DNA of 64,000 bases from Acidobacteria bacterium AB60 (GTDB taxonomy: Bacteria; Acidobacteriota; Terriglobia; Terriglobales; Acidobacteriaceae): NCBI GenBank assembly GCA_008682415.1, contig VANK01000011.1, forward strand, positions 62,001-126,000, read 5' to 3'. Below, piece after piece: positions 1 to 64,000 of this stretch (the stretch's first letter is position 1; the number at the start of each line of letters is the position of its first letter). The translations under genes were made by a program, and so were the position numbers. A model generated the notes under the pieces. The model was not told the DNA's origin. It did no database searches and saw nothing but the letters and a program-made list of their open reading frames with translations.

Positions 1-867
1 GCCCTCATGGGCGCGCTCGGCTTTCCCGTCCTGGCGCACTGGGTCTGGGGCGCAGGATGGATCGGACAGTTGGGCGCGAACTTCGGCCTGGGCGCGGGCT
101 TTCTGGATCCGGCCGGAGGCGCCACCGTCCACGTGCTGGGCGGCGCCGGCGCGCTGGCCGTGGTCTGGATCGCCGGGCCCCGGCGCGGCAAGTTCCCCAA
201 AGAGGGCCTGGCCACCGCCATGCCTGCCCATAACGCCACGTTTGTGCTGGCAGGTTGCATGATCGCGGTCGTCGGCTGGCTGGCCTTCAACTGCGCGGGC
301 GCCCTCCTATGGCTCCACGCCGACCTGAATGGGCTGGTCATCACCGCTCTGAATACGCTGCTGGCGGCCGCGGGAGCGCTGGGCGCCACGCTGGTGGTGA
401 CATGGATCCGCTTCGGCAAGCCCGACGCCAGTCTCTGCGCCAATGGCTGGCTCGCGGGGCTGGTCACCTCCAGCGCCTCCGCGGCGCTGATACCTCCGGC
501 AGCGGCCCTCTTCACCGGCGTGGTCATGGGGATCGCAACGCCCCTGCTGGTCGAGTTTCTCGAGCTGGCTCTCTCGATCGACGATCCGGCGGGGGCCATC
601 AGCGTCCACTTCGCCGGCGGCCTCTGGGGCGTCTTCGTTGCGGGAGTCTTCGCCCCGCAGAAGGGCCAGCTGCTGGCGCAGCTAGCCGGGATGGCAGCGG
701 TCGTGGGCGTGTTTCTCCCCACCGTCTACTTTGCTTTTAAGCTCCTCGACCGCTTCATTCCCCTGCGCGTGGACCCCGACGGGGAGCGAATCGGCATGGA
801 TCTGCACGAGTTGGGTGGCGGCGCCTACCCCGAGTTCGTCATCCACCGCGACGAATCGTATCGCTAG
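1..867 (+). CDS. amt: Ammonium transporter, Amt family (5' end outside window)
   Basis: This is the C-terminal part of an inner-membrane ammonium channel; the reading frame is open from base 1, so the N-terminus lies before the window. It conducts ammonium/ammonia into the cell. The visible part is a run of hydrophobic helices rich in Gly and Ala. Two histidines sit where the Amt pore-lining pair belongs, in ATVHVLGG and in DPAGAISVHFAGG, about 157 residues apart. The C-terminal cytoplasmic tail contains GMDLHELGG, typical of Amt proteins and involved in subunit coupling. No glnB/glnK gene is visible next to it; a usual PII partner could lie upstream. The next gene is convergent and starts its stop codon directly after this one. 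Confidence 0.93.
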   Translation, partial: ALMGALGFPVLAHWVWGAGWIGQLGANFGLGAGFLDPAGGATVHVLGGAGALAVVWIAGPRRGKFPKEGLATAMPAHNATFVLAGCMIAVVGWLAFNCAGALLWLHADLNGLVITALNTLLAAAGALGATLVVTWIRFGKPDASLCANGWLAGLVTSSASAALIPPAAALFTGVVMGIATPLLVEFLELALSIDDPAGAISVHFAGGLWGVFVAGVFAPQKGQLLAQLAGMAAVVGVFLPTVYFAFKLLDRFIPLRVDPDGERIGMDLHELGGGAYPEFVIHRDESYR

Positions 868-1442
868 CTAAGGCTTCGCCGCCTGGTTGGGCGGGTAATC
901 CTTGTCCACCGCCTTGCGGAGTTGGGAGAGCAACGGGACCTGGGGCCCGTCCAGGCCGCCTTCCAGGGAGCGCTGCCAGATGATCGTGCCGAGCGTGCCA
1001 TCGGTATTCAGCAGGCGCACTTCGAGCAGATCGTCGGGGGCCCCGCTTCGCCACCAACCGCAGTGCCCACGCCATTTCCCGTCGGCGTGCCGGCGGGCGA
1101 GCGCTGCCCGGGCGCTGGCGCAAATGGCGGATCGCCGATCCCGACGCCCACGTGCGCGCTGCCGATGCGCCCCTTGCGGAGAACGAAGACCAGGTCGGCC
1201 TCGCGGCGGTTGGCGGTGAGACCATAGCGCTTCCAGTCGCGAAGGTGGTCCTCGACGTCGAGGATCGCCTGGCGATCTTCGGGCAGCAGGCCCGGCCGGT
1301 AGATGTCGCCATCCATCGACTCCACCCACACATAGCGGGCGTTGCTGAAGGCGGCGGGGACGCTGTGCTTTTTGTTCGATTGGGCCGGAAGAAGCGCTGG
1401 GAACAGCAGCAGGACCAGGAACTTGCGGGAGGCGTATTTCAT
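868..1442 (-). pseudogene. Small secreted hypothetical protein, frameshifted
   Basis: The N-terminal frame starts at 1442 with a clear signal peptide (MKYASRKFLVLLLFPALLPA) and runs through FVLRKGRIGSAHVGVGIGDP. The plausible C-terminus (LLEVRLLNTDGTLGTIIWQ and following) is in a different frame that ends at 868. The two halves join around 1035-1060, where there is a GGGGG-CCCC stretch. Read together they give a secreted protein of about 190 residues of unknown function. Either the gene is broken or one base is wrong in the homopolymer. I do not recognise the family. Confidence 0.5.
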
Positions 1443-1665
1443 GGTTCCCTCACCTCGGATGAGAGTTGGACGTGCGTCCCGGGAAACCGGTACGGGCGTT
1501 CGCCCGGACGGCCGGGAAAATTGTAGCCCCCGGACCGAAACGGGTGCCGACCGGGCTCCGGGAAACAGGCGCCGAAAATGTTTTCAAAGCAGGCAACCGG
1601 CTCCCCGGTGCAGGCATCAGAGCAGACATCCATTCTCAAGTTGGAGCAATGCGTTGAGTACCTCC

Positions 1666-1935
1666 ATGAACAGTCTTACCAGCGGTCTATCTTACGGGCG
1701 TGATCCAAACTTAAGTGGTGCCAGCGAAGGTGCGGTTCCGGCGGTAGGCTCCCGCATCCGGATTGAAGCGCGCGACGGAGTTTTCGTGGTGCTGCGCACA
1801 GATCTGGAACGCGGCACGGTGGATGTGCTGCAGATCTCCGGCCAGCGGCAGATCGAGGGCGGCATTGCCCTGAATTCGGTGCGGGTTGTAACCCCCGCCC
1901 TATGGATGGATCTCTCCAGCGGGTTTGAGGTTTGA
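1666..1935 (+). CDS. Small hypothetical protein (89 aa)
   Basis: A short open frame beginning MNSLTSGLSYGRDPN and ending DLSSGFEV. The stretch from about residue 30 (GSRIRIEARDGVFVVLRT) alternates hydrophobic and charged residues in a way that suggests a small beta-rich domain. The frame is open further upstream, but that part reads as low-quality Arg-rich sequence, so the ATG at 1666 is the most credible start; an in-frame TTG at 1654 is the alternative. Family not recognised. Confidence 0.4.
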   Translation: MNSLTSGLSYGRDPNLSGASEGAVPAVGSRIRIEARDGVFVVLRTDLERGTVDVLQISGQRQIEGGIALNSVRVVTPALWMDLSSGFEV

Positions 1936-2055
1936 AAGCTTGCTTTTCCGGGCCCGGCCCGGCTTGAGCAACGCTTTACATCTTTTTACAGCACAACGAT
2001 TTGCGTCGGCGCTACACTTCTCAAATCACCAAGGCTCACAGGCCATAGAGTGACC

Positions 2056-2087
2056 GCGCGGAGTGGCGAGCTCCGCGCTCTTTTTTT
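2056..2087 (+). terminator. Rho-independent terminator
   Basis: A perfect 8-bp stem (GCGCGGAG with CTCCGCGC, 2056-2063 and 2071-2078) with a 7-base loop is followed by TCTTTTTTT. It lies 120 bases after the small gene ending at 1935, so it may end that transcript or a short RNA. Confidence 0.8.
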
Positions 2088-2139
2088 GCCTTTCCGCTCC
2101 CTCGACCGGCCGGTTTTCCAACCCCGAAAGCCCTTCCAC

Positions 2140-2313
2140 GGGTGTTTACTTCCATCGAAAATTTCCCCCTCTCTGTTTGACATTTGCAATATATTTCGCG
2201 ACCAAAAGATGGAAATGTAGAAGGGCGGGCAACAAGACAGCATTCCCGTAAGTGCGCAAGCTCGCACATCCACAGACCTGGGCGCGATCCTCCATGAGGC
2301 GCGCCCTTTTTTT
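2140..2313 (+). ncRNA. Candidate small RNA ending in a terminator
   Basis: No credible gene occupies this stretch, yet it contains paired segments (TTCCATC near 2151 with GATGGAA near 2208; GTGCG at 2252 with CGCAC at 2263) and ends in a strong terminator. That layout fits a structured small RNA between two terminators. No promoter was recognised with confidence and no known RNA family was identified. Confidence 0.25.
2280..2313 (+). terminator. Rho-independent terminator
   Basis: A 7-bp GC stem (GGGCGCG at 2280-2286, CGCGCCC at 2300-2306) is followed by seven T residues. No coding gene ends just upstream on this strand; the nearest preceding signal is the other terminator at 2056. Confidence 0.75.
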
Positions 2314-2598
2314 GTCCCCGGAAAGGCCCCGGAACAAGATCCAGGGCGGGGTTTGAGGATTCGCTCTTTGTTCGCTAATGTCCCCATGAAGCGAACGGAA
2401 GGCGAATATCGGACCAAAGGATTGTGGTTTTTCGCTACTGCATTTGCAGTAAAAAGCAGAGACAGGCAGAGTGAAACGGTCCGATTTGTTCCCGGCCGTA
2501 GATGATGACGGCCGCCAAAATATATACCTCTGTTTTGTGCGAGTTACGAGCCAGGTTTACCAAAAGTCCACTTGACTTGGAGATTTGAGTGTACTTCC

Positions 2599-2630
2599 AG
2601 TACGACACGTACTATAGTACGTGTCGTACT
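2599..2630 (+). promoter_or_regulatory. Perfect 32-bp palindrome, probable PadR operator
   Basis: The half-site AGTACGACACGTACTA is followed directly by its exact reverse complement, and the second arm ends at the base before the ATG of the PadR gene. PadR proteins are dimers that bind inverted repeats near their own promoters, so this is most likely the autoregulatory operator. Because it abuts the start codon it also overlaps the ribosome-binding region, so the mRNA could form a hairpin at the start site. Confidence 0.75.
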
Positions 2631-3191
2631 ATGGCCACCACCTCAACACTGGAGATGGCGCTTCTTGGTTTGCTGAGGGGAAAGCCGCAGTCGGGGTACG
2701 ACCTGCGCAAGACCTTCACAATGACCGCGATGAGCCATTACAGCGACAGCCCGGGTTCAATTTATCCGGCATTGCGCAGGCTGGAGAGCCGGGGGTGGAT
2801 TCTAGGACTCGACCCCTCCGGTTCGAGCCAGGAGGGCGGCAGGCGCCGGCAGGTATTCGCGCTGACGGAGGCTGGGAAAGGCGCACTGACGGCATGGCTG
2901 GAGCAGGAGGTGACCGCGCAGGATGTGCGCGAGCGCTCTGCCGAGCTGCTGCTGCGCTTCGCCTTCATGGACGGGAGTGTTCCTCGTTCGAGGGTGATCC
3001 TCTTTCTCGACCAGCTGATTGCCGGGCTGGCAAGCCAACTCGACGCGATGCATGCGCAGTTCCGCGACATGAGCAGCAGGGTTCCCCACCTTCACACCGG
3101 ACTTCTTGCCTTTGAAGCGGGGATACGAGGCCTGGAGGCGCAACTGGCCTGGGCGCAGGGGGCTCGCGCACGGCTGAACGACAGGGAATAA
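2631..3191 (+). CDS. PadR-family transcriptional regulator
   Basis: A 186-residue dimeric repressor. Residues 1-85 form the PadR winged helix (LGLLRGKPQSGYDLRK, then GSIYPALRRLESRGW and the wing ending in FALTEAGKGAL). The remaining part is the helical Vir_C-like dimerisation region. The start is placed at MATTSTLEMALLG because upstream in-frame codons run through the palindromic operator. There is no ordinary Shine-Dalgarno site before the ATG. The controlled target is not evident; PadR genes usually sit beside a transporter or efflux operon, but the next gene encodes an unrelated secreted protein. Confidence 0.9.
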   Translation: MATTSTLEMALLGLLRGKPQSGYDLRKTFTMTAMSHYSDSPGSIYPALRRLESRGWILGLDPSGSSQEGGRRRQVFALTEAGKGALTAWLEQEVTAQDVRERSAELLLRFAFMDGSVPRSRVILFLDQLIAGLASQLDAMHAQFRDMSSRVPHLHTGLLAFEAGIRGLEAQLAWAQGARARLNDRE

Positions 3192-3220
3192 GGAACAGGG
3201 AACAGGGAACAGGGAACAGG
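3192..3220 (+). repeat. Short tandem repeat, 7-bp unit
   Basis: About four copies of the unit GGAACAG directly follow the PadR stop codon. It is a simple-sequence repeat that could vary in copy number. Confidence 0.7.
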
Positions 3221-3278
3221 TATGGACGACGCCGTGTGGGATTGGTTGCAAGAGAGAGTGAGGCTGGCTTTAGTGGTT

Positions 3279-3320
3279 TCCCGCCCTCGCGACCAAACGC
3301 TCGTCGCAAGGACGGGGCCC
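3279..3320. repeat. Dispersed palindromic repeat, copy A
   Basis: The pattern is CCCGCCCT, a stem-loop (CGCGAC ... GTCGCAAG) and then ACGGGGC. It matches a second copy at 16530-16569, including part of the preceding sequence, and shares its outer motif with the palindromes in the array at 19.57-19.93 kb. Confidence 0.6.
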
Positions 3321-3378
3321 ACAGTGATTGTGGCTAACCGAGAAGAGAAACCAATGCAGGACCGCTGAAAGCGAGGGA

Positions 3379-4269
3379 ATGAACATGCGGATTGCAATCA
3401 CCTTTGTCGTTATTGGTGTCGGGGCTTGTGTGGGGTTCGCGCAGTCGCCGGCTGCGGCGCCGGCGAATCCGTTGCATCGGGAGTATCGCGAGGGCCAGAA
3501 GCTTGCCTATCACATGACGGGCGTGAACGACGGCTGGCATTACGCGATTGATGGCGACGGGGCAGTGACGAAGGATGCGTCGGGGCGGTTTGTCGAGCAG
3601 TTCCAGTGGACGCACATGACGAGCGAGGGGCAGCCTGTTGCGTTGACCACGCCGGCGGATTACCGGCAGCGGCTGACCCTGGATCCGGGGGTGAATCCGA
3701 GCGCGCCGGATGTGCGGAACGTGGATCCGAAGATGGTGGGTCCGGTGACGGACCTGATGACGTTTTATGTAGATCTGTGGCTGCCGTCGAAGCTGGGTGT
3801 TTTGAAAAAAGCCGGGGATCACTTTTACTTTCGTAATCCGATGGGTCCGTCGTCCTGGGCGGATGGCAAGACGGTGCTGGTGGGCGAGGATCTGATCGAT
3901 TTCGACATGACGCTGAAGAGCGTGGATGCGGCGGCGGGAACGGCGCTGGTGGAGGTGAAGCACGTGGGGCCGCAGGATGGCCGGCTGCCGCTGAAGGCCG
4001 ATTGGATGAAGACGCCGGTGGGCTCGGGCGCCAACAACTGGGTGGAGATCAGGAAAGACGCGGATGGGAAGTACGAAGCCGGCGTGGGCTCAGAGACGTT
4101 CACGGTGGACATAACCGTGAGCCTCGCCGACGGGCATATAGTGCGCGGATCGATGGAGAATCCGGTGATTACCGTGAGCCGGGTTTGTGAGGATGAGGCG
4201 CTGACGAAGTGCGGAGAGCTGAAGCGGAAGGAGATTGTGCGGAAGATTGAGGTGGGGGAGCGGAGGTAG
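3379..4269 (+). CDS. Secreted hypothetical protein
   Basis: A 296-residue protein with an N-terminal signal peptide (MNMRIAITFVVIGVGACVGFAQ) and presumably periplasmic location. The body is beta-rich with no motif I can name; it contains two cysteines near the C-terminus (VCEDEALTKCGEL). The ATG at 3379 is preceded by GCGAGGGA, a reasonable ribosome-binding site; the ATG two codons later is also possible. It stands alone between the PadR gene and the convergent glk operon. Confidence 0.75.
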   Translation: MNMRIAITFVVIGVGACVGFAQSPAAAPANPLHREYREGQKLAYHMTGVNDGWHYAIDGDGAVTKDASGRFVEQFQWTHMTSEGQPVALTTPADYRQRLTLDPGVNPSAPDVRNVDPKMVGPVTDLMTFYVDLWLPSKLGVLKKAGDHFYFRNPMGPSSWADGKTVLVGEDLIDFDMTLKSVDAAAGTALVEVKHVGPQDGRLPLKADWMKTPVGSGANNWVEIRKDADGKYEAGVGSETFTVDITVSLADGHIVRGSMENPVITVSRVCEDEALTKCGELKRKEIVRKIEVGERR

Positions 4270-4482
4270 CGGGATTAGCCGCGCTAGCGCAGATAGCCGC
4301 GATTCGCGCGTGGTCGCGAGTGAGCAAGTCAGCAGCAACCTTAGCCCTCGATCGTGCTGGACCGGGAGAGTGCAGAAGCAACAACAAACGCAGATTCCTT
4401 CGCTGCGCTACGGAATGACATCGCGAAGGGAGAGTTAGCGTTCGTGCGGTCCCACCCAGACTTTTGGTCAGTTGGATTCCCT

Positions 4483-4511
4483 CCCCGGTCCCCAAGGGCG
4501 AGGGACCGGGG
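4483..4511. terminator. GC-rich hairpin between convergent genes
   Basis: A perfect 10-bp stem (CCCCGGTCCC with GGGACCGGGG) with a 9-base loop lies 34 bases past the glk stop codon. There is no T run, so it is a weak or factor-dependent terminator at best. The rest of 4270-4544 shows no gene. Confidence 0.4.
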
Positions 4512-4544
4512 GCAACCTCAAGCTCCGTGGTACTACACGTAGGG

Positions 4545-5567
4545 TCAGGCGCGGACGGAGGCGGCGCGGGCGGAGACGCCGCTCAGTTCGGCGGCCCGGG
4601 CTTCGGCAAAGGCTGCGGCGCCGAGGACGGCGGCCCGGCTTTCGAGGATGACGCGGACGGGCATGTTGATGAGGAGCTGCGAGAGGCGGCCCTTGTCGGT
4701 GAAGGCCTTGAGGAAGGTGCCGTCCTTGAGCTTCTCAAGGATGCGGGGGGCGATGCCGCCGCCGATGTACAGGCCGCCGACGGAGAGGACCTTGAGGGCG
4801 AGGTTGCCGGCCTCGGCGCCGTAGGCGGAGACGAACATGTCCATGGTGCGGACGCAGATCTCGGTGCGGCTGGCCAAGGCGTGTTCGGTGATGACGGAGT
4901 TGGCGTCGTGGGCCGATTCGATCTCTTCGGCGAGCGAGACGGGGACTTCCATGCCGCGGACGTCGCGCAGAAACTCGAAGATGCTGGTCATGCCCATGCC
5001 GCTGACGACGCGCTCCCAACTGATGCGGCCGTTGTATTTCTGCTTGAGGTAGCGAAGGAGGTCGATCTCGTCTTCGTTGCGGGGGGCGTAGTCGGCGTGC
5101 CCGCCCTCGGAGGGGTAGGGGATGTGCATACGGCCGTTCCAGGTGAGGAGGCCTTCGCCGAGTCCGGTGCCGGCGGCAATGAGGGCGCGATTGCCGATCT
5201 GGGAGGGGTCGCCGTCGGAGAGGGTGTAGATCTGGTCGGGCTGGAGCTCGGCGATACCGTAGCCGTTGGCTTCGAGGTCGTTGATGAGGAAGACGTGATC
5301 GATTTTGAGATTGGCGGCGAGGTCGCGGCTGTCGAGGGTCCAGGGCAGGTTGGTGAGGCGGAGGCGGCCATCCCGGACGGGGCCGGGGACGCCGAAGCAG
5401 GCGGCGCTGACCTGGTCGGCGCCGACGAACTCCCGAACGATGTTTTCGAGACCCGAATATTCTTTGGCCGGGAAGCGATTTTCGCGTTTATAGGTTAGTT
5501 TTCCATTGCTGAAGTCATACAGCGCCAGGTGAACCTTGGTGCCGCCTACGTCGCCGGCCAAAATCAT
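4545..5567 (-). CDS. glk: Glucokinase
   Basis: A 340-residue cytoplasmic kinase that phosphorylates glucose to glucose-6-phosphate with ATP. The N-terminal phosphate-binding loop reads GDVGGTKVHLALYD, the hinge contains FGVPGPV, and the sugar and metal region has LINDLEANGYGI and AAGTGLGEGLL. The SEGGHADYAPR segment matches the bacterial Glk family rather than ROK-type kinases, which would carry a CXCGXXGC zinc motif absent here. It is the second gene of a pair: its ATG overlaps the TGA of the 6-phosphogluconolactonase gene by 4 bases, so translation is probably coupled. Length is normal for the family. Confidence 0.95.
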   Translation of the reverse strand: MILAGDVGGTKVHLALYDFSNGKLTYKRENRFPAKEYSGLENIVREFVGADQVSAACFGVPGPVRDGRLRLTNLPWTLDSRDLAANLKIDHVFLINDLEANGYGIAELQPDQIYTLSDGDPSQIGNRALIAAGTGLGEGLLTWNGRMHIPYPSEGGHADYAPRNEDEIDLLRYLKQKYNGRISWERVVSGMGMTSIFEFLRDVRGMEVPVSLAEEIESAHDANSVITEHALASRTEICVRTMDMFVSAYGAEAGNLALKVLSVGGLYIGGGIAPRILEKLKDGTFLKAFTDKGRLSQLLINMPVRVILESRAAVLGAAAFAEARAAELSGVSARAASVRA

Positions 5568-6361
5568 CGCTCTCTCTCCAAGACGCCGCAGCCTTCGCCG
5601 TTGGGGGGAGGCAGTAGCGCGGCAGCAGCCTTATCCAGAAACAGAGTGAGTATACCGCTTGAGGGCCAGATGAGCTGGCTGGGGAGGCGCTCGGGATCGC
5701 GCGGTCCCATGAAAACTTCGCGAACGCGATCGGCCTTGTCGGCGCCGGCGATGAGGAAGAAGACGGAGCGGGCGTGATTGATGACGGGCCAGGTGAGAGT
5801 GACGCGCCAGGTGTTGAGCTGGGGCACTTCGTTGGCGGCGACCAGGCGGCCCATCTCGTGAATGGCCGCGGTGTGGGGGAAGAGGGAGGCGGTGTGACCG
5901 TCGGGTCCCATGCCGAGCTGGAGGAGATCGAAGCGGGGGCTCTCGGCGCCTTCGAGGCGGAAGGAGTTGCGCAGCTCCGACTCGTACTGGGCGGCGGCGA
6001 CCTCGGGCTCGAGCTCCCCGTGGATGCGGTGGACCTGGGCGCAGGGGAGAGGAACGTGGGCCAGCATGGCTTCGCGGGTCATGTGGTAGTTGGAGTCGGG
6101 GTGATCGGGCGGGACGGTGCGCTCGTCGACCCAGTAGAGGTCGAGCTTGTCCCAGGGCATCCGGGAGCGCCAGGGCTGATTGGCGTCGGCAAGGAGCTGG
6201 AAGGCGGCTTTGGGGGTGGAGCCACCGCTGATGGCGATGCGGGCGTGGTTCTGGTCAGCGACGGCTTCGCCCACCATCTCGCTGATGTACTGGGCGGTGC
6301 GCCGGGCAAGAGCCGCGGGGTCGGGCTCGACGTAGTACTTGATGTGCAGCTTGCGGTGCAT
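5564..6361 (-). CDS. pgl: 6-phosphogluconolactonase
   Basis: A 265-residue enzyme of the oxidative pentose-phosphate pathway that hydrolyses 6-phosphogluconolactone. Family motifs are visible: ISGGSTPKAAFQLL near the N-terminus, DLYWVDERTVPPDHPDSNY in the middle and LLQLGMGPDGHTASLFP later. The start at MHRKLHIKYY is chosen because GGAG lies 9 bases upstream; the ATG at 6376, five codons earlier, lacks such a site. It is the first gene of a two-gene operon with glk (ATGA overlap), so glucose phosphorylation and the lactonase step would be co-expressed. Bases 6377-6594 upstream hold no gene that I can see. Confidence 0.93.
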   Translation of the reverse strand: MHRKLHIKYYVEPDPAALARRTAQYISEMVGEAVADQNHARIAISGGSTPKAAFQLLADANQPWRSRMPWDKLDLYWVDERTVPPDHPDSNYHMTREAMLAHVPLPCAQVHRIHGELEPEVAAAQYESELRNSFRLEGAESPRFDLLQLGMGPDGHTASLFPHTAAIHEMGRLVAANEVPQLNTWRVTLTWPVINHARSVFFLIAGADKADRVREVFMGPRDPERLPSQLIWPSSGILTLFLDKAAAALLPPPNGEGCGVLERER

Positions 6362-6594
6362 CTCGGTCCGCTCCATGGGTTGCAGCCTGCGGCGAGGGGC
6401 AGGGAGGCTTGGGGGATAGGCACGACTGGACAGAGAGCCAGGCGGCCGTGAGGAGAGTTGGCGTTCTATTGGATGAGAGCAGCGGACCCAAGTTGGCCGA
6501 TGGTCGCCAGAAAACGGTGCAAAAGCGTTCAGTGCTCCTAGACTAACGCACGCCAAGCCCCTGCTCCGGGGGCAGCGGTGAAATTGGGGAGAAA

Positions 6595-6632
6595 GAAAAA
6601 ACACCCGGCCAGAGGACATTGCCGGCCGGGTG
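6595..6632 (-). terminator. Rho-independent terminator
   Basis: Read on the minus strand, a perfect 9-bp stem (CACCCGGCC with GGCCGGGTG) is followed by TTTTTTC. It lies 32 bases after the stop codon of the secreted protein gene ending at 6664. Confidence 0.85.
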
Positions 6633-6663
6633 CAGGAAGGAATCGGTGAGAGACTTAGGGGCG

Positions 6664-7467
6664 CTACTTCTTCGCCGTCTTGGTGGTGTCGGGTCCGGTG
6701 GTGATGCTGCCGTCGGTGTTCACCAGGAAGGTCGTCTTCTTGTCCTGGCCGGCGACCACATACTCGGGCATGGAGGGCTTGCGGTTCATGACGTAAAGCA
6801 CGTCGGTGTCTTCGGGGACGTCGGTGAGGATATGGAAGTGGTATCCGGCGACCTCGTTGGAGCCAGCCTTCGGTTCGGCGTCGAGGATGGACTTGTGGAG
6901 CTGGCGCTTGTCGAGGATGCGGGCGCCGTCCGAGGAGACGGTGTAGCGGACGTCGCCGCCGATGGGCCACGCGTTGGCCTTGATCTGGCCGGGATAGAGG
7001 TAGACGTAAAAGTTGCCGCCGGGGGCGGGCAGAACCGCGGTGTTGTAGGGGCGCTGGGGCTTCTTGAAGTCGTTGACGGCGAGTTCCAGGGCGAGGGCGG
7101 CGGATTGCAGAGTCTTGTCGCCGGGGACCGGGGGATCGAAGGCGCGGGCCTCGTATTTGCCGTCGGCTTTCTCGGTGGCTTCAAAAGCGATCACGACCTT
7201 GTCGTGGGCCTGGTTCCACTTGGGGAAGACAACGCGCCAGCCCTTGGCGCTCTTGAGGCAGATGTAGTGGGTCATGCCCTCCATCTTGGGGCGGGGCTTG
7301 AGGGCGAAGATGGCATCGGTGCCCTTCCAGGCGGCCTGGTCGTAGGCATAGAGCGCGCGGCCGCGCTCCGTGATGGCGGCGAGTGTGGCCTTGTCGGCGG
7401 CCTGGCCGAAGGCGGTGAGGGTGGTGGCGGATAGCAGAACGCCGAAGAATGTCGCAGAGATTTTCAC
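6664..7467 (-). CDS. Secreted hypothetical protein
   Basis: A 267-residue protein with a signal peptide (MKISATFFGVLLSATTLTAFGQA) followed by an alpha/beta region. The start is a GTG at 7467: GGGGGAG sits 5 bases upstream, whereas the longer frame to 7533 adds a non-signal-like N-terminus. Sequence features such as GGNFYVYLYPGQ and AGYHFHILTDVPEDTDVLYV suggest a folded periplasmic domain conserved in Acidobacteria, but no function can be assigned. It has its own terminator and appears monocistronic. Confidence 0.75.
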   Translation of the reverse strand: MKISATFFGVLLSATTLTAFGQAADKATLAAITERGRALYAYDQAAWKGTDAIFALKPRPKMEGMTHYICLKSAKGWRVVFPKWNQAHDKVVIAFEATEKADGKYEARAFDPPVPGDKTLQSAALALELAVNDFKKPQRPYNTAVLPAPGGNFYVYLYPGQIKANAWPIGGDVRYTVSSDGARILDKRQLHKSILDAEPKAGSNEVAGYHFHILTDVPEDTDVLYVMNRKPSMPEYVVAGQDKKTTFLVNTDGSITTGPDTTKTAKK

Positions 7468-7568
7468 GCTGGCTCCCCCGCTGCAGGGTCCGGGAAGGCC
7501 GGTCTGCGGCATGGATTGGAGAGTACGCGACACAGAGCAGACATTCTTTGCGCTTGCGCAGTTAGGGC

Positions 7569-7593
7569 ACAGTGGTCAGTGAACAGTGATCAG
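7569..7593. repeat. Dispersed repeat overlapping the tolC stop codon
   Basis: The 17-base core CAGTGGTCAGTGAACAG recurs exactly at 23694-23710 inside purF. Here it runs into the stop codon of the TolC-type gene at 7590-7592. Confidence 0.6.
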
Positions 7594-9053
7594 CGGCCGA
7601 GGTAGGCGCGGTATTGCTGTTCCAGGACGCCGGCGGCGCGGGCGAGGGCGAGCTTGGCGACGTTGTACTGATAGAGGCTCTCGACGAGGTTGTTCTGGGC
7701 GCTGGCGAGGGTGGCCTGGGCGGTGACGAGGGGGAGGGTGTTGTCGACGCCGGCGTTGACGCGCTCGGTTTCATCGCTGAGGGCGCGCGTGGCGAGTTCG
7801 ACGTTGGAGCGGGCGACCTCGACCAGCTGGCGGGTGGAGCGGGTGTCGAGGAAGGCGGAGCGGATCTGCTGATCGATCTTGATGCGCAGGTCGTCAAGCT
7901 GGGATTCGACGGCGTTGACCTGAGCCTGCGAGGCATCGATATCGCCGCGGAGGCCGGCTTCGCGGAAGATGGGAAAGCTGAGGGTGCCGATGGCGGCGAA
8001 GGTGCCGTGGGAGCCGGCGCCGCCGATCTCCTGGACGCCGTAGTTGCCGCTGAAGCTCAGGGTGGGGAGGCGCTGGGAGCGGTAGGCGGCGTGGACCGCT
8101 TTGAGCTCGACCTGCTGGTTGAGGAGGTTCTGGTAGTCCTGGCGGCTGCGGAAGGCGACGGCGCGGAGTTCTTCAGGAGTCTGGTCGGCAAGGTCGCTAT
8201 AGGGGGCGCGGTCGGTGAGGACGATGGGCTGGCCGGGGTCGATGCCGATCTCGCGCTTGAGCAGGATGAGGTCCTTCTCGTAGATGTTCTGGGCGGCGAT
8301 GGTGGCCTGCTGCTGCGCCAGGTACTGGACGCGGGGACGGAGTTCGTCGAGATTGGCGAGGGTCCCGGCGATGTGGGCCTGGTGGGCATTGTTGAACTGG
8401 ACCAGGTCGGCCTGCTCCTGCGCCTTGGCGTTGTCGACTTCGCTGGCGGCGGCGATGGCACGGAGGTAGGCGGTGGCGACCTGCTGCACGACTTCTCCGC
8501 GGGCCCGGGTGGTGGAGAAGTGGGCGGCGCGGGTGGCGGCGCCGGCAGCCCGCCATCCGGCGATGACGGGACCGGAGAAGAGGATCTGGTTGAAGCGCAG
8601 CTGGCCTTCCGTGAGGGTGGCTCGGGTGATCAGCGGGAAGGCGGGTGCGTTGCCGGCGGGAAAGAGCTTGGCAAACTTGGCGACCACGCTGGGACCGAAG
8701 CCCTGGGCGGCGAGGTTGAACTGGTGGTATCCGGTGTCACCGGTGAGGGTGATGGTGGGAAGAAACTCCTGGAGGGCCTGGTTTTGCTGGCCGTGGATTG
8801 CGCGCTCGGCGTTCTGGGCCTCCTGCAGGCCGAGATTGTTGCGAAGCCCGCGCGCGACGGCGTCGTCGAGGGAGAGCTGCAGGGGCTGGTCAGTGACGGG
8901 CGCGGCGGTGACGCTGCCGTAAAAGGGATTGGCCGCCGAGGTGGGATTGGGAGATTGAGCCGGCGCGAAGGCCGCGGCCGCGAGGAGAAGCGCACAGTAC
9001 AGGGAGATCGTGCTCCGCCGGGCGGCAGATGGATGAATTCGGCTCACTTGCAC
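7590..9053 (-). CDS. TolC-family outer-membrane efflux protein
   Basis: A 487-residue outer-membrane channel protein for tripartite efflux or type I secretion. After a signal peptide (residues 1 to about 33) come the two repeated coiled-coil/beta halves of the OEP family, seen as LSLDDAVARGLRNNLGLQEAQN and later QVELKAVHAAYRSQRLPTLSF and NAVESQLDDLRIKIDQQI. Near the C-terminus is the usual YNVAKLALARAAG. The start is a GTG at 9053 and the ribosome-binding site is weak. No membrane-fusion protein or inner-membrane pump is adjacent, so the partner pump must be encoded elsewhere. Confidence 0.93.
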   Translation of the reverse strand: MQVSRIHPSAARRSTISLYCALLLAAAAFAPAQSPNPTSAANPFYGSVTAAPVTDQPLQLSLDDAVARGLRNNLGLQEAQNAERAIHGQQNQALQEFLPTITLTGDTGYHQFNLAAQGFGPSVVAKFAKLFPAGNAPAFPLITRATLTEGQLRFNQILFSGPVIAGWRAAGAATRAAHFSTTRARGEVVQQVATAYLRAIAAASEVDNAKAQEQADLVQFNNAHQAHIAGTLANLDELRPRVQYLAQQQATIAAQNIYEKDLILLKREIGIDPGQPIVLTDRAPYSDLADQTPEELRAVAFRSRQDYQNLLNQQVELKAVHAAYRSQRLPTLSFSGNYGVQEIGGAGSHGTFAAIGTLSFPIFREAGLRGDIDASQAQVNAVESQLDDLRIKIDQQIRSAFLDTRSTRQLVEVARSNVELATRALSDETERVNAGVDNTLPLVTAQATLASAQNNLVESLYQYNVAKLALARAAGVLEQQYRAYLGR

Positions 9054-9121
9054 ATTTTCTCAGATGTGGCTGAGGGGGTTGGGGATTCGGGCAGTGGGGA
9101 GGAAAACCGGAGGCGCGGCGG

Positions 9122-10993
9122 TCATGGGGTGATAGAGAACGCGGTTTGGAGCGGAATCTTCTGGGGTTGGGTGTGCCGGGCGGGCAGAACGAAGAGCACG
9201 GTCAAGCGATGTTCGCCCGCGGAGAGATTGAGGCGTTTCAAGGGGAGGACTCCGGTGACGCTGAGGCCGCGCACCTCGGCGGGAGCGATGGTCAACTCGG
9301 TGGCTGTATCGACGGCGTCATCGATGACGGCGTAGGCCCTCCATTGCTCCAGCACGAGGCGGGAGATCTTGTCGCCGGGAGGGTAGAGGCGAAGCAGGAT
9401 GCGCACCTTCTGATCGGGCCTGAACTGCGCGCCGGCTGAGGGAGCCAGCTTGCAGCCTTCCCAGCGGAGCGGATCGAAGAGGTTGTGACGGGTCGGCTCC
9501 GCCTCGGCAGAGGACAAGCAGGAGTCGGCGAGCACGATGCCGCTGAAGCGAAAGGCCGGGGTGTCCAGCAGCCGAGCGGTGAAGGAGCGGGTGGCCGAGC
9601 CGATGTTGCCGGTGGAGGTGTCCATGGCCGTGACGCGGAGCGTGTAGGAGCCGGGATAGACGCGTCCTTCGCGCTGCCAGTGAAAGATGGTTGTTTGGGC
9701 GGGCCAAGGCTTCTGCTCAGACCAGGTGGCGGAGAGGCCAGGCATGCTCTCGTTGATCAGTTCGGCGTAGATCTTCACCGGCGATCCGGGCAGCGGCGCG
9801 CCCTGGGACCAGGTGAGATCGGCGCCGAAGACGCCCCAGTGGATGCCGCCTTGGTCGGGAAAGAGCCAGGAGTTGACGGCGACGGCGATAGTGTCGCGAG
9901 TCTGCGGGAATTCCAGGGCGGCTTTCATGTCCGCGGGCATCTGAGTCGCCGTGCCATCGGGCGGAAGGCTGTAGTAACAGGGCGCGTTCACCTTGAGGCG
10001 GGGCCGGTTGACGGCGATGGAGAAGGCATTGAACGTTCCGCCGCTCTCTTCGGCTTGGGCTTCGAAGCTGACGAGGTAGTAGCCGGCTGCGTCGACATCG
10101 ATGTGCTGGAAGGCCTCGCGGAGGCGGTCGACGGAGAGCCCGCCGGTCTCTTCGGCGGTGTTGTGCGACCAGCCGATTCCGGTATCGATGTAGCCCATGC
10201 TGGAGAGCGTGCTGGAGAGGGATTCGGCCGCGAACTCGCCGGTGACGAAGGGAATGGGGCCGGCCTCGTAGGTCTGGTATTCGGCCGCGCCGCCGAACGG
10301 GACGAGGGCGGCCGGGCCTGCGCTTTCGATGGTATACAGCGCGGCCTGCACGGAGATGGCGAGCCCCGTCAACTGGGCGGAAAACAGGGAGTCGCGCGCG
10401 GAGAGGAGGACGATTACGCGCCTGCCGGGGAGCACGCCCAATTCGCGGACGGTGCTCTGCACGGTGGCGGACCACGAGAGTTGCTGCGCGTGCGGGGCGT
10501 AGTGACGCCGGGACTGCTGGAGAAGAGCGCAGATGCGGTTCCAGTCGCGGGTGTAACGCAGAAAGTTGCCCTGGTCATCGACGAGGCCGATGTCCCAGTT
10601 CCCGGCGGGCGGATTGGAGAAAAAGCGAAGAGCCTCCGTGAGGGCGCGCAGGCGCGGGGTGGCGTCCATGGGCTCGATCAAGACGAGGACGTGGGTCAGG
10701 ATGGGGGAGGACTGGTTGAAATGGGAAGCAGGTGCCGGGGCGGCGGCGCCGGGGGCATTCCCGGATTGCGGCGGTGTTGCGAATCTTTCCGCGCTCACGA
10801 CACGCTCGGAGAGGCCATTCTCGCTGACGGAGAAGTCCGCGGCGGTGAGATCGGAGACGGGAGCGCCGTGGGCATCGCGGACCCAGACGACGACGCGGGC
10901 GATGGGTTTCTCCGGCGCGGGCGCAAGGGGGTACAAGGATATTGCGAGACATGCGGCGGCGAGCGGCGCCAGAATGCCGGAGCGGAGGTTCAT
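9122..10993 (-). CDS. VWFA-related domain protein, secreted (Acidobacteria type)
   Basis: A 623-residue exported protein. The N-terminus has a signal peptide, then a short beta domain (VVVWVRDAHGAPVSDLTAADFSV) typical of the Acidobacteria-specific VWFA-related family. A von Willebrand A-like fold follows, with the central strands HVLVLIEPMD and RRVIVLLSARDS; a canonical DXSXS metal site is not evident, so metal binding may be lost. The C-terminal 250 residues form a beta-rich region (VKIYAELINES, SYTLRVTAMD). Function is unknown. It sits 68 bases upstream of the tolC-type gene on the same strand and could be co-transcribed. Confidence 0.8.
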   Translation of the reverse strand: MNLRSGILAPLAAACLAISLYPLAPAPEKPIARVVVWVRDAHGAPVSDLTAADFSVSENGLSERVVSAERFATPPQSGNAPGAAAPAPASHFNQSSPILTHVLVLIEPMDATPRLRALTEALRFFSNPPAGNWDIGLVDDQGNFLRYTRDWNRICALLQQSRRHYAPHAQQLSWSATVQSTVRELGVLPGRRVIVLLSARDSLFSAQLTGLAISVQAALYTIESAGPAALVPFGGAAEYQTYEAGPIPFVTGEFAAESLSSTLSSMGYIDTGIGWSHNTAEETGGLSVDRLREAFQHIDVDAAGYYLVSFEAQAEESGGTFNAFSIAVNRPRLKVNAPCYYSLPPDGTATQMPADMKAALEFPQTRDTIAVAVNSWLFPDQGGIHWGVFGADLTWSQGAPLPGSPVKIYAELINESMPGLSATWSEQKPWPAQTTIFHWQREGRVYPGSYTLRVTAMDTSTGNIGSATRSFTARLLDTPAFRFSGIVLADSCLSSAEAEPTRHNLFDPLRWEGCKLAPSAGAQFRPDQKVRILLRLYPPGDKISRLVLEQWRAYAVIDDAVDTATELTIAPAEVRGLSVTGVLPLKRLNLSAGEHRLTVLFVLPARHTQPQKIPLQTAFSITP

Positions 10994-11713
10994 ACGAGGC
11001 GACCCGCAATGGAACCGACTACCGTAGCACGATCCCAGGAGCGGCGCTGTGACGTGAGGTTGCCGTAGTGGGACATGCCTCGAACCTCACCCTCCTCCCG
11101 AGGTGTCATCCCGCACCCGCGCTCCTCCACAAAAAGCCCCCTCCTCCACAGAGCTGTCATCCCGCACCCGGAGCACCGCGAAGGGGGAGGGATCCGCAGT
11201 TGCTCTCATTGTTGCCAGTTGTGAGAATTCCTCCCATCTCACAAAAGCCCGCTCCTCCACAAAAAGCCCTCTCCCCCACAGAGCTGTCATCCCGCACCCG
11301 GAGCACAGCGAAGGGGGAGGGATCTGCAGTTGCTCTTGTTGTTGCTTTTCATGCTCTTGGCTGCCGCACGGCGCCATGCAGGACTCCCCTCTGCATTCCC
11401 CCGGCAGGTCCGGGAAGATCAATGAGCTCCGAAGCTTCCTCATTCCCTCAGCGCAAACGGCACCCCGGGAATGCGGTGAGCATCACTCGCATGTCACACG
11501 CGCGCGTGATTCCGGGCACACTTCATCCGCCTCGTTCCGCCCATACTGAAAAATGCGTTTGCGAACCGCGGGGAGTTGTGTCCTCAAGGGACTTCGTGAA
11601 CATGCCTCTTCCGCGCAGGAAAGAAGTTTTGCACCAAAAGCGGTGCAAAGGGGGGGGAGGGGGGGTCCCCCTCCTTGGGTTTCGGTCCTTGCCTGCAGCC
11701 CCGGCGAAGCGGT
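10994..11713. other. Intergenic region with a direct repeat and G-rich tract
   Basis: No gene is credible here. It contains a direct repeat (listed separately) and, at about 11650-11675, two long G runs followed by CCCCCTCC. The stretch lies between the starts of the VWFA-related gene and the end of the MATE gene. Confidence 0.5.
11121..11346. repeat. Direct repeat, two copies 130 bp apart
   Basis: Copy 1 (11121 to about 11216) and copy 2 (11251 to about 11346) share GCTCCTCCACAAAAAGCCC, then GAGCTGTCATCCCGCACCC and AAGGGGGAGGGAT, with only scattered substitutions. It is a non-coding repeat, probably of the intergenic palindromic type seen elsewhere in this genome. Confidence 0.7.
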
Positions 11714-13144
11714 TCAGATCTGCTGCCGCTTCCACCGGCCCCGCTTGAACAGGACGATCCCGGCAAGCGCCATGGAGCACTCGGCGACCACGACCGAGAG
11801 GAAGGCGCCTTCGCTGCGCCAGCCCAACCAGTTGGCGAGGATCCAGGCCATGGGCAGTTCGAGGATCCAGAACCCGAAGAAGTTGACGAAGGTCGGCGTG
11901 AGAGTGTCGCCCGCGCCGTTGAAGGCCTGCAGCATGACCATGCCGTAGGCATAGCCGATGTTGCCGCAGGCAAAGGTGCGCAGGGCGAGCGCCGCAATGG
12001 GAATAACCGCGGGATCATCGACGAAGAGGCGCACCACCGGCGTTGCCCACACGATGAAGAGGACGCCGATGGCGCCTAGAAAGAGCATGTTGTAGAAGCC
12101 GGTGCGCCAGACGGCCTGCGCCGCGCGATCGGGATTTTTGGCCCCCAGGTTCTGGCCCACCAGTGTGGCCGCGGCGTTGCTCAATCCCCACGAGGGCAGG
12201 ATGAAGAAGACCACGATGCGGATGGCCACGGTGTAGCCCGCCACGGCGACGGCGCCAAAGAGCGACACGATGCGGACCAGGAAGATCCAGCTGGCGTTGG
12301 CGATGGCGAACTGCAGGATGCCGGTGGCGGAGACCCGCAGCAGGCGGAGCATGACGCCGAGGTTGATGCGCAGGTGGCGGGCGATGCCGGGCAGACGCTC
12401 GGTGCCGCGGGCCAGGCGATAGAACTGGTAGAGCACTCCGATGCTGCGTCCGGTGAAGGTGGCGAGGGCGGCGCCGGTGACCCCGAGGCGCGGGAACGGT
12501 CCGATACCGAAGATGAGCAGCGGATCGAGGACGAGGTTGAGGATGTTGGAGACCCACAACAGGCGCATGGCGATGGCGGCGTCGCCGGCGCCGCGGAAGA
12601 TGGCGTTGTTGAGGAAGAGCAGGATGATGGCGCCGCATCCGCCAAGGGCGATGCGGGCATAGCCGGAGCCCGAGGCTACGATGGCCGGCGAGGCGCCCAT
12701 GAGCTGCAACAGGCGCGGCGCGAAGATGCCGGCGGGGAGGCCTAGGGCGAGCGAGATGGCGATGCCGAGCACGATGGCCTGCACGCCGGCGATGGACGCG
12801 TCCCTGGGGTCCTTTTCCCCGATGCGACGCGCCACCATTGCGGTGGTGGAGAGGGCGAGGCCGAGGCCGATGGCGAAGACGAGCGCGAGCATGGACTCGG
12901 TGAGTCCGACGGTGGCGACGGCATTGGCGCCCAGGCGGCCGACCCAGAAGACGTCGACGACGGCGAAGAGGGATTCGAGCACCATCTCCAGCACCATGGG
13001 AATGGCGAGCAGGAGGATGGAGCGGTTGAGGCTGCCCTGGGTGTAGTCCTGGTGCGAGCCGCGCAGGGCTTCCCGGATGGAGGACCACAGACTTTGGGCG
13101 CGGCGTTCGGATGGGGACGGCACGACGGATTCGAGCGAAGACAT
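11714..13144 (-). CDS. MATE-family multidrug efflux transporter
   Basis: A 476-residue inner-membrane antiporter with 12 predicted helices in two homologous halves. Characteristic parts are AIPMVLEMVLESLFAVVDVF, GRLGANAVATVGLTE in the first half and VGQNLGAKNPDRA and NGAGDTLTPTFVN in the second. It exports cationic drugs or metabolites using a Na+ or H+ gradient; the substrate cannot be told from sequence. The start at MSSLES (13144) follows GGAG with a 5-base gap; longer in-frame starts add an Arg-rich segment unlike the family. It is monocistronic, with no regulator next to it. Confidence 0.93.
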   Translation of the reverse strand: MSSLESVVPSPSERRAQSLWSSIREALRGSHQDYTQGSLNRSILLLAIPMVLEMVLESLFAVVDVFWVGRLGANAVATVGLTESMLALVFAIGLGLALSTTAMVARRIGEKDPRDASIAGVQAIVLGIAISLALGLPAGIFAPRLLQLMGASPAIVASGSGYARIALGGCGAIILLFLNNAIFRGAGDAAIAMRLLWVSNILNLVLDPLLIFGIGPFPRLGVTGAALATFTGRSIGVLYQFYRLARGTERLPGIARHLRINLGVMLRLLRVSATGILQFAIANASWIFLVRIVSLFGAVAVAGYTVAIRIVVFFILPSWGLSNAAATLVGQNLGAKNPDRAAQAVWRTGFYNMLFLGAIGVLFIVWATPVVRLFVDDPAVIPIAALALRTFACGNIGYAYGMVMLQAFNGAGDTLTPTFVNFFGFWILELPMAWILANWLGWRSEGAFLSVVVAECSMALAGIVLFKRGRWKRQQI

Positions 13145-13522
13145 GGAGGCTCCACGATGTGCGCGGCGACGACTCCTTTGAGGCAAAGAAGGGACGAGCA
13201 CGCGGACACGAGCGAGGGGGCGAAGCTGCAAACACAGGCGCGCGCTGCTTAAGCAGGCGTTTCGATCATGCTGGATTGTGCAGAGACCCCGGGGCTGAAG
13301 TCATCCTCGGGTGCCGCGGCGAGCGGCGGGCGGGAATCCCGAGGCAATGTTCAGCGAGCAGGTCGTACGGCGATTGGCTGGAACATTGTTCTCCTCCCAG
13401 GGGCGGGGATCATCGGACCGGGGGGCCGGTCGGGATGACTGATCATAACCCGGATTAAGATCGGATAGCCATTGAAAATGTGATGAAGCGGACCGGCGCG
13501 AGAGGGTTCGCGGGAGGGTGCG
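13145..13522. other. Intergenic region
   Basis: No gene is seen between the divergent MATE and small-protein genes. There is an imperfect GC-rich inverted repeat at about 13409-13442 (CATCGGACCGG against CCGGTCGGGATG) of unknown role. Confidence 0.4.
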
Positions 13523-13954
13523 GTGTCGCCTGGGGTGCGTGCGATGGTTGCGTATGTGGCGAGCCGGTTGATTACGGGCGCGGAGCCCTCGTCTGTCTAC
13601 GACTTATCGGCGGGAAGGCATCGCTCGATGGCGGGAACGGTGACGTCGACCAGCGTGAATGTGTACGACTACAGCGAGAACTGCCAGATGACGGGCCACA
13701 TGAGTCACGGGGCCTACCGGTTGTTTCACCAGGGTGAGGGCGTGCACGTGCTGCTGGAGATCGACGGGGAGTCGTTCCGCGGGTACGAGCAGAACGCCGG
13801 ACGGTATTTCGGGGGAGTGGTGCGCGGGGCGCGCATTTCGATCCGCGATGCGTCGGATCTGCGCACCTATGCGTATTGGTGCGAGGCGCCACAGTGCTCG
13901 CAGATGGCGGAGCCGAAGGAAGTTGTAGCGGACTCGAAGGACGAGGAGCCCTAG
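13523..13954 (+). CDS. Hypothetical protein (143 aa)
   Basis: A 143-residue protein with a beta-rich core (VNVYDYSENCQMTGHM, GVHVLLEIDGESFRGYE) and no recognised domain; four cysteines are present. The GTG at 13523 is preserved as start because GGGAGG lies 5 bases upstream; the ATG at 13544 is the alternative. The C-terminus is charged and probably disordered. It lies just before the propeller/TPR gene in the same direction (72-base gap) and might share its transcript. Confidence 0.55.
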   Translation: MSPGVRAMVAYVASRLITGAEPSSVYDLSAGRHRSMAGTVTSTSVNVYDYSENCQMTGHMSHGAYRLFHQGEGVHVLLEIDGESFRGYEQNAGRYFGGVVRGARISIRDASDLRTYAYWCEAPQCSQMAEPKEVVADSKDEEP

Positions 13955-14026
13955 GAGTTTCGGTCGATGCAGCGGAGCAAAGCGGCGGTATAGTGGGCAT
14001 TGAGTTCTTCCCTGGGTGAAACAAAG

Positions 14027-16420
14027 ATGCGTGAGTTGAGTGGTTCCGGTGTATCGCGCCGCGTGCGCTTTCTGGCTTCAGGCGTGGCTGCGATGGTTGT
14101 GCTGCTGATTTCGCTGGGTGTTCTGCCGCGAAGCACGGAGGCGCGGGCGAGTGCGGATCAGAAGGCGGGTGTGGCAAAGCGCGGGACGGCGGTGCTGATC
14201 GAGTATCCGGAGAACGATTCGATCTTTCCTCCGGGGATGACAGCGCCGACGTTTCTGTGGCGGGACGACTCGGGAGCGGACGCCTGGAGGATCTCGATTG
14301 AGTTTGCGGACGGGGCGGCCGCGCTGGAGACGACGGTTCCGGGCGAGCACATGAAGCTGGGACCGATGGATGAGCGGTGCGTCGCGCCGACGAACCGGCC
14401 ACCGGAGCTGACGCCGAAGCTGGCGGCGGCGTGGAGCTGGAAGCCGGATGCGGGGGCGTGGAAGACGATCCAGCAGCACTCGGTAAAGGCGGCGGCAACG
14501 ATTCACATCACGGGCCTCAAGGGCGGGACGGAGGCTTCCCTTCCCGGGCGGATTCGTCTGACGACCTCAAGCGATGCGATCAACGCGCCGATCTTCTATC
14601 GCGATGTGCCGTTGATGCCGACGCAGAACACGGATGGCGTAGTGCAGCCGCTGCCCACCTCTGCGGTGCACCTGATCAACTGGCGGCTTCGCGATATCCG
14701 GGAGCCGGAGAGCCACACGGTGCTGACGGATAACCCGACGTGCCTGAACTGCCACTCGTTCTCGCGCGATGGGAAGACGCTGGGGATCGACCTGGACGGG
14801 CCTAACAACGATAAGGGTCTGTACGCGATCTCCGCGATCGAGAAGCACGTCTCGATCGACGACAACAAGGTGGTGCAGTGGAATACGGACGGACGCGCGG
14901 GCAAGATCCGGGTGGGATTCATGTCGCAGATCTCGCCGAACGGGCGCTACGTGGTGAGCACGTTCTCAGGATCGAACCTGGGATTCTCGCAGACGTTTTA
15001 CGTGCGAAATTTTCCGGACTACCGCTTCCTGCAGGTGTTTTATCCAACGAAGGGAATTTTGGAGTACTACGACCGCACGACGGGGCGGCGCGAGCCGCTG
15101 CCTGGGGCCGATGATCCGAACTACGTGCAGACGGGGGGATTCTGGAGTCCGGACGGGAAGTGGATTGTGTTTGCGCGAGCGGCGGCGCGGGATCCATATG
15201 TAAAGGACAAGCCGCTGGCCGCGTTTGCGAACGATCCCAACGAGACCAAGATTCAGTACGACCTGTACCGCATTCCCTTCAACGAAGGGAAAGGCGGGAC
15301 GCCGGAGCGGATTGTGGGCGCTTCGCAGAACGGGATGAGCAACAGCTTTCCGAAGATTTCCCCGGACGGAAAGTGGATTGTGTTTGTGCAGGCGAAGAAC
15401 GGCGAAGTGATGCGGCCGGACAGCCAGTTATACATTGTGCCGTTTAACGGGGGGACGGCGCGGCCGCTCCGCTCGAACCTGGCGCCGATGAACTCGTGGC
15501 ATAGCTGGTCGCCGAATGGCCGGTGGCTGGTGTTTTCGTCGAAGGCCCGAGGACCGTATACGCAGATGTATCTGACGCACATCGATGAGCAGGGGAACTC
15601 GAGCCCGGCGATCCTGGTGGAGAATGCGACGGCATCAAATCGCGCGGTGAACCTGCCGGAGTTTTTGAACGCGGAAAAGGATGCGCTGGAAGACATCCAG
15701 ATTCCGGCGATCGCGGTGTACCGGTTGATCGAGAAGGCGCTCGATTCCGAGGACGCGAAGGACTACAGCAAGGCGGTAACGATTCTGGAGGAGGCAGTCA
15801 AGACGGCGCCTGATGATGCGCGGCTGCACAACGACCTCTCGGCGGCGCTGTACATGCGCGGGGAGAACGATCGGGCGGCAGAGGAGGCGCGCAAGGCGCT
15901 GGAGATGAGCCCGACGATGACGCAGGCGCACTTCAACCTGGGGGCGTCGCTGATGCAGGAGCGGAAGTTCGAGGAGGCAATCCGGGAGTTCGACAAGACG
16001 CTGGATCTGAATCCGGGATTTCCGCCGGCGGAGGAGGCGATTGGGCAAAGCTACGATGCGCTGCGCAAGGATGATGCGGCTCTTCCGCACTGGGAGCGGG
16101 CGATCCGGTTCGATCCGCAAAGTGTTTCGGCGCTGCTGGGCGCGGCGCGGATCCTGGCGGGCTCGCCGCATGCCAATCTGCGCAATGGGAGAGAGGCGCT
16201 GCGGCTGGCGCTGCGCGCGGACGATCTGACCAAGGACGCCGATGCCACAGTGCTGGACACGCTAGGCGCCGCCTACGCGGAGACGGGCGACTATGCAAAG
16301 GCGCTGGCGGTGGCGCAGCGAGCGATGGAACTGGCGACGGCGCAGGGCGATGGGCGGCTGCAGCAGATGATTGCGGGGCGGATGCAGCTGTACAAGGCGA
16401 ACCGGCCGTATCGGGATTAG
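14027..16420 (+). CDS. Propeller/TPR protein with one c-type haem motif, exported
   Basis: A 797-residue exported protein. An N-terminal membrane or signal segment (SGVAAMVVLLISLGVLPRS) is followed by a beta-sandwich region. A CLNCH motif near residue 240 fits CXXCH covalent haem attachment. A TolB/PD40-like beta-propeller follows, with repeated blades such as GFWSPDGKWIVFARA, PKISPDGKWIVFVQA and WSPNGRWLVFSS. From about residue 570 to the end lie several TPR units (DARLHNDLSAALYMRGEND, TQAHFNLGASLMQERKFEE). The start is ATG 14027; a TTG nine codons upstream is possible. Such proteins occur in Acidobacteria, but their substrates are unknown. A periplasmic scaffold or electron-linked sensor role is inference. 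Confidence 0.8.
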   Translation: MRELSGSGVSRRVRFLASGVAAMVVLLISLGVLPRSTEARASADQKAGVAKRGTAVLIEYPENDSIFPPGMTAPTFLWRDDSGADAWRISIEFADGAAALETTVPGEHMKLGPMDERCVAPTNRPPELTPKLAAAWSWKPDAGAWKTIQQHSVKAAATIHITGLKGGTEASLPGRIRLTTSSDAINAPIFYRDVPLMPTQNTDGVVQPLPTSAVHLINWRLRDIREPESHTVLTDNPTCLNCHSFSRDGKTLGIDLDGPNNDKGLYAISAIEKHVSIDDNKVVQWNTDGRAGKIRVGFMSQISPNGRYVVSTFSGSNLGFSQTFYVRNFPDYRFLQVFYPTKGILEYYDRTTGRREPLPGADDPNYVQTGGFWSPDGKWIVFARAAARDPYVKDKPLAAFANDPNETKIQYDLYRIPFNEGKGGTPERIVGASQNGMSNSFPKISPDGKWIVFVQAKNGEVMRPDSQLYIVPFNGGTARPLRSNLAPMNSWHSWSPNGRWLVFSSKARGPYTQMYLTHIDEQGNSSPAILVENATASNRAVNLPEFLNAEKDALEDIQIPAIAVYRLIEKALDSEDAKDYSKAVTILEEAVKTAPDDARLHNDLSAALYMRGENDRAAEEARKALEMSPTMTQAHFNLGASLMQERKFEEAIREFDKTLDLNPGFPPAEEAIGQSYDALRKDDAALPHWERAIRFDPQSVSALLGAARILAGSPHANLRNGREALRLALRADDLTKDADATVLDTLGAAYAETGDYAKALAVAQRAMELATAQGDGRLQQMIAGRMQLYKANRPYRD

Positions 16421-16683
16421 GAAACATGGAATGTGGTTGCGCTCACCCGAACGAGTTTGGGCGGGGCGCCCGACTGCGCGTGATCGCAGAATTAGTTTGG
16501 TTGAGACTGGCGGGGTGAGGTCTTGCTTTCCCGCCCTTGCGACAAGAAGAAATCGCAAGGACGGGGCACGGAGTTTTGTGCTCGGTTGAAAGAAGGCAAA
16601 GGCAAGAGCTATCGCGGATCTTTTGCCCCTCAGCTTCGCTGGGGGTCAGGAACACCGCGCAGCTTGCATCGAGTAAAGATAAG
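16421..16683. other. Intergenic region carrying a dispersed repeat
   Basis: No gene is seen. Bases 16530-16569 hold copy B of the CCCGCCCT ... ACGGGGC palindromic repeat. Confidence 0.5.
16530..16569. repeat. Dispersed palindromic repeat, copy B
   Basis: It has the same outer motifs as copy A at 3279 (CCCGCCCT and ACGGGGCAC) around a TTGCGA/TCGCAA stem. The sequence before it (GGTTG ... GTGAGG ... CTTTCCCGCCCT) is also similar to copy A, so the repeat unit is longer than the palindrome. Confidence 0.6.
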
Positions 16684-16710
16684 GCGTGCCTGGCTTACGA
16701 CCAGGCACGC
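16684..16710 (-). terminator. Hairpin downstream of the EF-G-like gene
   Basis: A perfect 10-bp stem (GCGTGCCTGG with CCAGGCACGC) with a 7-base loop lies 30 bases past the stop codon. The downstream tail on the minus strand is only moderately T-rich, so it is probably a terminator of modest strength. Confidence 0.6.
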
Positions 16711-16739
16711 AGTTTGTATTGAGATCGGTCTGAGAGGGA

Positions 16740-18899
16740 CTATTCTTCTTCTTCGTCGACGGGGCGCTTGGCGCTGGCGAGGATCTTGTCGGCGACAAGC
16801 TGCGGGACGATATCGTAGTGGTCCATCTCCATGCGGTAGCTGCCCTTGCCCTGGGTCATGGAGGTGAGCTGGGTGCCGTAGGTGAGCATCTCGGCCATGG
16901 GCACTTCGGCGTTGATGACGGTGGTTTTGCCGCGGCTGTCCATGCCTTGCACGCGGCCTCGGCGTCCGTTGAGGTCGCCCATCAAGGAGCCGGCGAACTC
17001 TTCGGGGGCTTCGATCTCGACCTTCATGATGGGCTCGAGGAGGCAGGGCCGGGCCTGCTCCATGCACTTTTTGAAGGCGAGGCGTCCGGCGACCTTGAAG
17101 GAGAGTTCGTTGGAGTCGACGTCGTGGTAGCTGCCGTCGTAGACGGTGGCTTTGAAGTCGACGACGGGGTAGCCGGCGAGATAGCCGCGGGCCGCGGTTT
17201 CAACGATCCCCTTCTCTACCGCGGGGACGAACTGGCGGGGGATGGCTCCGCCGAAGATCTCGTTGCCGAACTCGAATCCGCCGCCGCGGGGCAGGGGTTC
17301 CATGCGGATCTTGCAATCGCCGAACTGGCCGTGGCCGCCGCTCTGCTTCTTGTGACGTCCGTGACCTTCGGCCTTGCCGCGGATGGTTTCGCGGTAGGGG
17401 ACCTTGGGCGCCTTGAGGGTGACCTCGGCGTGGTAGCGCTTTTTGAGGCGGGAGACGATGGTCTCGATGTGCGGCTGGCCGGCGCCGGCGATGAGGAACT
17501 CGTTGGTCTGCGGGTCGCGATAGAAGCGGATAAGCAGATCCTCTTCCATGAGCTTGTGGATGGCGGGGGCGAGCTTGTCTTCGTCGGCGCGCGACTTGGG
17601 CTCGATAGCATAGGTCATGGCGGGCTCGGGGAGGGGGAAGAGATCGATTTGGATCTCGGAGCCCTTGGAGCCGAGGGTGTCGCCGGTGAGGGTGTCGCGG
17701 AGCTTGGCGACGGCGCCGATGTCGCCGGCGTGGAGTTCGGCCACTTCGACCGCTTTGCGGCCCTGCATCACGCTGAGGTGCGAGAGGCGCTCCTGGCTGC
17801 GGCGGGTGTAGTTCTCGAAGGTGGCATCGTTCTTGATGACGCCGCTGACGACCTTGAAGAAGCTGATGCGCCCGGCGAAGGGGTCGGTCATCGTTTTGAA
17901 GACGAGCAGGGCGGGCGGCTCGCTGTCAGAGATGGCGCGGGTGGCGGCGCCGGGCGCGGCCTCGCCGGTAGCCACGCCGCCGCCGTTGCCGTTGGCTGCC
18001 GCGACGGCGACGGGCGCATGGACGGCGATGGGCGCGCGTTCGATAGGCGCGGGCGCATAGACCTTGAAGAAGTCGAGGAGGTGATCGGTGGCGACGTTGG
18101 TTTCGCCGCTGACGAAGAGGACGGGGAAGATGCGGTCTTCGCGGATGGCCTCGTGGAGCGCGGTGATGAGGTGTTGCTCGGGGATGGTGCCCTCGGCGAA
18201 GAACTCTTCCATGAGCTCGTCTTTGCCTTCGGCGACGAGTTCAACCAGCGCCTCATGCGCGGCCTTGGCCTGGGCGGCGATGGAGGCGGGGATTTCGCCG
18301 GTGATCTTGCCGTGGCCGTCGCCATTGGGGGTGTAGTAGAAGGCTTCCATGGTGACGAGATCGACGACGCCCTGGAACCCCTTGGCATCGACGATGGGCA
18401 ATTGAACGGGGACGCAATTGCGGCCCCAGCGCTCGTGCAGGTCGTCGATGAGGGCGCTCAGGCCCTCGCTGCCGCCCGCCTTGGGGTGGTCCATCTGGTT
18501 GATGACCACGATGCGGGGGATGTTGGCCTCTTCCGCGTATTTCCAGACGCGCTCGGTGACGGGCTCGACGCCGTTCTGGGCATTGACGATGACGGCGGCG
18601 GCGTCAACGGGCAGGAGCGCGGCGCGGGCCTCGTGGCAGAACATGTGGAAGCCGGGAGTATCGACAAAGTTGACCTTGACGCCCTGCCACTCGGCGAAGG
18701 CGACGGCGTTCTGCATGGTGGTGCCGCGGGCGACTTCTTCTTCATCGTAGGCGGTGGCGGCGGTGCCGTCGTGGACGCGGCCCTGAGTGGGTGTCATCTT
18801 GGCGGCATGCAGCAGAGCGGCGATCAAGGTGGTCTTGCCGCTGTGCGCATGCCCGACTACAGCTACGTTGCGGATCTCACTTCCCTGGTACGTTTTCAT
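16740..18899 (-). CDS. EF-G-like translational GTPase (FusA2-type)
   Basis: A 719-residue GTPase with the EF-G domain order. The GTP site shows GHAHSGKTTL (P-loop), RGTTMQNA (switch I), DTPGFHMF (switch II) and NQMDH (base recognition). Domains II-V follow, with the domain IV loop in the KQSGGHGQFGD region and C-terminal GRRGRVQGMDSRG. Several residues depart from canonical EF-G: switch II has PGF where housekeeping EF-G has the catalytic histidine of PGH, and NQMD replaces NKMD. A low-complexity Ala/Gly insertion sits near residues 290-325. These points favour a paralogous EF-G-like protein rather than the housekeeping factor. It is not in a ribosomal-protein operon. Confidence 0.85.
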   Translation of the reverse strand: MKTYQGSEIRNVAVVGHAHSGKTTLIAALLHAAKMTPTQGRVHDGTAATAYDEEEVARGTTMQNAVAFAEWQGVKVNFVDTPGFHMFCHEARAALLPVDAAAVIVNAQNGVEPVTERVWKYAEEANIPRIVVINQMDHPKAGGSEGLSALIDDLHERWGRNCVPVQLPIVDAKGFQGVVDLVTMEAFYYTPNGDGHGKITGEIPASIAAQAKAAHEALVELVAEGKDELMEEFFAEGTIPEQHLITALHEAIREDRIFPVLFVSGETNVATDHLLDFFKVYAPAPIERAPIAVHAPVAVAAANGNGGGVATGEAAPGAATRAISDSEPPALLVFKTMTDPFAGRISFFKVVSGVIKNDATFENYTRRSQERLSHLSVMQGRKAVEVAELHAGDIGAVAKLRDTLTGDTLGSKGSEIQIDLFPLPEPAMTYAIEPKSRADEDKLAPAIHKLMEEDLLIRFYRDPQTNEFLIAGAGQPHIETIVSRLKKRYHAEVTLKAPKVPYRETIRGKAEGHGRHKKQSGGHGQFGDCKIRMEPLPRGGGFEFGNEIFGGAIPRQFVPAVEKGIVETAARGYLAGYPVVDFKATVYDGSYHDVDSNELSFKVAGRLAFKKCMEQARPCLLEPIMKVEIEAPEEFAGSLMGDLNGRRGRVQGMDSRGKTTVINAEVPMAEMLTYGTQLTSMTQGKGSYRMEMDHYDIVPQLVADKILASAKRPVDEEEE

Positions 18900-19465
18900 G
18901 AGTGATTCTCCTTATGCGTGTGCGGATGAGGGCGAGGATCGCCGATCCCGCAAGATCGCGGTTGAGGGTGATGGAGATTTTGCTGGAGTCCGGTGCGCGG
19001 GGGGTTGAAGAACAGAGGCTAGAGCGCTCGATTGTCTTGTGGGGAAGTCATGCCCCGTTACGAGGCATGTCGAAGCTTGTGCCATGCCGGGGGGGGTGCC
19101 CCGGCGGTCCTCCTGGAAAGAGCGGATTGCGAAGCGCAGGGAGGGCGGGAGGGCGTCCTGAGGGGCGTCCGGGTGGCCAGTTGTGCAGGCCAAGGCTCCG
19201 GGTCTGCCGTCTTCCTCGTCCATACGGAGGGTCTCGGGCAGGCGCCCTGGCGGAGGAACAGGAGATGAATCCGCAGGGCGTCTATCAGTTGAGAACCGGA
19301 TGCTATCACACCGGAAGTGTGAACGTCGCGTGACTTGGATCACACGGGAGTGAGGGCGTGGGAGGAGGAAAAGACCCGCGGCGAAAGCCTGTTCTTCTCT
19401 GTGGGCGCTCAGGGGCCTGAAGGCCCCTGCTCCCTCCGGTAACTCGGTGGGGCGTGCGGGAGTTG
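18900..19465. other. Intergenic region before the repeat array
   Basis: No convincing gene is present. It includes the direct-repeat arm TGAAGGCCCCTGCTCCCTCC at 19418-19437, which recurs at 19964-19983 beyond the array. Confidence 0.4.
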
Positions 19466-19960
19466 AGAGGGGAAGGGGTGGGTCCGTGCTATCCCATGTC
19501 TCCAACAGCGGGAGACATGGGGCACCCCTGGTCGTGCGGGAACGCAGGTTGCTGGGTGGGTTCGTGCTATCCCGCCCTAGGCGCAAAGAACGCGCCTAGA
19601 ACGGGGCACCCGCGGTCGTGGGAGAGCGGAGATGGCTGGGTGGGGTCCGTGGTATCCCATGTCTCCAACAGCGGGAGACATGGGGCACCCGCGGTCGTGC
19701 GGGAATGGAGATGGCTGGGTGAGGTTCGTGCTGTCCCGCCCTAGGCGCAAAAAACGCGCCTAGAACGGGGCACCCGCGGTCGTGGGAGAGCGGAGATGGC
19801 TGGGTGGGGTTCGTGGTATCCCATGTCTCCAATAGCGGGAGACATGGGGCACCCCTGGTCGTGCGGGAACGCAGGTTGCTGGGAGGGGTTCGTGCTATCC
19901 CGCCCTAGGCGCAAAAAACGCGCCTAGAACGGGGCACCCGCGGTCCTGCGGGAACTCGGG
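19466..19960. repeat. 164-bp tandem array of two alternating palindromes
   Basis: Palindrome P1 (CCCATGTCTCC ... GGAGACATGGG) occurs at 19493, 19656 and 19820. Palindrome P2 (CCCGCCCTAGGCGC ... GCGCCTAGAACGGGGCAC) occurs at 19571, 19735 and 19899. Spacing is 163-164 bases in each series, so this is about three units of a composite repeat. P2 shares its outer bases with the single repeats at 3279 and 16530. The array is flanked by direct copies of TGAAGGCCCCTGCTCCCTCC. Confidence 0.85.
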
Positions 19961-19986
19961 GCATGAAGGCCCCTGCTCCCTCCGCG

Positions 19987-22080
19987 TTACCAGTGGATGA
20001 AGGGGAGGAGGGCGGAGTAGTCGTCTGTCCAGACGCGGAGGCCGGGTTTGGGCCGGATGGTGTGGACGCGGGGACTGACGTCGGGAAGGGCGAAGAACTG
20101 GGGATCGGCGGTCACGAGGATCCAGGTGGAGACGTATTCGCCGGGGTCGGCGGGGGTGTCGATGGTGATGCGGCGGGCTTCCAGGCCGGCGGACTCGGCG
20201 AGCTTGAGGATGGGCGGGCCGAGGTCGACGTGGCGATTGGAGATGTGGAAGGCGATGATGCCGCCGGGGGCCAGGTGCTTGCGGTAGAGGGCGAGGGCCT
20301 GGCTCGTGAGCAGGTGGATGGGGATGGCGTCTCCGGAGAAGGCGTCGACGACGAGGACATTGAAGTTCTGGGGCGGTTCGGAGGCGAGGGAGCTGCGGGC
20401 GTCTCCTTCCACGATGTCGGTTTGTGCGGGAGAGTCGCGGATATAGGTGAAGACGTTACGGGCGATGGGGGGGACGGCGGGGTTGATCTCGTAGAAGCGA
20501 ATGTGGTCGCCGGAGCGGCCGTATGCGGCGACAGTGCCTGCGCCGAGGCCGATGACGCCGATGTTGCGTGGGCGCTTGTCACAGCAGGCACCTGCGGTGC
20601 GGCCAACTGCGCCTTCGGCGCCTGATGCGTCAGAGCCAGAACAGCAGTATTCGAGGGCGACGCCGACGCCGGAGTTGCGGGCGTAGTAGGTGGTGGGAGT
20701 GTGACGAAGGTCTTCGGTTCCGAAGATCTGGGTGCCGTGCTGGATGCTGCCGTTGAGGAGGGTGCGGACGGTGGTGCCGGGATAGCTGAAGAGGTCCTGG
20801 GTGACGCGGAGACTTGCGTAGAAGTTGCGCACGGCGACAGTGGTGTTGTGCGCATAGGAGTAGCGGACCATGAACGTGACCGCGACCATGGCGACTGTGG
20901 CAACGCCCCAGAGGAGGCGCTGATTCCAGCCGTTGCGCCAGTTGACGAGGAGGGCGAGAACGGCGGTGATGAAAAAGGTGACGGGCAGATCGAGGTTATA
21001 GGCAAAGACAAGGGGAGCGGCGATGCCGATGAGGAAGGATCCGAGGGCGCCGCCGGCGGCGAAGAGCAGGTAAAAGAGAGTGGCCTCAGAGGAGCGCTGC
21101 GGGCGCAGGCGGACAGCTTCGACGTGGCAGAAGATGCAGGCGAAGAAGAGTTCGCCGAGGAAGAAGATAAGAGATATCCAGAGCGGCCAGCTGGCGTTGG
21201 TGTTGTGCAGGGAGTAGGCAAGGCCGCCAAGCAAGACGACCATCACGCGGGCAATGATGTTCCAGGGAAGAGCAACGCGGAATTGAAAGGCAAGGATGAG
21301 GGTGAGGAGGTAGACCCCGAGAGGAAGGACCCAGAGCAGGGGGATGGCTGCGACGTTGGCGGTGAGGTATGCGGTGACGGTGCTGAGCTGCATGGCTGCT
21401 CCCATGGGGAGGAGGAGCCAGAGGAGCTTTTGCGAGCGCGACGCGGGGGGCGCGTCGGTTTGCATTTCAGAGTCCGTGGAGAGAACGGGAACGGATCCCG
21501 GGACGGCCGACTTGAGGGTGAGTGTGGCGCAGAGGATGGCGAAGAGGACAAAGCTCGCGGCCCAGGCGGTGCGTTGCGCATGCAGGGTGAGAGCGGGTTC
21601 GACGAGACTGGGATACAGCGCGAGCGCGAGAAGCGATCCGATGTTGGAGAGCGCGTAGAGGCGATACGGGATGGGGCCTGATTCGAGGCGAGCCCACCAG
21701 ACCTGCAGCAGGGGGCTGGTGGCGGAAAGGGCGAGGAATGGAAGGCCGATCCAGGTACTGAGGGCAAAGAAGACGGCGAGGGCCGGGGGGAGGTGGCTGT
21801 CCCCGGAGATGCTGCCGGGGATAGCCCAGGCGATAGCGGCGCCAGTGGAGAGAACAAGGACGAGGAGGTGGGTCCATGAGGCTTGCCGGCCGGAGAGCCA
21901 GTGCGCATACAGGTAGCCCAGCAGGAGGGCGGTCTGGAAGAAGACGAGGCAGGTGATCCAAACCGCCGCGGAGCCGCCCAGTATCGGTAACAGCTGCTTT
22001 GCCGCCATGGGTTCGACGAGGAAGAGGAGAAAGGCGGCGAGAAAGATGACGATGCCAAACAAAAGACGCAGACGCGACAT
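19987..22080 (-). CDS. Membrane protein fused to a spermidine synthase-like domain
   Basis: A 697-residue protein. Residues 1 to about 400 form a polytopic membrane domain (LLFGIVIFLAAFLLFLVEPM at the start, then many helices). The C-terminal 250 residues are a Rossmann methyltransferase-fold domain of the spermidine synthase type, with IGVIGLGAGTVAAYG as the nucleotide loop, FYEINPAV and VVDAFSGDAIPIHLLT. Such fusions are widespread and are not shown to make polyamines; the natural substrate is unknown. A Cys- and Gly-rich insert (CCSGSDASGAEGAVG) just before the Rossmann loop looks like a lineage-specific insertion. It is monocistronic. Confidence 0.85.
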   Translation of the reverse strand: MSRLRLLFGIVIFLAAFLLFLVEPMAAKQLLPILGGSAAVWITCLVFFQTALLLGYLYAHWLSGRQASWTHLLVLVLSTGAAIAWAIPGSISGDSHLPPALAVFFALSTWIGLPFLALSATSPLLQVWWARLESGPIPYRLYALSNIGSLLALALYPSLVEPALTLHAQRTAWAASFVLFAILCATLTLKSAVPGSVPVLSTDSEMQTDAPPASRSQKLLWLLLPMGAAMQLSTVTAYLTANVAAIPLLWVLPLGVYLLTLILAFQFRVALPWNIIARVMVVLLGGLAYSLHNTNASWPLWISLIFFLGELFFACIFCHVEAVRLRPQRSSEATLFYLLFAAGGALGSFLIGIAAPLVFAYNLDLPVTFFITAVLALLVNWRNGWNQRLLWGVATVAMVAVTFMVRYSYAHNTTVAVRNFYASLRVTQDLFSYPGTTVRTLLNGSIQHGTQIFGTEDLRHTPTTYYARNSGVGVALEYCCSGSDASGAEGAVGRTAGACCDKRPRNIGVIGLGAGTVAAYGRSGDHIRFYEINPAVPPIARNVFTYIRDSPAQTDIVEGDARSSLASEPPQNFNVLVVDAFSGDAIPIHLLTSQALALYRKHLAPGGIIAFHISNRHVDLGPPILKLAESAGLEARRITIDTPADPGEYVSTWILVTADPQFFALPDVSPRVHTIRPKPGLRVWTDDYSALLPFIHW

Positions 22081-22257
22081 TGTTTCCTCAGTGGGTGGGA
22101 TTGGAGAAGGAAATGCGACCTGGCCTTTGCCTGGGATCGGCTTCGACTCACGCGGATACTATCACAGCGGTTCCGCTTGCGATGGAGGAGCAGACCACAA
22201 TTCCGACCGGCATAGATGAACGCGCTCGACCTGGCTGAAGATCAGCTTGCGTGCGGG

Positions 22258-23778
22258 CTAGACGCCGGCGGCGGCGGGCAGGATGTCTTCGACGTCGACC
22301 CATTGCGTGGGGTAGTTGCCGGTGTAGCAGGCGACGCAGAATCCATTTTTCTCGCCGCCATCGCAGGATTTTTGCAGTCCATCGAGCGAGAGGTAGGCGA
22401 GGGAGTCGGCCTCAATGAATTCGCGGATCTCGTCGATGGTTTTGTTCGCGGCGATGAGGTCGCGTTTGGAGGGGGTGTCGACGCCGTAGAAGCATGGGGA
22501 GACGGTAGGCGGGCAGCTGATGCGCAGGTGGACTTCTTTGGCGCCGGCGCCGCGCACCATGCGCACGATCTTGCGCGAGGTGGTGCCGCGAATGATGGAG
22601 TCGTCGATAAGGATGACGCGCTTGCCCTCGAGGAGATTGCGGACCGGGTTGAGCTTGAGTTTGACGCCGAAGTCGCGGATGCGCTGTTCCGGTTCGATGA
22701 AGGTGCGGCCGACGTAGTGGTTGCGAATGAGCCCCAGGCGAAAGGGCACACCGGACTGCTCGGCGTATCCGAGGGCCGCGGTGACGCCGGAGTCGGGGAC
22801 CGGAACGACGACGTCAGCGGGCACGTGCGACTCGCGGGCGAGCTGTCGACCCATCTGGTCGCGGCTCTCCTGCACCCAGCGTCCGTAGATTTTGCTGTCG
22901 GGTCGCGCGAAGTAGACATGCTCGAAGATGCAGCTGGTCTGGGGCACGCCGGTGGCGTACTGACGGCTGGTGACGCCGTCTTCGGTGACCATGACCAGCT
23001 CGCCGGGGAGGACATCGCGCTCGTAGTCGGCGCGGAGGAGATCGAAGGCGCAGGTCTCGGAGGCGAAGACGATGGTATCGGGCCCGTCGGCGTTGCGGAT
23101 GCGCCCCATGGAGAGAGGCCGGAAGCCGCGCGGATCGCGGGCGGCGAAGATGCGGTCGCGGGTCATCATGACGATGGAGAAGGCGCCCTCGACCTGGGAG
23201 AGTGAATCGGCGATGGCGTCGACGAGAGACCCGGCGCGGGAGTGCGCGATGAGCTGGACGATGATTTCGGAGTCCGAAGTGGTTTGGAAGTAGGCGCCGG
23301 CGCGTTCCAGTTTGGCGCGCACGTTGCCGAGGTTGACGAGATTGCCATTGTGGGCGATGGCGATCAGGCCCTTGGTGGACTCGACGCGAATGGGCTGGGC
23401 GTTGAGCAGGGCGGAGTCACCGGTGGTGGAGTAGCGGGTGTGACCGATGGCCATGTGGCCGGGCAATTTCTGCAGGACGTCGTCGGTGAAGATCTCCGAC
23501 ACGAGGCCCATACCCTTGATATTGGCAAGGTGATTCCCCTCGGCAGAGGCGATGCCGGCGGACTCCTGCCCACGATGCTGGAGGGCATAGAGGCCGAGAT
23601 AGGTTTGACGGGCAGCATCGGGATGGCCGTGAATGGCGACGACGCCGCACTCCTCGTGGAGGGTGTCGTCTGCCACAACAGTGGACAGTGAACAGTGGTC
23701 AGTGAACAGCGACGGAGCGCTCAGCGAGGCGGAGAGATCGGCAATGCCGGGGACGCCCTGGTACAGCAACCGAGTCAT
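22258..23778 (-). CDS. purF: Amidophosphoribosyltransferase
   Basis: A 506-residue enzyme for the first committed step of purine synthesis, making phosphoribosylamine from PRPP and glutamine. The N-terminal glutaminase domain begins at the catalytic cysteine in [11 protein letters not shown] and includes [13 protein letters not shown] and IAHNGNLVN. The phosphoribosyltransferase domain has the PRPP loop [15 protein letters not shown]-terminal cysteines ([20 protein letters not shown]) suggest an Fe-S site as in Bacillus PurF. About 43 residues precede the cysteine, consistent with a cleaved propeptide; part of it ([13 protein letters not shown]) is encoded by a dispersed repeat. The ATG overlaps the purL stop by 4 bases. 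Confidence 0.96.
23683..23713. repeat. Dispersed repeat inside purF
   Basis: The core CAGTGGTCAGTGAACAG (23694-23710) is identical to the copy at the tolC stop codon. Here it is in frame within the purF propeptide region, preceded by a partial third unit (ACAGTGGACAGTGA). Confidence 0.65.
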
Positions 23779-26219
23779 GCGGTCACCTCATTGTGGAGCG
23801 CATCTTCGAGGGCGGAGGCCCAGGGTTCCTGCAGCGCGGCGAGCGGCGCGGAGACAAAATGATCGCCGTAGACGGCAATTTCGAGACGATCGCCGCCAGT
23901 GGTGCCGATGCGGGCGGCGAAGTAGCCGTACTCGTCCGCCAGTTCCTCAATGGCCGCGATGTTACTGGGGTCGGTGCTCACCAACACGGTGGAAGCAGGC
24001 TCGGCGAAGAGCCCGAAGAGCGGGTGGACCATGAGAGCCTGCTCCTGCTCGACAGTGGCTCCAATGCCGTGGGCAAAGCCCGCCTGCGCGAGGGCGACGG
24101 TGATGCCGCCGTCGGAGAGGTCGCGCGCGGAGCGCAGCAGCTGACGATCGGCAAGGACCTGCAGGAGAGTGTGCAGGTCAGCCTCCGCCTCAAGGTCGAT
24201 GGGAGGCGGGGTGCCCCACAAGCTGCGCAAAATCACCTTGGCGTATTCCGACGAACCGAACGCACGGAGTTCTTCGTTGGAGGAAGCTTGCTCCTCCGCG
24301 TCGCCTTCCGGGGTGATGCGTTCGGGGTGGCCGACGATGTTGTGATTGATGGGCTCCTCCTCGAAGGGAACCTTCAAGCCGGGTTCGGGTTCCTGGCCGC
24401 GAGGGATGGGCCACAAGAGCATGATGGCATCGCCGGAGTGCTGGAAGTGCGCCGGCACGGCCTTGGTGACATCGTCAAGAATGCCGACGATTCCCAGGAC
24501 CGGGGTGGGATAGATGCCCTCGCCTCGTGTCTCGTTATAGAGCGATACGTTGCCGCCGGTGATGGGCGTTCCGAGGGTACTGCAGGCTTCGGCGATGCCG
24601 TCGATGGCGGCAGAGAGCTGCGCCATGATCTCGGGCTTTTCAGGATTGCCGAAGTTGAGGCAGTTCGTGGCGGCGACGGGGGTGGCGCCGGCCATGGCGA
24701 CTTTGCGGGCACATTCGGCTACCGCGTGCGTGGCGCCGAGCCGGGGGTCGAGGTAACACCAACGCCCGTTGCCGTCGAGAGCCATGGCGAGCCCGCGCTC
24801 GTGACCGGCGCTGCCGGTTCCCTTGATGCGCATGACGCCGGCCTCACCGCCGGGACCGAGAACGGTGTTGGTTTGCACCATAGTGTCGTACTGCTCATGG
24901 ACCCAGCGCTTGGAGCATACGTTGGCGCTGGCGAGGAGGGTCTTCAACTCGGCGGTGTAATCGTGGTCCTGATCCAGCACTGCCAGGGCGGGCTCGGGTG
25001 GGTCAAGGGAGATGGGGGGGTTCCATGCGCCGACGGGACGGTGATAGAGCGGGGCATCATCGGTGAGGGATTGATTGGGAATGTCGGCGACCAGTACGCC
25101 GTGATGGCGAATGCGCAGGCGCGGCTCGGGCTGCACGGTGCCGACAATGACCGCATCGAGGCCCCATTTGGCGAAGACCCGCAGGACTTCGTCTTCCCTG
25201 CCCTTTTCCGCGACCAGCAGCATTCGTTCCTGGCTTTCGGAGAGCATGATCTCGTAGGCGCTCATCCCGGTCTCGCGCTGGGGAACGCGGTCGAGTTCCA
25301 CGTCGAGGCCGACACCACCACGAGCTCCCATCTCGCAGGTGGAGCAGGTGAGGCCGGCAGCACCCATGTCCTGAATGCCCACGATGGCGCCGGTTTTCAT
25401 GGCCTCCAGACAGGCCTCCAGGAGCAGCTTTTCCATGAAGGGATCGCCTACCTGGACGTTGGGCCGCTTCTGCTCCGAGCCCTCTTTGAACTCCTCGCTG
25501 GCCATGGTGGCGCCGTGAATGCCGTCGCGCCCGGTCTTGGCTCCTACATATATGACAGGGTTGCCGGTTCCACTGGCCCGGCCGTAGAAGATCTCGTCTT
25601 TGCGCACCAGCCCCAGGGCGAAAGCGTTCACCAGGGGATTGCCGCTGTAGCATGGCTCGAACTTGGTTTCACCACCGAGATTGGGGACGCCGAAGCAATT
25701 GCCGTAGCCGGCGATGCCGCTCACCACGCCTTCGACGATGGAGTGGTTTTTATGGATGAGTTCGTTGTCGACGGGTGGCTCCGCGGTGACCGGCCCGAAT
25801 CGCAGGGAGTCCATGACGGCGAGGGGGCGAGCGCCCATCGTGAAGATATCGCGGAGAATTCCGCCGACGCCGGTAGCGGCGCCCTGGAAGGGCTCAATAT
25901 AGCTGGGATGATTGTGGCTTTCGATCTTGAAGGCGCAGGCCCAGCCATCCCCGACGTCGATGATGCCGGCGTTTTCGCCGGGTCCCTGCACAACGCGCTC
26001 GCTCCTGGTTGGCAGGCGGCGGAGGTGGACCCGGCTTGACTTATAGGAGCAGTGCTCGCTCCACATGACGCTGTAAATGCCCAACTCTGTGAGAGATGGC
26101 ACGCGTCCGAGGGCGCTGAGGATGCGCTGGTACTCGTCGGGTGTGATGCTGTGCTGGGCCAGCAGTTCCGGGGTGACGGCTACCGGCTCGGGGGTTGCAA
26201 CAGAGGAGGCGGGGTTCAT
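23775..26219 (-). CDS. purL: Phosphoribosylformylglycinamidine synthase subunit PurL
   Basis: An 814-residue ATP-dependent enzyme of purine synthesis converting FGAR to FGAM, working with PurS and PurQ. It is the small-PurL type, without a fused glutaminase domain. Key segments are [35 protein letters not shown] and, in the second half, [18 protein letters not shown] and [13 protein letters not shown]. The start at MNPASSV (26219) has GGAG 9 bases upstream; an in-frame ATG five codons earlier has no such site. It overlaps purF by 4 bases, giving a two-gene operon; purS and purQ are not in view. Confidence 0.96.
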
Positions 26220-26436
26220 CACGATTAGCTCCATTGTCGCACGGGGTTAGACACTTGCACCGGCGGCAAGGGGCTGTGGGAAAGGCGTCTGTCCTGTGCA
26301 AGGGCGGCCCCGACGGCCGACAGAAGCCCGCGCGGAGCGTTACTTCCGGAGGAGATGAGATGCGGGTGTTGAGGGGCGAGGAGAAGTCCGAGAAGCACGG
26401 GCTTTGTGCGATACTTCTTTCAGCCCACCAGCCCTG

Positions 26437-26477
26437 GCCGGGATGGCGGAACTGGCAGACGCAGCGGACTCAAAATC
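26437..26477 (+). pseudogene. 5' half of tRNA-Leu(CAA), interrupted: attachment-site junction
   Basis: The acceptor strand GCCGGGA, D arm, and anticodon arm GCGGA-CTCAAAA with anticodon CAA (26471-26473) match a leucine tRNA. The 3' side of the anticodon stem should read TCCGC but reads TCGTC, and no T arm follows. The tRNA is therefore cut within the anticodon arm. An integrase gene starts 134 bases later, so this is most likely the att junction of the integrated element. Confidence 0.75.
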
Positions 26478-26610
26478 GTCCTTCCAATCGATTATTCTTC
26501 TCCAAACGACTGAAAATAAGCAGTTTGTGTTGATGCCGGCCAAGGCCTGTGTCTTGCGCAACTCTTGCACACTTTTGCGATTCTTATAGAGAAGCAGGAG
26601 GTGCTGCCCC

Positions 26611-27891
26611 ATGGCAGAGCATTACACCATCCTCGGTGGCAAAGTTCACGTCTATAAGCGTCCGAACAGTTCCAGTTGGCAATGTGCGACCTATCTGGCC
26701 GGAAAGAACCGGCGCGCCACTACCAAGGAAGACAGCCTCTCCAAAGCGAAGGAGTTCGCGGAAGACTGGTATTTGCAGTTGCGCGGCAAGCTGCGCGATG
26801 GCCAGTTGAAGACCGGCAAACTGTTCCGCGATGCTGCAAAGCTGTACCTCCGCGAGTTCGACATCATGACACAGGGGCAGCGTAGTGCGAAATACGCGAG
26901 CGGACAGCACGCGCGTACCAATGGCTATCTGATCCCGTTCTTCGGCAACATGGTGCTACCCGAGATCACAGCGGGCAGGGTCAACGAATATCGCGTGCAT
27001 CGACTTGAACAGTCCAAAGCCTTGCGGGGCAAGCCGCCAGCGCGTAGCACCACGCACCAGGAGATCGTGACGCTGCGCCAGATCTTCAAAACGGCACTGC
27101 GGCATGGATGGATCGATCATCTCCCGGATTTGTCAGCACCATATCGCGCATCCGCCAAGATTTCCCATAGAGCATGGTTCTCACCGGAAGAGTACAAGCA
27201 GCTTTATGAGGCAACGCGGAAACGCGCCCAGGACCCAAAGCAGCCCCGTTTTCGTTGGGAGGCTGAGCAGCTTCACGATTATGTTCTGTTCTCCGCCAAC
27301 ACCGGACTCCGCCCCGACGAGGCGAGGCGTCTTCAGTTCCGCGATGTCACGGTGACCGAAGACGAGGGAAGCGGCCAAACCATCCTTGAGATCGAAGTAC
27401 GTGGGAAGCGAGGCGTTGGTTATTGCAAGAGCACCACAGGTGCCGTGCATCCGTTCGAGCGACTGAAAGCCCGCCCACGTCCAGACGGAGGGCCGGGAAG
27501 ATCAGGCAGCCGTACCGCATCTATGGCAAACGGTGAGTGGCACGCGCCTGGACCCACAGATCTTCTGTTCCCGAAATGGCCGCGCGAGTTGTTCAACGCA
27601 ATCCTTGAGGAAGAAAAGCTTCGCACCGACCGTGACGGAAGGCCGCGAACCGCATATAGTCTGCGCCACACCTACATCTGTCTGCGCCTGCTTGAAGGTG
27701 CCGACATCTATCAGATTGCTAAGAATTGCCGGACCAGTGTGGAGATGATTGAGAAATTCTATGCGGCACATTTGAAGACACAACTCGATGCCTCGGCCAT
27801 CAACATCATGAGGCCACGGTCGAAGAAAAAGACGGTTCCCAGGAAAGGCCCCGGACGAGTGGATGCCATCCGTTTAGCTGAGGAAGCGTAG
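26611..27891 (+). CDS. int: Tyrosine-type site-specific integrase
   Basis: A 426-residue phage/ICE-type integrase, located at the left end of the mobile region next to the cut tRNA-Leu. The core-binding domain covers residues of about 75-165. The catalytic domain shows TGLRPDEARRL (first Arg), YSLRHTYI (His-region and second Arg) and the nucleophile region MIEKFYAAHL. The GGAGG of the ribosome-binding site lies 10 bases before ATG. The tail is basic (RPRSKKKTVPRKGPGR). A hairpin-rich stretch follows the stop codon. By position it should mediate integration and excision at the tRNA. Confidence 0.95.
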   Translation: MAEHYTILGGKVHVYKRPNSSSWQCATYLAGKNRRATTKEDSLSKAKEFAEDWYLQLRGKLRDGQLKTGKLFRDAAKLYLREFDIMTQGQRSAKYASGQHARTNGYLIPFFGNMVLPEITAGRVNEYRVHRLEQSKALRGKPPARSTTHQEIVTLRQIFKTALRHGWIDHLPDLSAPYRASAKISHRAWFSPEEYKQLYEATRKRAQDPKQPRFRWEAEQLHDYVLFSANTGLRPDEARRLQFRDVTVTEDEGSGQTILEIEVRGKRGVGYCKSTTGAVHPFERLKARPRPDGGPGRSGSRTASMANGEWHAPGPTDLLFPKWPRELFNAILEEEKLRTDRDGRPRTAYSLRHTYICLRLLEGADIYQIAKNCRTSVEMIEKFYAAHLKTQLDASAINIMRPRSKKKTVPRKGPGRVDAIRLAEEA

Positions 27892-27936
27892 GCACTGCCT
27901 AGTTTTTGATCACCATCGACACTCCGATCCAAGTGA

Positions 27937-28003
27937 GCCAGGATGGAACCATCCTGGCAAGGTTTTGGGCCGGAACCGGCCCCACGCCAGCCCGGAACCG
28001 GGC
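27937..28003. repeat. Three successive palindromes centred on GGAACC
   Basis: Palindromes lie at 27937-27958 (10-bp arms GCCAGGATGG), 27967-27982 (7-bp arms GGGCCGG) and 27990-28003 (6-bp arms). Each has an AA centre between GG and CC. They lie just downstream of the integrase and before the end of the minus-strand operon, so they may be binding sites, recombination sites or a bidirectional termination region. Confidence 0.65.
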
Positions 28004-28106
28004 CAAGCGCTGCCGATCGCCCGCATACGAAGCAGGCAAGAGCTCGAGTTTCCAAATCTATTCAATCGGGCGAATCCTTAACGCCGAATGACATTATCAC
28101 GCAAGG

Positions 28107-29345
28107 CTAGTGCTGCCGTTGTTTGTCTTTTGCTTGAACCTGGAGTAGCTCCTCCGGCGTGAGTAGAGCTTTGTTGCATGCATAGGAAAAGCCACTCATG
28201 CAGCTCGCATAGTTCCTTCGGAGATCGCTTTCTTGCACTCTAGAAAGCTCTTCTGGCGTTAGGAGTCTCTTATTGCAGGCATAGGAGAAACCATTCATGC
28301 AAGAAGAGTAATTTCGTCGGAGGTCACTTGTCCCTACCGCAACTGCCTCTTCCGGCGTAAGCAGAGCCTTGTTGCATGCATAGGAAAAACCGTTCATGCA
28401 GCTCGAATAATTCCTTCGGAGGTCACTGGCCTTCACTGTCGCAGCTTCGTCCGCCGTGAGAAGGTTCTTATTGCAGGCATAAGAGAAGCCGTTCATGCAG
28501 GACGAATAGTTTCGCCGAAGATCACTTGCCTCTACATTAGCCGCTTCCTCTGGAGTAAGAAGAGTCTTGTTGCAAGCGTACGAGAACCCGTTCAAGCAAC
28601 TCGAATAATTTTTCGGATCGGAGTGCTCAACGACGCGGCGCGTCGGCGGCATTGTTACTGTTTCTGTGACAGGTGGGGGTATTGATTTCGGGACCTGGAC
28701 GTCAGGCGTTGCGATAGCAGGCAAAGTTGTGGGGGCGGGGCTTCCTTGGAAAGTACCGCTCGGTGGCCGGTTCATCTCAGATGTACGGTCCAGAGTGAAC
28801 GTGCCCTTTTCAATTCCGCCGCCGGGCTGTGCGACGGTATAGGTCCCCGCGATTCTCTGTTGGCTCCGTACTCCCACAAAGGTGATCTTTCCGATGGAAC
28901 TCGTCACCGTGAATGCGACGTTTGGGCCGCTTATGGACCCTTCCAATGATCCGCTGCCGTAAAGTGGAGGCTTTACCGTCATCGACCCAGAAAGAGTGTC
29001 ACCGGTTTCCTGAAGTTTGATTGCGAAGTTGGCAGACACCGCTGCGGTCTCGTTGTAAACGGAGCCGGCATAGTCACCGGCCACCGATGACAGTGATGCG
29101 GGCGGTACCCCCGATTGTGCCGAAGAGACTGGAGCTTTGAGGTCCCGGGGTCTGGATGACGCAACGACAGGGCTGCTGGCCTGCATCGCGACGGGCGCAC
29201 TGGAAATAGGCGCTGCAACGGAACTCGGTTGATAATGGTGGTCGTCAACGAAAGGGACGTTCACCAGGATCAAAAGGGCAATGGCGATGATCCACGCCTT
29301 TGTCGTGGTTTTGACGTTCGCCGCTTTTGTGAACAGGTCAGTCAT
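28107..29345 (-). CDS. Membrane-anchored protein with five Cys-containing repeats
   Basis: A 412-residue protein of unknown function. Residues 15-35 are a membrane helix (AWIIAIALLILVNVPFV). A proline/serine-rich linker leads to a beta-rich domain at about 88-190 (GDYAGSVYNETAAV, GSGSLEGSISGPNVAF), resembling a small lipocalin-like barrel. Residues 246-412 are five near-identical 33-residue repeats with the core NYSSCMNGFSYACNK, LLTPEEA and SDLRRNY, each with two cysteines eight residues apart. It is the last gene of the run of minus-strand genes containing the kinase triad, 203 bases after the kinase gene. A role as a redox, metal or partner-binding target of the triad is inference. Confidence 0.75.
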   Translation of the reverse strand: MTDLFTKAANVKTTTKAWIIAIALLILVNVPFVDDHHYQPSSVAAPISSAPVAMQASSPVVASSRPRDLKAPVSSAQSGVPPASLSSVAGDYAGSVYNETAAVSANFAIKLQETGDTLSGSMTVKPPLYGSGSLEGSISGPNVAFTVTSSIGKITFVGVRSQQRIAGTYTVAQPGGGIEKGTFTLDRTSEMNRPPSGTFQGSPAPTTLPAIATPDVQVPKSIPPPVTETVTMPPTRRVVEHSDPKNYSSCLNGFSYACNKTLLTPEEAANVEASDLRRNYSSCMNGFSYACNKNLLTADEAATVKASDLRRNYSSCMNGFSYACNKALLTPEEAVAVGTSDLRRNYSSCMNGFSYACNKRLLTPEELSRVQESDLRRNYASCMSGFSYACNKALLTPEELLQVQAKDKQRQH

Positions 29346-29547
29346 TGTGCTGCCCTAAAGTTTGAAATCCAGATAAATCGTGTGGCCCATGAGGATAAGC
29401 AAGATTCGGAGCTTTCTGTATGCCAGCGCCCGGTCTTTGGGCGATATCGATGCTGTGCTTAAGGGGCGCATCGTGCAACGAATTTTAAGGCGTCTTACCG
29501 GAAAATGGTCGGCACGTTTGATGGGCAAACTGTTTCGCTAGCGCACC

Positions 29548-31161
29548 TCACGGTGAACACACGCTGCACGCTCTATATCCACGGCCCTTCGCATCCGCCT
29601 CCGAGGTAAACTGTACCCGGTTCCGGTACGAAATCTTGATCGCCCATTTGCAAGATGGCTTATGGTAAATCAGCCTGATCTTACTCCCGACCAGAGACAC
29701 GTTGCCGACCGTCGTGGTCCTTTTGGTAGAAACCCTGCTCGGCGCTGGCTGGGAGCGGGTTACGGGCGCTGAACGCGCAGCCGGGATGGGTATGGAAACG
29801 GACGGCGACGCCGTCAAGCTTGCGGGTTTCGACGAAAAGACTGGCGGCCTCGCCTCTTTTTTGGTGCGCCGGTAAGCAAGGAGCGCACAGGCAGTCGCGT
29901 ACGTCATGATAGACAGCCATGTCGCCGCCAGAGACGAAGCGCCAAGTCCGATAAACGATGACCGGAACAACGGCACCCACAACCAAACCAGAAAAATCCC
30001 CATAAATGCGTAGGTGACGGTATGCCGCACGACGTCGCGCGGTGATATCTGAATTGCAGCGACCCCTGTGGTGGCAGACGATTGTGCTACTCCGGAAACA
30101 CTGGATGCGGTCGCTGTATACCAGGGCTGTGATTGGCCCCCATTACTGCCGGCGTGTGGCGGAGAGCTTGACGCGGGCGGTGGTGTCTGGCCTGGCTTAA
30201 CCTCGCGCGTTGCCTGCTGGACGGTAACGACAGGGGAGTTGACCATCCAAGCCGGTAGCTTCGAAGGCGTCGTGGTGACGAGGTCGAGTGCTGATGGGCA
30301 GCGCGAGGGATGTTCGGAGCACGCCTTTTCGAGTGCGTTCGCCAGGCGTTGTGAATCGCCGCCTATGGCTTTCACCTTGTTCAAGAGTTTCGACGTTCGG
30401 GGATTTTCAAAGTCGCTTTTCGTAAAGATGAGGTTTTCATCATGAAATTCGTTCCATAGGCTTGGCTGTTCCGCGAGTGCGACAAAGGAAAGATAGATGA
30501 CGAGGCCGGAAAAGTTATCGAGCGTGGCATCGAAGTAACTCGGGGTTCTCTTCGGGTGCTGGTAGTGGCGATGGCCGAGTTCCGAGGACTGCCAGCCCGC
30601 CATCGCGGGTACATACATGCCGTCAAGGTCCACAAGACGCAAGGAATTGCTTTCGTCCACGATGATGTTGCCATGCTGGAGGTCACCGTGCGCCATAGAT
30701 CCGTCACGCAGGGTCGCCAGTGCCTTGAGCCATTGATCGGCAAGGAATTTCAGCATGTCCCTTCTACCGAGGACATTGGGGAGATACACGTCGAGCGGAA
30801 ATCCGCCGATCCATTCCATGACCTGGATCGGATAGCGCTTTCCCCCGGCCATGATCCCTTGTGGGTCGTACTCGAAGCTCACAAAACAGGGCGCGGATAC
30901 CTTGTCAAGGTGATCGTCAATCCTCTGATATCGGTCTTCACGATCTCCGACACTCCCTCGAAAGCAGCGAACAGCCTGCGCCTTACCATTGGCACTGTTC
31001 ATCTTGAAGACATAGGCAAATTGCCCAGATGTTACGAAGGGCATTCCGAGCCGGTCAACCGCAGCAGTCGATGTCTTAAGGTCGGGGTCTTGAAACGCCA
31101 GGGCAGGGTTCTGGACTGCTTCGACGTAGTCGCGCGAGCTGGGCCACTGACCGGTGGGCAT
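29548..31161 (-). CDS. Membrane protein kinase of a TerY-P-type triad
   Basis: A 537-residue Ser/Thr-kinase-like protein. The kinase domain (about residues 35-290) has the catalytic loop HGDLQHGNIIVD and LVDLDGMYVP, where DLD takes the place of DFG. Two membrane helices follow at about 390-450 (VTYAFMGIFLVWLWVPLF and WLSIMTYATACALLAY). The C-terminal 45 residues carry Cys and His (YHKPSCKWA ... GYRACSVCSP) like the small zinc-binding domain found at the end of Ada- and nuclease-type proteins. With a phosphatase and a VWA protein upstream it completes the set known as the TerY-phosphorylation triad. The start gives a 25-base gap after the phosphatase gene. Confidence 0.85.
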   Translation of the reverse strand: MPTGQWPSSRDYVEAVQNPALAFQDPDLKTSTAAVDRLGMPFVTSGQFAYVFKMNSANGKAQAVRCFRGSVGDREDRYQRIDDHLDKVSAPCFVSFEYDPQGIMAGGKRYPIQVMEWIGGFPLDVYLPNVLGRRDMLKFLADQWLKALATLRDGSMAHGDLQHGNIIVDESNSLRLVDLDGMYVPAMAGWQSSELGHRHYQHPKRTPSYFDATLDNFSGLVIYLSFVALAEQPSLWNEFHDENLIFTKSDFENPRTSKLLNKVKAIGGDSQRLANALEKACSEHPSRCPSALDLVTTTPSKLPAWMVNSPVVTVQQATREVKPGQTPPPASSSPPHAGSNGGQSQPWYTATASSVSGVAQSSATTGVAAIQISPRDVVRHTVTYAFMGIFLVWLWVPLFRSSFIGLGASSLAATWLSIMTYATACALLAYRRTKKEARPPVFSSKPASLTASPSVSIPIPAARSAPVTRSQPAPSRVSTKRTTTVGNVSLVGSKIRLIYHKPSCKWAIKISYRNRVQFTSEADAKGRGYRACSVCSP

Positions 31162-31186
31162 AGGCTTTTGTCATACCGCCGTTATT

Positions 31187-31939
31187 TCAGTCAACAGTAA
31201 TTCTGAGCACCGCTACGTCATCGTTGCGAAGAGATTTGTCCGCTCGCTCACGCTCTACGAAGCTCTCAAAACCCGGAGTATCTCTGGCGTCCAGTAGCCG
31301 GGCCAACTCCTGAACACGCAATGGATTCTCCGCGGTGCTACGAAGATACCAAGCCGCGATGGCGTCGGTTAATAGGACAAATGTGTCGTGCTGAGCGGTA
31401 TCTCCGCTTGCCACTGTGACCTGCTCGCCAATGCCTCGCAGGCGCTGCCGATTGGAGGGAAGGAGCGCCGGATGATATCCGAAAGCTTCCGGCTCGCTGA
31501 TCGGCAGAGCGGTGACAATCACCCCCTCACGTATCTGGACAAGGCAGCTATCTCCAACAGCAACCGCCTGCCAAACGAGACGCTCCTCCGACGGGATAAA
31601 GGCGAGTCCGACGAAGGCGGCAAAGGCACCGCTGCGCGCTTTTTCCTCCGCATACCACGGCAAGGTCTTCCGGCTCCATCGCCTCTCTAGGTGGTTGCCG
31701 AGTCGAGCCAACCACGGCTCGAATTCGTCTTTTGTCAGCAGGTGATTGCTTGCCGCCCAGTACCGGGTTAAGAGCTTCGCCCAACGGCGTGAGTCATACG
31801 CTTCGGTTGCTCCGTCGGCGACGCAGAAACGCCTTTGCCTGAGAGACAGGGCCGTCGCATCCTCACACTCGGAAGCCAGCAAGCCTGCCTTCGGCAACAG
31901 AAATTGCGCGACAGAGAGGTGCCAATCGCTGCCCTTCAT
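31187..31939 (-). CDS. PP2C-like protein phosphatase of the triad
   Basis: A 250-residue metal-dependent phosphatase-fold protein. Motifs include CEDATALSLRQRRFCVADGATE (metal-binding Asp-Gly), AVGDSCLVQIREG and the C-terminal NDDVAVLRI, matching PP2C positions that hold Mg/Mn. It would reverse phosphorylation by the neighbouring kinase. The gene overlaps the VWA gene by 4 bases (ATGA), so the two are translationally coupled. The length matches the short PP2C forms found in TerY-P sets. Confidence 0.85.
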   Translation of the reverse strand: MKGSDWHLSVAQFLLPKAGLLASECEDATALSLRQRRFCVADGATEAYDSRRWAKLLTRYWAASNHLLTKDEFEPWLARLGNHLERRWSRKTLPWYAEEKARSGAFAAFVGLAFIPSEERLVWQAVAVGDSCLVQIREGVIVTALPISEPEAFGYHPALLPSNRQRLRGIGEQVTVASGDTAQHDTFVLLTDAIAAWYLRSTAENPLRVQELARLLDARDTPGFESFVERERADKSLRNDDVAVLRITVD

Positions 31940-32769
31940 CGAAGATTCGCTGGGCGGGTCCCTATCTCAAAGAATTGTGCGACCGAGACGGGGTCTCCGT
32001 TGAAGACGAAACCTCGGGCACCTTCAGCGGTGCTTAGGCCGATATCGGAAGCTGCCCGTCGAAACGCTTCGGGGAGAGGTGTCGATATTCTGAACAGCGT
32101 ACGGGCGAAATCATCGGGGAGCCTGGATTCATCTCCCGGATATTCGATCTTCATCGTGTGGCGAGACGAAACATGGCAGTTGAACAGTAATACCGGCCCA
32201 TCGTTGGTGCTCATGGATATGATCTGCTGTGCTACTCCGGAAGGGTCCCCATCCGTCGATTCGCCGTCCGTGAGGTGCAGCACCGTCGGCGGAAAACTAT
32301 TACGGTGTTCTGGGAGCCATTGCTCCAGCAACGAGCGAACCTGACCGAAGGCATCGCACATCGGGGTGCCCCCGTTCGATGTCGGATCCATCCATACGGG
32401 GAACCTGACCTGCTGTTCCACAAGCCCTCCTGCGCCGTCTGGAACCTTCTTGGCACGGCTGTCGAGTCGGGCTGGAAGGTCGGCCACCTCTCCCACCGGC
32501 ACATGTGCACGTCCACTGAGTGATCCGCTGAAGGCAGGCCCGACGGAAGCGCCATATCCAATGATCGAGATGTGGTAGTAGTTGCGAATCTCTTCCATCC
32601 GGGTGCAGCGAATAACGAGATCGTGCAATGTGCGATTGACGACATCGGCGACAAAATCGGCTTTGCGAATCCCGCCCTCTCCGAACCCTTCGGACATCGA
32701 TCCTGACTGGTCTAACAGAAAGATGAAGCAGGTGGGATTGCTGCGGCTGATTTCCGCTGTATAAGGCAT
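31936..32769 (-). CDS. VWA-domain protein, TerY-like
   Basis: A 277-residue protein consisting mostly of one von Willebrand A domain. The metal-ion adhesion site is intact: FLLDQSGSMSEGF (DXSXS), with later NGGTPMCDAF and HLTDGESTDGDP. There is no signal peptide, so it is cytoplasmic. In TerY-P sets the VWA protein is thought to be the phosphorylated switch or scaffold. It is the second gene of the set, 27 bases after an XRE regulator on the same strand. Confidence 0.88.
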   Translation of the reverse strand: MPYTAEISRSNPTCFIFLLDQSGSMSEGFGEGGIRKADFVADVVNRTLHDLVIRCTRMEEIRNYYHISIIGYGASVGPAFSGSLSGRAHVPVGEVADLPARLDSRAKKVPDGAGGLVEQQVRFPVWMDPTSNGGTPMCDAFGQVRSLLEQWLPEHRNSFPPTVLHLTDGESTDGDPSGVAQQIISMSTNDGPVLLFNCHVSSRHTMKIEYPGDESRLPDDFARTLFRISTPLPEAFRRAASDIGLSTAEGARGFVFNGDPVSVAQFFEIGTRPANLR

Positions 32770-32796
32770 TGACGCATCTCCTTCGATCCAGTTCGT

Positions 32797-33075
32797 TCAG
32801 CGTGGCACGTGCTTCAGCCGGACTCCAGGCTGCTCATCGTTCAAAAATTCCACGCCAGCCTTCTCCAGCACCGCAATAACCTGTCCCAGCGTTTCGGTGC
32901 GAGCTTTGACAGCATCGTCAAACTTCTCCATGCGCTTGATTGTGCCGACCGCAACCTTCGACTTTTTCGAAAGTTCGCTCTGCGACCATCCAAGGAGAGC
33001 TCTCGCTGCACGTAAATGTCTTCCAGTCAGAGTAATCAATGCAGAAACATAGCACAATTCGACCAATAAGCCCAA
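32797..33075 (-). CDS. XRE-family transcriptional regulator
   Basis: A small HTH protein of up to 92 residues. The helix-turn-helix is LRAARALLGWSQSELSKKSKVAVGTIKRME, followed by a short tail (VLEKAGVEFLNDEQPG). There is no ATG in frame near the domain; the start is a TTG, either at 33075 or nearer the HTH at 33039. It lies first in the run of genes leading to the triad, so it probably controls it, and it faces a divergent operon across a palindromic intergenic region. Confidence 0.8.
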   Translation of the reverse strand: MGLLVELCYVSALITLTGRHLRAARALLGWSQSELSKKSKVAVGTIKRMEKFDDAVKARTETLGQVIAVLEKAGVEFLNDEQPGVRLKHVPR

Positions 33076-33142
33076 GAATATGAACTATTTAGACATCTAA
33101 TTGATCTTTTAGATCAATTAGTGATACCATTAGGCTTATTGG
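33063..33142. promoter_or_regulatory. Nested inverted repeats in the divergent intergenic region
   Basis: An inner perfect inverted repeat (CTAATTGATCT / AGATCAATTAG, 33097-33121, 3-base spacer) lies between outer arms CCAATAAGCC (33063-33072) and GGCTTATTGG (33133-33142). The region separates the XRE gene from a divergent operon with an HTH gene, so it is the likely operator region. The outer left arm lies within the longest XRE reading frame, which supports the shorter start. Confidence 0.65.
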
Positions 33143-33221
33143 CAGAGCGTTCTAATGGATGACGGGCTTCCGCCCGCTAATTTAAACCGCACCGCATAAA
33201 CGTAACGGTTCGAAGGTTTCA

Positions 33222-33971
33222 ATGAGAGACTTCCGCAATCATCTTCTCATCCAGATTGAACTGCTGCGGTGCGCCATTTCCCACGAAGAACTGAGCGAGA
33301 GGCTGGGCGATGTACCTGAGCGCTGCGTAGCGCGGTATATCGCTGGCAAGACGCATCTGCGGAAAGATGATTTCGAGAAAATTGCGAAAGCTCTCTCCAT
33401 CGATACACAGGCGCTCGCGCAGGCATGGGCTTTATCCCTCGGTGTGCGTTTGCCCGAAAAAGATGCTGTGAGTCGGATGTTGGATCTAGCCTACCGTCAC
33501 TGGAAACGGCACTCGCGTCTTGCCGCGCTGCGGGTCCCGCCCAGCCCGTCTCCCATGACGGTCATTCGGGCCAAATACGCAGACCTGCTTCCTCGGCAGA
33601 CCCCGCCTTTGTGGTTCAACTCGTACGCTAACAAAAAACCTACACGAGAAGGTTGTGAAAGATTTGCCCGTGCCTACGAAATGCTGGTTGAGTTCGTCCA
33701 CGCCCACCAATCACAGCGCAATGTCGGAGCGATGCACGGACTCAGTGGAATCCGTGCGGCGCAACTGATGCGGCACGCCGCCTACACCTGGGCTAAGAGC
33801 GAAGGTATCGATCTCATCTACGACAAGTCAGTGCCTTTCAAGAACGACTGCAAACTCGTGAAGAACCTTTATGCAGGGCTACGGTTTTTCGCGCAACGGC
33901 AGTTCGACGAGCTCTCTGCTCAGGCCGATGCTGAGACGCGTGCAGGGGGATCTACACAATGCCATTTCTGA
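33222..33971 (+). CDS. HTH-containing hypothetical protein (249 aa)
   Basis: The N-terminal 75 residues look like a lambda-repressor-type HTH (HEELSERLGDVPERCVARYI and KIAKALSIDTQALAQAW). The rest is helical, with a conserved-looking stretch LSGIRAAQLMRHAAYTWAKS. Family not recognised. It opens a tight four-gene operon; its last 13 bases overlap the next gene. The opposite XRE/triad operon shares its upstream region, so it may be a regulator of the element. Confidence 0.6.
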   Translation: MRDFRNHLLIQIELLRCAISHEELSERLGDVPERCVARYIAGKTHLRKDDFEKIAKALSIDTQALAQAWALSLGVRLPEKDAVSRMLDLAYRHWKRHSRLAALRVPPSPSPMTVIRAKYADLLPRQTPPLWFNSYANKKPTREGCERFARAYEMLVEFVHAHQSQRNVGAMHGLSGIRAAQLMRHAAYTWAKSEGIDLIYDKSVPFKNDCKLVKNLYAGLRFFAQRQFDELSAQADAETRAGGSTQCHF

Positions 33972-34435
33972 CTAGGGAAGAGTTCTATAAACTGCTCGGC
34001 CAAGCGCTAAGGAACGCGCGGGAAGAACGCGGCCTTTCCCGTGAACAGTTGGCCGAGCAACTGAAACAGATGCCAATTGACCCGGAACGGCATTTGCGCC
34101 ACATTGCGGCGCTCAGCATCATCGCGGGACACATCCGGAGAAAAAAGCGCCTGACACTCAAACAGGTAGCCGAACGCGCCAATCTGCCTGTCGCATTTGT
34201 ACGCGACATGGAGGCCGGAAAAATCTGGAATCCGGAAACCTACTCTGTTTATTGTCTTGCCTATGGTCTACGGATTACCTACCGAACCTTTGAGAAGAAA
34301 GCCGATGTGCTGTCCCGCACAGAACTGGATGAGAACGACAGGCCGGTTCGCAAGAAGAATCAACATGCTTCGCCTCTACAGTCGCATTCGCCTCTTCTCT
34401 CCGAGCCGCGTAGCACTGAAGAGGAGCAATCGTGA
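33959..34435 (+). CDS. XRE-family HTH protein (158 aa)
   Basis: A DNA-binding protein with two HTH-like segments: LGQALRNAREERGLSREQLA near the N-terminus and LTLKQVAERANLPVAFVRDM at about 62-82. The tail from residue 110 is charged and serine-rich. It overlaps the preceding gene by 13 bases and the next by 4, indicating coupled translation. Targets unknown. Confidence 0.7.
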   Translation: MPFLTREEFYKLLGQALRNAREERGLSREQLAEQLKQMPIDPERHLRHIAALSIIAGHIRRKKRLTLKQVAERANLPVAFVRDMEAGKIWNPETYSVYCLAYGLRITYRTFEKKADVLSRTELDENDRPVRKKNQHASPLQSHSPLLSEPRSTEEEQS

Positions 34436-34827
34436 GCGCGAAGACGAACAACGTCGAGCCACGTACCGATCATTACCCACCAACCAAAAGGCTTGGAAAA
34501 GGAGGCGTCTCTATGCCTTTCGCCATTTATGAGCGCTTGTACCGTTTCAACTTCCATCTGATCGAGGCGCGGCGGATTCTCGAAGAACAAGGCTTGGCCC
34601 TCAGGATCGACGAGGTTGACGAATTTCGCGGGCTTCGTTGGGAACTAGATGAGGCGCGCCGTGAGGCTAACCATCGGTGTTGCGGGGAGATGGAAGGCCT
34701 GGAAGCTCGTGAGAGAGATGGGCTCAATCCTCGGGAACTCGACTCCAGCGAAGTGGTGGTTCGTGAGTCTGCAGAGCCCGGAGAAGCTCGTCCGAGTGGC
34801 GCCGAAAATCCCCGGAGAGCACGATGA
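34432..34827 (+). CDS. Hypothetical protein (131 aa)
   Basis: A mostly helical, highly charged protein (LYRFNFHLIEARRILEEQGL). The GTG at 34432 overlaps the preceding stop (GTGA) and follows GAGGAGC. A second plausible start is ATG 34513, which has GGAGG 7 bases upstream and would give 104 residues. Family not recognised; it is part of the four-gene operon. Confidence 0.5.
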   Translation: MSAKTNNVEPRTDHYPPTKRLGKGGVSMPFAIYERLYRFNFHLIEARRILEEQGLALRIDEVDEFRGLRWELDEARREANHRCCGEMEGLEARERDGLNPRELDSSEVVVRESAEPGEARPSGAENPRRAR

Positions 34828-35135
34828 TCAAATCCAGGCTCAAGCCCAAACTGAATCGGGCTCGCTCCCAAAAGAATCCTGCCCCGGAGCCAAATCCGAA
34901 TAGCCCGCCAAAGGCCGGCATCCACTTTACCGAGGCAGTGGGCAAGACAGTCGCGTTTATCACCTACTTCGACGACGCGCCGGACTGGCAGTCGCTGGAA
35001 GTGCGCTTTACAGATGGCACACTTTTCTCCTTCGGCTTGTCGCCTCAGGTGAGCGTTCGAGTCGACTACATGGAATCCCGACGTGGCGACTTAGAGATCC
35101 TGCGGGAATACGGGATCGTGGAACGGAGCAAGTGA
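34824..35135 (+). CDS. Hypothetical protein (103 aa)
   Basis: A small protein with a basic N-terminus and a compact C-terminal beta-rich domain (KTVAFITYFDDAPDWQSLE, GTLFSFGLSPQVSVRVDY). It overlaps the preceding gene by 4 bases (ATGA) and ends the operon. Function unknown. Confidence 0.6.
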   Translation: MIKSRLKPKLNRARSQKNPAPEPNPNSPPKAGIHFTEAVGKTVAFITYFDDAPDWQSLEVRFTDGTLFSFGLSPQVSVRVDYMESRRGDLEILREYGIVERSK

Positions 35136-35258
35136 ACGAGATCGCGCCTGCAGAAACTAATTCGGGGTCGAAAGGAGCGAGGCACCTTCGGGGCGGTCCG
35201 CAGTTCACGGAACAGCGAGTACGTGGCCACGTCCATCTCTGAGCGGTAGCTTGGTTCC

Positions 35259-35462
35259 TTATTCGGCTCTCATGAATTCCGAGGGAGTGATAATGCGCGT
35301 TCCCTTGTGCGCGGCGAGAGTCAACAAATCCTTGTCGCCCGCAACTGGCAAATCCGCTTTCGCAAGGGCCAGCGCATTCCAGAAACATGTCGTCGCAAGT
35401 GGCTACATCTGCGAGCATCACGGTTGAAGGCTTTGAACTCGTCGAACACACTGAGCTGCATC
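35259..35462 (-). pseudogene. PIN-domain toxin fragment
   Basis: The frame ending at the TAA at 35259 reads ADLPVAGDKDLLTLAAHKG followed by TRIITPSEFM, the usual C-terminus of PIN-type toxin nucleases, including the acidic GDKDL. The likely upstream part (SVFDEFKAFNRDA) is in another frame, and the N-terminal half is missing. It is a decayed toxin gene; no antitoxin is next to it. Confidence 0.55.
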
Positions 35463-35469
35463 CTTCCCT

Positions 35470-35994
35470 TTAGTCCAGCCGAAATGAAAGTTCTCCGATA
35501 AATGACCCTCCATTGGGGGCGGCAATAGGCCCCAGCTTGCGAAAACGGGCCGTTATAGCCTGTTTTTTGTCGTCTGGGGGCGGGGTATTGCGTATGGTCG
35601 CGTCTAGCGTGCCGAGCTTGCGCTCAAAGGCACCTGCGTCGAAGAGCTTTTCGAACATGTCTTTATGGGCTTCCCGAATTTCACGCAAAGCCATCACACG
35701 ATCTTGCTTGCGTGCGAACTCATCATTTGCGATACTCCAAGCCACACTGGAAATCTCCAGCATGACATCTTGAAACGCAGCAAGCGCCTGGGTCAGCATC
35801 TAGGTGTTCCCTCGTTTTGTCCTTTCGGTGTAAATGGCTCTAAGCAACGAACTGAGTTAATAGCGGTCCAGCTCTAGACCCTCAGCCTTTAATCGTTCCT
35901 GCAATGCCCGTTGAGTAATTTGCGGGTATTGGACCAACATGCATCTGATGCGGGATTTGTAGTACTGCTTTTGTTCATGCGAAATGCGGGGCAT
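35470..35994 (-). pseudogene. Hypothetical gene interrupted by two in-frame stops
   Basis: From the ATG at 35994 (MPRISHEQKQYYKSRI) the frame reads through LQERLKAEGLELDRY, a TAA at 35857, then LSSLLRAIYTERTKRGNT, a TAG immediately before the ATG at 35799, and on to a 109-residue part (MLTQALAAFQDVMLEISSVAW ... GELSFRLD). All segments share one frame, so the original product was about 174 residues. The 109-residue distal part could still be translated from 35799. Family not identified. Confidence 0.55.
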
Positions 35995-36006
35995 GAAAAG
36001 AGGTGA

Positions 36007-36420
36007 TTGGTGGGTTTGTCTCATCCTAACAACCCTGATGGAGAACGCAACGTACAAACCCATGGGAAACTTTATGGGATACTTTCTATCCCTGGGTGGG
36101 TCGCCATCCTCATCGAGCTACTCCACTTCGTCGAAGACGTATCTTTCATTCAAGAGAAGTTCCCGGCATTGGTATCGTTCTTGAAGCAATTGCCATTACC
36201 ACATCTCGATCCCGTCGCACTAATCCTTACGATTATTTATCTGTTCTCAATCTTATTCATTGTTCCATCGCTCTCTCGCAAAATCGGGCTAGGCAAATCC
36301 ATAGCTCTGATACTATTTCTGATTGCTATTGCTGCGGGGATCATCGGTTTTATGCGCGGAAATAAAGCTATCGAAGAAGAAAATAGAAAGTATCACGAGC
36401 GACAGGCAGCTAAGCCCTAA
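36007..36420 (+). CDS. Small membrane protein, hypothetical
   Basis: A 137-residue protein with about three hydrophobic helices (ILSIPGWVAILIELLHF, LILTIIYLFSILFIV, SIALILFLIAIAAGIIGF) and a short charged C-terminus. Start is TTG 36007 or GTG 36010, after AGAGGTG. The start lies only 12 bases from that of the divergent broken gene. Function unknown. Confidence 0.5.
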   Translation: MVGLSHPNNPDGERNVQTHGKLYGILSIPGWVAILIELLHFVEDVSFIQEKFPALVSFLKQLPLPHLDPVALILTIIYLFSILFIVPSLSRKIGLGKSIALILFLIAIAAGIIGFMRGNKAIEEENRKYHERQAAKP

Positions 36421-36512
36421 TCCGCGTATCGCGAAACACGGGTGTGCCGCTAATGACTTTTCAGTTTTTTGACTCGCCAAGTATTTCATTGCACACGTCT
36501 TTGAACCACCAC

Positions 36513-37697
36513 TCAGTCGGGAACGTGAGCCAGAAACTCGGCGCGAAAATCGGACTTCATCATCCGGCGCACGATGCATTTGGCAAACGGTACGAGCTTA
36601 GCGACCTTCCGCGTATCGAGGAGCTCGTCGTAGGAGATCGTGAGTTCGTGGCGAGTGTCCTCGAAGAGTGCATGAGCGATGTTGATTCGAAGCGGATTCA
36701 ACGTATCCGCGATCACATCATCGAACGATTTGCCGCGGACCTCAGGCGGGACAGCGCTATCCAGCGCGACCAGGCTCCATTCGGGTCGAACGTAGAACAA
36801 CGCTTCAAGCCACACGCGGATTTCCTGATGCGTAGATGGAACAATTTCGGGTGTAGCCGCTACTTGTCCGAGATTGGTGGCCTTCGCGGCTCGCTGGAGT
36901 TTCTTTCGTCTGGCTCTCAACGCCTCGATGATTTTATAAAGGCAGAGGAATTGGTAGATGGGACTATTCGAGTTCAGGGCTTCGCGGTACAACGATGCGA
37001 CTCCCCGAAAGTCGGGCTCGGTCCGCGACTGTGGCGCAACGATCAAAGGGACATCAAAGAACGGGAGCGTGATCGTTACCTGGCAGCTATCAGTAAATAG
37101 ATCTTTCGTTTCGATTTGTGCGATTTCCAACGGGATATCCAATTGCAGGCTGAATTCGCTCAGCGAGGGCGCCAAAGCTCGGAACGCGATCTCTTCGGCG
37201 TGAAAGCGGTCGCGAGCCTGAATCGGGCGCGACGTGATCTTGCCCAAGAAGCCCCTCTGATTTGCTGTGCCGATAAATTCAAAGCGACCATCATCGCCGA
37301 CCGATTGAAGCAGAATGCGATCGACATCCTGGCCTCCAGGTGGGGTGAACGCAGGAGGACGGATACCAAGGTGAGAGTCTCCTTCCAAACCATTTGAAAA
37401 CGACATCTGCCTCTCGCCCATGAGCGGGAATCCCGGTCTCTTCAGAACGAAAACGACCTCATACAGACCTGGGGCTCCTTGCAGAGGTACGGAGCTTCGA
37501 GGATCGTCAGCTGGAAACTGGTTCATTACGTGCATCTGTTGCAGCTGGCCGGGAAATCCGGCCAGACCTGTTCTAAACGAAGTGGCGTTCGGAGGGAGAT
37601 TGCCGACAGCCTTCGCCGGATCGAGGATCGATCCGTGACATCGTTTGTGTTTCAACCCGCTGCCGCAGTGGCACAGGGCGTCTACGTCGTTCATCAT
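36513..37697 (-). CDS. SEC-C motif protein, MauJ-like, with RX4H motif
   Basis: A 394-residue protein. Residues 9-21 are a SEC-C zinc motif (CHCGSGLKHKRCHG). The long middle part is beta-rich. The C-terminal 150 residues resemble the family annotated as MauJ and contain NPLRINIAHALF, an RX4H arrangement like that of HEPN-type ribonucleases. The MauJ name comes from methylamine operons, and nothing here suggests methylamine use. It is the last gene of a run: toxin, antitoxin, 411-aa protein, then this one, with gaps of 37, 43 and 45 bases. A role as effector of that set is inference. Confidence 0.7.
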   Translation of the reverse strand: MMNDVDALCHCGSGLKHKRCHGSILDPAKAVGNLPPNATSFRTGLAGFPGQLQQMHVMNQFPADDPRSSVPLQGAPGLYEVVFVLKRPGFPLMGERQMSFSNGLEGDSHLGIRPPAFTPPGGQDVDRILLQSVGDDGRFEFIGTANQRGFLGKITSRPIQARDRFHAEEIAFRALAPSLSEFSLQLDIPLEIAQIETKDLFTDSCQVTITLPFFDVPLIVAPQSRTEPDFRGVASLYREALNSNSPIYQFLCLYKIIEALRARRKKLQRAAKATNLGQVAATPEIVPSTHQEIRVWLEALFYVRPEWSLVALDSAVPPEVRGKSFDDVIADTLNPLRINIAHALFEDTRHELTISYDELLDTRKVAKLVPFAKCIVRRMMKSDFRAEFLAHVPD

Positions 37698-37742
37698 CGT
37701 TCTCCAGTCGAAGCAGACCTCCGCTCCGCTTTCAGGCAGGTT

Positions 37743-38978
37743 TCAATATCCGTCCACGACTACGGACGCGTTGCGCAGATGACCGAAGAGCTCCTTCCCA
37801 AGTTGCACATCGGTAGACGTTGGGACGTAGACGACATCTGAACGCGTCACCGCGACCTCGAAGCCCGCGCCGTCACGATCCACCACCACCATGCAGCGCG
37901 CCTTGCCGTAAAACGCCATGGCTGCGCCCATCGACTTCTCGATCCGCCGGAAGATTCCCTCGCGCGAAATTCCCTTGGACGAAGCGAAGAGGAAGACCCA
38001 CTCCGGCTTTGAATCGAGGCGCACAGCACTGTGAACGTATCCCTCCTCGCGCCCATCCTGGGCGTGGATGACCGCTTCGAAGTTCTCTCCGAGCATCGCT
38101 CGCTCGCGTAGTGTCAGATCGGACAGAATTTCCTGCATCCTCAGATAGTTGCTGCGGGATTCGGTTGGGTCGAATGCTGCAGCCCAACGAGCAGAGATTC
38201 CGTCGAGGCATGTCGCGGATCGCGTTGCTAGCGCATCGGTGACATATTCCAGGTAGGCGCTGCCTCGACGATAGTCCATCATGCGGTTCAACACCTCGTT
38301 GCGGTCATAGGCACGCCGTACCAACATTTCGGACGCATCCTCATGGCCGAGGCAGCCGTCGAAGGTCGCTTGCAGCAGAAAGTATTCGAGCAATACCTGC
38401 TCCTGACCGAAACGGCGCAAGACGGACTCGGGAAGCGCGCGTCGCGCCGTGAGGTAAGCGTACAACTCCGGAACCGTCCGCAGCTGCATCGCAAGATTCA
38501 GGAAGTCATTGATCGACAGATACGTGATCGGAATGCCGGTGTACTCCAGTGGAAGATCGGATGCGGACGATTGGAGATCGACAGGCCGGAAGGTTTCGGC
38601 TACCACGACGCCATGCAGAATTGTCGGCAGACCCTTGACATAATCGACTCGGCCGCGGCGGGGATGATCGCACCAGAAAGGCGTTGTGGGAGAACGCAAG
38701 GCGCCGATGAGCTGATCGACCGCTCCCTTCGCGTTCTTGAGCACCCAGAGCTCGTTCCTGCGGTCGTTGCGGCTCTCCGGATCTTCCTGGGCCTTCTGAG
38801 AGACGAGAAGGCCTCTCCCCATGTGATCGATCAACAGATCGGCGACCTCACGCTGCGTGTTCCGCGGGCCTTCGAGGTTCTGCGGGCTGCGAAAGACAAA
38901 CTCTGAGATGAAAGGAATGGACAAGAGCACTTCGGTCTGCTCTTCAGCCCACTTGGTGCGGGTTTCCGAAACTGGCAT
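37743..38978 (-). CDS. Uncharacterised protein (411 aa), possible nuclease-like N-terminus
   Basis: A soluble protein without a recognised named domain. Near the N-terminus (about residues 25-65) REVADLLIDH and GLLVSQKAQEDP could form the core of a restriction-endonuclease-like fold (acidic residue, then QXK). Later stretches such as WCDHPRRGRVDYVKGLP and PLEYTGIPITYLSINDFLN look conserved. The C-terminus has strands (RCMVVVDRDGAGFEVAV). It starts 44 bases after the antitoxin gene and is followed by the SEC-C/MauJ-like gene, so the four are probably one operon. The nuclease reading is tentative. Confidence 0.55.
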   Translation of the reverse strand: MPVSETRTKWAEEQTEVLLSIPFISEFVFRSPQNLEGPRNTQREVADLLIDHMGRGLLVSQKAQEDPESRNDRRNELWVLKNAKGAVDQLIGALRSPTTPFWCDHPRRGRVDYVKGLPTILHGVVVAETFRPVDLQSSASDLPLEYTGIPITYLSINDFLNLAMQLRTVPELYAYLTARRALPESVLRRFGQEQVLLEYFLLQATFDGCLGHEDASEMLVRRAYDRNEVLNRMMDYRRGSAYLEYVTDALATRSATCLDGISARWAAAFDPTESRSNYLRMQEILSDLTLRERAMLGENFEAVIHAQDGREEGYVHSAVRLDSKPEWVFLFASSKGISREGIFRRIEKSMGAAMAFYGKARCMVVVDRDGAGFEVAVTRSDVVYVPTSTDVQLGKELFGHLRNASVVVDGY

Positions 38979-39021
38979 GTTTACCTACCTTTGCCAATTC
39001 CGTTTCGGAGTCGCTAGGGAC

Positions 39022-39375
39022 TCATTTGCTGGAACTGGCGGCTTGGGCCAAATGCTCTTCGCCGGAAGCGAGAGCCGAAAACTGCTCTATTTTCACGACA
39101 CCGTCTGGAAAGATCGCTCGTATCTCCAATTCACCACCCATCGCCTGCACGAACGCACGGAGTGTACTGACATACATATCCGTTCGTTTTTCCATCTTGG
39201 AAACGGACGCTTGCGTGATCTGCAAGAGCGAAGCCAAATGGGTCTGTGTAATGTTGCGAGCCGATCTCAATTCCTCCAACGGCATCTCTGCCATCATGTG
39301 TTGCGCTGCTTTCCGATTCGTCTCTCTGCGTTCTGGAGACATCTTGGCGCGAAGCGTCTCAAACCGTTTAGCCAT
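39022..39375 (-). CDS. XRE-family antitoxin (HigA-like)
   Basis: A 117-residue HTH protein with an N-terminal helical extension and the HTH LRSARNITQTHLASLLQITQASVSKMEKR, followed by YVSTLRAFVQAMGGELEI, a pattern typical of antitoxins paired with Gp49/RelE-type toxins. It is expected to neutralise the toxin encoded just upstream (gap 37 bases) and repress the shared promoter. Confidence 0.85.
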   Translation of the reverse strand: MAKRFETLRAKMSPERRETNRKAAQHMMAEMPLEELRSARNITQTHLASLLQITQASVSKMEKRTDMYVSTLRAFVQAMGGELEIRAIFPDGVVKIEQFSALASGEEHLAQAASSSK

Positions 39376-39412
39376 AAGCCCTCTGCATAGGTTGGGTGCA
39401 AACCGCCACCCT

Positions 39413-39766
39413 TTACCGATCTTTGTCGGCTAGTTCTCGCAAATGACGCTCATAGAGCGCATCTGCTCTCGGCACGGATTTCTCGTACCATCGGTCATCC
39501 CCGGTCTTATTGCCACCGAGGAGCAACAGGGCAACGCGGCGAGGATCAAAAGCATACAGCAGGCGTATAGGTTCGCCACCGTGTTGCACCCTCAATTCCC
39601 GCATGTGCGAGAACTTCGACGTGACAATCGGCTTGCTGTACCGATCTGGAAGTGCCGGACCGAACTGTTCCAAAAGATGAACATTCCGGTCGGTGCTGTC
39701 CTGCTCGGATTCATCAAGGCTTTCAAACCATTCACCGAATTCGTCCGTGTACTCCACTTCCCACAT
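39413..39766 (-). CDS. RelE/HigB-like toxin
   Basis: A 117-residue protein of the phage Gp49-like/RelE-type toxin family, predicted to be an mRNA-cleaving ribosome-dependent toxin. Visible features are WEVEYTDEFGEWFESLDESEQ, the basic core KFSHMRELRVQHGGEPIRLLYAFDPRRVALLL and a C-terminal KSVPRADALYERHL. It comes before its antitoxin gene, the order seen in higBA-type loci. Confidence 0.85.
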   Translation of the reverse strand: MWEVEYTDEFGEWFESLDESEQDSTDRNVHLLEQFGPALPDRYSKPIVTSKFSHMRELRVQHGGEPIRLLYAFDPRRVALLLLGGNKTGDDRWYEKSVPRADALYERHLRELADKDR

Positions 39767-39867
39767 CGGATCGTCCGAACGGCGTAAGAGCCTTAGTTGT
39801 AAGCATAGCTCCGGAGGAATATTCAGTCAAGGGAATACCAGCGAGTGGTCCTTCACGAGGGAAATGT

Positions 39868-40449
39868 CTAGATCAGGGCACAGGCGTCTTTGACCTGCTT
39901 CGTGCCGGCCAAAGTCCAGTTCCACTGCACGACCCGCTTGCCAGGGAACATTCCGTTCGCCATCTCCTCCGGCCATGCCTGCGCGGATACATGGCTCACG
40001 TGGGTCGCATTCTGCTCCCAGGCTTCGAGAGGACAATCTTGAATCACACTCATATAGCACTGCACGAACGGCTTCCAGAAGTCATCCGTCGCGATCCTGC
40101 CAACCTCGACGCCATAAGGCTCCAAACCTGCCATCATCTCTGCCCGAAACGATGTGAGGGACAAAAAGTCCTTGAGGGGTTTCGGCTGGAATTCGTGAAG
40201 GGTGACCCCGCTCTTCACGTGTTCGACTTCAAACGCATTGAAGTACGCGAGTATTTGCTGCGCGGCTGGTCCACGTAGTTTCGGGTGGACCGCCCAGTCA
40301 CTGCACAGCTTAAAGTCGTTGAAGTTCCCCAGGACGTCTTGCTGCTCCAGAAGCTTGCGCGCTTCGACCAGGAAGTAGACGACCTGCCGCTCCTGGCGGA
40401 TCGGTTCGTGCAATTCGCGATTTAGCTTCCCGACGATATCTCCTTGCAT
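39868..40449 (-). CDS. Hypothetical protein (193 aa)
   Basis: A soluble, mainly helical protein (QERQVVYFLVEARKLLEQQDVL) with a charged N-terminus and a tryptophan-rich C-terminus (RVVQWNWTLAG). Family not recognised. It lies 101 bases upstream of the toxin gene on the same strand and may belong to the same accessory cluster. Confidence 0.55.
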   Translation of the reverse strand: MQGDIVGKLNRELHEPIRQERQVVYFLVEARKLLEQQDVLGNFNDFKLCSDWAVHPKLRGPAAQQILAYFNAFEVEHVKSGVTLHEFQPKPLKDFLSLTSFRAEMMAGLEPYGVEVGRIATDDFWKPFVQCYMSVIQDCPLEAWEQNATHVSHVSAQAWPEEMANGMFPGKRVVQWNWTLAGTKQVKDACALI

Positions 40450-40601
40450 CCGGCCTCCCCAGGCTTCACTGCAGATCCTTCGTCAAGCACTGCCTTTCAA
40501 GAAGTATCTCTGACAAAATACGATTTATCTATCGCCTTCGTTGAGTCGGGATCACGCGATAATGAACTGAAGGTATCCCGTAACGTGAAGGCAAATCCGC
40601 T

Positions 40602-41699
40602 ATGAATACGAAGAACGAATGGCCCGCCGCATTCCGTATGGTTTGGCTAACGGGAGGCCTGGTCGCCCTCAATGAACCAGAGAGCAACGCTGTCTCTGTG
40701 GAGACAAGGGGGAATGGCCGAAAAATTGCGGAATTTAGAATTCCAGCGTATCCGGCGCTCTTCGCGGCTCTTATGTCGCGAGGGTTCAAGATCATCGGGA
40801 CGACTTTTATCACAAGCGCGGATCAGGTAAATGGCACACAGGCAACGGAATTCCGCGCCGCCGCCTTGAACGGCGGCTGGCGTCTCTGGGATACGTTTCA
40901 AGCGTGGAGGAACGTCGTAGCCGCAGCGGCGAAGAGCAACGACATGAAGCTGCTGGATATCTCGTCCCGAATCGCCACAGGATTACAGTTCAGCGAGATG
41001 CGTCTCTATGATCTGGCGATGTCGTACAGCGCTCAGTTGCACGGGCATCTGAAGGACAACGAGCCGAAAGAACGAGAGGCTTTCAAGGATACCTTCAGTC
41101 CGGGGGTCTATAAGGACATCCATGGGCTGTTCTGGGAGATGGCGGTGTTGCGGGATGTTCTCGCTCAATTTGTGGCTGTCTATTGTCTGGGGCGGGAGGA
41201 TGCAACTACGCTTTCTGGCTTGCGCAGATCGCTCAACAAGAGTCCCTCCAGAGATGTGGAGGCGAACCGGTTCGTTGCACTCGCCGACAAGCAGTCATCG
41301 GGCTGGATGGCCACGTTTGGTTCTTACCGGGACTGTTTTACCCATTCCGCCCCGCTCCACGAGATCGAAGGCTCTTCCTGGGCGATTCAGGACCTTCTGA
41401 TCCTCAAAGATGGAAAGACCGTTCCGCAGATCTACTACCCTCTGCCCGCCGACACGGAAGAGCTGTCGCGTCGGCGGGCAAAAGGGCCGCTCTTCACGTC
41501 CCTCGATGAGATGGCCAAGAACGCCAGCCGGAAGCGCGAACGAACCTCGGAGCCGGATGCCTTGGAGTACCTCCATACCTGCTTGTGCCAGTTCACGGAG
41601 TTGGCCGCGCAGCTTCTCAATCGCTCACCGCTGCAGCCACGTCCCGTAGTTATCACAGAAGCCGATGTCATCGGAGAGATCAAAGTGACCCCTCGATGA
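40602..41699 (+). CDS. Hypothetical protein (365 aa) with RX4H motif
   Basis: A soluble helical protein. The segment SYRDCFTHSAPLHEIEG contains an RX4H spacing (R-D-C-F-T-H), as in HEPN ribonuclease domains, within a helical environment. No named family was recognised. It is convergent with a PD-(D/E)XK-like gene only 6 bases away, and faces the 193-aa gene on the other side. Confidence 0.6.
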   Translation: MNTKNEWPAAFRMVWLTGGLVALNEPESNAVSVETRGNGRKIAEFRIPAYPALFAALMSRGFKIIGTTFITSADQVNGTQATEFRAAALNGGWRLWDTFQAWRNVVAAAAKSNDMKLLDISSRIATGLQFSEMRLYDLAMSYSAQLHGHLKDNEPKEREAFKDTFSPGVYKDIHGLFWEMAVLRDVLAQFVAVYCLGREDATTLSGLRRSLNKSPSRDVEANRFVALADKQSSGWMATFGSYRDCFTHSAPLHEIEGSSWAIQDLLILKDGKTVPQIYYPLPADTEELSRRRAKGPLFTSLDEMAKNASRKRERTSEPDALEYLHTCLCQFTELAAQLLNRSPLQPRPVVITEADVIGEIKVTPR

Positions 41700-41705
41700 G
41701 CTGGT

Positions 41706-42347
41706 CTACGGCAGGTCCAGAGGAGCAGTGGAGATATCGATGCGCCGGAGGTTGAAGCATGGAGGCAATTGTGCGTAGAGCACCTTCACCTTTGCGAAGA
41801 CATTTTCGTAGAGGGTGACCGTCGTCGTTCCGCCACGATCGCACAAGTGTCCGACCGCGCTGAACGACGTGTTCTTGTTCTCCTGAAGCATCCGGTCTTT
41901 CCCATTGAACCAGTCCGAGGACGTCTTGCTTTCCCGGTCGATGAGGATCGTGTATGCACCATACATGGCAGCCGTGAAATCCATTGCCTCAGTCCCGAAG
42001 TCCTGGAAGACCGGATCGATGTTGTTGTAGATCAGGAGAACGGATGGAACTCCTAGTTTCGCTCCATATTGAATCTGCTTCTTTGAGCTTTCAATCCTTC
42101 GGCGCACGTGCTCGCCCATCGTGCGCGAGCTGCTTTTGATGTGGGGATATGCCGGATCCTTGACGACGCCGAAGTTCTCATCTTCCGAAAGTTCCTTCAA
42201 TTCGAAGATGATCTCACTGCTACTGAGAGACACGCGGTAGTCCGGTCTCGGCGTGCTGTCTTCGCAAATCTTCTCGAATGGAAGGTTGTGAGCAGCAAGA
42301 AAATCTTCGAAGAGACTTTCTGATTTCGTATTCATATTAGCCATCAC
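41706..42347 (-). CDS. PD-(D/E)XK nuclease-like protein (213 aa)
   Basis: The N-terminal half carries what looks like a restriction-endonuclease-type active site: SLFEDFLAAHNLPFEKI, then RPDYRVSLSSSEIIFELKEL, giving D ... EXK with the expected spacing. A further helix (RRRIESSKKQIQYGAKLG) and strand (VPSVLLIYNN) fit the fold. The role could be DNA or RNA cleavage in a defence setting. No methyltransferase is nearby, so it is not an ordinary restriction pair. Confidence 0.6.
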   Translation of the reverse strand: MMANMNTKSESLFEDFLAAHNLPFEKICEDSTPRPDYRVSLSSSEIIFELKELSEDENFGVVKDPAYPHIKSSSRTMGEHVRRRIESSKKQIQYGAKLGVPSVLLIYNNIDPVFQDFGTEAMDFTAAMYGAYTILIDRESKTSSDWFNGKDRMLQENKNTSFSAVGHLCDRGGTTTVTLYENVFAKVKVLYAQLPPCFNLRRIDISTAPLDLP

Positions 42348-42699
42348 GGAGCCTCAGGATGGCTTCATCTTAGATGATGAGCGTCAGTATCAACTCAGGA
42401 GGAGGGGCTAGGACTGTGGGTTTTCCCTTGGCTGCCGTTCCATTTTGTCTCCGGGCGGCGGCCCTGCGGCGTTGAGAGTTGAGCCTTGCCAACAGACTTG
42501 GGTGTCAGTGGTATTTGCACGCATTGCAATGCCGAGCAATGACCCGACGATAGCGGAGCCGGGCCGATCAGTGAAACTGCCATTTGAATGTGCGTCAGTG
42601 TCCTCCGCCGTCGCTAGGCGCTTCAGAATCGAGAAACACGATTGGCGGGAGTTCGCTCGGACTGGCCCTTCGCGCTGCCTTCGGCATCGGCAGGAGTAG

Positions 42700-43320
42700 C
42701 GACACGTCACCCCGGCTTGGGTGCTGCAAGGTTGCCGGAGGTTCCTGAGGCGGGAACCTATTGAGAGTGCAACAGTTGACCGCAAAACAGACTGTTCACG
42801 GTTCCTGCGCGGGTAACCTGAGGCCTCCGCTCGGGGAACTTGTTGAAAGGACAAGGTAAGAGGCTGAATCCGGCATCCCGCGCGCTCACGCGCGTATAGC
42901 CTCCGCTCCGCCGTCCGTAAAGGCTCTCCGCTTCGCTCCGACCGCTCGCGCGGCTCCCGTTGTTCGGCCTTGACTGACGGCTCCGCTGCGGCTCGTTGGC
43001 AGCTATGAGAAGAATGTCTTCTTCTCATGTTCCACATGACAAATCCCACGGCTCCGATCTTCGGAGACTCGGGGAAGGTCAGGAACACTATATAAGGATG
43101 GGGCCGCAAAGCGCGCAAAGCCAGGGCTGTGGCTGGCGAGCAGAGAGGCAAAATTCGAAAAATCGCGGTACTCTGGTAGCAATCTGCGGTTGCTGAAGGG
43201 GTAACCCGATGTCCCCCTGCCCTTTAGCAAGAAAACGGCCCCGTTCGGCCCGTTGCCCGGCACGTTGCGGCGCGCTGGCGGCGTGCGGCCCGAAACCCCA
43301 AGACAATCGAATCGGCGGTG
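42700..43320 (+). other. Candidate transfer origin (oriT) region
   Basis: About 970 bases (42348-43324) before the mobilisation genes contain no credible gene. It holds an inverted repeat AGGTTCC / GGAACCT at 42739-42759 and a related imperfect one about 55 bases later (GGTTCCTGCGCGGGTAACC), a hairpin CGCGCG-CTCA-CGCGCG at 42879-42894, and many short direct GC-rich repeats. Position before a MobC-like gene, coupling protein and relaxase suits an oriT; the nick site is not identified. Confidence 0.45.
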
Positions 43321-43324
43321 CAGA

Positions 43325-43723
43325 ATGAAGGCCCCGCTGCGCACCAAATCCATAGGCACGAAGGTGAGCGAGGAAGAGTTCGCCGCTCTCGAAGAGTGCG
43401 CACGGCGGGCGGACATGACACTGAGCGAATGGGTGCGGGCGGTGCTCTTGGCCGCGCCCGGGGTGGAGCTGCCCGACGACGAGGCGGCGCTCGCGGGCCG
43501 GGTGGCGGTGGCTGAGGTGCTGGCGCTGCGCACGCTGCTCTTGAACCTGTTCTTCCGGTCGGCGAAGGGCGAGGCCATCCCGGAGCCGGAGATGCGGGCG
43601 CTGATCGAACGGGCCGACGCGGTGAAGGGTGACCGGGCACGGGAGCGTCTGGAGGCGGAGCGGAGCCAGGCCAGGAAGCAGGCCGGTGTCCCGGCTGGAG
43701 AACCACAGGCGGAGGAGGTCTGA
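43325..43723 (+). CDS. Mobilisation accessory protein, RHH/MobC-like
   Basis: A 132-residue protein. The N-terminal part (KSIGTKVSEEEFAALEECARRADMTLSEWVRAVLL) has the ribbon-helix-helix look of relaxosome accessory proteins that bind oriT. The C-terminus is charged and helical. The start at MKAPLRTK (43325) matches where family homology begins. It lies 2 bases before the coupling-protein gene, so the two are co-transcribed. Confidence 0.75.
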   Translation: MKAPLRTKSIGTKVSEEEFAALEECARRADMTLSEWVRAVLLAAPGVELPDDEAALAGRVAVAEVLALRTLLLNLFFRSAKGEAIPEPEMRALIERADAVKGDRARERLEAERSQARKQAGVPAGEPQAEEV

Positions 43724-43725
43724 GG

Positions 43726-45735
43726 ATGGCGGAGTGGGGCCGGAAGCAGTACAGCAAACCGTGGCCGAGCCGAACGCACGTGTGGACGTGGGGAGCATTT
43801 CTTCTCAGCTGCCTGTTCTTCGTGTTCGCGGTGTGGCTGGACGGAGAGAGGAACTGGACGGCGGCGGAGCGGCTGTACCTGTCGGACTACCTGAAGAGTG
43901 GGGCCCGCGAAAAGCTGCCAGCGGCGAAGGCGCGTTACACGCTGCTTCTGGGGATAACGGCCAAAGGCGAGCAGTTGCTCGTGACCGGTGACGAGGTCGA
44001 GGCGGTGAAGGGCCAGGACGGGCGCTATGGGTACGTGCTGACTGACGAGGGAATCAAGGATGGTCTGAAGCGATTGCAGTGGACGACGGCGGTGTACAAC
44101 GACCGTGGACTGCATGGGCTGATGGGGAGCTACGTCTACCAAAATCAAACGCTGTGGGACTTCGTGAAGCGGCCCACGTACTTGACGGTGGCGTTCTTCG
44201 TTGTGCTGTTGTTCGCGGCAGTGCCGAAGGACCGGGCGCGGCGGATGGTCTGGAAGTTCGGGCGGCGGCTGCGCGGCCCGGAACTGGTTACGACGGCGGA
44301 GTTCAACGAGAAGCTGGGACGGAAGAAATGGTTGATGACGTACTTCCCGGACGGGATCGCGCTCGTCAATCTTGAGCGCACATGGTACGACAACCTGCTT
44401 AGGCGCGACCGGGGGCGCTGGGTGCGCGTGCCGCGCGAGCGGGAGGCGATGCACTTCCTGATCGTGGGCGACAGCGGCACCGGGAAATCGGCGGCGATCC
44501 GGCAGGTGCTCTCGCAGATATGGGAGCGCGGGGAGACGGCCATCGTGTACGATCCGGCACTTGAATACGTGCCGCAGTTTTACCGGGAATCGCGGGGCGA
44601 TGTGATCCTCAATCCCCTCGACGCGCGCTGCCCGTTCTGGACGCCGGGCGACGAGGTTCCGCACGAGGCGGAGGCCTTGACGGTGGCGGCATCGCTGTTC
44701 CCGGACCGTGGCCGGGAGAATCAGTTCTTCGTGGATGCGCCAAGGAAAATCTTCGCGCACTTGATCAATCTGAAACCCACGCCGGAGCAGTTGACGTACT
44801 GGATGTGCCACGAAGACGAGATCGAAAGGCGGGTGCGCGGAACGGAGCTTGCGGCGATGATCCACGCGACGGCTCCGCCACAGCGGTCCGGCGTGCTGGG
44901 GTCGCTCAACATGGTCGCGGACGCGTTCAAGCTGCTGCCAGCGGAGCGAGAAACGGCGCGGCGCTGGAGCGCGTATCAGTGGAGCCGCGACCGGCGCGGA
45001 TGGCTGTTCCTCACGTCGAAACCGACCATGAGAGAGCGTCTGACTCCGCTGTTGAGCCTATGGCTCGACTTGCTTGTGTTGCGGCTGATGAACGAGGGCG
45101 GCAACGGGGTGCGCAAGACGTGGTTCGTGCTCGACGAGTTGGCGACGCTGCAAAAGCTACCGCAGTTGACGACGGCCATCACGGAGAGCCGGAAATCGAA
45201 CTGCCCGATGGTCCTTGGCTTTCAGGGTAAGGCGCAGGTAGAGACGCTGTACGGGCACATCGCCGAGGCGATGTTGAGCCAACCGGCTACGAAGATCCTC
45301 TTCAAAACGAGCGAGCCGCACGCGTCGGAGTGGATCTCGAAATCCATCGGCGAGGTAGAGGTGGAGCGGTTCCGGGAGAGCCGGACGCGGGGCGTGTTCC
45401 CGCATCATCGGGAGAACGAGCAGCGGGAGATTGCGCGCGAGCCGCTGGTCATGGCGTCGGAGATCGGCGGGCTTGAGCCGCTGCACGGATACCTGAAGCA
45501 CGGCAACCTGGTTGTGCGGATGCGGATACCGTATCTCAAGCTGGAGGAGCGGGCGGAGAAGTTCGTCGAGCGGAAGCTGACGACGACGGCAGTGACGCCG
45601 GCAATGCCGGCGACGGAACCGGAACAAGCCGTCGTGCAAGCGCCGGCACGGAAACCGGTGCGCAGCGTCCAAAAGAAACAGGAGCAATCGCAGCAGCCAG
45701 CGGCGGTGAACGAGCAGACGCCGTTTTTCGAGTGA
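43726..45735 (+). CDS. Type IV coupling protein (TrwB/TraD-like ATPase)
   Basis: A 669-residue inner-membrane ATPase that brings the relaxase-DNA complex to a conjugation channel. Two N-terminal membrane helices (HVWTWGAFLLSCLFFVFAVW at about 18-38 and YLTVAFFVVLLFAAV near 150-165) are followed by the motor domain. Walker A is IVGDSGTGKSAAI near residue 245, and Walker B is TWFVLDELATL near 465. The C-terminus is a disordered Ala/Gln-rich tail. It follows the MobC-like gene and precedes a zinc-ribbon gene and the relaxase. Confidence 0.92.
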   Translation: MAEWGRKQYSKPWPSRTHVWTWGAFLLSCLFFVFAVWLDGERNWTAAERLYLSDYLKSGAREKLPAAKARYTLLLGITAKGEQLLVTGDEVEAVKGQDGRYGYVLTDEGIKDGLKRLQWTTAVYNDRGLHGLMGSYVYQNQTLWDFVKRPTYLTVAFFVVLLFAAVPKDRARRMVWKFGRRLRGPELVTTAEFNEKLGRKKWLMTYFPDGIALVNLERTWYDNLLRRDRGRWVRVPREREAMHFLIVGDSGTGKSAAIRQVLSQIWERGETAIVYDPALEYVPQFYRESRGDVILNPLDARCPFWTPGDEVPHEAEALTVAASLFPDRGRENQFFVDAPRKIFAHLINLKPTPEQLTYWMCHEDEIERRVRGTELAAMIHATAPPQRSGVLGSLNMVADAFKLLPAERETARRWSAYQWSRDRRGWLFLTSKPTMRERLTPLLSLWLDLLVLRLMNEGGNGVRKTWFVLDELATLQKLPQLTTAITESRKSNCPMVLGFQGKAQVETLYGHIAEAMLSQPATKILFKTSEPHASEWISKSIGEVEVERFRESRTRGVFPHHRENEQREIAREPLVMASEIGGLEPLHGYLKHGNLVVRMRIPYLKLEERAEKFVERKLTTTAVTPAMPATEPEQAVVQAPARKPVRSVQKKQEQSQQPAAVNEQTPFFE

Positions 45736-45812
45736 ACAGAATCAAAGTAAATGAAAAACACAATATCGGTTCCTTATATGAGGCGGCGAAAAGCCCCTCC
45801 AAAGGAACACTC

Positions 45813-46019
45813 ATGAGTGGAAACCAACAGCAGTACCGCATCGGGCGCAAAGGCGCTCTTGAATACGTCGTGGTTCGTTGCCCGAATGGGCATCTGAGCC
45901 AGGGTCAGAAGGTCGATGACCTGAAATTCAGGCAGATACTGACCTGCACAAACCCAACCTGCAATGCCCAGTGGACGTTGGTTCTTCCTTCCGTTCTGGG
46001 TTATGAAGCCATCGAATGA
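45813..46019 (+). CDS. Small zinc-ribbon protein
   Basis: A 68-residue protein with four cysteines in two pairs (VVRCPNGHLSQ and ILTCTNPTCNAQW), probably one zinc site. The start is ATG 45813, preceded by AAAGGAAC; an upstream GTG at 45732 overlapping the previous stop would add 27 residues. Its last 4 bases overlap the relaxase ATG. A helper for the relaxase is likely from position only. Confidence 0.65.
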   Translation: MSGNQQQYRIGRKGALEYVVVRCPNGHLSQGQKVDDLKFRQILTCTNPTCNAQWTLVLPSVLGYEAIE

Positions 46020-48763
46020 TTACGCTGTCAAAGCCCATCAGCTCCGGCCAGGCGCAGGCGTACCACAAGGAAGAGTTCGCCAACGCCAGGGAGAACTACT
46101 ACACGGAAGGCGAGCGTGTGCGCGGCGAGTGGCAGGGCCAACTTGCCGCGCGATGGGGCTTGCAGGGTGAAGTTCAAGAGCAACAGTTCGCGCGGCTGGC
46201 CGAGGGCCAGCACCCGGAGACGGGCGAGCAGTTAGTGCGGCATCAGACGGCGCGGGAGTACGTCAATGCCAATGGCGAAACCGTGCGCACGATGGAACAC
46301 AGGGCGGGATGGGATGCGACGTTCAGCGCACCGAAGAGTGTATCTCTGACCGCGTTGGTTGGCGGTGATGATCGAATACGCGAGGCCCACAGGGAAAGCG
46401 TGCGCACGGCGCTCGACGAGATGGAGAAGTACGCACAGGCGCGCATGGGCGGCAACGTCCCGGCGCAGACGACGGGCCAGTGGGCAGTCGCCAAGTTCGA
46501 GCATGACAGCAGCAGGCCCGTTGATGGCTACGCTGCGCCGCAGTTGCACACGCATGCGGTGATCTTCAATATGACCGAAACGGCGGAGGGCCAGACGCGC
46601 GCGCTTCAGCCGCAGGAACTTTACAAGACGCAGCAGTACGCGACGGCGGTGTACCGCTCGGAACTAGCGGCACGGTTGCAGGAACTTGGCTACGAAATCG
46701 AGCGCGGCGCGCACGGACAGCCGGAAATCAGGGGCTACACACGCGAGTATCTGGAGGCGTCTAGTCCTCGACGGCAGCTGATCGAAGAGCACATGGAGAA
46801 GGCCGGAGTGCGCGGAGCTGGCGCCGCGCAGATCGCGGCGCACCAGACGCGCGACACCAAGCAGCCGCTCTCACATGAAGAGGTGCGAGCGCAGCATCAG
46901 AGACTCGCCGCCGAACACGGCCAGCAGCCGCAGCGCATCGTGACGGAAGCTGCGCACCGTGAGGGTGTGGAGTTGAGGCCGGAGCAGTCTGGCGTTGCCG
47001 CCCAGCAGGGCGTGGCCTATGCACGTGAGCGCGGTATGGAGCGCGAGGCGGTTGCAGACGAAAGAACGCTGATGCGCGATGCCCTCAAGCACACGATGGG
47101 CGAGGCCAAGTTGCCGGAAGTTCGCGCCGAGTTCGAGCGGCGCGTGGGACACCAGGAGCTGATCGAAGTGGAGCGCAGGGCGGGACTCGCAGGCCGCGCG
47201 TTCACGACCGGCGAAATGCAAGGTTTTGAGCGCGAGCTAATCGAGCGGATGAAACTGAACCAGGGCACGCGCGAGGTATTGGCAGACGGCCAAATACGGC
47301 AGGAAACGATGGAGCAGCATCCCCACTTGAGCATGAGCCAGCGGCACGCGGTCGAAGATGTGCTGACGAGCCGCGACCGCATGATGGCTCTCGAAGGCGT
47401 AGCCGGAGGCGGAAAAACGACTTCGCTAGCCGCTGTCCGTGAAGGGGCCGAGCGCGCAGGCTATCAGGTCGAAGGGCTCGCACCGACATCGAGGGCCGCG
47501 CAGAAACTCTCCGAAGCTGGCATCGAAACGCGAACATTGCAAAAGCATCTTGCTCGGGGCGAGCAGCCCGACGACAGACAGAAACGGCTCTACGTGGTCG
47601 ATGAATCGAGCATGGCAAGCACGAAGCAGTTACACACGTTCGTGGAGCGGCTGAAGGAAAACGACCGCGTGCTGTTCGTAGGCGACATCCGGCAGCATGA
47701 GGCGGTCGAAGCGGGACGGCCCTATGCGCAGTTGCAGGAAGCAGGAATGCGCACGGCCAGACTGGATGAGATCATCCGGCAGAAAGACCCGGCGCTCAAA
47801 GAGGCTGTGGAGCAGCTTGCACGCGGCGAAGTGCGCGAGGCCATCGGAAACCTATCGAGCCAGGGCCGCGTGCATGAAATTGGAGACCGGCAGGAACGCA
47901 TCATCGAAATTGCTCGCGAGTACGCGCGCTCACCTGAAAAGACATTGGTCGTCTCGCCCGACAACGCCTCACGCCGCGAGATCAACGAGGCCATCCATCG
48001 CACGATGCAGAACGAGGGCAAAGTCAGCAATAACGAGCAGCGTGTACACGTGCTCTACGCGCGGCTGGATGTGACCGGCGCGGATCGGCAGCACGCGCAG
48101 AACTACGAGAAGGGCGACGTACTGCGCTACTCGAAAGGCAGTAAGCCTCTCGGCATCGAGGCAGGAGAATATGCGCGAGTGTCGCGCGTGGACCGCGAAA
48201 GCAACACGCTCACTGTGAAGCGGCACGGCGGCGTGGAGCTGAGCTACGATCCGCGCCGCTTGCAGGGTGTGACTGTCTATCGCGACAGTGAGCGCAAGTT
48301 TGCCGAGGGCGACCGCGTGCAACTCACAGCGCCCTACCATGAGCAGAAACTCGCTAACCGCGAACTAGCGACTATCGAGCGGATCGAAGGCGACGGCGGT
48401 CTGAAACTCCGCACGGACTCGGGGCGCGAAGTCGAATTCAATGCAAGGCAGCATCCGCATCTGGATTACGGCTATGCAGTGACGAGCCACAGCAGCCAGG
48501 GTCAGACCGCAGACCGCGTGCTGATCCACGTGGACACGGAGCAGGCTCCCGGCGAGCTCGTCAACCGCCGCATGGCTTATGTGTCGGTGTCGCGCGCTCA
48601 GTTCGACGTGCAGATGTACACGAACGACGCGAAGGCACTAGGATACGGGTTGAGCCGCGATGTCTCGCACCCGAGCGCGATCCAGCAAGAGCCAGCGGAA
48701 ACGCACAAAATTGAGCCGCAATCGGAAAGCATACAAGCTGCGCAAGTCTTGAGCGTGGGATAG
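46016..48763 (+). CDS. MobF-family conjugative relaxase (TrwC/TraI-like)
   Basis: A 915-residue protein that nicks oriT and unwinds DNA. The N-terminal TrwC relaxase domain has a tyrosine pair at residues 28-29 (ENYYTEG) and the metal-binding histidines in PQLHTHAVIFN; MEHRAGWDATFSAPKSVS is a family hallmark. The helicase part starts near residue 440, with Walker A GVAGGGKTTS (about 461), YVVDESSMAS, and the UvrD-like end with YGYAVTSHSSQGQTADRV and YVSVSRAQFDVQMYT. It ends the mobilisation operon. No mating-pair genes follow in the window. Confidence 0.95.
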   Translation: MITLSKPISSGQAQAYHKEEFANARENYYTEGERVRGEWQGQLAARWGLQGEVQEQQFARLAEGQHPETGEQLVRHQTAREYVNANGETVRTMEHRAGWDATFSAPKSVSLTALVGGDDRIREAHRESVRTALDEMEKYAQARMGGNVPAQTTGQWAVAKFEHDSSRPVDGYAAPQLHTHAVIFNMTETAEGQTRALQPQELYKTQQYATAVYRSELAARLQELGYEIERGAHGQPEIRGYTREYLEASSPRRQLIEEHMEKAGVRGAGAAQIAAHQTRDTKQPLSHEEVRAQHQRLAAEHGQQPQRIVTEAAHREGVELRPEQSGVAAQQGVAYARERGMEREAVADERTLMRDALKHTMGEAKLPEVRAEFERRVGHQELIEVERRAGLAGRAFTTGEMQGFERELIERMKLNQGTREVLADGQIRQETMEQHPHLSMSQRHAVEDVLTSRDRMMALEGVAGGGKTTSLAAVREGAERAGYQVEGLAPTSRAAQKLSEAGIETRTLQKHLARGEQPDDRQKRLYVVDESSMASTKQLHTFVERLKENDRVLFVGDIRQHEAVEAGRPYAQLQEAGMRTARLDEIIRQKDPALKEAVEQLARGEVREAIGNLSSQGRVHEIGDRQERIIEIAREYARSPEKTLVVSPDNASRREINEAIHRTMQNEGKVSNNEQRVHVLYARLDVTGADRQHAQNYEKGDVLRYSKGSKPLGIEAGEYARVSRVDRESNTLTVKRHGGVELSYDPRRLQGVTVYRDSERKFAEGDRVQLTAPYHEQKLANRELATIERIEGDGGLKLRTDSGREVEFNARQHPHLDYGYAVTSHSSQGQTADRVLIHVDTEQAPGELVNRRMAYVSVSRAQFDVQMYTNDAKALGYGLSRDVSHPSAIQQEPAETHKIEPQSESIQAAQVLSVG

Positions 48764-48805
48764 GGTTTCGTCCTAGCAGATCGAAAGGTTTATCGAACAG
48801 GTAGA

Positions 48806-49216
48806 ATGCCATCTTCGCATGACAACAGCGTCATGAAAACCACCGTTATGGTCACCGACGTATTGGTGCGATTCCGCATGGTCGCCATCGCGCAATCGGA
48901 TCAACAGACGCAAGCATGGGAAGTACAGGTTATGTGCATACAGCAGGTCGCAGACATCCTCATTTCTCTTGGCTTCTTGGATTCCAGAGCTGCTTCGCTG
49001 CTTACGGAAGCTAGTACTACCATCACGCCTCAGCCAGGCATTACGACAGTTCCGTTCTCAGATTTCGTCACCCTAACCGAACTCGTCTATCCTGACTCCG
49101 AACCTGTAAGCTTGGAAGCTCAACAGGGCCACGTGCTCATCGCGCGTGGCGAAACGACAGAAGAGGCTCTCGCCTCCGCCGGTTTTGTATTGAAGGTGGA
49201 CGGCCCGTTGCAGTGA
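48806..49216 (+). CDS. Hypothetical protein (136 aa)
   Basis: A small protein without recognised domain, which starts as MPSSHDNSV or, more likely, at one of the internal Met (MKTTVMVTDVLVRFRMV). It has a helical middle (IQQVADILISLGFLDSRAA) and a mostly beta C-terminal part. It is in the same direction as the relaxase, 42 bases later. Confidence 0.4.
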   Translation: MPSSHDNSVMKTTVMVTDVLVRFRMVAIAQSDQQTQAWEVQVMCIQQVADILISLGFLDSRAASLLTEASTTITPQPGITTVPFSDFVTLTELVYPDSEPVSLEAQQGHVLIARGETTEEALASAGFVLKVDGPLQ

Positions 49217-49263
49217 CGCTGTCCCGAACAGAATCGATTCTTCTAAGTGATGGATGTGCCCAC

Positions 49264-50235
49264 CTACAGTTCCGCCAAAAACTTCATCAATGCCTTATCA
49301 TCGCGCCATCTCTTCTTTCTTCGCATCGGGCTCAGCTTGTCCAATTGTGTCCGAAATCGTTCCGGTGTGAGCGATAAATACCTTTCCGTGGAGCCGATAC
49401 CCGCCTGCCCCATATAGGCTGCGAGTGCCGGAAGCATGCGATTGAGGTCTGCCCGATGTCGTATCCACCCAGTGATCCGATGAACTGCGAATGTATGCCG
49501 CAGATCATGCATTCGCGGTTGATAGCGGGCTCCATCGCATCGCTCAACCTCTGATTGCCGCCGAACTCTCAGAAACGTTGCACTGAGTGTACTGACGTTC
49601 AAACTTTCTCCAGTCTTATTTGTAAAGAAGTGGCCAGCGGATGGCCCTTGACGGAGCCTCGATTCCAAATATTCGCCGAGAATCTTCTTTAAGTCTGGGC
49701 CGATAGGAATTGTCCGAGGGCGATTGTGATGATGGGCGCGGATCGTCAGCAAGCCCTTCTTGAGGTCTACATCCTCGACTTGAAGCCTCTTGGCCTCGCC
49801 GACGAGTGTTCCCGTTCCATATAGGAAGATGAAAAGCGTGCGTAGTGTACGCGCGTCGATACGACAGAACCTTCGCCTTTGACTGGTGCGCGTGGCTTTT
49901 ATCAGCGCTCTTATCTCAGAGTGCGTATAGATGTAAGGAATAAAGGCTCGATGGCTGGTTCTTCGCTTTGCCGGCAGAGGCAGCGCGTCGATCTCGCCTC
50001 GCGCGAGCCAGTAATCGAAAAAGGAGCGGAGCAAACCGTACTTCTTCTCCCACGTAAACGGCGATGTCTTCGGACCATCAAGAAAAGATGCGATCTGACG
50101 GGCCGTCACCCGATTCAATGAAGACTTTCCCACATGATTGCTCAGCGACAGAAGGTCTTTTTCGCTCTTGCCGTAGAAGCACCCTTCAGACCTCTTTCGC
50201 TCGACGTATATCGCCACGGCTTCAAGGAGCGTCAT
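49264..50235 (-). CDS. Tyrosine recombinase lacking the first catalytic arginine
   Basis: A 323-residue XerC/D-type recombinase. The second catalytic box is intact (HDLRHTFAVHRI) and the nucleophile region reads GSTERYLSLTPE. In the first box, however, GTGTLVGEAKRL replaces the usual TGLRXXE, putting Leu where the essential Arg should be. It overlaps the upstream recombinase by 4 bases, so the two are co-translated. It may act only as a partner of the other, or use another residue. Confidence 0.88.
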   Translation of the reverse strand: MTLLEAVAIYVERKRSEGCFYGKSEKDLLSLSNHVGKSSLNRVTARQIASFLDGPKTSPFTWEKKYGLLRSFFDYWLARGEIDALPLPAKRRTSHRAFIPYIYTHSEIRALIKATRTSQRRRFCRIDARTLRTLFIFLYGTGTLVGEAKRLQVEDVDLKKGLLTIRAHHHNRPRTIPIGPDLKKILGEYLESRLRQGPSAGHFFTNKTGESLNVSTLSATFLRVRRQSEVERCDGARYQPRMHDLRHTFAVHRITGWIRHRADLNRMLPALAAYMGQAGIGSTERYLSLTPERFRTQLDKLSPMRRKKRWRDDKALMKFLAEL

Positions 50236-51485
50236 CGAATACCTCCCAGACTGAACGCTGCCACCTTGTGGAGCGACCGTCTATCGTATTTTGCATAGAT
50301 TGCAACTGACCGAGTGTCTTGATGCCCAAGATATTCAGCAATCTCCTTCAAGGAGCTTCCTTTCCTCAATAAGCGAGTGGCGCAAGCATGACGAAGTGAG
50401 TGTGGCCCCATGTGATCACACTCAACGTCCATCTGCTTTAGTCGTTTACCGACGATGCCCCACATGCCCGCTGGCCCCAGGGGACGGTATGGAAGGTGCA
50501 TTGTCAGGAATAAGTGCCGGCAACCGCATCGAGGACGGCCCCGTTTCAAGTAGTCCAGGATTGCTTCGCCTACTTCGTACTGGATGGGAAATTGCTGGAT
50601 GCCCCCACGCTTGGCCCGGCGCACTGTGAACGTCTCGTTACGCCAGTCGAAATCATCCAGCCTAAGCCCAGACACCTCACTGCTACGTAATGCGCAGATC
50701 GAGTACAAGAGAAGCATGGCGCGCGCCCGCAAATCTTGCGGTAAAGTCCCACTGACCGACCGAATGAGCTGTCGTACCTGTGTCCAGCTCGGCCCTTTGG
50801 GTGCGTCCGTGTACTTGGGAACGCGCGGGCTAACGATCCCGCGTACCATACCCGGACGACACCAGCCCCGTTCCTCCGCATAGCCGAAGAACGTTCGTAA
50901 CGCCTGGCATTGTGTCGCGATGGTTGCAAGCTGCCATCCCTTGGCTCGCTTGGATCTCAGAAATCGGTCCACATCGTTCATCGAAATGTGCGTAAGATTG
51001 CTGTGCCACGATGATGCCCACCTCAGAAAATCCTGAATCCGTTTCGTGTAGCTGTGAACGGTGGCTGGTGAGAGGCCACGCTTTGATGTCAGAGCATCTC
51101 GAAAGTCGTCGATTAGAAGATCAAAGCCTGGTGCTGACGTGGAAGGAAGAGTGAGACATCCGTGAAAAGTTAGCCACGCCTTGGCGATTCTGACAAAGTT
51201 CTTGGGAGTCGCTCCCGCAGCAACTCCAGTCTTTCTTCGCTGCGGACTCTGGTATTCAATCCAGCGGTTGCTCGCCTCTTCGATCTCATGCTCCTCGACT
51301 TCACGGAGCCTGTCCAGGGCCAGGAGGTGAACGATATGAACAAGGAAGGCTGCGACACAACGCACACGGGCTGGTTCCAAGCCTTTTTCTAAAAGATGCG
51401 CAAGGTACACATCTCGCTCTCTGAGGAGCGGAGCAGCGCGATGGCGCATGTGAACGCTTGGATAGTGCGACACACTTTCGATCAC
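50232..51485 (-). CDS. Tyrosine recombinase (417 aa)
   Basis: A recombinase with SAM-like core-binding domain at about 115-200 (FRDALTSKRGLSPATVHSY) and a complete catalytic domain: SICALRSSEVSGL, HSLRHACATRLL, IAEYLGHQD and SVAIYAKYD. It is first in a two-gene overlapping pair, an arrangement like Tn554 transposase pairs or the recombinase-in-trio (RIT) elements, though no third gene is present. No clear terminal repeats were found around the pair. Confidence 0.9.
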   Translation of the reverse strand: MIESVSHYPSVHMRHRAAPLLRERDVYLAHLLEKGLEPARVRCVAAFLVHIVHLLALDRLREVEEHEIEEASNRWIEYQSPQRRKTGVAAGATPKNFVRIAKAWLTFHGCLTLPSTSAPGFDLLIDDFRDALTSKRGLSPATVHSYTKRIQDFLRWASSWHSNLTHISMNDVDRFLRSKRAKGWQLATIATQCQALRTFFGYAEERGWCRPGMVRGIVSPRVPKYTDAPKGPSWTQVRQLIRSVSGTLPQDLRARAMLLLYSICALRSSEVSGLRLDDFDWRNETFTVRRAKRGGIQQFPIQYEVGEAILDYLKRGRPRCGCRHLFLTMHLPYRPLGPAGMWGIVGKRLKQMDVECDHMGPHSLRHACATRLLRKGSSLKEIAEYLGHQDTRSVAIYAKYDRRSLHKVAAFSLGGIR

Positions 51486-51654
51486 TGTGATTTACCTCCT
51501 TGACGATGGAATCTGGAATGATAGTCCGACAGGCATTCTAGCGGTGCGCGATCGGTGGCATCGGGGGCACAAAGGTTTCTCAGATCAAGAACGCGTGATT
51601 GGGTTCAGAAGCTCTACAGACCGACTACAGACCGACATCTCAGATCGCCATAGT

Positions 51655-51905
51655 TTACGGCAACTTCGGGTGAGTTGTTCCCGCTTTCTTGTGGACGAAT
51701 CTCACTGCATCTCGAATTACAAAATATAGGTTCCGTAGGTCCATACCTTCGCCAGCATCATCGAACCCAAGAGCAAGCCGGATTGGCAGTCCAGGCCGGG
51801 TTGCGGGTATTTTTTCGTCAGAACTCCGCACATGCTTGAAATGATGCGCAAGTATGTCCACCAATTTGAACTCCAGGGACTCTCTGCACTAATCTTGGCG
51901 GACCT
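51655..51905 (-). pseudogene. Possible coding remnant
   Basis: A frame of about 83 codons reads LEFKLVDILAHHFKHVRSSD, then GLPIRLALGFDDAGEGMDLR, which looks protein-like. It lacks a good start and ribosome-binding site and is not recognised; it is more likely a fragment. Confidence 0.2.
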
Positions 51906-51965
51906 TTGCAGGCCGAACGCCACTTTCCTCCGCGGCACGATTCGGTCTTGGGGGTGATCTCGATC

Positions 51966-52228
51966 ATGGGCATGGGCGGTGCGATGTTCATTATGAGCTT
52001 CGGCCAGAACACCACCCCCTTCGCCTCAGGATCTTGAAAGCAGGCGCGATCTTGATATTGATTCTTGCGGCCATCGCCTCGGGTATCTGGATGAGAATCG
52101 CGTCCCTCGATACGGCCGAAAAGCGCGATGAGCGGGTGGCAAAAATCGACGCGCGAGTAGCTAAGCTTGGAGCACAACGAGAAGCGCTCAACACTGAGCA
52201 CAAAGGCGGCGGCCCGCCCCGAGGGTGA
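51966..52228 (+). pseudogene. Small membrane protein, apparently frameshifted
   Basis: One frame from ATG 51966 reads MGMGGAMFIMSFGQNTTPFA and stops at 52037. A second frame from about 52034 reads LKAGAILILILAAIASGIW and continues as a charged helical tail (DERVAKIDARVAKLGAQRE). Joined, they make a two-helix membrane protein with a coiled tail, so a frameshift is likely. Confidence 0.35.
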
Positions 52229-52414
52229 TGGGACTTCAGTGAATCGTCCTGATCTCAAATTCCGCATACTCCTGACCTTTTGGCACAATCCGCTTTTCCA
52301 CTTCCCATCGAAAGTTGTTCCGGTCGTTGATTCCGTACTTCTCGCTGACCTGACCCCGTTGTTCGTCCGATTCGGTGTATGAAATCATACCCCACATTTT
52401 TCTGCTTTTCTTTC

Positions 52415-53515
52415 TCAGTTAGAGATCTCTTGGTCCTGGATAAGCCGTGTCAAGGCCGGAGCGAAGCGGAGCCCGTCAGGGTCGCCTTGATGCGGCTGAT
52501 CCACGACCATACTCTTTGCTTCTGAAAGAGAAGCAGCCTGCCACTGCCGCGCGAACTCATCCGGCGTTCTGTAGGCAAGCGAGCTGTGCGGCCGGCGCGA
52601 GTTGTATTCCGTCTTCCACGCCGATACCTTTCGCCGTGCATCGAACAGATTCCAGAACCAGCTTGTGTTCAGGCACTCATCGCGCAGCTTTCCGTTGAAG
52701 CTCTCCATGCCTCCGTTCTGTGTCGGCTTGCCTGGTTGGATATGCACCAGGTCGATCTTCCATTCGATAGCCCACGCCAGATAATGCCGGGAAGTTAGTT
52801 CGGGCCCATTATCACTTCGAATTGATTGCGGTTTTCCGTATGCAGCGATCGCGTGTTCGAGCACGCGAGTGACGCGCCTACTGGGGAAACTCGTCGCAAC
52901 TTCTAACGCCAGGCACTGACGGGTGAAAGGATCGATCACACCGAAGACTCTGAACCGTTGCCCTGCCGAGGTCACATCGCTGGCAAAGTCCAGTGCCCAT
53001 TCCTGGTTGGGCGCCGTCAGCACAGGCCGCGGCTGGAGCGTGCGCCGCAGATGCTTGCGCCGCGTGCGCTTCACGCTCAGACCAAGCTCGCGATACACGC
53101 GCTGCACCTTCTTATGGTTCACTCCCATCTCCTTGTGCAGGTACAAATGAAGGCGTCGATAGCCAAAGCGCGGATGTTCCCGCGCCAACTCGCGCAGCCG
53201 CTCCTCAATCTGGCTATCGTCTCTCCGGCTCCGATAACGGCCGCTCGATCTCGGCAACGCCAGCAGCCCGCAGACGTGGCGGTCGCTGGACTTGAACTCT
53301 TCCAGCAAGCGCCGTACTTCCGATCTCCGCTCTACGAGCCCAGGGAGTTTTTTCGGATCACCGACTGGAGCATATCCTTGTCCAGGCTCAGATCGGCCAC
53401 CAGCTTCTTCAACCGAGCGTTCTCGTCGCGCAGGTGCTTGACCTCTTCGGCCTCGCTTACTTCCATCCCGCCGTACTTCGCCTTCCAGGCATAGATCGTG
53501 TACTTGGTGACGCAC
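52415..53515 (-). CDS. IS3-family transposase OrfB
   Basis: The catalytic part of the transposase. The DDE residues are visible in EWALDFASDV, IRSDNGPELTSRHY and GGMESFNGKLRDECLN. The sense region begins around PKKLPGLVERRSEVRRLL; codons upstream of that overlap orfA in another frame. Expression is expected as an OrfAB fusion by -1 frameshifting at AAAAAAC (53347-53353 region), giving VIRKKLPGLVERRS. Confidence 0.92.
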   Translation of the reverse strand: MRHQVHDLCLEGEVRRDGSKRGRRGQAPARRERSVEEAGGRSEPGQGYAPVGDPKKLPGLVERRSEVRRLLEEFKSSDRHVCGLLALPRSSGRYRSRRDDSQIEERLRELAREHPRFGYRRLHLYLHKEMGVNHKKVQRVYRELGLSVKRTRRKHLRRTLQPRPVLTAPNQEWALDFASDVTSAGQRFRVFGVIDPFTRQCLALEVATSFPSRRVTRVLEHAIAAYGKPQSIRSDNGPELTSRHYLAWAIEWKIDLVHIQPGKPTQNGGMESFNGKLRDECLNTSWFWNLFDARRKVSAWKTEYNSRRPHSSLAYRTPDEFARQWQAASLSEAKSMVVDQPHQGDPDGLRFAPALTRLIQDQEISN

Positions 53516-53631
53516 TGTTCCCGAGCCACATCATCGACCGTGCGACCTGCCTCAACCTGCTTCAGCGCAGCAATCATCTGCGCCTCGTGTGCTTGCTTCG
53601 GCTCATCCGTCCTACCCCTTCCTTCGTCCAA
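53332..53631 (-). CDS. IS3-family OrfA, altered N-terminus
   Basis: An HTH protein with AGRTVDDVAREQCVTKYTIY and a leucine-zipper-like end (LRDENARLKKLVADLSLDK). Compared with the second copy at 61.8-62.1 kb, one C is missing at about 53585, so the normal start MSRSKHTEAQM is out of frame. A different in-frame ATG at 53631 gives MDEGRGRTDEPKQAHEAQM instead, so the gene may still be translated, with a changed N-terminus. Confidence 0.8.
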   Translation of the reverse strand: MDEGRGRTDEPKQAHEAQMIAALKQVEAGRTVDDVAREQCVTKYTIYAWKAKYGGMEVSEAEEVKHLRDENARLKKLVADLSLDKDMLQSVIRKNSLGS

Positions 53632-53893
53632 ATCGTATTCCGAAATGGACGGATTCAGGGGGTCAGGTCAGAGTTTAGCGGCGTAACAGTTCGGATCGGT
53701 ACATTATGTGGAATCAGGCAAACAATGCAAGTCTTTCCGGGTTGGCCCCCCGCCGCCGCGCTCCCGGCGTGAGATCTGAATCCAAGACAACTCCTGACGG
53801 AAGCGGACTAATCGACACGTTGGAGACAATGTCGTAGGTCCCAGACCCTTCACAGCGATGATGACATTCTGCTGGATCTCGTGATCCATAAGT

Positions 53894-54391
53894 TCAGAAG
53901 GATGCAAATCTCACTTGAATGGCTACCCGCACAGGCACTGGCTTCCCATTCAGCGTCGCAGGGTCGAAGCGGTACTTTGCTGCTCCTTCAAATGCTTTTC
54001 GGTCCAAGCCATATCCAGCTTCTTTGATCACGCAGACATCGCGCGGCTTCCCATCCGCGTCGATTGTCAGGCTAAGGACACTTGTTGCTTCGAAATTCGC
54101 AATGTGGTGCTCCTTTATATATTTGCGAGCTTCAGCGGAGAGCGTCGTTCTCAGAGCGTTCTTTTGTCTCGGCGGTAACACGCCTCCACCAACGCGATAA
54201 ACTCCGGCTGCAAAGGCCGTGAACTTGGATTCATCGGGACAGGCACGCACGCCATCAGCGGTGAGTGTGAGTGCTGGCCTCTCCGCTTGATCAATCGAGG
54301 TAGGTTGTTGTGTCCAAATTGAAAGACAACTGAGACTTAGGAAAGAAAGCCAACCGATGGAATGCGGCGACATCATCTTCATACTGTACAC
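53894..54391 (-). CDS. TonB C-terminal domain protein, exported
   Basis: A 165-residue protein with a signal peptide (SIGWLSFLSLSCLSIWTQ) and a C-terminal TonB-like domain (EATSVLSLTIDADGKPRDVCV ... YRFDPATLNGKPVPVRVAIQV). It has no proline-rich spanning region, so it is not a normal energy transducer. Isolated TonB C-domains are common in Acidobacteria. Bases 53671-53893 on the IS side hold no clear gene. Confidence 0.7.
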   Translation of the reverse strand: MYSMKMMSPHSIGWLSFLSLSCLSIWTQQPTSIDQAERPALTLTADGVRACPDESKFTAFAAGVYRVGGGVLPPRQKNALRTTLSAEARKYIKEHHIANFEATSVLSLTIDADGKPRDVCVIKEAGYGLDRKAFEGAAKYRFDPATLNGKPVPVRVAIQVRFASF

Positions 54392-54558
54392 CGGCCTAAA
54401 AACACTTCGCCGATTCTCCTTGTCGAAGTCGAAAGCTTATAGGGTAACAGCTACGGCTCCCGCAGCTTACCTCGCCATCCCGAACCGCACCCAGCAGGAG
54501 CGCTTATGGTATCGCTGTTTTCAGAACACCAGTTTCCTGATGAAATCGGGCGCGCGGC

Positions 54559-55065
54559 TCACAAATTCAGACGCTCACTGTCGAATTCCCCTTGTCTTGC
54601 CTCTATTTCACGCATTAACTCCGAACAATCGGAGACGAAGTTCTCGATTTTCCCAACTGGCACTTCTTCTCTCTCCCGATACATGGCAATCCATGCGCCC
54701 AAACGCAAACATCGAATCTCGGCCGCCCTCCACAAGCTCGGCAACGACGGAATTCTGCACGACGACTTGAAGGCCACAATCGATTGCTTGTATCCTACAT
54801 CGCCGTGGTTCGCATGATAGTCAAGAATCATTGTCCGTCGGCCCTCGAAATCGCCGATCGAGACATTCGATACTTGGTCCGTGATCGAATAAAATGGGGC
54901 ATCCTTGATTGGGAAGTCTTCTGGCGCCCTTGATCCTGCGGATCGAAATCCCAATTTGCGCTCAATAGATCGAAACTGCTTCGAGCGAAATCCCCGCTGG
55001 AGTACGGCACCGATAACAATCAACACCGCGAAAGTCCAAGCCCATTGGGTCATCACCTGTGGCAC
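54559..55065 (-). CDS. Membrane-anchored hypothetical protein, possible RHS partner
   Basis: A 168-residue protein with one N-terminal membrane helix (WAWTFAVLIVIGAVLQRGF) and a soluble domain (TDQVSNVSIGDFEGRRTMIL). It starts inside the last 13 bases of the RHS gene, so the two are coupled. Position directly after an RHS gene is where immunity proteins are found; whether this is one is inference. Family not recognised. Confidence 0.6.
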   Translation of the reverse strand: MPQVMTQWAWTFAVLIVIGAVLQRGFRSKQFRSIERKLGFRSAGSRAPEDFPIKDAPFYSITDQVSNVSIGDFEGRRTMILDYHANHGDVGYKQSIVAFKSSCRIPSLPSLWRAAEIRCLRLGAWIAMYREREEVPVGKIENFVSDCSELMREIEARQGEFDSERLNL

Positions 55066-58000
55066 CCGTTGTATGTGCTAATTTTGCCCACCGTCATGGT
55101 CAAGGTGACTCCAATTTTCGCTTTTTTCCCAACGCCAAACTCTCGACCTATGTATCCTCCGAGCTGTCCACTTGTCAAGTTTACTGCCCCACCCGCAAAT
55201 GGAGTTCCTATCTTCACGGAGCCGGTTGGTGCCAGTTGTGAATTCATTCCAACTGAAGCCCTAGCGTACTTGGCGAGAGTAGCGCTCGGCAGGCTGTATG
55301 ACAAACTGTCTCCCTTCTCCGTGTCATTCAACGCGAGCGAGCCTAGAGGAGTGCTGACTTGCAGTGTATTTGTGAATTTGCAGACAGTTGGTAGCCAAGC
55401 AACCTCGGTGGCAACACCCTGGACTAGAGTATCAATCCGAACTTGATCGAGATCGATTGGGGGAATGCTTGTAGCCTCGGTGGGAGGGGCTCCCACAACG
55501 CCCTGTGGCAGCGATGGCGCCATCATATAGTTTTCTTCTCGATCATCGTCGTCAACACCGCCCAGCCCCAACTCAGAGTGAGTGCCCCAATCGTCAATCC
55601 ATTGACCCTGGTTTCCGTTTTCATCCTTTCTTGTACATTCTGCCTCGTTGGAATGGTAGTCAAACTGATTCCTATCCTTCTCATCATTGTCAGCCTCTGG
55701 CCCATCCATAGCCCCGTAGTAGCAGTACATTCCGGTCGGATCCGTATTCTTTAGCGGGTTATTCTGCGTGTAGGAATAGAGGTTAAAGCTCTGTGGGTTC
55801 TTCGGATCGGCATAATATAGCTGTGATGGATCGGGGCTAATGAAACGTCCCGTTCCTGAGGCGTAGAATCTCGCTCCAAAATTATCATTGCCTGATTCCG
55901 TGTCTCTCTCCTTGCCGGTAAAATGATGTTCCGTACTGTCGAGCCCACCCCCGGTGCATGTTTGTCCATCCCCAAATGGCAGGCTGGAGCACAACTCATC
56001 AGTTGTGACTGTGCTATTTGCGGCGGAGCTCACCTGCGCGCGACGGGAACCAAGCGGATCCGAAAAATGGAAATGCAAGCCGTAACTGTCATAGGTAGCA
56101 ATAACTGCATTGTTGTCGAATACATTTGAATGTATCCAATTGTTCCCGGAATCGAGCTCCGTTACTTGCTGGCCTAACGGTCCGAGCAAATACCTTCTAG
56201 AAAGTGAGAAGCTCCCGCTGTTGCAGGCCAAAGCCGCTAATGTCCCCTTCGCGACCCGCCTTCCCTCGGCGTCATATACATATCCTGTGATTGCTCCCGT
56301 ATTACTGTTGTACACCGCGCAGAGATGACCTTCAGCATCAAATGCATAGCGATTGCTTCCGTCGTTTATGATGTCGCCAATGGCGTCATAATAGTATCCG
56401 CTGGAAATGCTATTGGCGCCGATGACTTGATTGCTCGTGCTGAAGCTAGCCCACGTTGAGGGTGGAACGGGCGACGGCGACGAGCCGCTCGGAGTCTGCG
56501 TAAGTCGATTCCCGAAAGAGTCATACGTCCACGCGAGGCCCAACCCCTGATACATCCCTGTGACTGCGCTAGCGCTTGTTATGCGGTTCATATTGTCGTA
56601 TCCGAAGGTCCATTGACCAGTCACGGAATCCGAATGCGACAGGATGTTGTTGTTGTATGCATAGCCGCCAGACGGAACGGAATATGAATAGAGACTCGCG
56701 GAAGTAGGCTGACCATATTGCGTCAAGGAAGCACCTGAGGCAGTTGCTGCAAAGCACGTGCACTGTCCCGTCTCAACCGCTGACAGGGCAAGGTTTCCGG
56801 TCTTAGAGATAACCGATACCACGCCGCCTGACACAGTCGCAGTCACCGGTGAACTTGCGGCATTTAATGCAGCTGCCAGACTGGACGCAAGCGTGCTCGT
56901 CGTGCTAGGAGCGCCGAAATTGGTCGACGCCGTGAAGCTCCCGACCGTGATACTGACTGTTCCGACATACCATACCTGACCGCAGCTCCCTCGCTGACAC
57001 CGGGTGTAGGAGCCCTCCGTGCCCGAAATCGTAACGCTGCCGGTCCAAGGCGCATTTGTCGCACCGAGAACGTTTCCCACCGCGCTGTCGCCGGTGACTC
57101 TCCCGTCGATGTCATACGCCAGCGTTCGAATGATGGAAGCAGCTTGTGTCGAAGAAGAAACGCCGTATTGCGCATTTGACAATCCGATCGGGCCATACGG
57201 AATTCCGAAGGACGATGCCGTGCTCGCATTTGCTTGAAACAAAATAGCCGGATGTGTGCTGTCATTCCAGGAGCTTGTGATTGAGCCCAACCGACCGGCG
57301 CCATCGAAGGCGGAATTCAGCGACAATGCATTCGCACCAGAGATTCCGTTATTGCTCCCCGTCAGGTGTCCTGCGAGATCGAATGTGTAAGCGAAGGCGT
57401 AGAGGCTGGCGCAAGGGGCAAACGGGCATTGCGACTCCCCGAGGAGTCGACCCATAGCATCATGACTTGAAAAGACTCGAACCGTCTGGGCTCCGCTTGG
57501 CGGGCCCGAGGAGGAGCTGGGACACGCCCCGGCTTGGGTCCATTCCGCGGTCAGCGTGAGAAGCGGATTCGTGTCGCTGAACCCGGAAGGAGAGACATCG
57601 TATAGGAAGCATGAACTCAGCGTACCGGACGGGTCATTTTGATAGGATTTGGCCGTGACGCGATTGAGCTTGTCATAGGACAGGTTGGTGATAGTTCCTC
57701 GGTTATCGGTTCGGCTTATCACGTTGTTGTCGTGATCATACCCGTAACATGTACTCCACGGCCCTCCCGGAATGCACGTAAGGCTTGCGGGATACTGGGT
57801 ATATCCCGGTACAGGAGATGGCTGCACGAAGGTGTGTTCGGGACTGTATTCAGCGACCAGCCGCGAAAGGCTGTCGTATGCAAAACGACGGACATGGTCC
57901 GAGCTGTTGCCCTTGGCTCCTCCCCACTGATCGATTCGCACGATATTGTCGAGCGGGTCGTAGGTATAGTCGGTTTCGATCGTGGGATTATTGCTCGTAT

Positions 58001-60458
58001 CTGGCTCGAACGCCTTGACGGTTCTTCCAAGACCGTCAAGCACGTATTGACTGTGATGCCCCGCAGCGTCATAGCTATCCACGACGTTTTGGTTGTACAC
58101 CCATTGCGAACAAGTTGATTGGCCATTGCTGATCGGGCCGCAGCTGACAATTGTCCGCCCAAGGGCGTCCAATGAAGTTGAGGCCCAATGGCCGTAGGTC
58201 ACGTCAGAAGAAGTTCTGTACGGGTCTGATACGCGGATGGGTTGACTGTCATGGACTGGATCATAGCCATAGAGAGTTGTTATTGCGCCGTAAGGGTCGC
58301 TAGTAAGCGCCGAACTGCTCACTCGGCCGAGAGGGTCAAGAACTGTAGTCGACACCACAGAGGGGTTGGGCGAAGCGATCGTTGTCGCAATTTTTGTCAA
58401 AGGCAGGGAATAGTTGCTATATGAGGTCGAGGTCTCGCCTCCGTCAGGATAGGAGACGCTCAGCGGATTGTTAACCGAATCGTACCCAAACTGCGTACCT
58501 TGTCTTCCGTTCAAAACGTCATTCGGATCTCTGGCCGAGAGCTCATCTCCCCAACACGGATCGTAGGTCATCTGTGAGACATGACCGAGGGCGTCAGTGG
58601 TGTTTGTGACAAAGGCCAGTGAATCTCCAGAAACCTGGCAAGCACTCGCATCGGATCCCCACGAGTCGGTGTAAACGTACGTCGTTACTTCCGTGCCGGT
58701 GGGATCAGTGCTCGACAACCGATTGCCGGTGTCGTCATATTTGTAAGTGGTTGTCAGCCATTGGGAGTCCGTACTGCTCCATTTCGATATGCTCGTCAGG
58801 TCTCCTCGTTGCCCTGATATCGCAACATGCTGCGGCACACTTGAGGTCGCTGATGGACTGCTCTCGTCATAGCCGATCGTAGTTTGAGAATACGTGTTAC
58901 CCTGACCATCTTCCACGACAACGCTCGAGGCAAGGTTTGTCTGCAGGCCGTTCAAGGTGTGGTATTGATAGATGGTCTTGCGCGACGGAGCGGTCGCGCC
59001 GAAATCATACTCGTCGCGTTCCGTGGGCACATACAATTTCCCGACGTATGTGGAAGTAACTCGCGACTCCGCGGAATTATTGTAGGAAGTGTACAGGTCG
59101 CGACTGGTAACATTCGCAGGTGTTGTGGTCTGCGAGGCGCAGGGGCGCGAAGCGCCGTTATAACAGATCTCGATGAATTCAGTCGGCGTTGATCCGGCAC
59201 CAAGGATGGTCTGAGAGGTCAACCGATACACAGCTGAACTCAACAACGTCCCTGATGCGAACGTGTACGTGGTTGACGTCCCATTCGGATCCGTAACAGT
59301 TGTAGTTACTTGCTGGCCACTCGATCCGACGGTTACCTTCCGTGTGTAAGTCCACTGTGAGCCATTCACAGTACGGACTAAGGAATCAACACCACCATCG
59401 CATGAATCTGTGCCGGCAGCATTGTAGGCATAGGTTATTGTTCCTCCGGTAGGCAGGGTGATCTTCGAGATTCGTCCTGTGAAATACGGGCCACTGTAGG
59501 ACTGAGAACTCCCATTGCCGTAAAAGAACGTCATGTTCGATCCAGTCGTTTGCTCGTATTGAATCTGGTATGACTGACCATTTGCGAGAGTTATCGATTG
59601 AGGAAGGTTCACGAACTGAATCGCCGTAGGAGTCCAGGCGTTTCCACACGGTGTGTTGGTGTATGGCGGGACGCTTCCAAGGAATTGATTCAACGAGTAG
59701 CCAAATGGGAAGACGCCGTATGCGATGATAGCTGCCCTCGATGTCCCCGTTGAGTCTTTATATGCGAATGACGTCGACGGGAGAGGCGTATAGCTCGATG
59801 CCGATTCGCTTGATCCTCCCGAAGTGTTAATCAGGTGGTTGTTAAATGGATTGCTGACCGGATACTGAATTCCCAAGGTGTCTGTCACGCTGTTTGTCGT
59901 GACTGTAATCTCGTTCCCATTTGAGTCCTGGCGAATTCCACCGGGGGTCAGAGATCCGCCCGCCGGAATGGTTGGCACGGTGAATTTCGCGCCATTTGCC
60001 GATGTGATGACTGACGGCCCTGTAAAATTCAATGCGAGCGTCATCCCAGTTCCGTCACTTGCGACGTAGGTTGAGCCGTTGTACGCAAACACGTGGGAGA
60101 CCCCGTAGTCGTCAAAAAACGTGATCGTCGAACTTTTGCTGGCGGGCGTTGAATACGTGACATAACCCGTGAGATTCTGCAGAACATCCTGCCAACCTAA
60201 GTTGTTGTTAAATGCGAAAAGTGACGAGTTATGGCTGACATATACGTTGAGAGGAAGGCCGCGCCCCGGTTTCGAGAAAATAGGAAACATGTGCGTGACG
60301 TTTAGCATGGCTAGATCGATGTGTTCGATACCTAGCGTTTGACTTGCGCCGAATTCGTCTGGTCCGCTCGGTCCAGGATTGCTCTGAGCGGCTGCCCTGT
60401 TCAGAAACGCCGCAGCAAATAGAGTCAGCATAGGAATCATGACTTTTGCCAAACGCAT
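55053..60458 (-). CDS. Secreted RHS/YD-repeat protein
   Basis: A 1,801-residue exported protein. The start at MRLAKVMIPM has GGAGG 6 bases upstream and gives a signal peptide ending near RAAAQ. Many YD repeats follow (YDPLDNIVRIDQWGG, YDKLNRVTAKSYQND, YDIDGRVTGD, FDAEGHLCAVYN), forming a beta-barrel shell. An inserted Ser/Thr-rich segment with several Cys lies around two thirds of the way. The RHS core ends with GARFYASGTGRFISPDPSQ ... NLYSYTQNNPLKNTDPTGMY. The last 223 residues (Asp-rich, then a Gly-rich beta stretch) are the variable tail where RHS toxins sit; no known toxin fold is recognised. Confidence 0.92.
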   Translation of the reverse strand: MRLAKVMIPMLTLFAAAFLNRAAAQSNPGPSGPDEFGASQTLGIEHIDLAMLNVTHMFPIFSKPGRGLPLNVYVSHNSSLFAFNNNLGWQDVLQNLTGYVTYSTPASKSSTITFFDDYGVSHVFAYNGSTYVASDGTGMTLALNFTGPSVITSANGAKFTVPTIPAGGSLTPGGIRQDSNGNEITVTTNSVTDTLGIQYPVSNPFNNHLINTSGGSSESASSYTPLPSTSFAYKDSTGTSRAAIIAYGVFPFGYSLNQFLGSVPPYTNTPCGNAWTPTAIQFVNLPQSITLANGQSYQIQYEQTTGSNMTFFYGNGSSQSYSGPYFTGRISKITLPTGGTITYAYNAAGTDSCDGGVDSLVRTVNGSQWTYTRKVTVGSSGQQVTTTVTDPNGTSTTYTFASGTLLSSAVYRLTSQTILGAGSTPTEFIEICYNGASRPCASQTTTPANVTSRDLYTSYNNSAESRVTSTYVGKLYVPTERDEYDFGATAPSRKTIYQYHTLNGLQTNLASSVVVEDGQGNTYSQTTIGYDESSPSATSSVPQHVAISGQRGDLTSISKWSSTDSQWLTTTYKYDDTGNRLSSTDPTGTEVTTYVYTDSWGSDASACQVSGDSLAFVTNTTDALGHVSQMTYDPCWGDELSARDPNDVLNGRQGTQFGYDSVNNPLSVSYPDGGETSTSYSNYSLPLTKIATTIASPNPSVVSTTVLDPLGRVSSSALTSDPYGAITTLYGYDPVHDSQPIRVSDPYRTSSDVTYGHWASTSLDALGRTIVSCGPISNGQSTCSQWVYNQNVVDSYDAAGHHSQYVLDGLGRTVKAFEPDTSNNPTIETDYTYDPLDNIVRIDQWGGAKGNSSDHVRRFAYDSLSRLVAEYSPEHTFVQPSPVPGYTQYPASLTCIPGGPWSTCYGYDHDNNVISRTDNRGTITNLSYDKLNRVTAKSYQNDPSGTLSSCFLYDVSPSGFSDTNPLLTLTAEWTQAGACPSSSSGPPSGAQTVRVFSSHDAMGRLLGESQCPFAPCASLYAFAYTFDLAGHLTGSNNGISGANALSLNSAFDGAGRLGSITSSWNDSTHPAILFQANASTASSFGIPYGPIGLSNAQYGVSSSTQAASIIRTLAYDIDGRVTGDSAVGNVLGATNAPWTGSVTISGTEGSYTRCQRGSCGQVWYVGTVSITVGSFTASTNFGAPSTTSTLASSLAAALNAASSPVTATVSGGVVSVISKTGNLALSAVETGQCTCFAATASGASLTQYGQPTSASLYSYSVPSGGYAYNNNILSHSDSVTGQWTFGYDNMNRITSASAVTGMYQGLGLAWTYDSFGNRLTQTPSGSSPSPVPPSTWASFSTSNQVIGANSISSGYYYDAIGDIINDGSNRYAFDAEGHLCAVYNSNTGAITGYVYDAEGRRVAKGTLAALACNSGSFSLSRRYLLGPLGQQVTELDSGNNWIHSNVFDNNAVIATYDSYGLHFHFSDPLGSRRAQVSSAANSTVTTDELCSSLPFGDGQTCTGGGLDSTEHHFTGKERDTESGNDNFGARFYASGTGRFISPDPSQLYYADPKNPQSFNLYSYTQNNPLKNTDPTGMYCYYGAMDGPEADNDEKDRNQFDYHSNEAECTRKDENGNQGQWIDDWGTHSELGLGGVDDDDREENYMMAPSLPQGVVGAPPTEATSIPPIDLDQVRIDTLVQGVATEVAWLPTVCKFTNTLQVSTPLGSLALNDTEKGDSLSYSLPSATLAKYARASVGMNSQLAPTGSVKIGTPFAGGAVNLTSGQLGGYIGREFGVGKKAKIGVTLTMTVGKISTYNGCHR

Positions 60459-60537
60459 AAGAATCCTCCGATTGCCCTGCAATGGTCTGCGGTCTCACAA
60501 TGTCGATAAGAGTCATTGACGGACCTGTTCGACAGCC

Positions 60538-60678
60538 TTATACTGCTTTCGGTTTCAGCTCGTCCCACTCAGATCCCCACGGAAGCTCCCCTTTTGCTTG
60601 ATACATCCGGTGCATTGCCGTTCGGGCAAGGCCAACTTGCGAGACGCGACTCCGCTTAACCATGACTTTCGGCGTCAT
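60538..60678 (-). CDS. Possible small protein or fragment (46 aa)
   Basis: A short frame from ATG 60678 reads MTPKVMVKRSRVSQVGLART and ends with GELPWGSEWDELKPKAV, which looks like genuine protein. It may be a small gene upstream of the RHS gene or the C-terminus of a lost gene. The rest of 60679-61137 shows no gene. Confidence 0.3.
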   Translation of the reverse strand: MTPKVMVKRSRVSQVGLARTAMHRMYQAKGELPWGSEWDELKPKAV

Positions 60679-61137
60679 AGGAGTAACAAGAGTCGATAGG
60701 GCGCCCAAGGAGCGTAGCGCAACACAGTTGAAATGCTTTTGGAAGTTCAGGAGAGTTGGCGTGCTCTCGGACGTTTCTAGCTACCACTAGGCGGGTTTAG
60801 GGGGAACCAGCCTAGTTGGTTCACGGCCGACAAATACACTGGGAACTCGTTGCAAAGATTCTCCGGATGCAGCTCGGACTTGTCCACATATTCTTTTGAG
60901 TCCGGTTAAGTACGGAAGTTCATTGTCCTGAAGTAACCGAGAATGGGTTACCCTCGGGCAGCGCTCTATACCTGAACAACTGAACGTCTGTGACATGCGA
61001 TTAATTGCCAGGCTGTTCAAAGCCTCGGCGCTCATCCGAGCGCAACAAAAGGGGGACTGGAGAACTCCTTCGAAGTGATCGGACCGAAGAACGCATAGAC
61101 CAAAACGCCGTCACCTTAGGGGGGCGGCTCTGAGACC

Positions 61138-61721
61138 GGGTTACCCTGATCTCAAGGACGTAATCTGTACTAACTCGGCACGAATCTGTCGCCGGGTGGC
61201 CGCTGGAGTAGGTACATCCGCCAGTTTCAACAGCAGATTTTCGTAAGCAGCCACTCCGTCTTCGGCGGCCGCCTGCTCTGCCTCGCCAAGCGGGATCTCC
61301 TGGAGCAGTCGGAGGAGATGCGTTTTTCCTTCCAGCAGCAAGGTCCCGGTAGAATGCTTCGGCACATAAAAATCGCACTTGGCGCAAGCCATGCGATGCT
61401 GACACTGGTCAAAGAAGTCGTAGGTGCAGTATCCGTGCCCCAGATCGTAGAACTTCCATAGCTCGGTAGCGGCTGGTCCACTTCGCACCACATCCTGATC
61501 GACGAGTACCTCGACGGCTCGCAGGTTGCGGGCGAGATATCCGGCATCTGCGTAAGACTTGTGCCATTTTCAGTGGAGTGATCTTGGCGTGGTGCCGTGT
61601 CGAGTAGGGGCTTGAATGTCCCAGCCACTGTTGCAACTCGAACAACGTCATCGGGTTCGCGCGCGTTATAGAGCTTGAAGGCAATCGTTGATCGGGCGCG
61701 ATGAGATGTAAAGTTGCCGCG
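61138..61721 (-). pseudogene. Transposon-type tyrosine recombinase, C-terminal remnant
   Basis: Starting directly at the edge of the truncated IS, frames read SHRARSTIAFKLYNARE, then MTLFELQQWLGHSSPYST, then ELWKFYDLGHGYCTYDFF and HRMACAKCDFYVPK, the usual end of large transposon recombinases. At least two frameshifts (near 61650 and 61560) separate them. The nucleophile region reads STRHHAKIT where STRHYAKIT is expected, so the catalytic Tyr is also lost. The 5' part is absent. Confidence 0.75.
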
Positions 61722-62181
61722 GGCTATCGTCTCTCCGGCTCCGATAACGGCCGCTCGATCTCGGCAACGCCAGCAGCTCGCAGACGTGGCGCTCGCTGGA
61801 CTTGAACTCTTCCAGCAAGCGCCGTACTTCCGATCTCCGCTCTACGAGCCCAGGGAGTTTTTTCGGATCACCGACTGGAGCATATCCTTGTCCAGGCTCG
61901 GATCGGCCACCAGCTTCTTCAACCGAGCGTTCTCGTCGCGCAGGTGCTTGACCTCTTCGGCCTCGCTTACTTCCATCCCGCCGTACTTCGCCTTCCAGGC
62001 ATAGATCGTGTGCTTGCTGACGCCCTGTTCCCGAGCCACATCATCGACCGTGCGACCTGCCTCAACCTGCTTCAGCGCAGCAATCATCTGCGCCTCCGTG
62101 TGCTTGCTTCGGCTCATCCGTCCTACCCCTTCCTTCGTCCAAATCGTATTCCGAAATGGACGGATTCAGGGGGTCAGGTCA
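61722..62181 (-). mobile_element. Truncated second copy of the IS3-family element
   Basis: These 460 bases match bases 53212-53670 of the complete copy with few differences, including the inverted end TGACCTGACCCCCTGAATCC. Only orfA and the start of orfB remain; the break is at GGCTATCGT. It lies between a RusA-like fragment and a recombinase fragment. Confidence 0.88.
61842..62117 (-). CDS. IS3-family OrfA (in truncated copy)
   Basis: An intact 91-residue OrfA beginning MSRSKHTEAQMIAALKQVE, with the HTH DVAREQGVSKHTIYAWKAKY and coiled end. It shows the normal start that the complete copy has lost. The element lacks most of orfB, so it cannot move by itself. Confidence 0.85.
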   Translation of the reverse strand: MSRSKHTEAQMIAALKQVEAGRTVDDVAREQGVSKHTIYAWKAKYGGMEVSEAEEVKHLRDENARLKKLVADPSLDKDMLQSVIRKNSLGS

Positions 62182-62395
62182 TCGCAGAGCGTGTCTTGAA
62201 AGCTCTCGATCAGATTGTCGCCGTCTGAGTTCTTTGACGACACGCCAAAGACGTAGCGAACAGCGAGTGGTCCCTTCGGAATAGTGATCCTGGGCAGCTT
62301 GAGGGACAGCTTATACGCCTTCAACTCTGTCGTGGCGAAGCGGCGCCCTTGTAGCTTCTGTTTACTGAGAGGGGTTTTATTATGATCTTATTCAT
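62182..62395 (-). pseudogene. RusA-like Holliday-junction resolvase, broken
   Basis: From ATG 62395, after AGGAGGT, the frame reads MNKIIIKPLSVNRSYKG; one base is then missing and the match continues as RRFATTELKAYKLSLKLP and VFGVSSKNSDGDNLIESFQD, matching the RusA family including the metal-binding DGDN region. The C-terminus is replaced by the truncated IS. Confidence 0.6.
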
Positions 62396-62491
62396 ACCTC
62401 CTGTCTAGCTAGACTGTTGTGGCGCGTTAGAGAGCCAGTGTGAGTTAGTAATATATTGCCGAGTACATTGATCAACTTTTGGAGATGTCCT

Positions 62492-63340
62492 GTGATTGGA
62501 TACCGGCGATCGCGAACGAGACCATTCCGTAACCACATGCTTGGGGCAACCATCGCGCTTAAGAAGAGGCGGTCTATATTCGTGAAGCATAGCCGTATGT
62601 TCTCTCTAGCAGGAGCGGTTCTTGTCCTAGCTACTTTTGTCGTAAAAGAGGTCATTGAGGACCGAATGAGGGATAAAATTGACACTTTGGACGGGGTGGA
62701 AAGGCACTATGCTTTACAAGCTCGGTCTACATCAACGCAAGTGGAGGAAATCAGTGTCGAGCAGGCTATAGATTTGCCCGACTTGTCCGACTCGGCCGTG
62801 AATAGAAGGCCCTTCATTCGCTACGTAGATTCGGCGATGTTCATAAGCGGTCTCGCTAGGGCTCACATCGAGGATACTCGTGCGATGAATGATGGCACCT
62901 CCGAAGTGCTTCTCAATATTCCTGGAGCCTTCGATGAAAATGAGGATCACGCGGATCTAGCGGATACGAGGCACCGCCTTACACTTGATGAAGATAGCCG
63001 ACACTATCGAATGGTCGATGCTCTCGATGAGACAAAGAACACACTTCTCGAGGGGCACATGAAGGATCGTTTTCTGCCACAATTTTTACCCGATGATCTG
63101 AGAGATGAGATTCAGCAGTACCGATACCAAGTCAGTCAGGTTTATTTGGATGTCTTAGAGTCGTACTCCGGCTCGATTGACGATAGAGAAGTCGCTATCA
63201 ACTATTTGCGACTTTATCGTGAATCACTTAGTCAGAGGTCGAGGAGAATATCCGAGATCGGGTATGGCTTTTATGGACTTGGATGGCTAATCAATTTGGC
63301 GGGCGGTCTCTTAGGCAATCGGATTGCCGCCGAGGAATGA
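62492..63340 (+). CDS. Membrane protein, hypothetical (282 aa)
   Basis: A protein with one N-terminal membrane helix (MFSLAGAVLVLATFVVKEVI) and a long charged helical domain (DRFLPQFLPDDLRDEIQQYR), ending in a hydrophobic stretch (GFYGLGWLINLAGGLLG) that may be a second helix. The GTG at 62492 is taken as start because GGAG lies 7 bases upstream. Family not recognised; codon use is less GC-rich than the chromosome part. Confidence 0.65.
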   Translation: MIGYRRSRTRPFRNHMLGATIALKKRRSIFVKHSRMFSLAGAVLVLATFVVKEVIEDRMRDKIDTLDGVERHYALQARSTSTQVEEISVEQAIDLPDLSDSAVNRRPFIRYVDSAMFISGLARAHIEDTRAMNDGTSEVLLNIPGAFDENEDHADLADTRHRLTLDEDSRHYRMVDALDETKNTLLEGHMKDRFLPQFLPDDLRDEIQQYRYQVSQVYLDVLESYSGSIDDREVAINYLRLYRESLSQRSRRISEIGYGFYGLGWLINLAGGLLGNRIAAEE

Positions 63341-63426
63341 TCCCCGAGATACGCCGAAACGCGATGTTGTCTCATCTTTTGAACTCTGGATGTCAGGCTC
63401 GGCGCAAACGGATAGAGTGAGCCAAT

Positions 63427-63747
63427 TCAAAAGAGTGGCGGTTGACTGTCATTGGACCTTTTATCTGGGAACGCCGGCGGCAGCTCGACCCTGGGCTTAA
63501 CTTGCCATGTGTGCGCCGGGCGTCGGGTTGCCGGATCGATCTTTTTGCCAGCGTCCATCACGAGATTTGCCTTGCGGAGTTCCTGGCAGCGGGGCGTCAC
63601 CCGGTTGATCGGCCAGTCCAAGATGTGCGCGATCTCCTGATCTGTTCTGCCGGGGTACTGTTGGATAGCCGCCAGGACCTGCTTCTGCGCGTACCCAAGC
63701 TTGTCTTGAATGTCTCTACAGGCTGAAAGCGATGTGTGTTGGATCAT
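63427..63747 (-). CDS. Winged-helix DNA-binding protein, phage/ICE type (106 aa)
   Basis: A small protein with a helix-turn-helix (VLAAIQQYPGRTDQEIAHIL, then NRVTPRCQELRKANLV) and a wing (HTWQVKPRVEL), like small winged-helix proteins of phages and integrative elements. It likely regulates or processes element DNA. No partner gene is adjacent. Confidence 0.65.
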   Translation of the reverse strand: MIQHTSLSACRDIQDKLGYAQKQVLAAIQQYPGRTDQEIAHILDWPINRVTPRCQELRKANLVMDAGKKIDPATRRPAHTWQVKPRVELPPAFPDKRSNDSQPPLF

Positions 63748-63915
63748 GTAAGTGTCTGAAAAGACGAGGTAAATGCATGGTGTCTCATATTCTGAAACAG
63801 TGAAACAACTGAGAACAACTGAAAGGTGTTAGATCGGCTCAATTGTTATTTAAGTACGCTTGCGATTTCAAGCAGCACCCGGTTTCGCAGCTCTCAAGTG
63901 AAAGAGGCACTCAAT

Positions 63916-64000
63916 ATGTTCAACAAACTTCGCCGGGTAACTCGGTTGATTACACAATCCGCACAGGAGATCGTAGCCACGTTGGTGTTTCTCATCGTCC
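63916..64000 (+). CDS. Hypothetical protein, 3' end outside window
   Basis: An open frame starts MFNKLRRVTRLITQSAQEIV and enters a hydrophobic stretch (ATLVFLIV) at the window edge. AGAGG lies 8 bases before the ATG. Only 28 codons are visible, so identity cannot be given. Confidence 0.4.
   Translation, partial: MFNKLRRVTRLITQSAQEIVATLVFLIV

What the first reader, a model, noticed from the sequence alone, without database searches (positions are those of the whole stretch)
29548..33075. XRE-controlled TerY-P-type kinase/phosphatase/VWA triad as mobile-element cargo
Three adjacent, partly overlapping genes encode a VWA protein with intact DXSXS, a PP2C phosphatase with intact metal motifs and a membrane kinase with HGDLQHGN. 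This is the TerY-phosphorylation triad described from comparative genomics and reported among predicted anti-phage systems. Here it is not linked to tellurite (ter) genes; it follows an XRE regulator and sits just inside an integrase-bearing element. The kinase is unusual: DLD instead of DFG, two membrane helices and a C-terminal Cys/His module.
Basis: partly seen in the sequence, partly recalled or inferred. Interest (0 to 1): 0.8.

Follow-up and report, generated by a model that had tools for sequence, protein, structure and literature searches.

The report
TerY-P triad with Ada-like kinase tail
A three-gene kinase, phosphatase and metal-binding-protein set, of a kind reported to protect bacteria from viruses, is found here with a kinase that ends in an unusual Ada-like zinc module, on a mobile element that also carries a second virus-defence system.

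Summary
The triad is real and is a TerY-P system. PADLOC profiles match the VWA over its full length (1e-100), the PP2C (3e-36) and the kinase domain (4e-68). What is distinctive is the kinase's C-terminus. Where TerY-P kinases are described with an OB-fold or zinc ribbon, this one ends in a zinc module that matches the DNA-binding N-domain of E. coli Ada by profile and fold, with Ada's Cys38 replaced by His. The module marks a clade: present in all 14 clade kinases with an uncut end, in 0 of 80 other family kinases; the VWA and PP2C trees agree. The predicted membrane segment is not distinctive: 58 of those 80 also have one. The triad is cargo of a 44.4-kb relaxase-bearing element that splits tRNA-Leu(CAA); two sister elements lack it; the same element carries Hachiman. 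The genome has no TerD. Most likely this is a TerY-P anti-phage variant: a new variant of a known kind. Ligand, substrate and phage protection are untested.

The parts
31936..32769 (-). TerY-like VWA protein, 277 aa, intact MIDAS (DxSxS..T..D)
   Evidence: PADLOC TerY PDLC02224 1e-100, positions 1-277/277; MIDAS invariant in the 10 aligned
31187..31939 (-). PP2C phosphatase, 250 aa, metal-site Asp residues intact
   Evidence: PADLOC PP2C 3.3e-36; Pfam PP2C_2 1.1e-6, over its cut-off; alignment A3
29548..31161 (-). kinase, 537 aa: kinase domain, low-confidence linker, hydrophobic helical hairpin, linker, Ada-type zinc module
   Evidence: STK_OB 4.4e-68 over the kinase part only; model mean pLDDT 76.4, kinase fold Z 18.0 to PKR
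30271..31146 (-). kinase domain (residues 6-297), HGDLQHGN, DLDG, Arg65 at the beta-3 Lys position
29851..30042 (-). predicted membrane hairpin (residues 374-437)
   Evidence: hydropathy, one segment over threshold, and AlphaFold2 helices
29551..29712 (-). Ada-type zinc module (residues 484-537), presumed ligands H500, C504, C532, C535
   Evidence: PF02805 in 13 of 13 scanned relatives; profile match to 1ADN 5.9e-6; fold match to 1U8B TMq 0.87
28107..29345 (-). fourth, downstream gene: N-terminal hydrophobic segment, middle region, five 33-aa two-Cys repeats
   Evidence: homologues directly downstream of the triad in L013 and L021; repeats
32797..33075 (-). XRE regulator, local neighbour, not conserved with the triad
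   Evidence: HTH_3 1.7e-5; no homologue in the 88 other loci searched
26437..26477 (+). attL: 5' half of the split host tRNA-Leu(CAA); 12-bp core at 26466-26477
26611..27891 (+). tyrosine integrase of the element
   Evidence: phrog_1 integrase 1.4e-28; 94% identical homologue beside purL in a sister genome
43726..45735 (+). type IV coupling protein (TrwB/TraD type) of the element
   Evidence: PF10412 1.5e-75
46016..48763 (+). TrwC-type relaxase/helicase of the element
   Evidence: PF08751 7.1e-90

Best explanation
It is a variant of the TerY-P anti-phage system whose kinase carries an Ada-type zinc module, held as cargo by a 44.4-kb mobilisable element. Shown here: triad identity, intact metal and HGD motifs, conserved linkage, the Ada-type module and its clade, and carriage on one element together with Hachiman. 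Inferred: the kinase phosphorylates the VWA protein or a host or phage target; the PP2C removes the phosphate and keeps the system off; the VWA protein, through its MIDAS metal site, couples kinase and phosphatase as a switch. The kinase sits at the inner membrane with kinase domain and zinc module both cytoplasmic (in-out-in hairpin, basic residues after the second helix, read by eye). The zinc module takes the slot that an OB-fold or zinc ribbon takes in described TerY-P kinases and would read a nucleic-acid or protein signal of infection. It should not accept a methyl group as Ada does, because the acceptor Cys is His. In the subclade of this locus, a single-pass membrane protein encoded just downstream may be a partner.
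For: Profiles. Linkage in 70 of 87 loci with a family kinase. The 16 loci form one clade in the VWA tree (support 1.0, 76 tips) and in the PP2C tree (0.954, 76 tips); the 15 whose kinase was long enough form one clade in the kinase-domain tree (0.982, 95 tips). Module pattern in 14 of 15 clade kinases (the other is cut by its contig end) and in 0 of 80 outside the clade. PF02805 in 13 of 13 scanned; 1ADN 5.9e-6 with His aligned to chain position 38; 1U8B TMq 0.87, 1.8 A. Element: the split tRNA-Leu is restored by joining the flanks; two sister elements lack the triad; 0 of 79 other genomes of the genus have the kinase beyond weak partial hits. Defence company: HamA 1.7e-106 and HamB 5.8e-185 in the same element; a type IIG restriction gene beside the L034 triad; LmuB-like and methylase/helicase genes beside a related integrase in the same genome. 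Literature: OB-fold TerY-P-like modules are stand-alone defence and act on T7-like phages (passages of PMC11090510 and PMC7699616, citing Gao 2020); TerY-P in PAO1 protects against Autographiviridae with most cells surviving, though some die (passages of PMC10889362).
Against: No experiment for this clade came up in my searches. In L026, L028 and L030 the triad sits in a shared neighbourhood with a membrane protein upstream and an OPT transporter downstream, which looks more like resident signalling than mobile defence. The beta-3 lysine is Arg here and in 69 of 95 relatives, so catalysis is assumed, not shown. The same His-Cys3 Ada-type ending occurs on a thermonuclease with a signal-like N-terminus, so the module need not be a DNA sensor or cytoplasmic. 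The hydrophobic segment is common across the family (58 of 80 outside the clade) and missing at my threshold in clade member L021. The 7 cargo proteins of the two sister elements that I scanned gave no PADLOC hit.
Confidence: 0.68

Rival explanations
1. A general envelope or metal stress signalling triad (the Ter-type idea of a metal-sensing phosphorylation switch), with no direct role against phage; the Ada module senses metal or redox state.
For: Shared neighbourhood of the triad in L026, L028 and L030; presumed zinc-binding C-terminus and Cys repeats downstream; TerY-P was proposed as a metal-sensing switch (PMC11090510 passage citing Anantharaman 2012).
Against: No TerD in the genome; sporadic, mobile distribution here; shared element with Hachiman; TerY-P protects against phage elsewhere (PMC10889362 passages).
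Confidence: 0.17
2. A phosphorylation-based toxin-antitoxin or element-maintenance module like KKP: the kinase is toxic when the PP2C is blocked, and the triad stabilises the element, with defence as a by-product.
For: Kinase plus phosphatase packed together on a mobile element; KKP is a kinase-kinase-phosphatase toxin-antitoxin with defence (abstract of PMC11341870).
Against: One kinase rather than two, and a conserved VWA protein; copies in a shared, seemingly resident neighbourhood in L026, L028 and L030; most TerY-P cells survive infection in PAO1 (PMC10889362 passages).
Confidence: 0.1
3. A decayed or inactive remnant carried along with the element.
For: Arg at the beta-3 Lys position; a relative (L034) has its kinase split over two frames.
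Against: All three reading frames are full length with intact metal and HGD motifs; Arg at that position is the commoner residue in the family (69 of 95); the L013 copy in another genus is 71, 72 and 87% identical (kinase, PP2C, VWA).
Confidence: 0.05

Closest known systems
Stand-alone TerY-P anti-phage system (PADLOC TerY + PP2C + STK_OB; Gao 2020 as cited in PMC11090510 and PMC7699616)
   Same: VWA, PP2C and kinase domain match the family profiles and are linked as in relatives
   Different: The STK_OB profile matches only positions 3-296 of 562; the C-terminus is an Ada-type zinc module
CoCoNuT-associated TerY-P with kinase-zinc ribbon fusion (PMC11090510 passages)
   Same: Triad, and a presumed zinc module at the kinase C-terminus in the same slot
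   Different: The module here is Ada-type; I saw no CoCoNuT genes among the window ORFs scanned, which were a part of all ORFs
KKP kinase-kinase-phosphatase module (PMC11341870, abstract read)
   Same: Kinase and phosphatase module on a mobile element, linked to defence
   Different: Two kinases and, in the abstract, no VWA protein; prophage-borne
E. coli Ada N-domain (1ADN, 1U8B)
   Same: Fold and positions of the metal ligands
   Different: Cys at chain position 38 (methyl-acceptor, recalled) is His; no Pfam hit to other Ada domains in the window kinase

Membership tests
TerY-P triad | TerY-like VWA with intact MIDAS | tested here: met
   1e-100 over 277/277; MIDAS invariant in 10 aligned
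TerY-P triad | PP2C-type phosphatase of the TerY-P family | tested here: met
   PDLC02222 3.3e-36; A3
TerY-P triad | Ser/Thr-type kinase of the TerY-P family | tested here: met
   PDLC02223 4.4e-68 over the kinase domain; HGDLQHGN and DxD as in the family; activity not measured
TerY-P triad | Linked as one gene cluster in relatives | tested here: met
   70 of 87 loci with a family kinase; 16 of 16 loci of this clade
TerY-P triad | Protection against phage | not testable with these tools
   needs an experiment
TerY-P, OB-fold subtype (STK_OB) | C-terminal OB-fold on the kinase | tested here: not met
   Profile match stops at position 296 of 562; the C-terminus is PF02805-like
TerY-P, zinc-ribbon subtype (CoCoNuT) | C-terminal zinc ribbon on the kinase | tested here: not met
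   C-terminal fold is N-Ada
TerY-P, zinc-ribbon subtype (CoCoNuT) | Linked cnu genes | tested here: inconclusive
   None among the window ORFs scanned, but only part of the ORFs was scanned
Ada methyltransferase | Methyl-acceptor Cys38 in the zinc site (role recalled) | tested here: not met
   His at that place in the 12 modules aligned, aligned to position 38 of 1ADN
Ada-type zinc fold | N-Ada fold with four-ligand metal site | tested here: met
   PF02805 in 13 of 13; TMq 0.87 to 1U8B; zinc itself not measured
Tellurite (ter) operon | TerD-family genes | tested here: not met
   0 TerD hits in the genome; one TerC-family gene on another contig
KKP module | Two kinases and a phosphatase | tested here: not met
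   One kinase and a VWA protein in the cluster

The most novel reading that the evidence does not exclude
A distinct class of TerY-P in which the infection sensor is an Ada-derived His-Cys3 zinc module held at the membrane, working with a single-pass envelope protein encoded downstream, so that phosphorylation is triggered where phage DNA enters the cell.
Probability: 0.25. Interest if true: 0.67.

Novelty: new variant of a known kind. Interest (0 to 1): 0.5.

Why it matters
TerY-P is reported to protect against T7-like phages, but the passages I read give no account of what it senses. The kinase C-terminus is the swappable part (OB-fold, zinc ribbon, and here an Ada fold), which suggests that the sensor lies there. 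Four presumed ligand residues give clean mutants to test that. It also suggests that a DNA-repair zinc fold without its methyl-acceptor has been reused in what may be an immune sensor.

Tried and rejected
Phage origin: no VWA match in 50,697 phage records, and a viral-contig scan with the kinase alignment gave 66 pattern matches but no relative. Plasmids: two distant triads, in cyanobacteria, and one match to the C-terminus alone.

Led nowhere: the first genome-contig scan with the single kinase found no relative. phmmer of the C-terminus alone against the PDB gave nothing, whereas the 12-sequence profile did. purL-neighbour synteny in five relatives did not fix the right border; the split tRNA did. 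VIA-align rows cover mainly residues 14-308. One search also returned many clusters of antisense and out-of-frame ORFs, which I ignored.

Rows dropped and limits: L014 is the same locus as L025 and was left out of counts. The module loci were first found with an H-x3-C...C-x2-C pattern, so 'ligands kept' is circular for them; the clade test (kinase-domain tree against pattern) is the fair count. A4 holds 13 of the 16 kinases (L013 was not fetched by a tool accepted for folding, L031 is cut by its contig end, L034 is split by a frameshift). A5 holds 12 of the 15 modules (not L013, L030, L034). Trees: 95 of 103 kinase hits, 76 of 83 VWA hits and 76 of 78 PP2C hits were used (short, weak or second hits in a locus left out).

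Literature: Gao 2020 and Anantharaman 2012 are not held and are cited only through other papers. I found no description of an Ada-type TerY-P kinase in the open library, but those two papers could contain one.
Full report
Observation. PADLOC profiles identify the VWA as TerY over its full length (1e-100, 277/277), the PP2C (3.3e-36) and the kinase domain as STK_OB (4.4e-68, profile positions 3-296 of 562). The genome has one match to the TerY profile and one to the PP2C profile. Metal-site residues of VWA and PP2C are invariant in the alignments (10 and 8 sequences).

The kinase domain. AlphaFold2 with 13 sequences gives a well-predicted kinase fold (10-residue blocks from 11 to 300 at pLDDT 83-97, with three blocks at 72-75), matching PKR at Z 18.0, rmsd 3.3 A, 251 residues. 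HGDLQHGN occurs in 90 of 95 family kinases. D-x-D stands at the DFG place in 95 of 95, so DLD is normal. The beta-3 lysine is Arg in 69 of 95, including this one. Catalysis is likely by family conservation but is not shown.

The C-terminus is the distinctive part. Beyond residue 300 there is a low-confidence linker, a hydrophobic helical hairpin (374-405, 410-437), another low-confidence linker, and a confident small domain at 490-537. Pfam's Ada metal-binding domain PF02805 is matched by 13 of 13 scanned kinases of the clade at E <= 0.1, best 2.5e-8; the window protein falls just below the curated cut-off (20.9 versus 23 bits, E 3.6e-4). A profile of 12 modules finds only N-Ada structures in the PDB at E <= 0.1 (four distinct sequences, 1ADN 5.9e-6), with the first ligand, His, aligned to the Cys at chain position 38. 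That Cys38 is Ada's methyl-acceptor is recalled. Folded alone the module has mean pLDDT 92.3, and its three best Foldseek matches are N-Ada entries (1U8B TMq 0.87, rmsd 1.8 A; E 0.025, so not strong by E-value alone).

It marks a clade. The genome-contig scan returned the 80 best of 508 confirmed relatives. Sixteen loci belong here: the window, L013 and L021-L034 (L025 being the same locus as L014). In the kinase-domain tree 15 of them (L034 is frameshifted) form one clade of 95 tips, support 0.982. In that clade the His-Cys3 pattern is present in 14 of 15, the other being cut by its contig end; among the 80 kinases outside it is present in 0. All 16 form one clade in the VWA tree (1.0) and the PP2C tree (0.954), 76 tips each, so the triad travels as a unit. 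By record title, of the 14 fetched, ten are Acidobacteriota (Pyrinomonadaceae checked), and one each Gemmatimonadetes, Verrucomicrobia, a Proteobacteria MAG and a Burkholderiales MAG. L025 lies in a genome listed as the same phylum as the window, so the window's host is probably an Acidobacteriota. A hydrophobic segment after the kinase domain is not special: 14 of 15 in the clade and 58 of 80 outside have one at my threshold. The triad is complete in 70 of 87 loci with a family kinase; the rest include contig-edge cases and lone kinases, many in Obscuribacterales.

Neighbours of the triad. The XRE gene has no homologue in the other 88 loci. The downstream gene 28107-29345 does recur: homologues lie just downstream of the triad in L013 (59% identity over residues 1-194) and L021. 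It has an N-terminal hydrophobic segment and five 33-aa repeats with two Cys each; L013 lacks the repeats, L021 has repeats without the middle region. By eye, L022 and L027 also have a short ORF with a hydrophobic N-terminus right after the kinase. Window, L013, L021 and L022 are a subclade (0.943). In 297 genomes of the phylum searched with this protein, 7 matched: the window's and L013's genomes, four through the repeats and one through the middle region.

The element. Integrase, TrwB-type coupling protein and TrwC-type relaxase are present. A 41-bp stretch at 26437 is the 5' half of tRNA-Leu(CAA); the 3' half lies at G000:C2:132879, about 7 kb beyond the window end. Joining the flanks restores a full tRNA-Leu(CAA), in this genome and in sister genome G345, giving core-to-core lengths of 44,413 and 16,217 bp. 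G345 has the element beside purL as here; G447 has a related one. Both share the integrase end (to 28031) and the relaxase end (from about 42.7 kb) with the window but not the stretch between, where the triad lies, apart from a 170-bp match at 35.2-35.4 kb. Among 80 genomes of the genus only this one has the kinase; 16 others gave weak partial hits, best 2.2e-5. In another genus, L013 lies in a low-GC stretch about 11 kb from an integrase (PF00589 8.6e-23) beside tRNA-Pro; L027's triad follows a tyrosine recombinase. So here the triad is swappable and probably recently acquired.

Defence company. The same element carries Hachiman HamA (1.7e-106) and HamB (5.8e-185) inside its right end. A second integrase in this genome, 66% identical, has LmuB-like and methylase/helicase genes beside it. 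The L034 triad is beside a type IIG restriction gene. Against this, L026, L028 and L030 share a neighbourhood with a membrane protein (UPF0259-like, below cut-off) and an OPT transporter, L026 and L030 being two copies in one MAG; and 7 cargo proteins of the two sister elements gave no PADLOC hit.

Literature (passages only, except the abstract of PMC11341870). PMC11090510 states that TerY-P-like modules with an OB-fold kinase are stand-alone anti-phage systems (citing Gao 2020), that CoCoNuT TerY-P kinases carry a zinc ribbon, and suggests nucleic-acid binding for both. PMC7699616 says T7-like phages. PMC10889362 reports protection against Autographiviridae in PAO1 at low and high phage load, with most cells surviving and some dying. 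An Ada-type kinase is not described in these passages; the two primary papers were not available.

Mechanism. Most likely (0.68): a phosphorylation switch for defence at the membrane. Kinase and zinc module are inferred to be cytoplasmic, because basic residues follow the hairpin; the module takes the ligand-reading slot used by OB-fold or zinc ribbon elsewhere; VWA couples, PP2C resets. That most cells survive in PAO1 argues against obligatory suicide for TerY-P in general. Everything after anatomy, linkage and carriage is inference.

Noticed in passing
L113:3435-6505 (G000:C2, about 3.4-6.5 kb beyond the window end): Hachiman system (HamA, HamB, near full-length profile matches) inside the same mobile element, next to its right end.
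   Followed up: yes
window:26437-26477 and L113:6612-6698: The element splits the host tRNA-Leu(CAA) at the anticodon loop and carries its own, different tRNA-Leu(CAA) just inside the right end, as does sister locus L129:2520-2606. A search with 24 bases of the host gene's 5' half (up to 3 mismatches) found no other CAA copy, so the element may have made itself needed; a dissimilar third gene is not excluded.
   Followed up: partly
G000:C27:179570-229642 (L131): A second element of about 50 kb in the same genome, with a related integrase, between two matches to what looks by eye like a tRNA-Leu(TAA) half, with LmuB-like and methylase/helicase defence genes near the integrase.
   Followed up: partly
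window:55053-60482: 1809-aa RHS-repeat protein inside the element.
   Followed up: no
window:53212-53670 and 61722-62181: Two near-identical stretches 8.5 kb apart (98-100%) overlapping an rve-type transposase end and flanking the RHS gene.
   Followed up: no
window:49264-51485: Two adjacent tyrosine recombinases on the minus strand beyond the relaxase, separate from the element's own integrase.
   Followed up: no
window:36513-37697: Protein with MauJ and SEC-C domains in the variable cargo region.
   Followed up: no
L025, L026, L028, L029, L030 upstream of the triad: A homologous membrane protein with N-terminal Cys pairs lies upstream of the triad in five Acidobacteriota loci; in L026, L028 and L030 homologous OPT transporters lie downstream.
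   Followed up: partly
L157:1027-1707: A thermonuclease on a Methanothrix plasmid ends in the same Ada-type His-Cys3 pattern.
   Followed up: no
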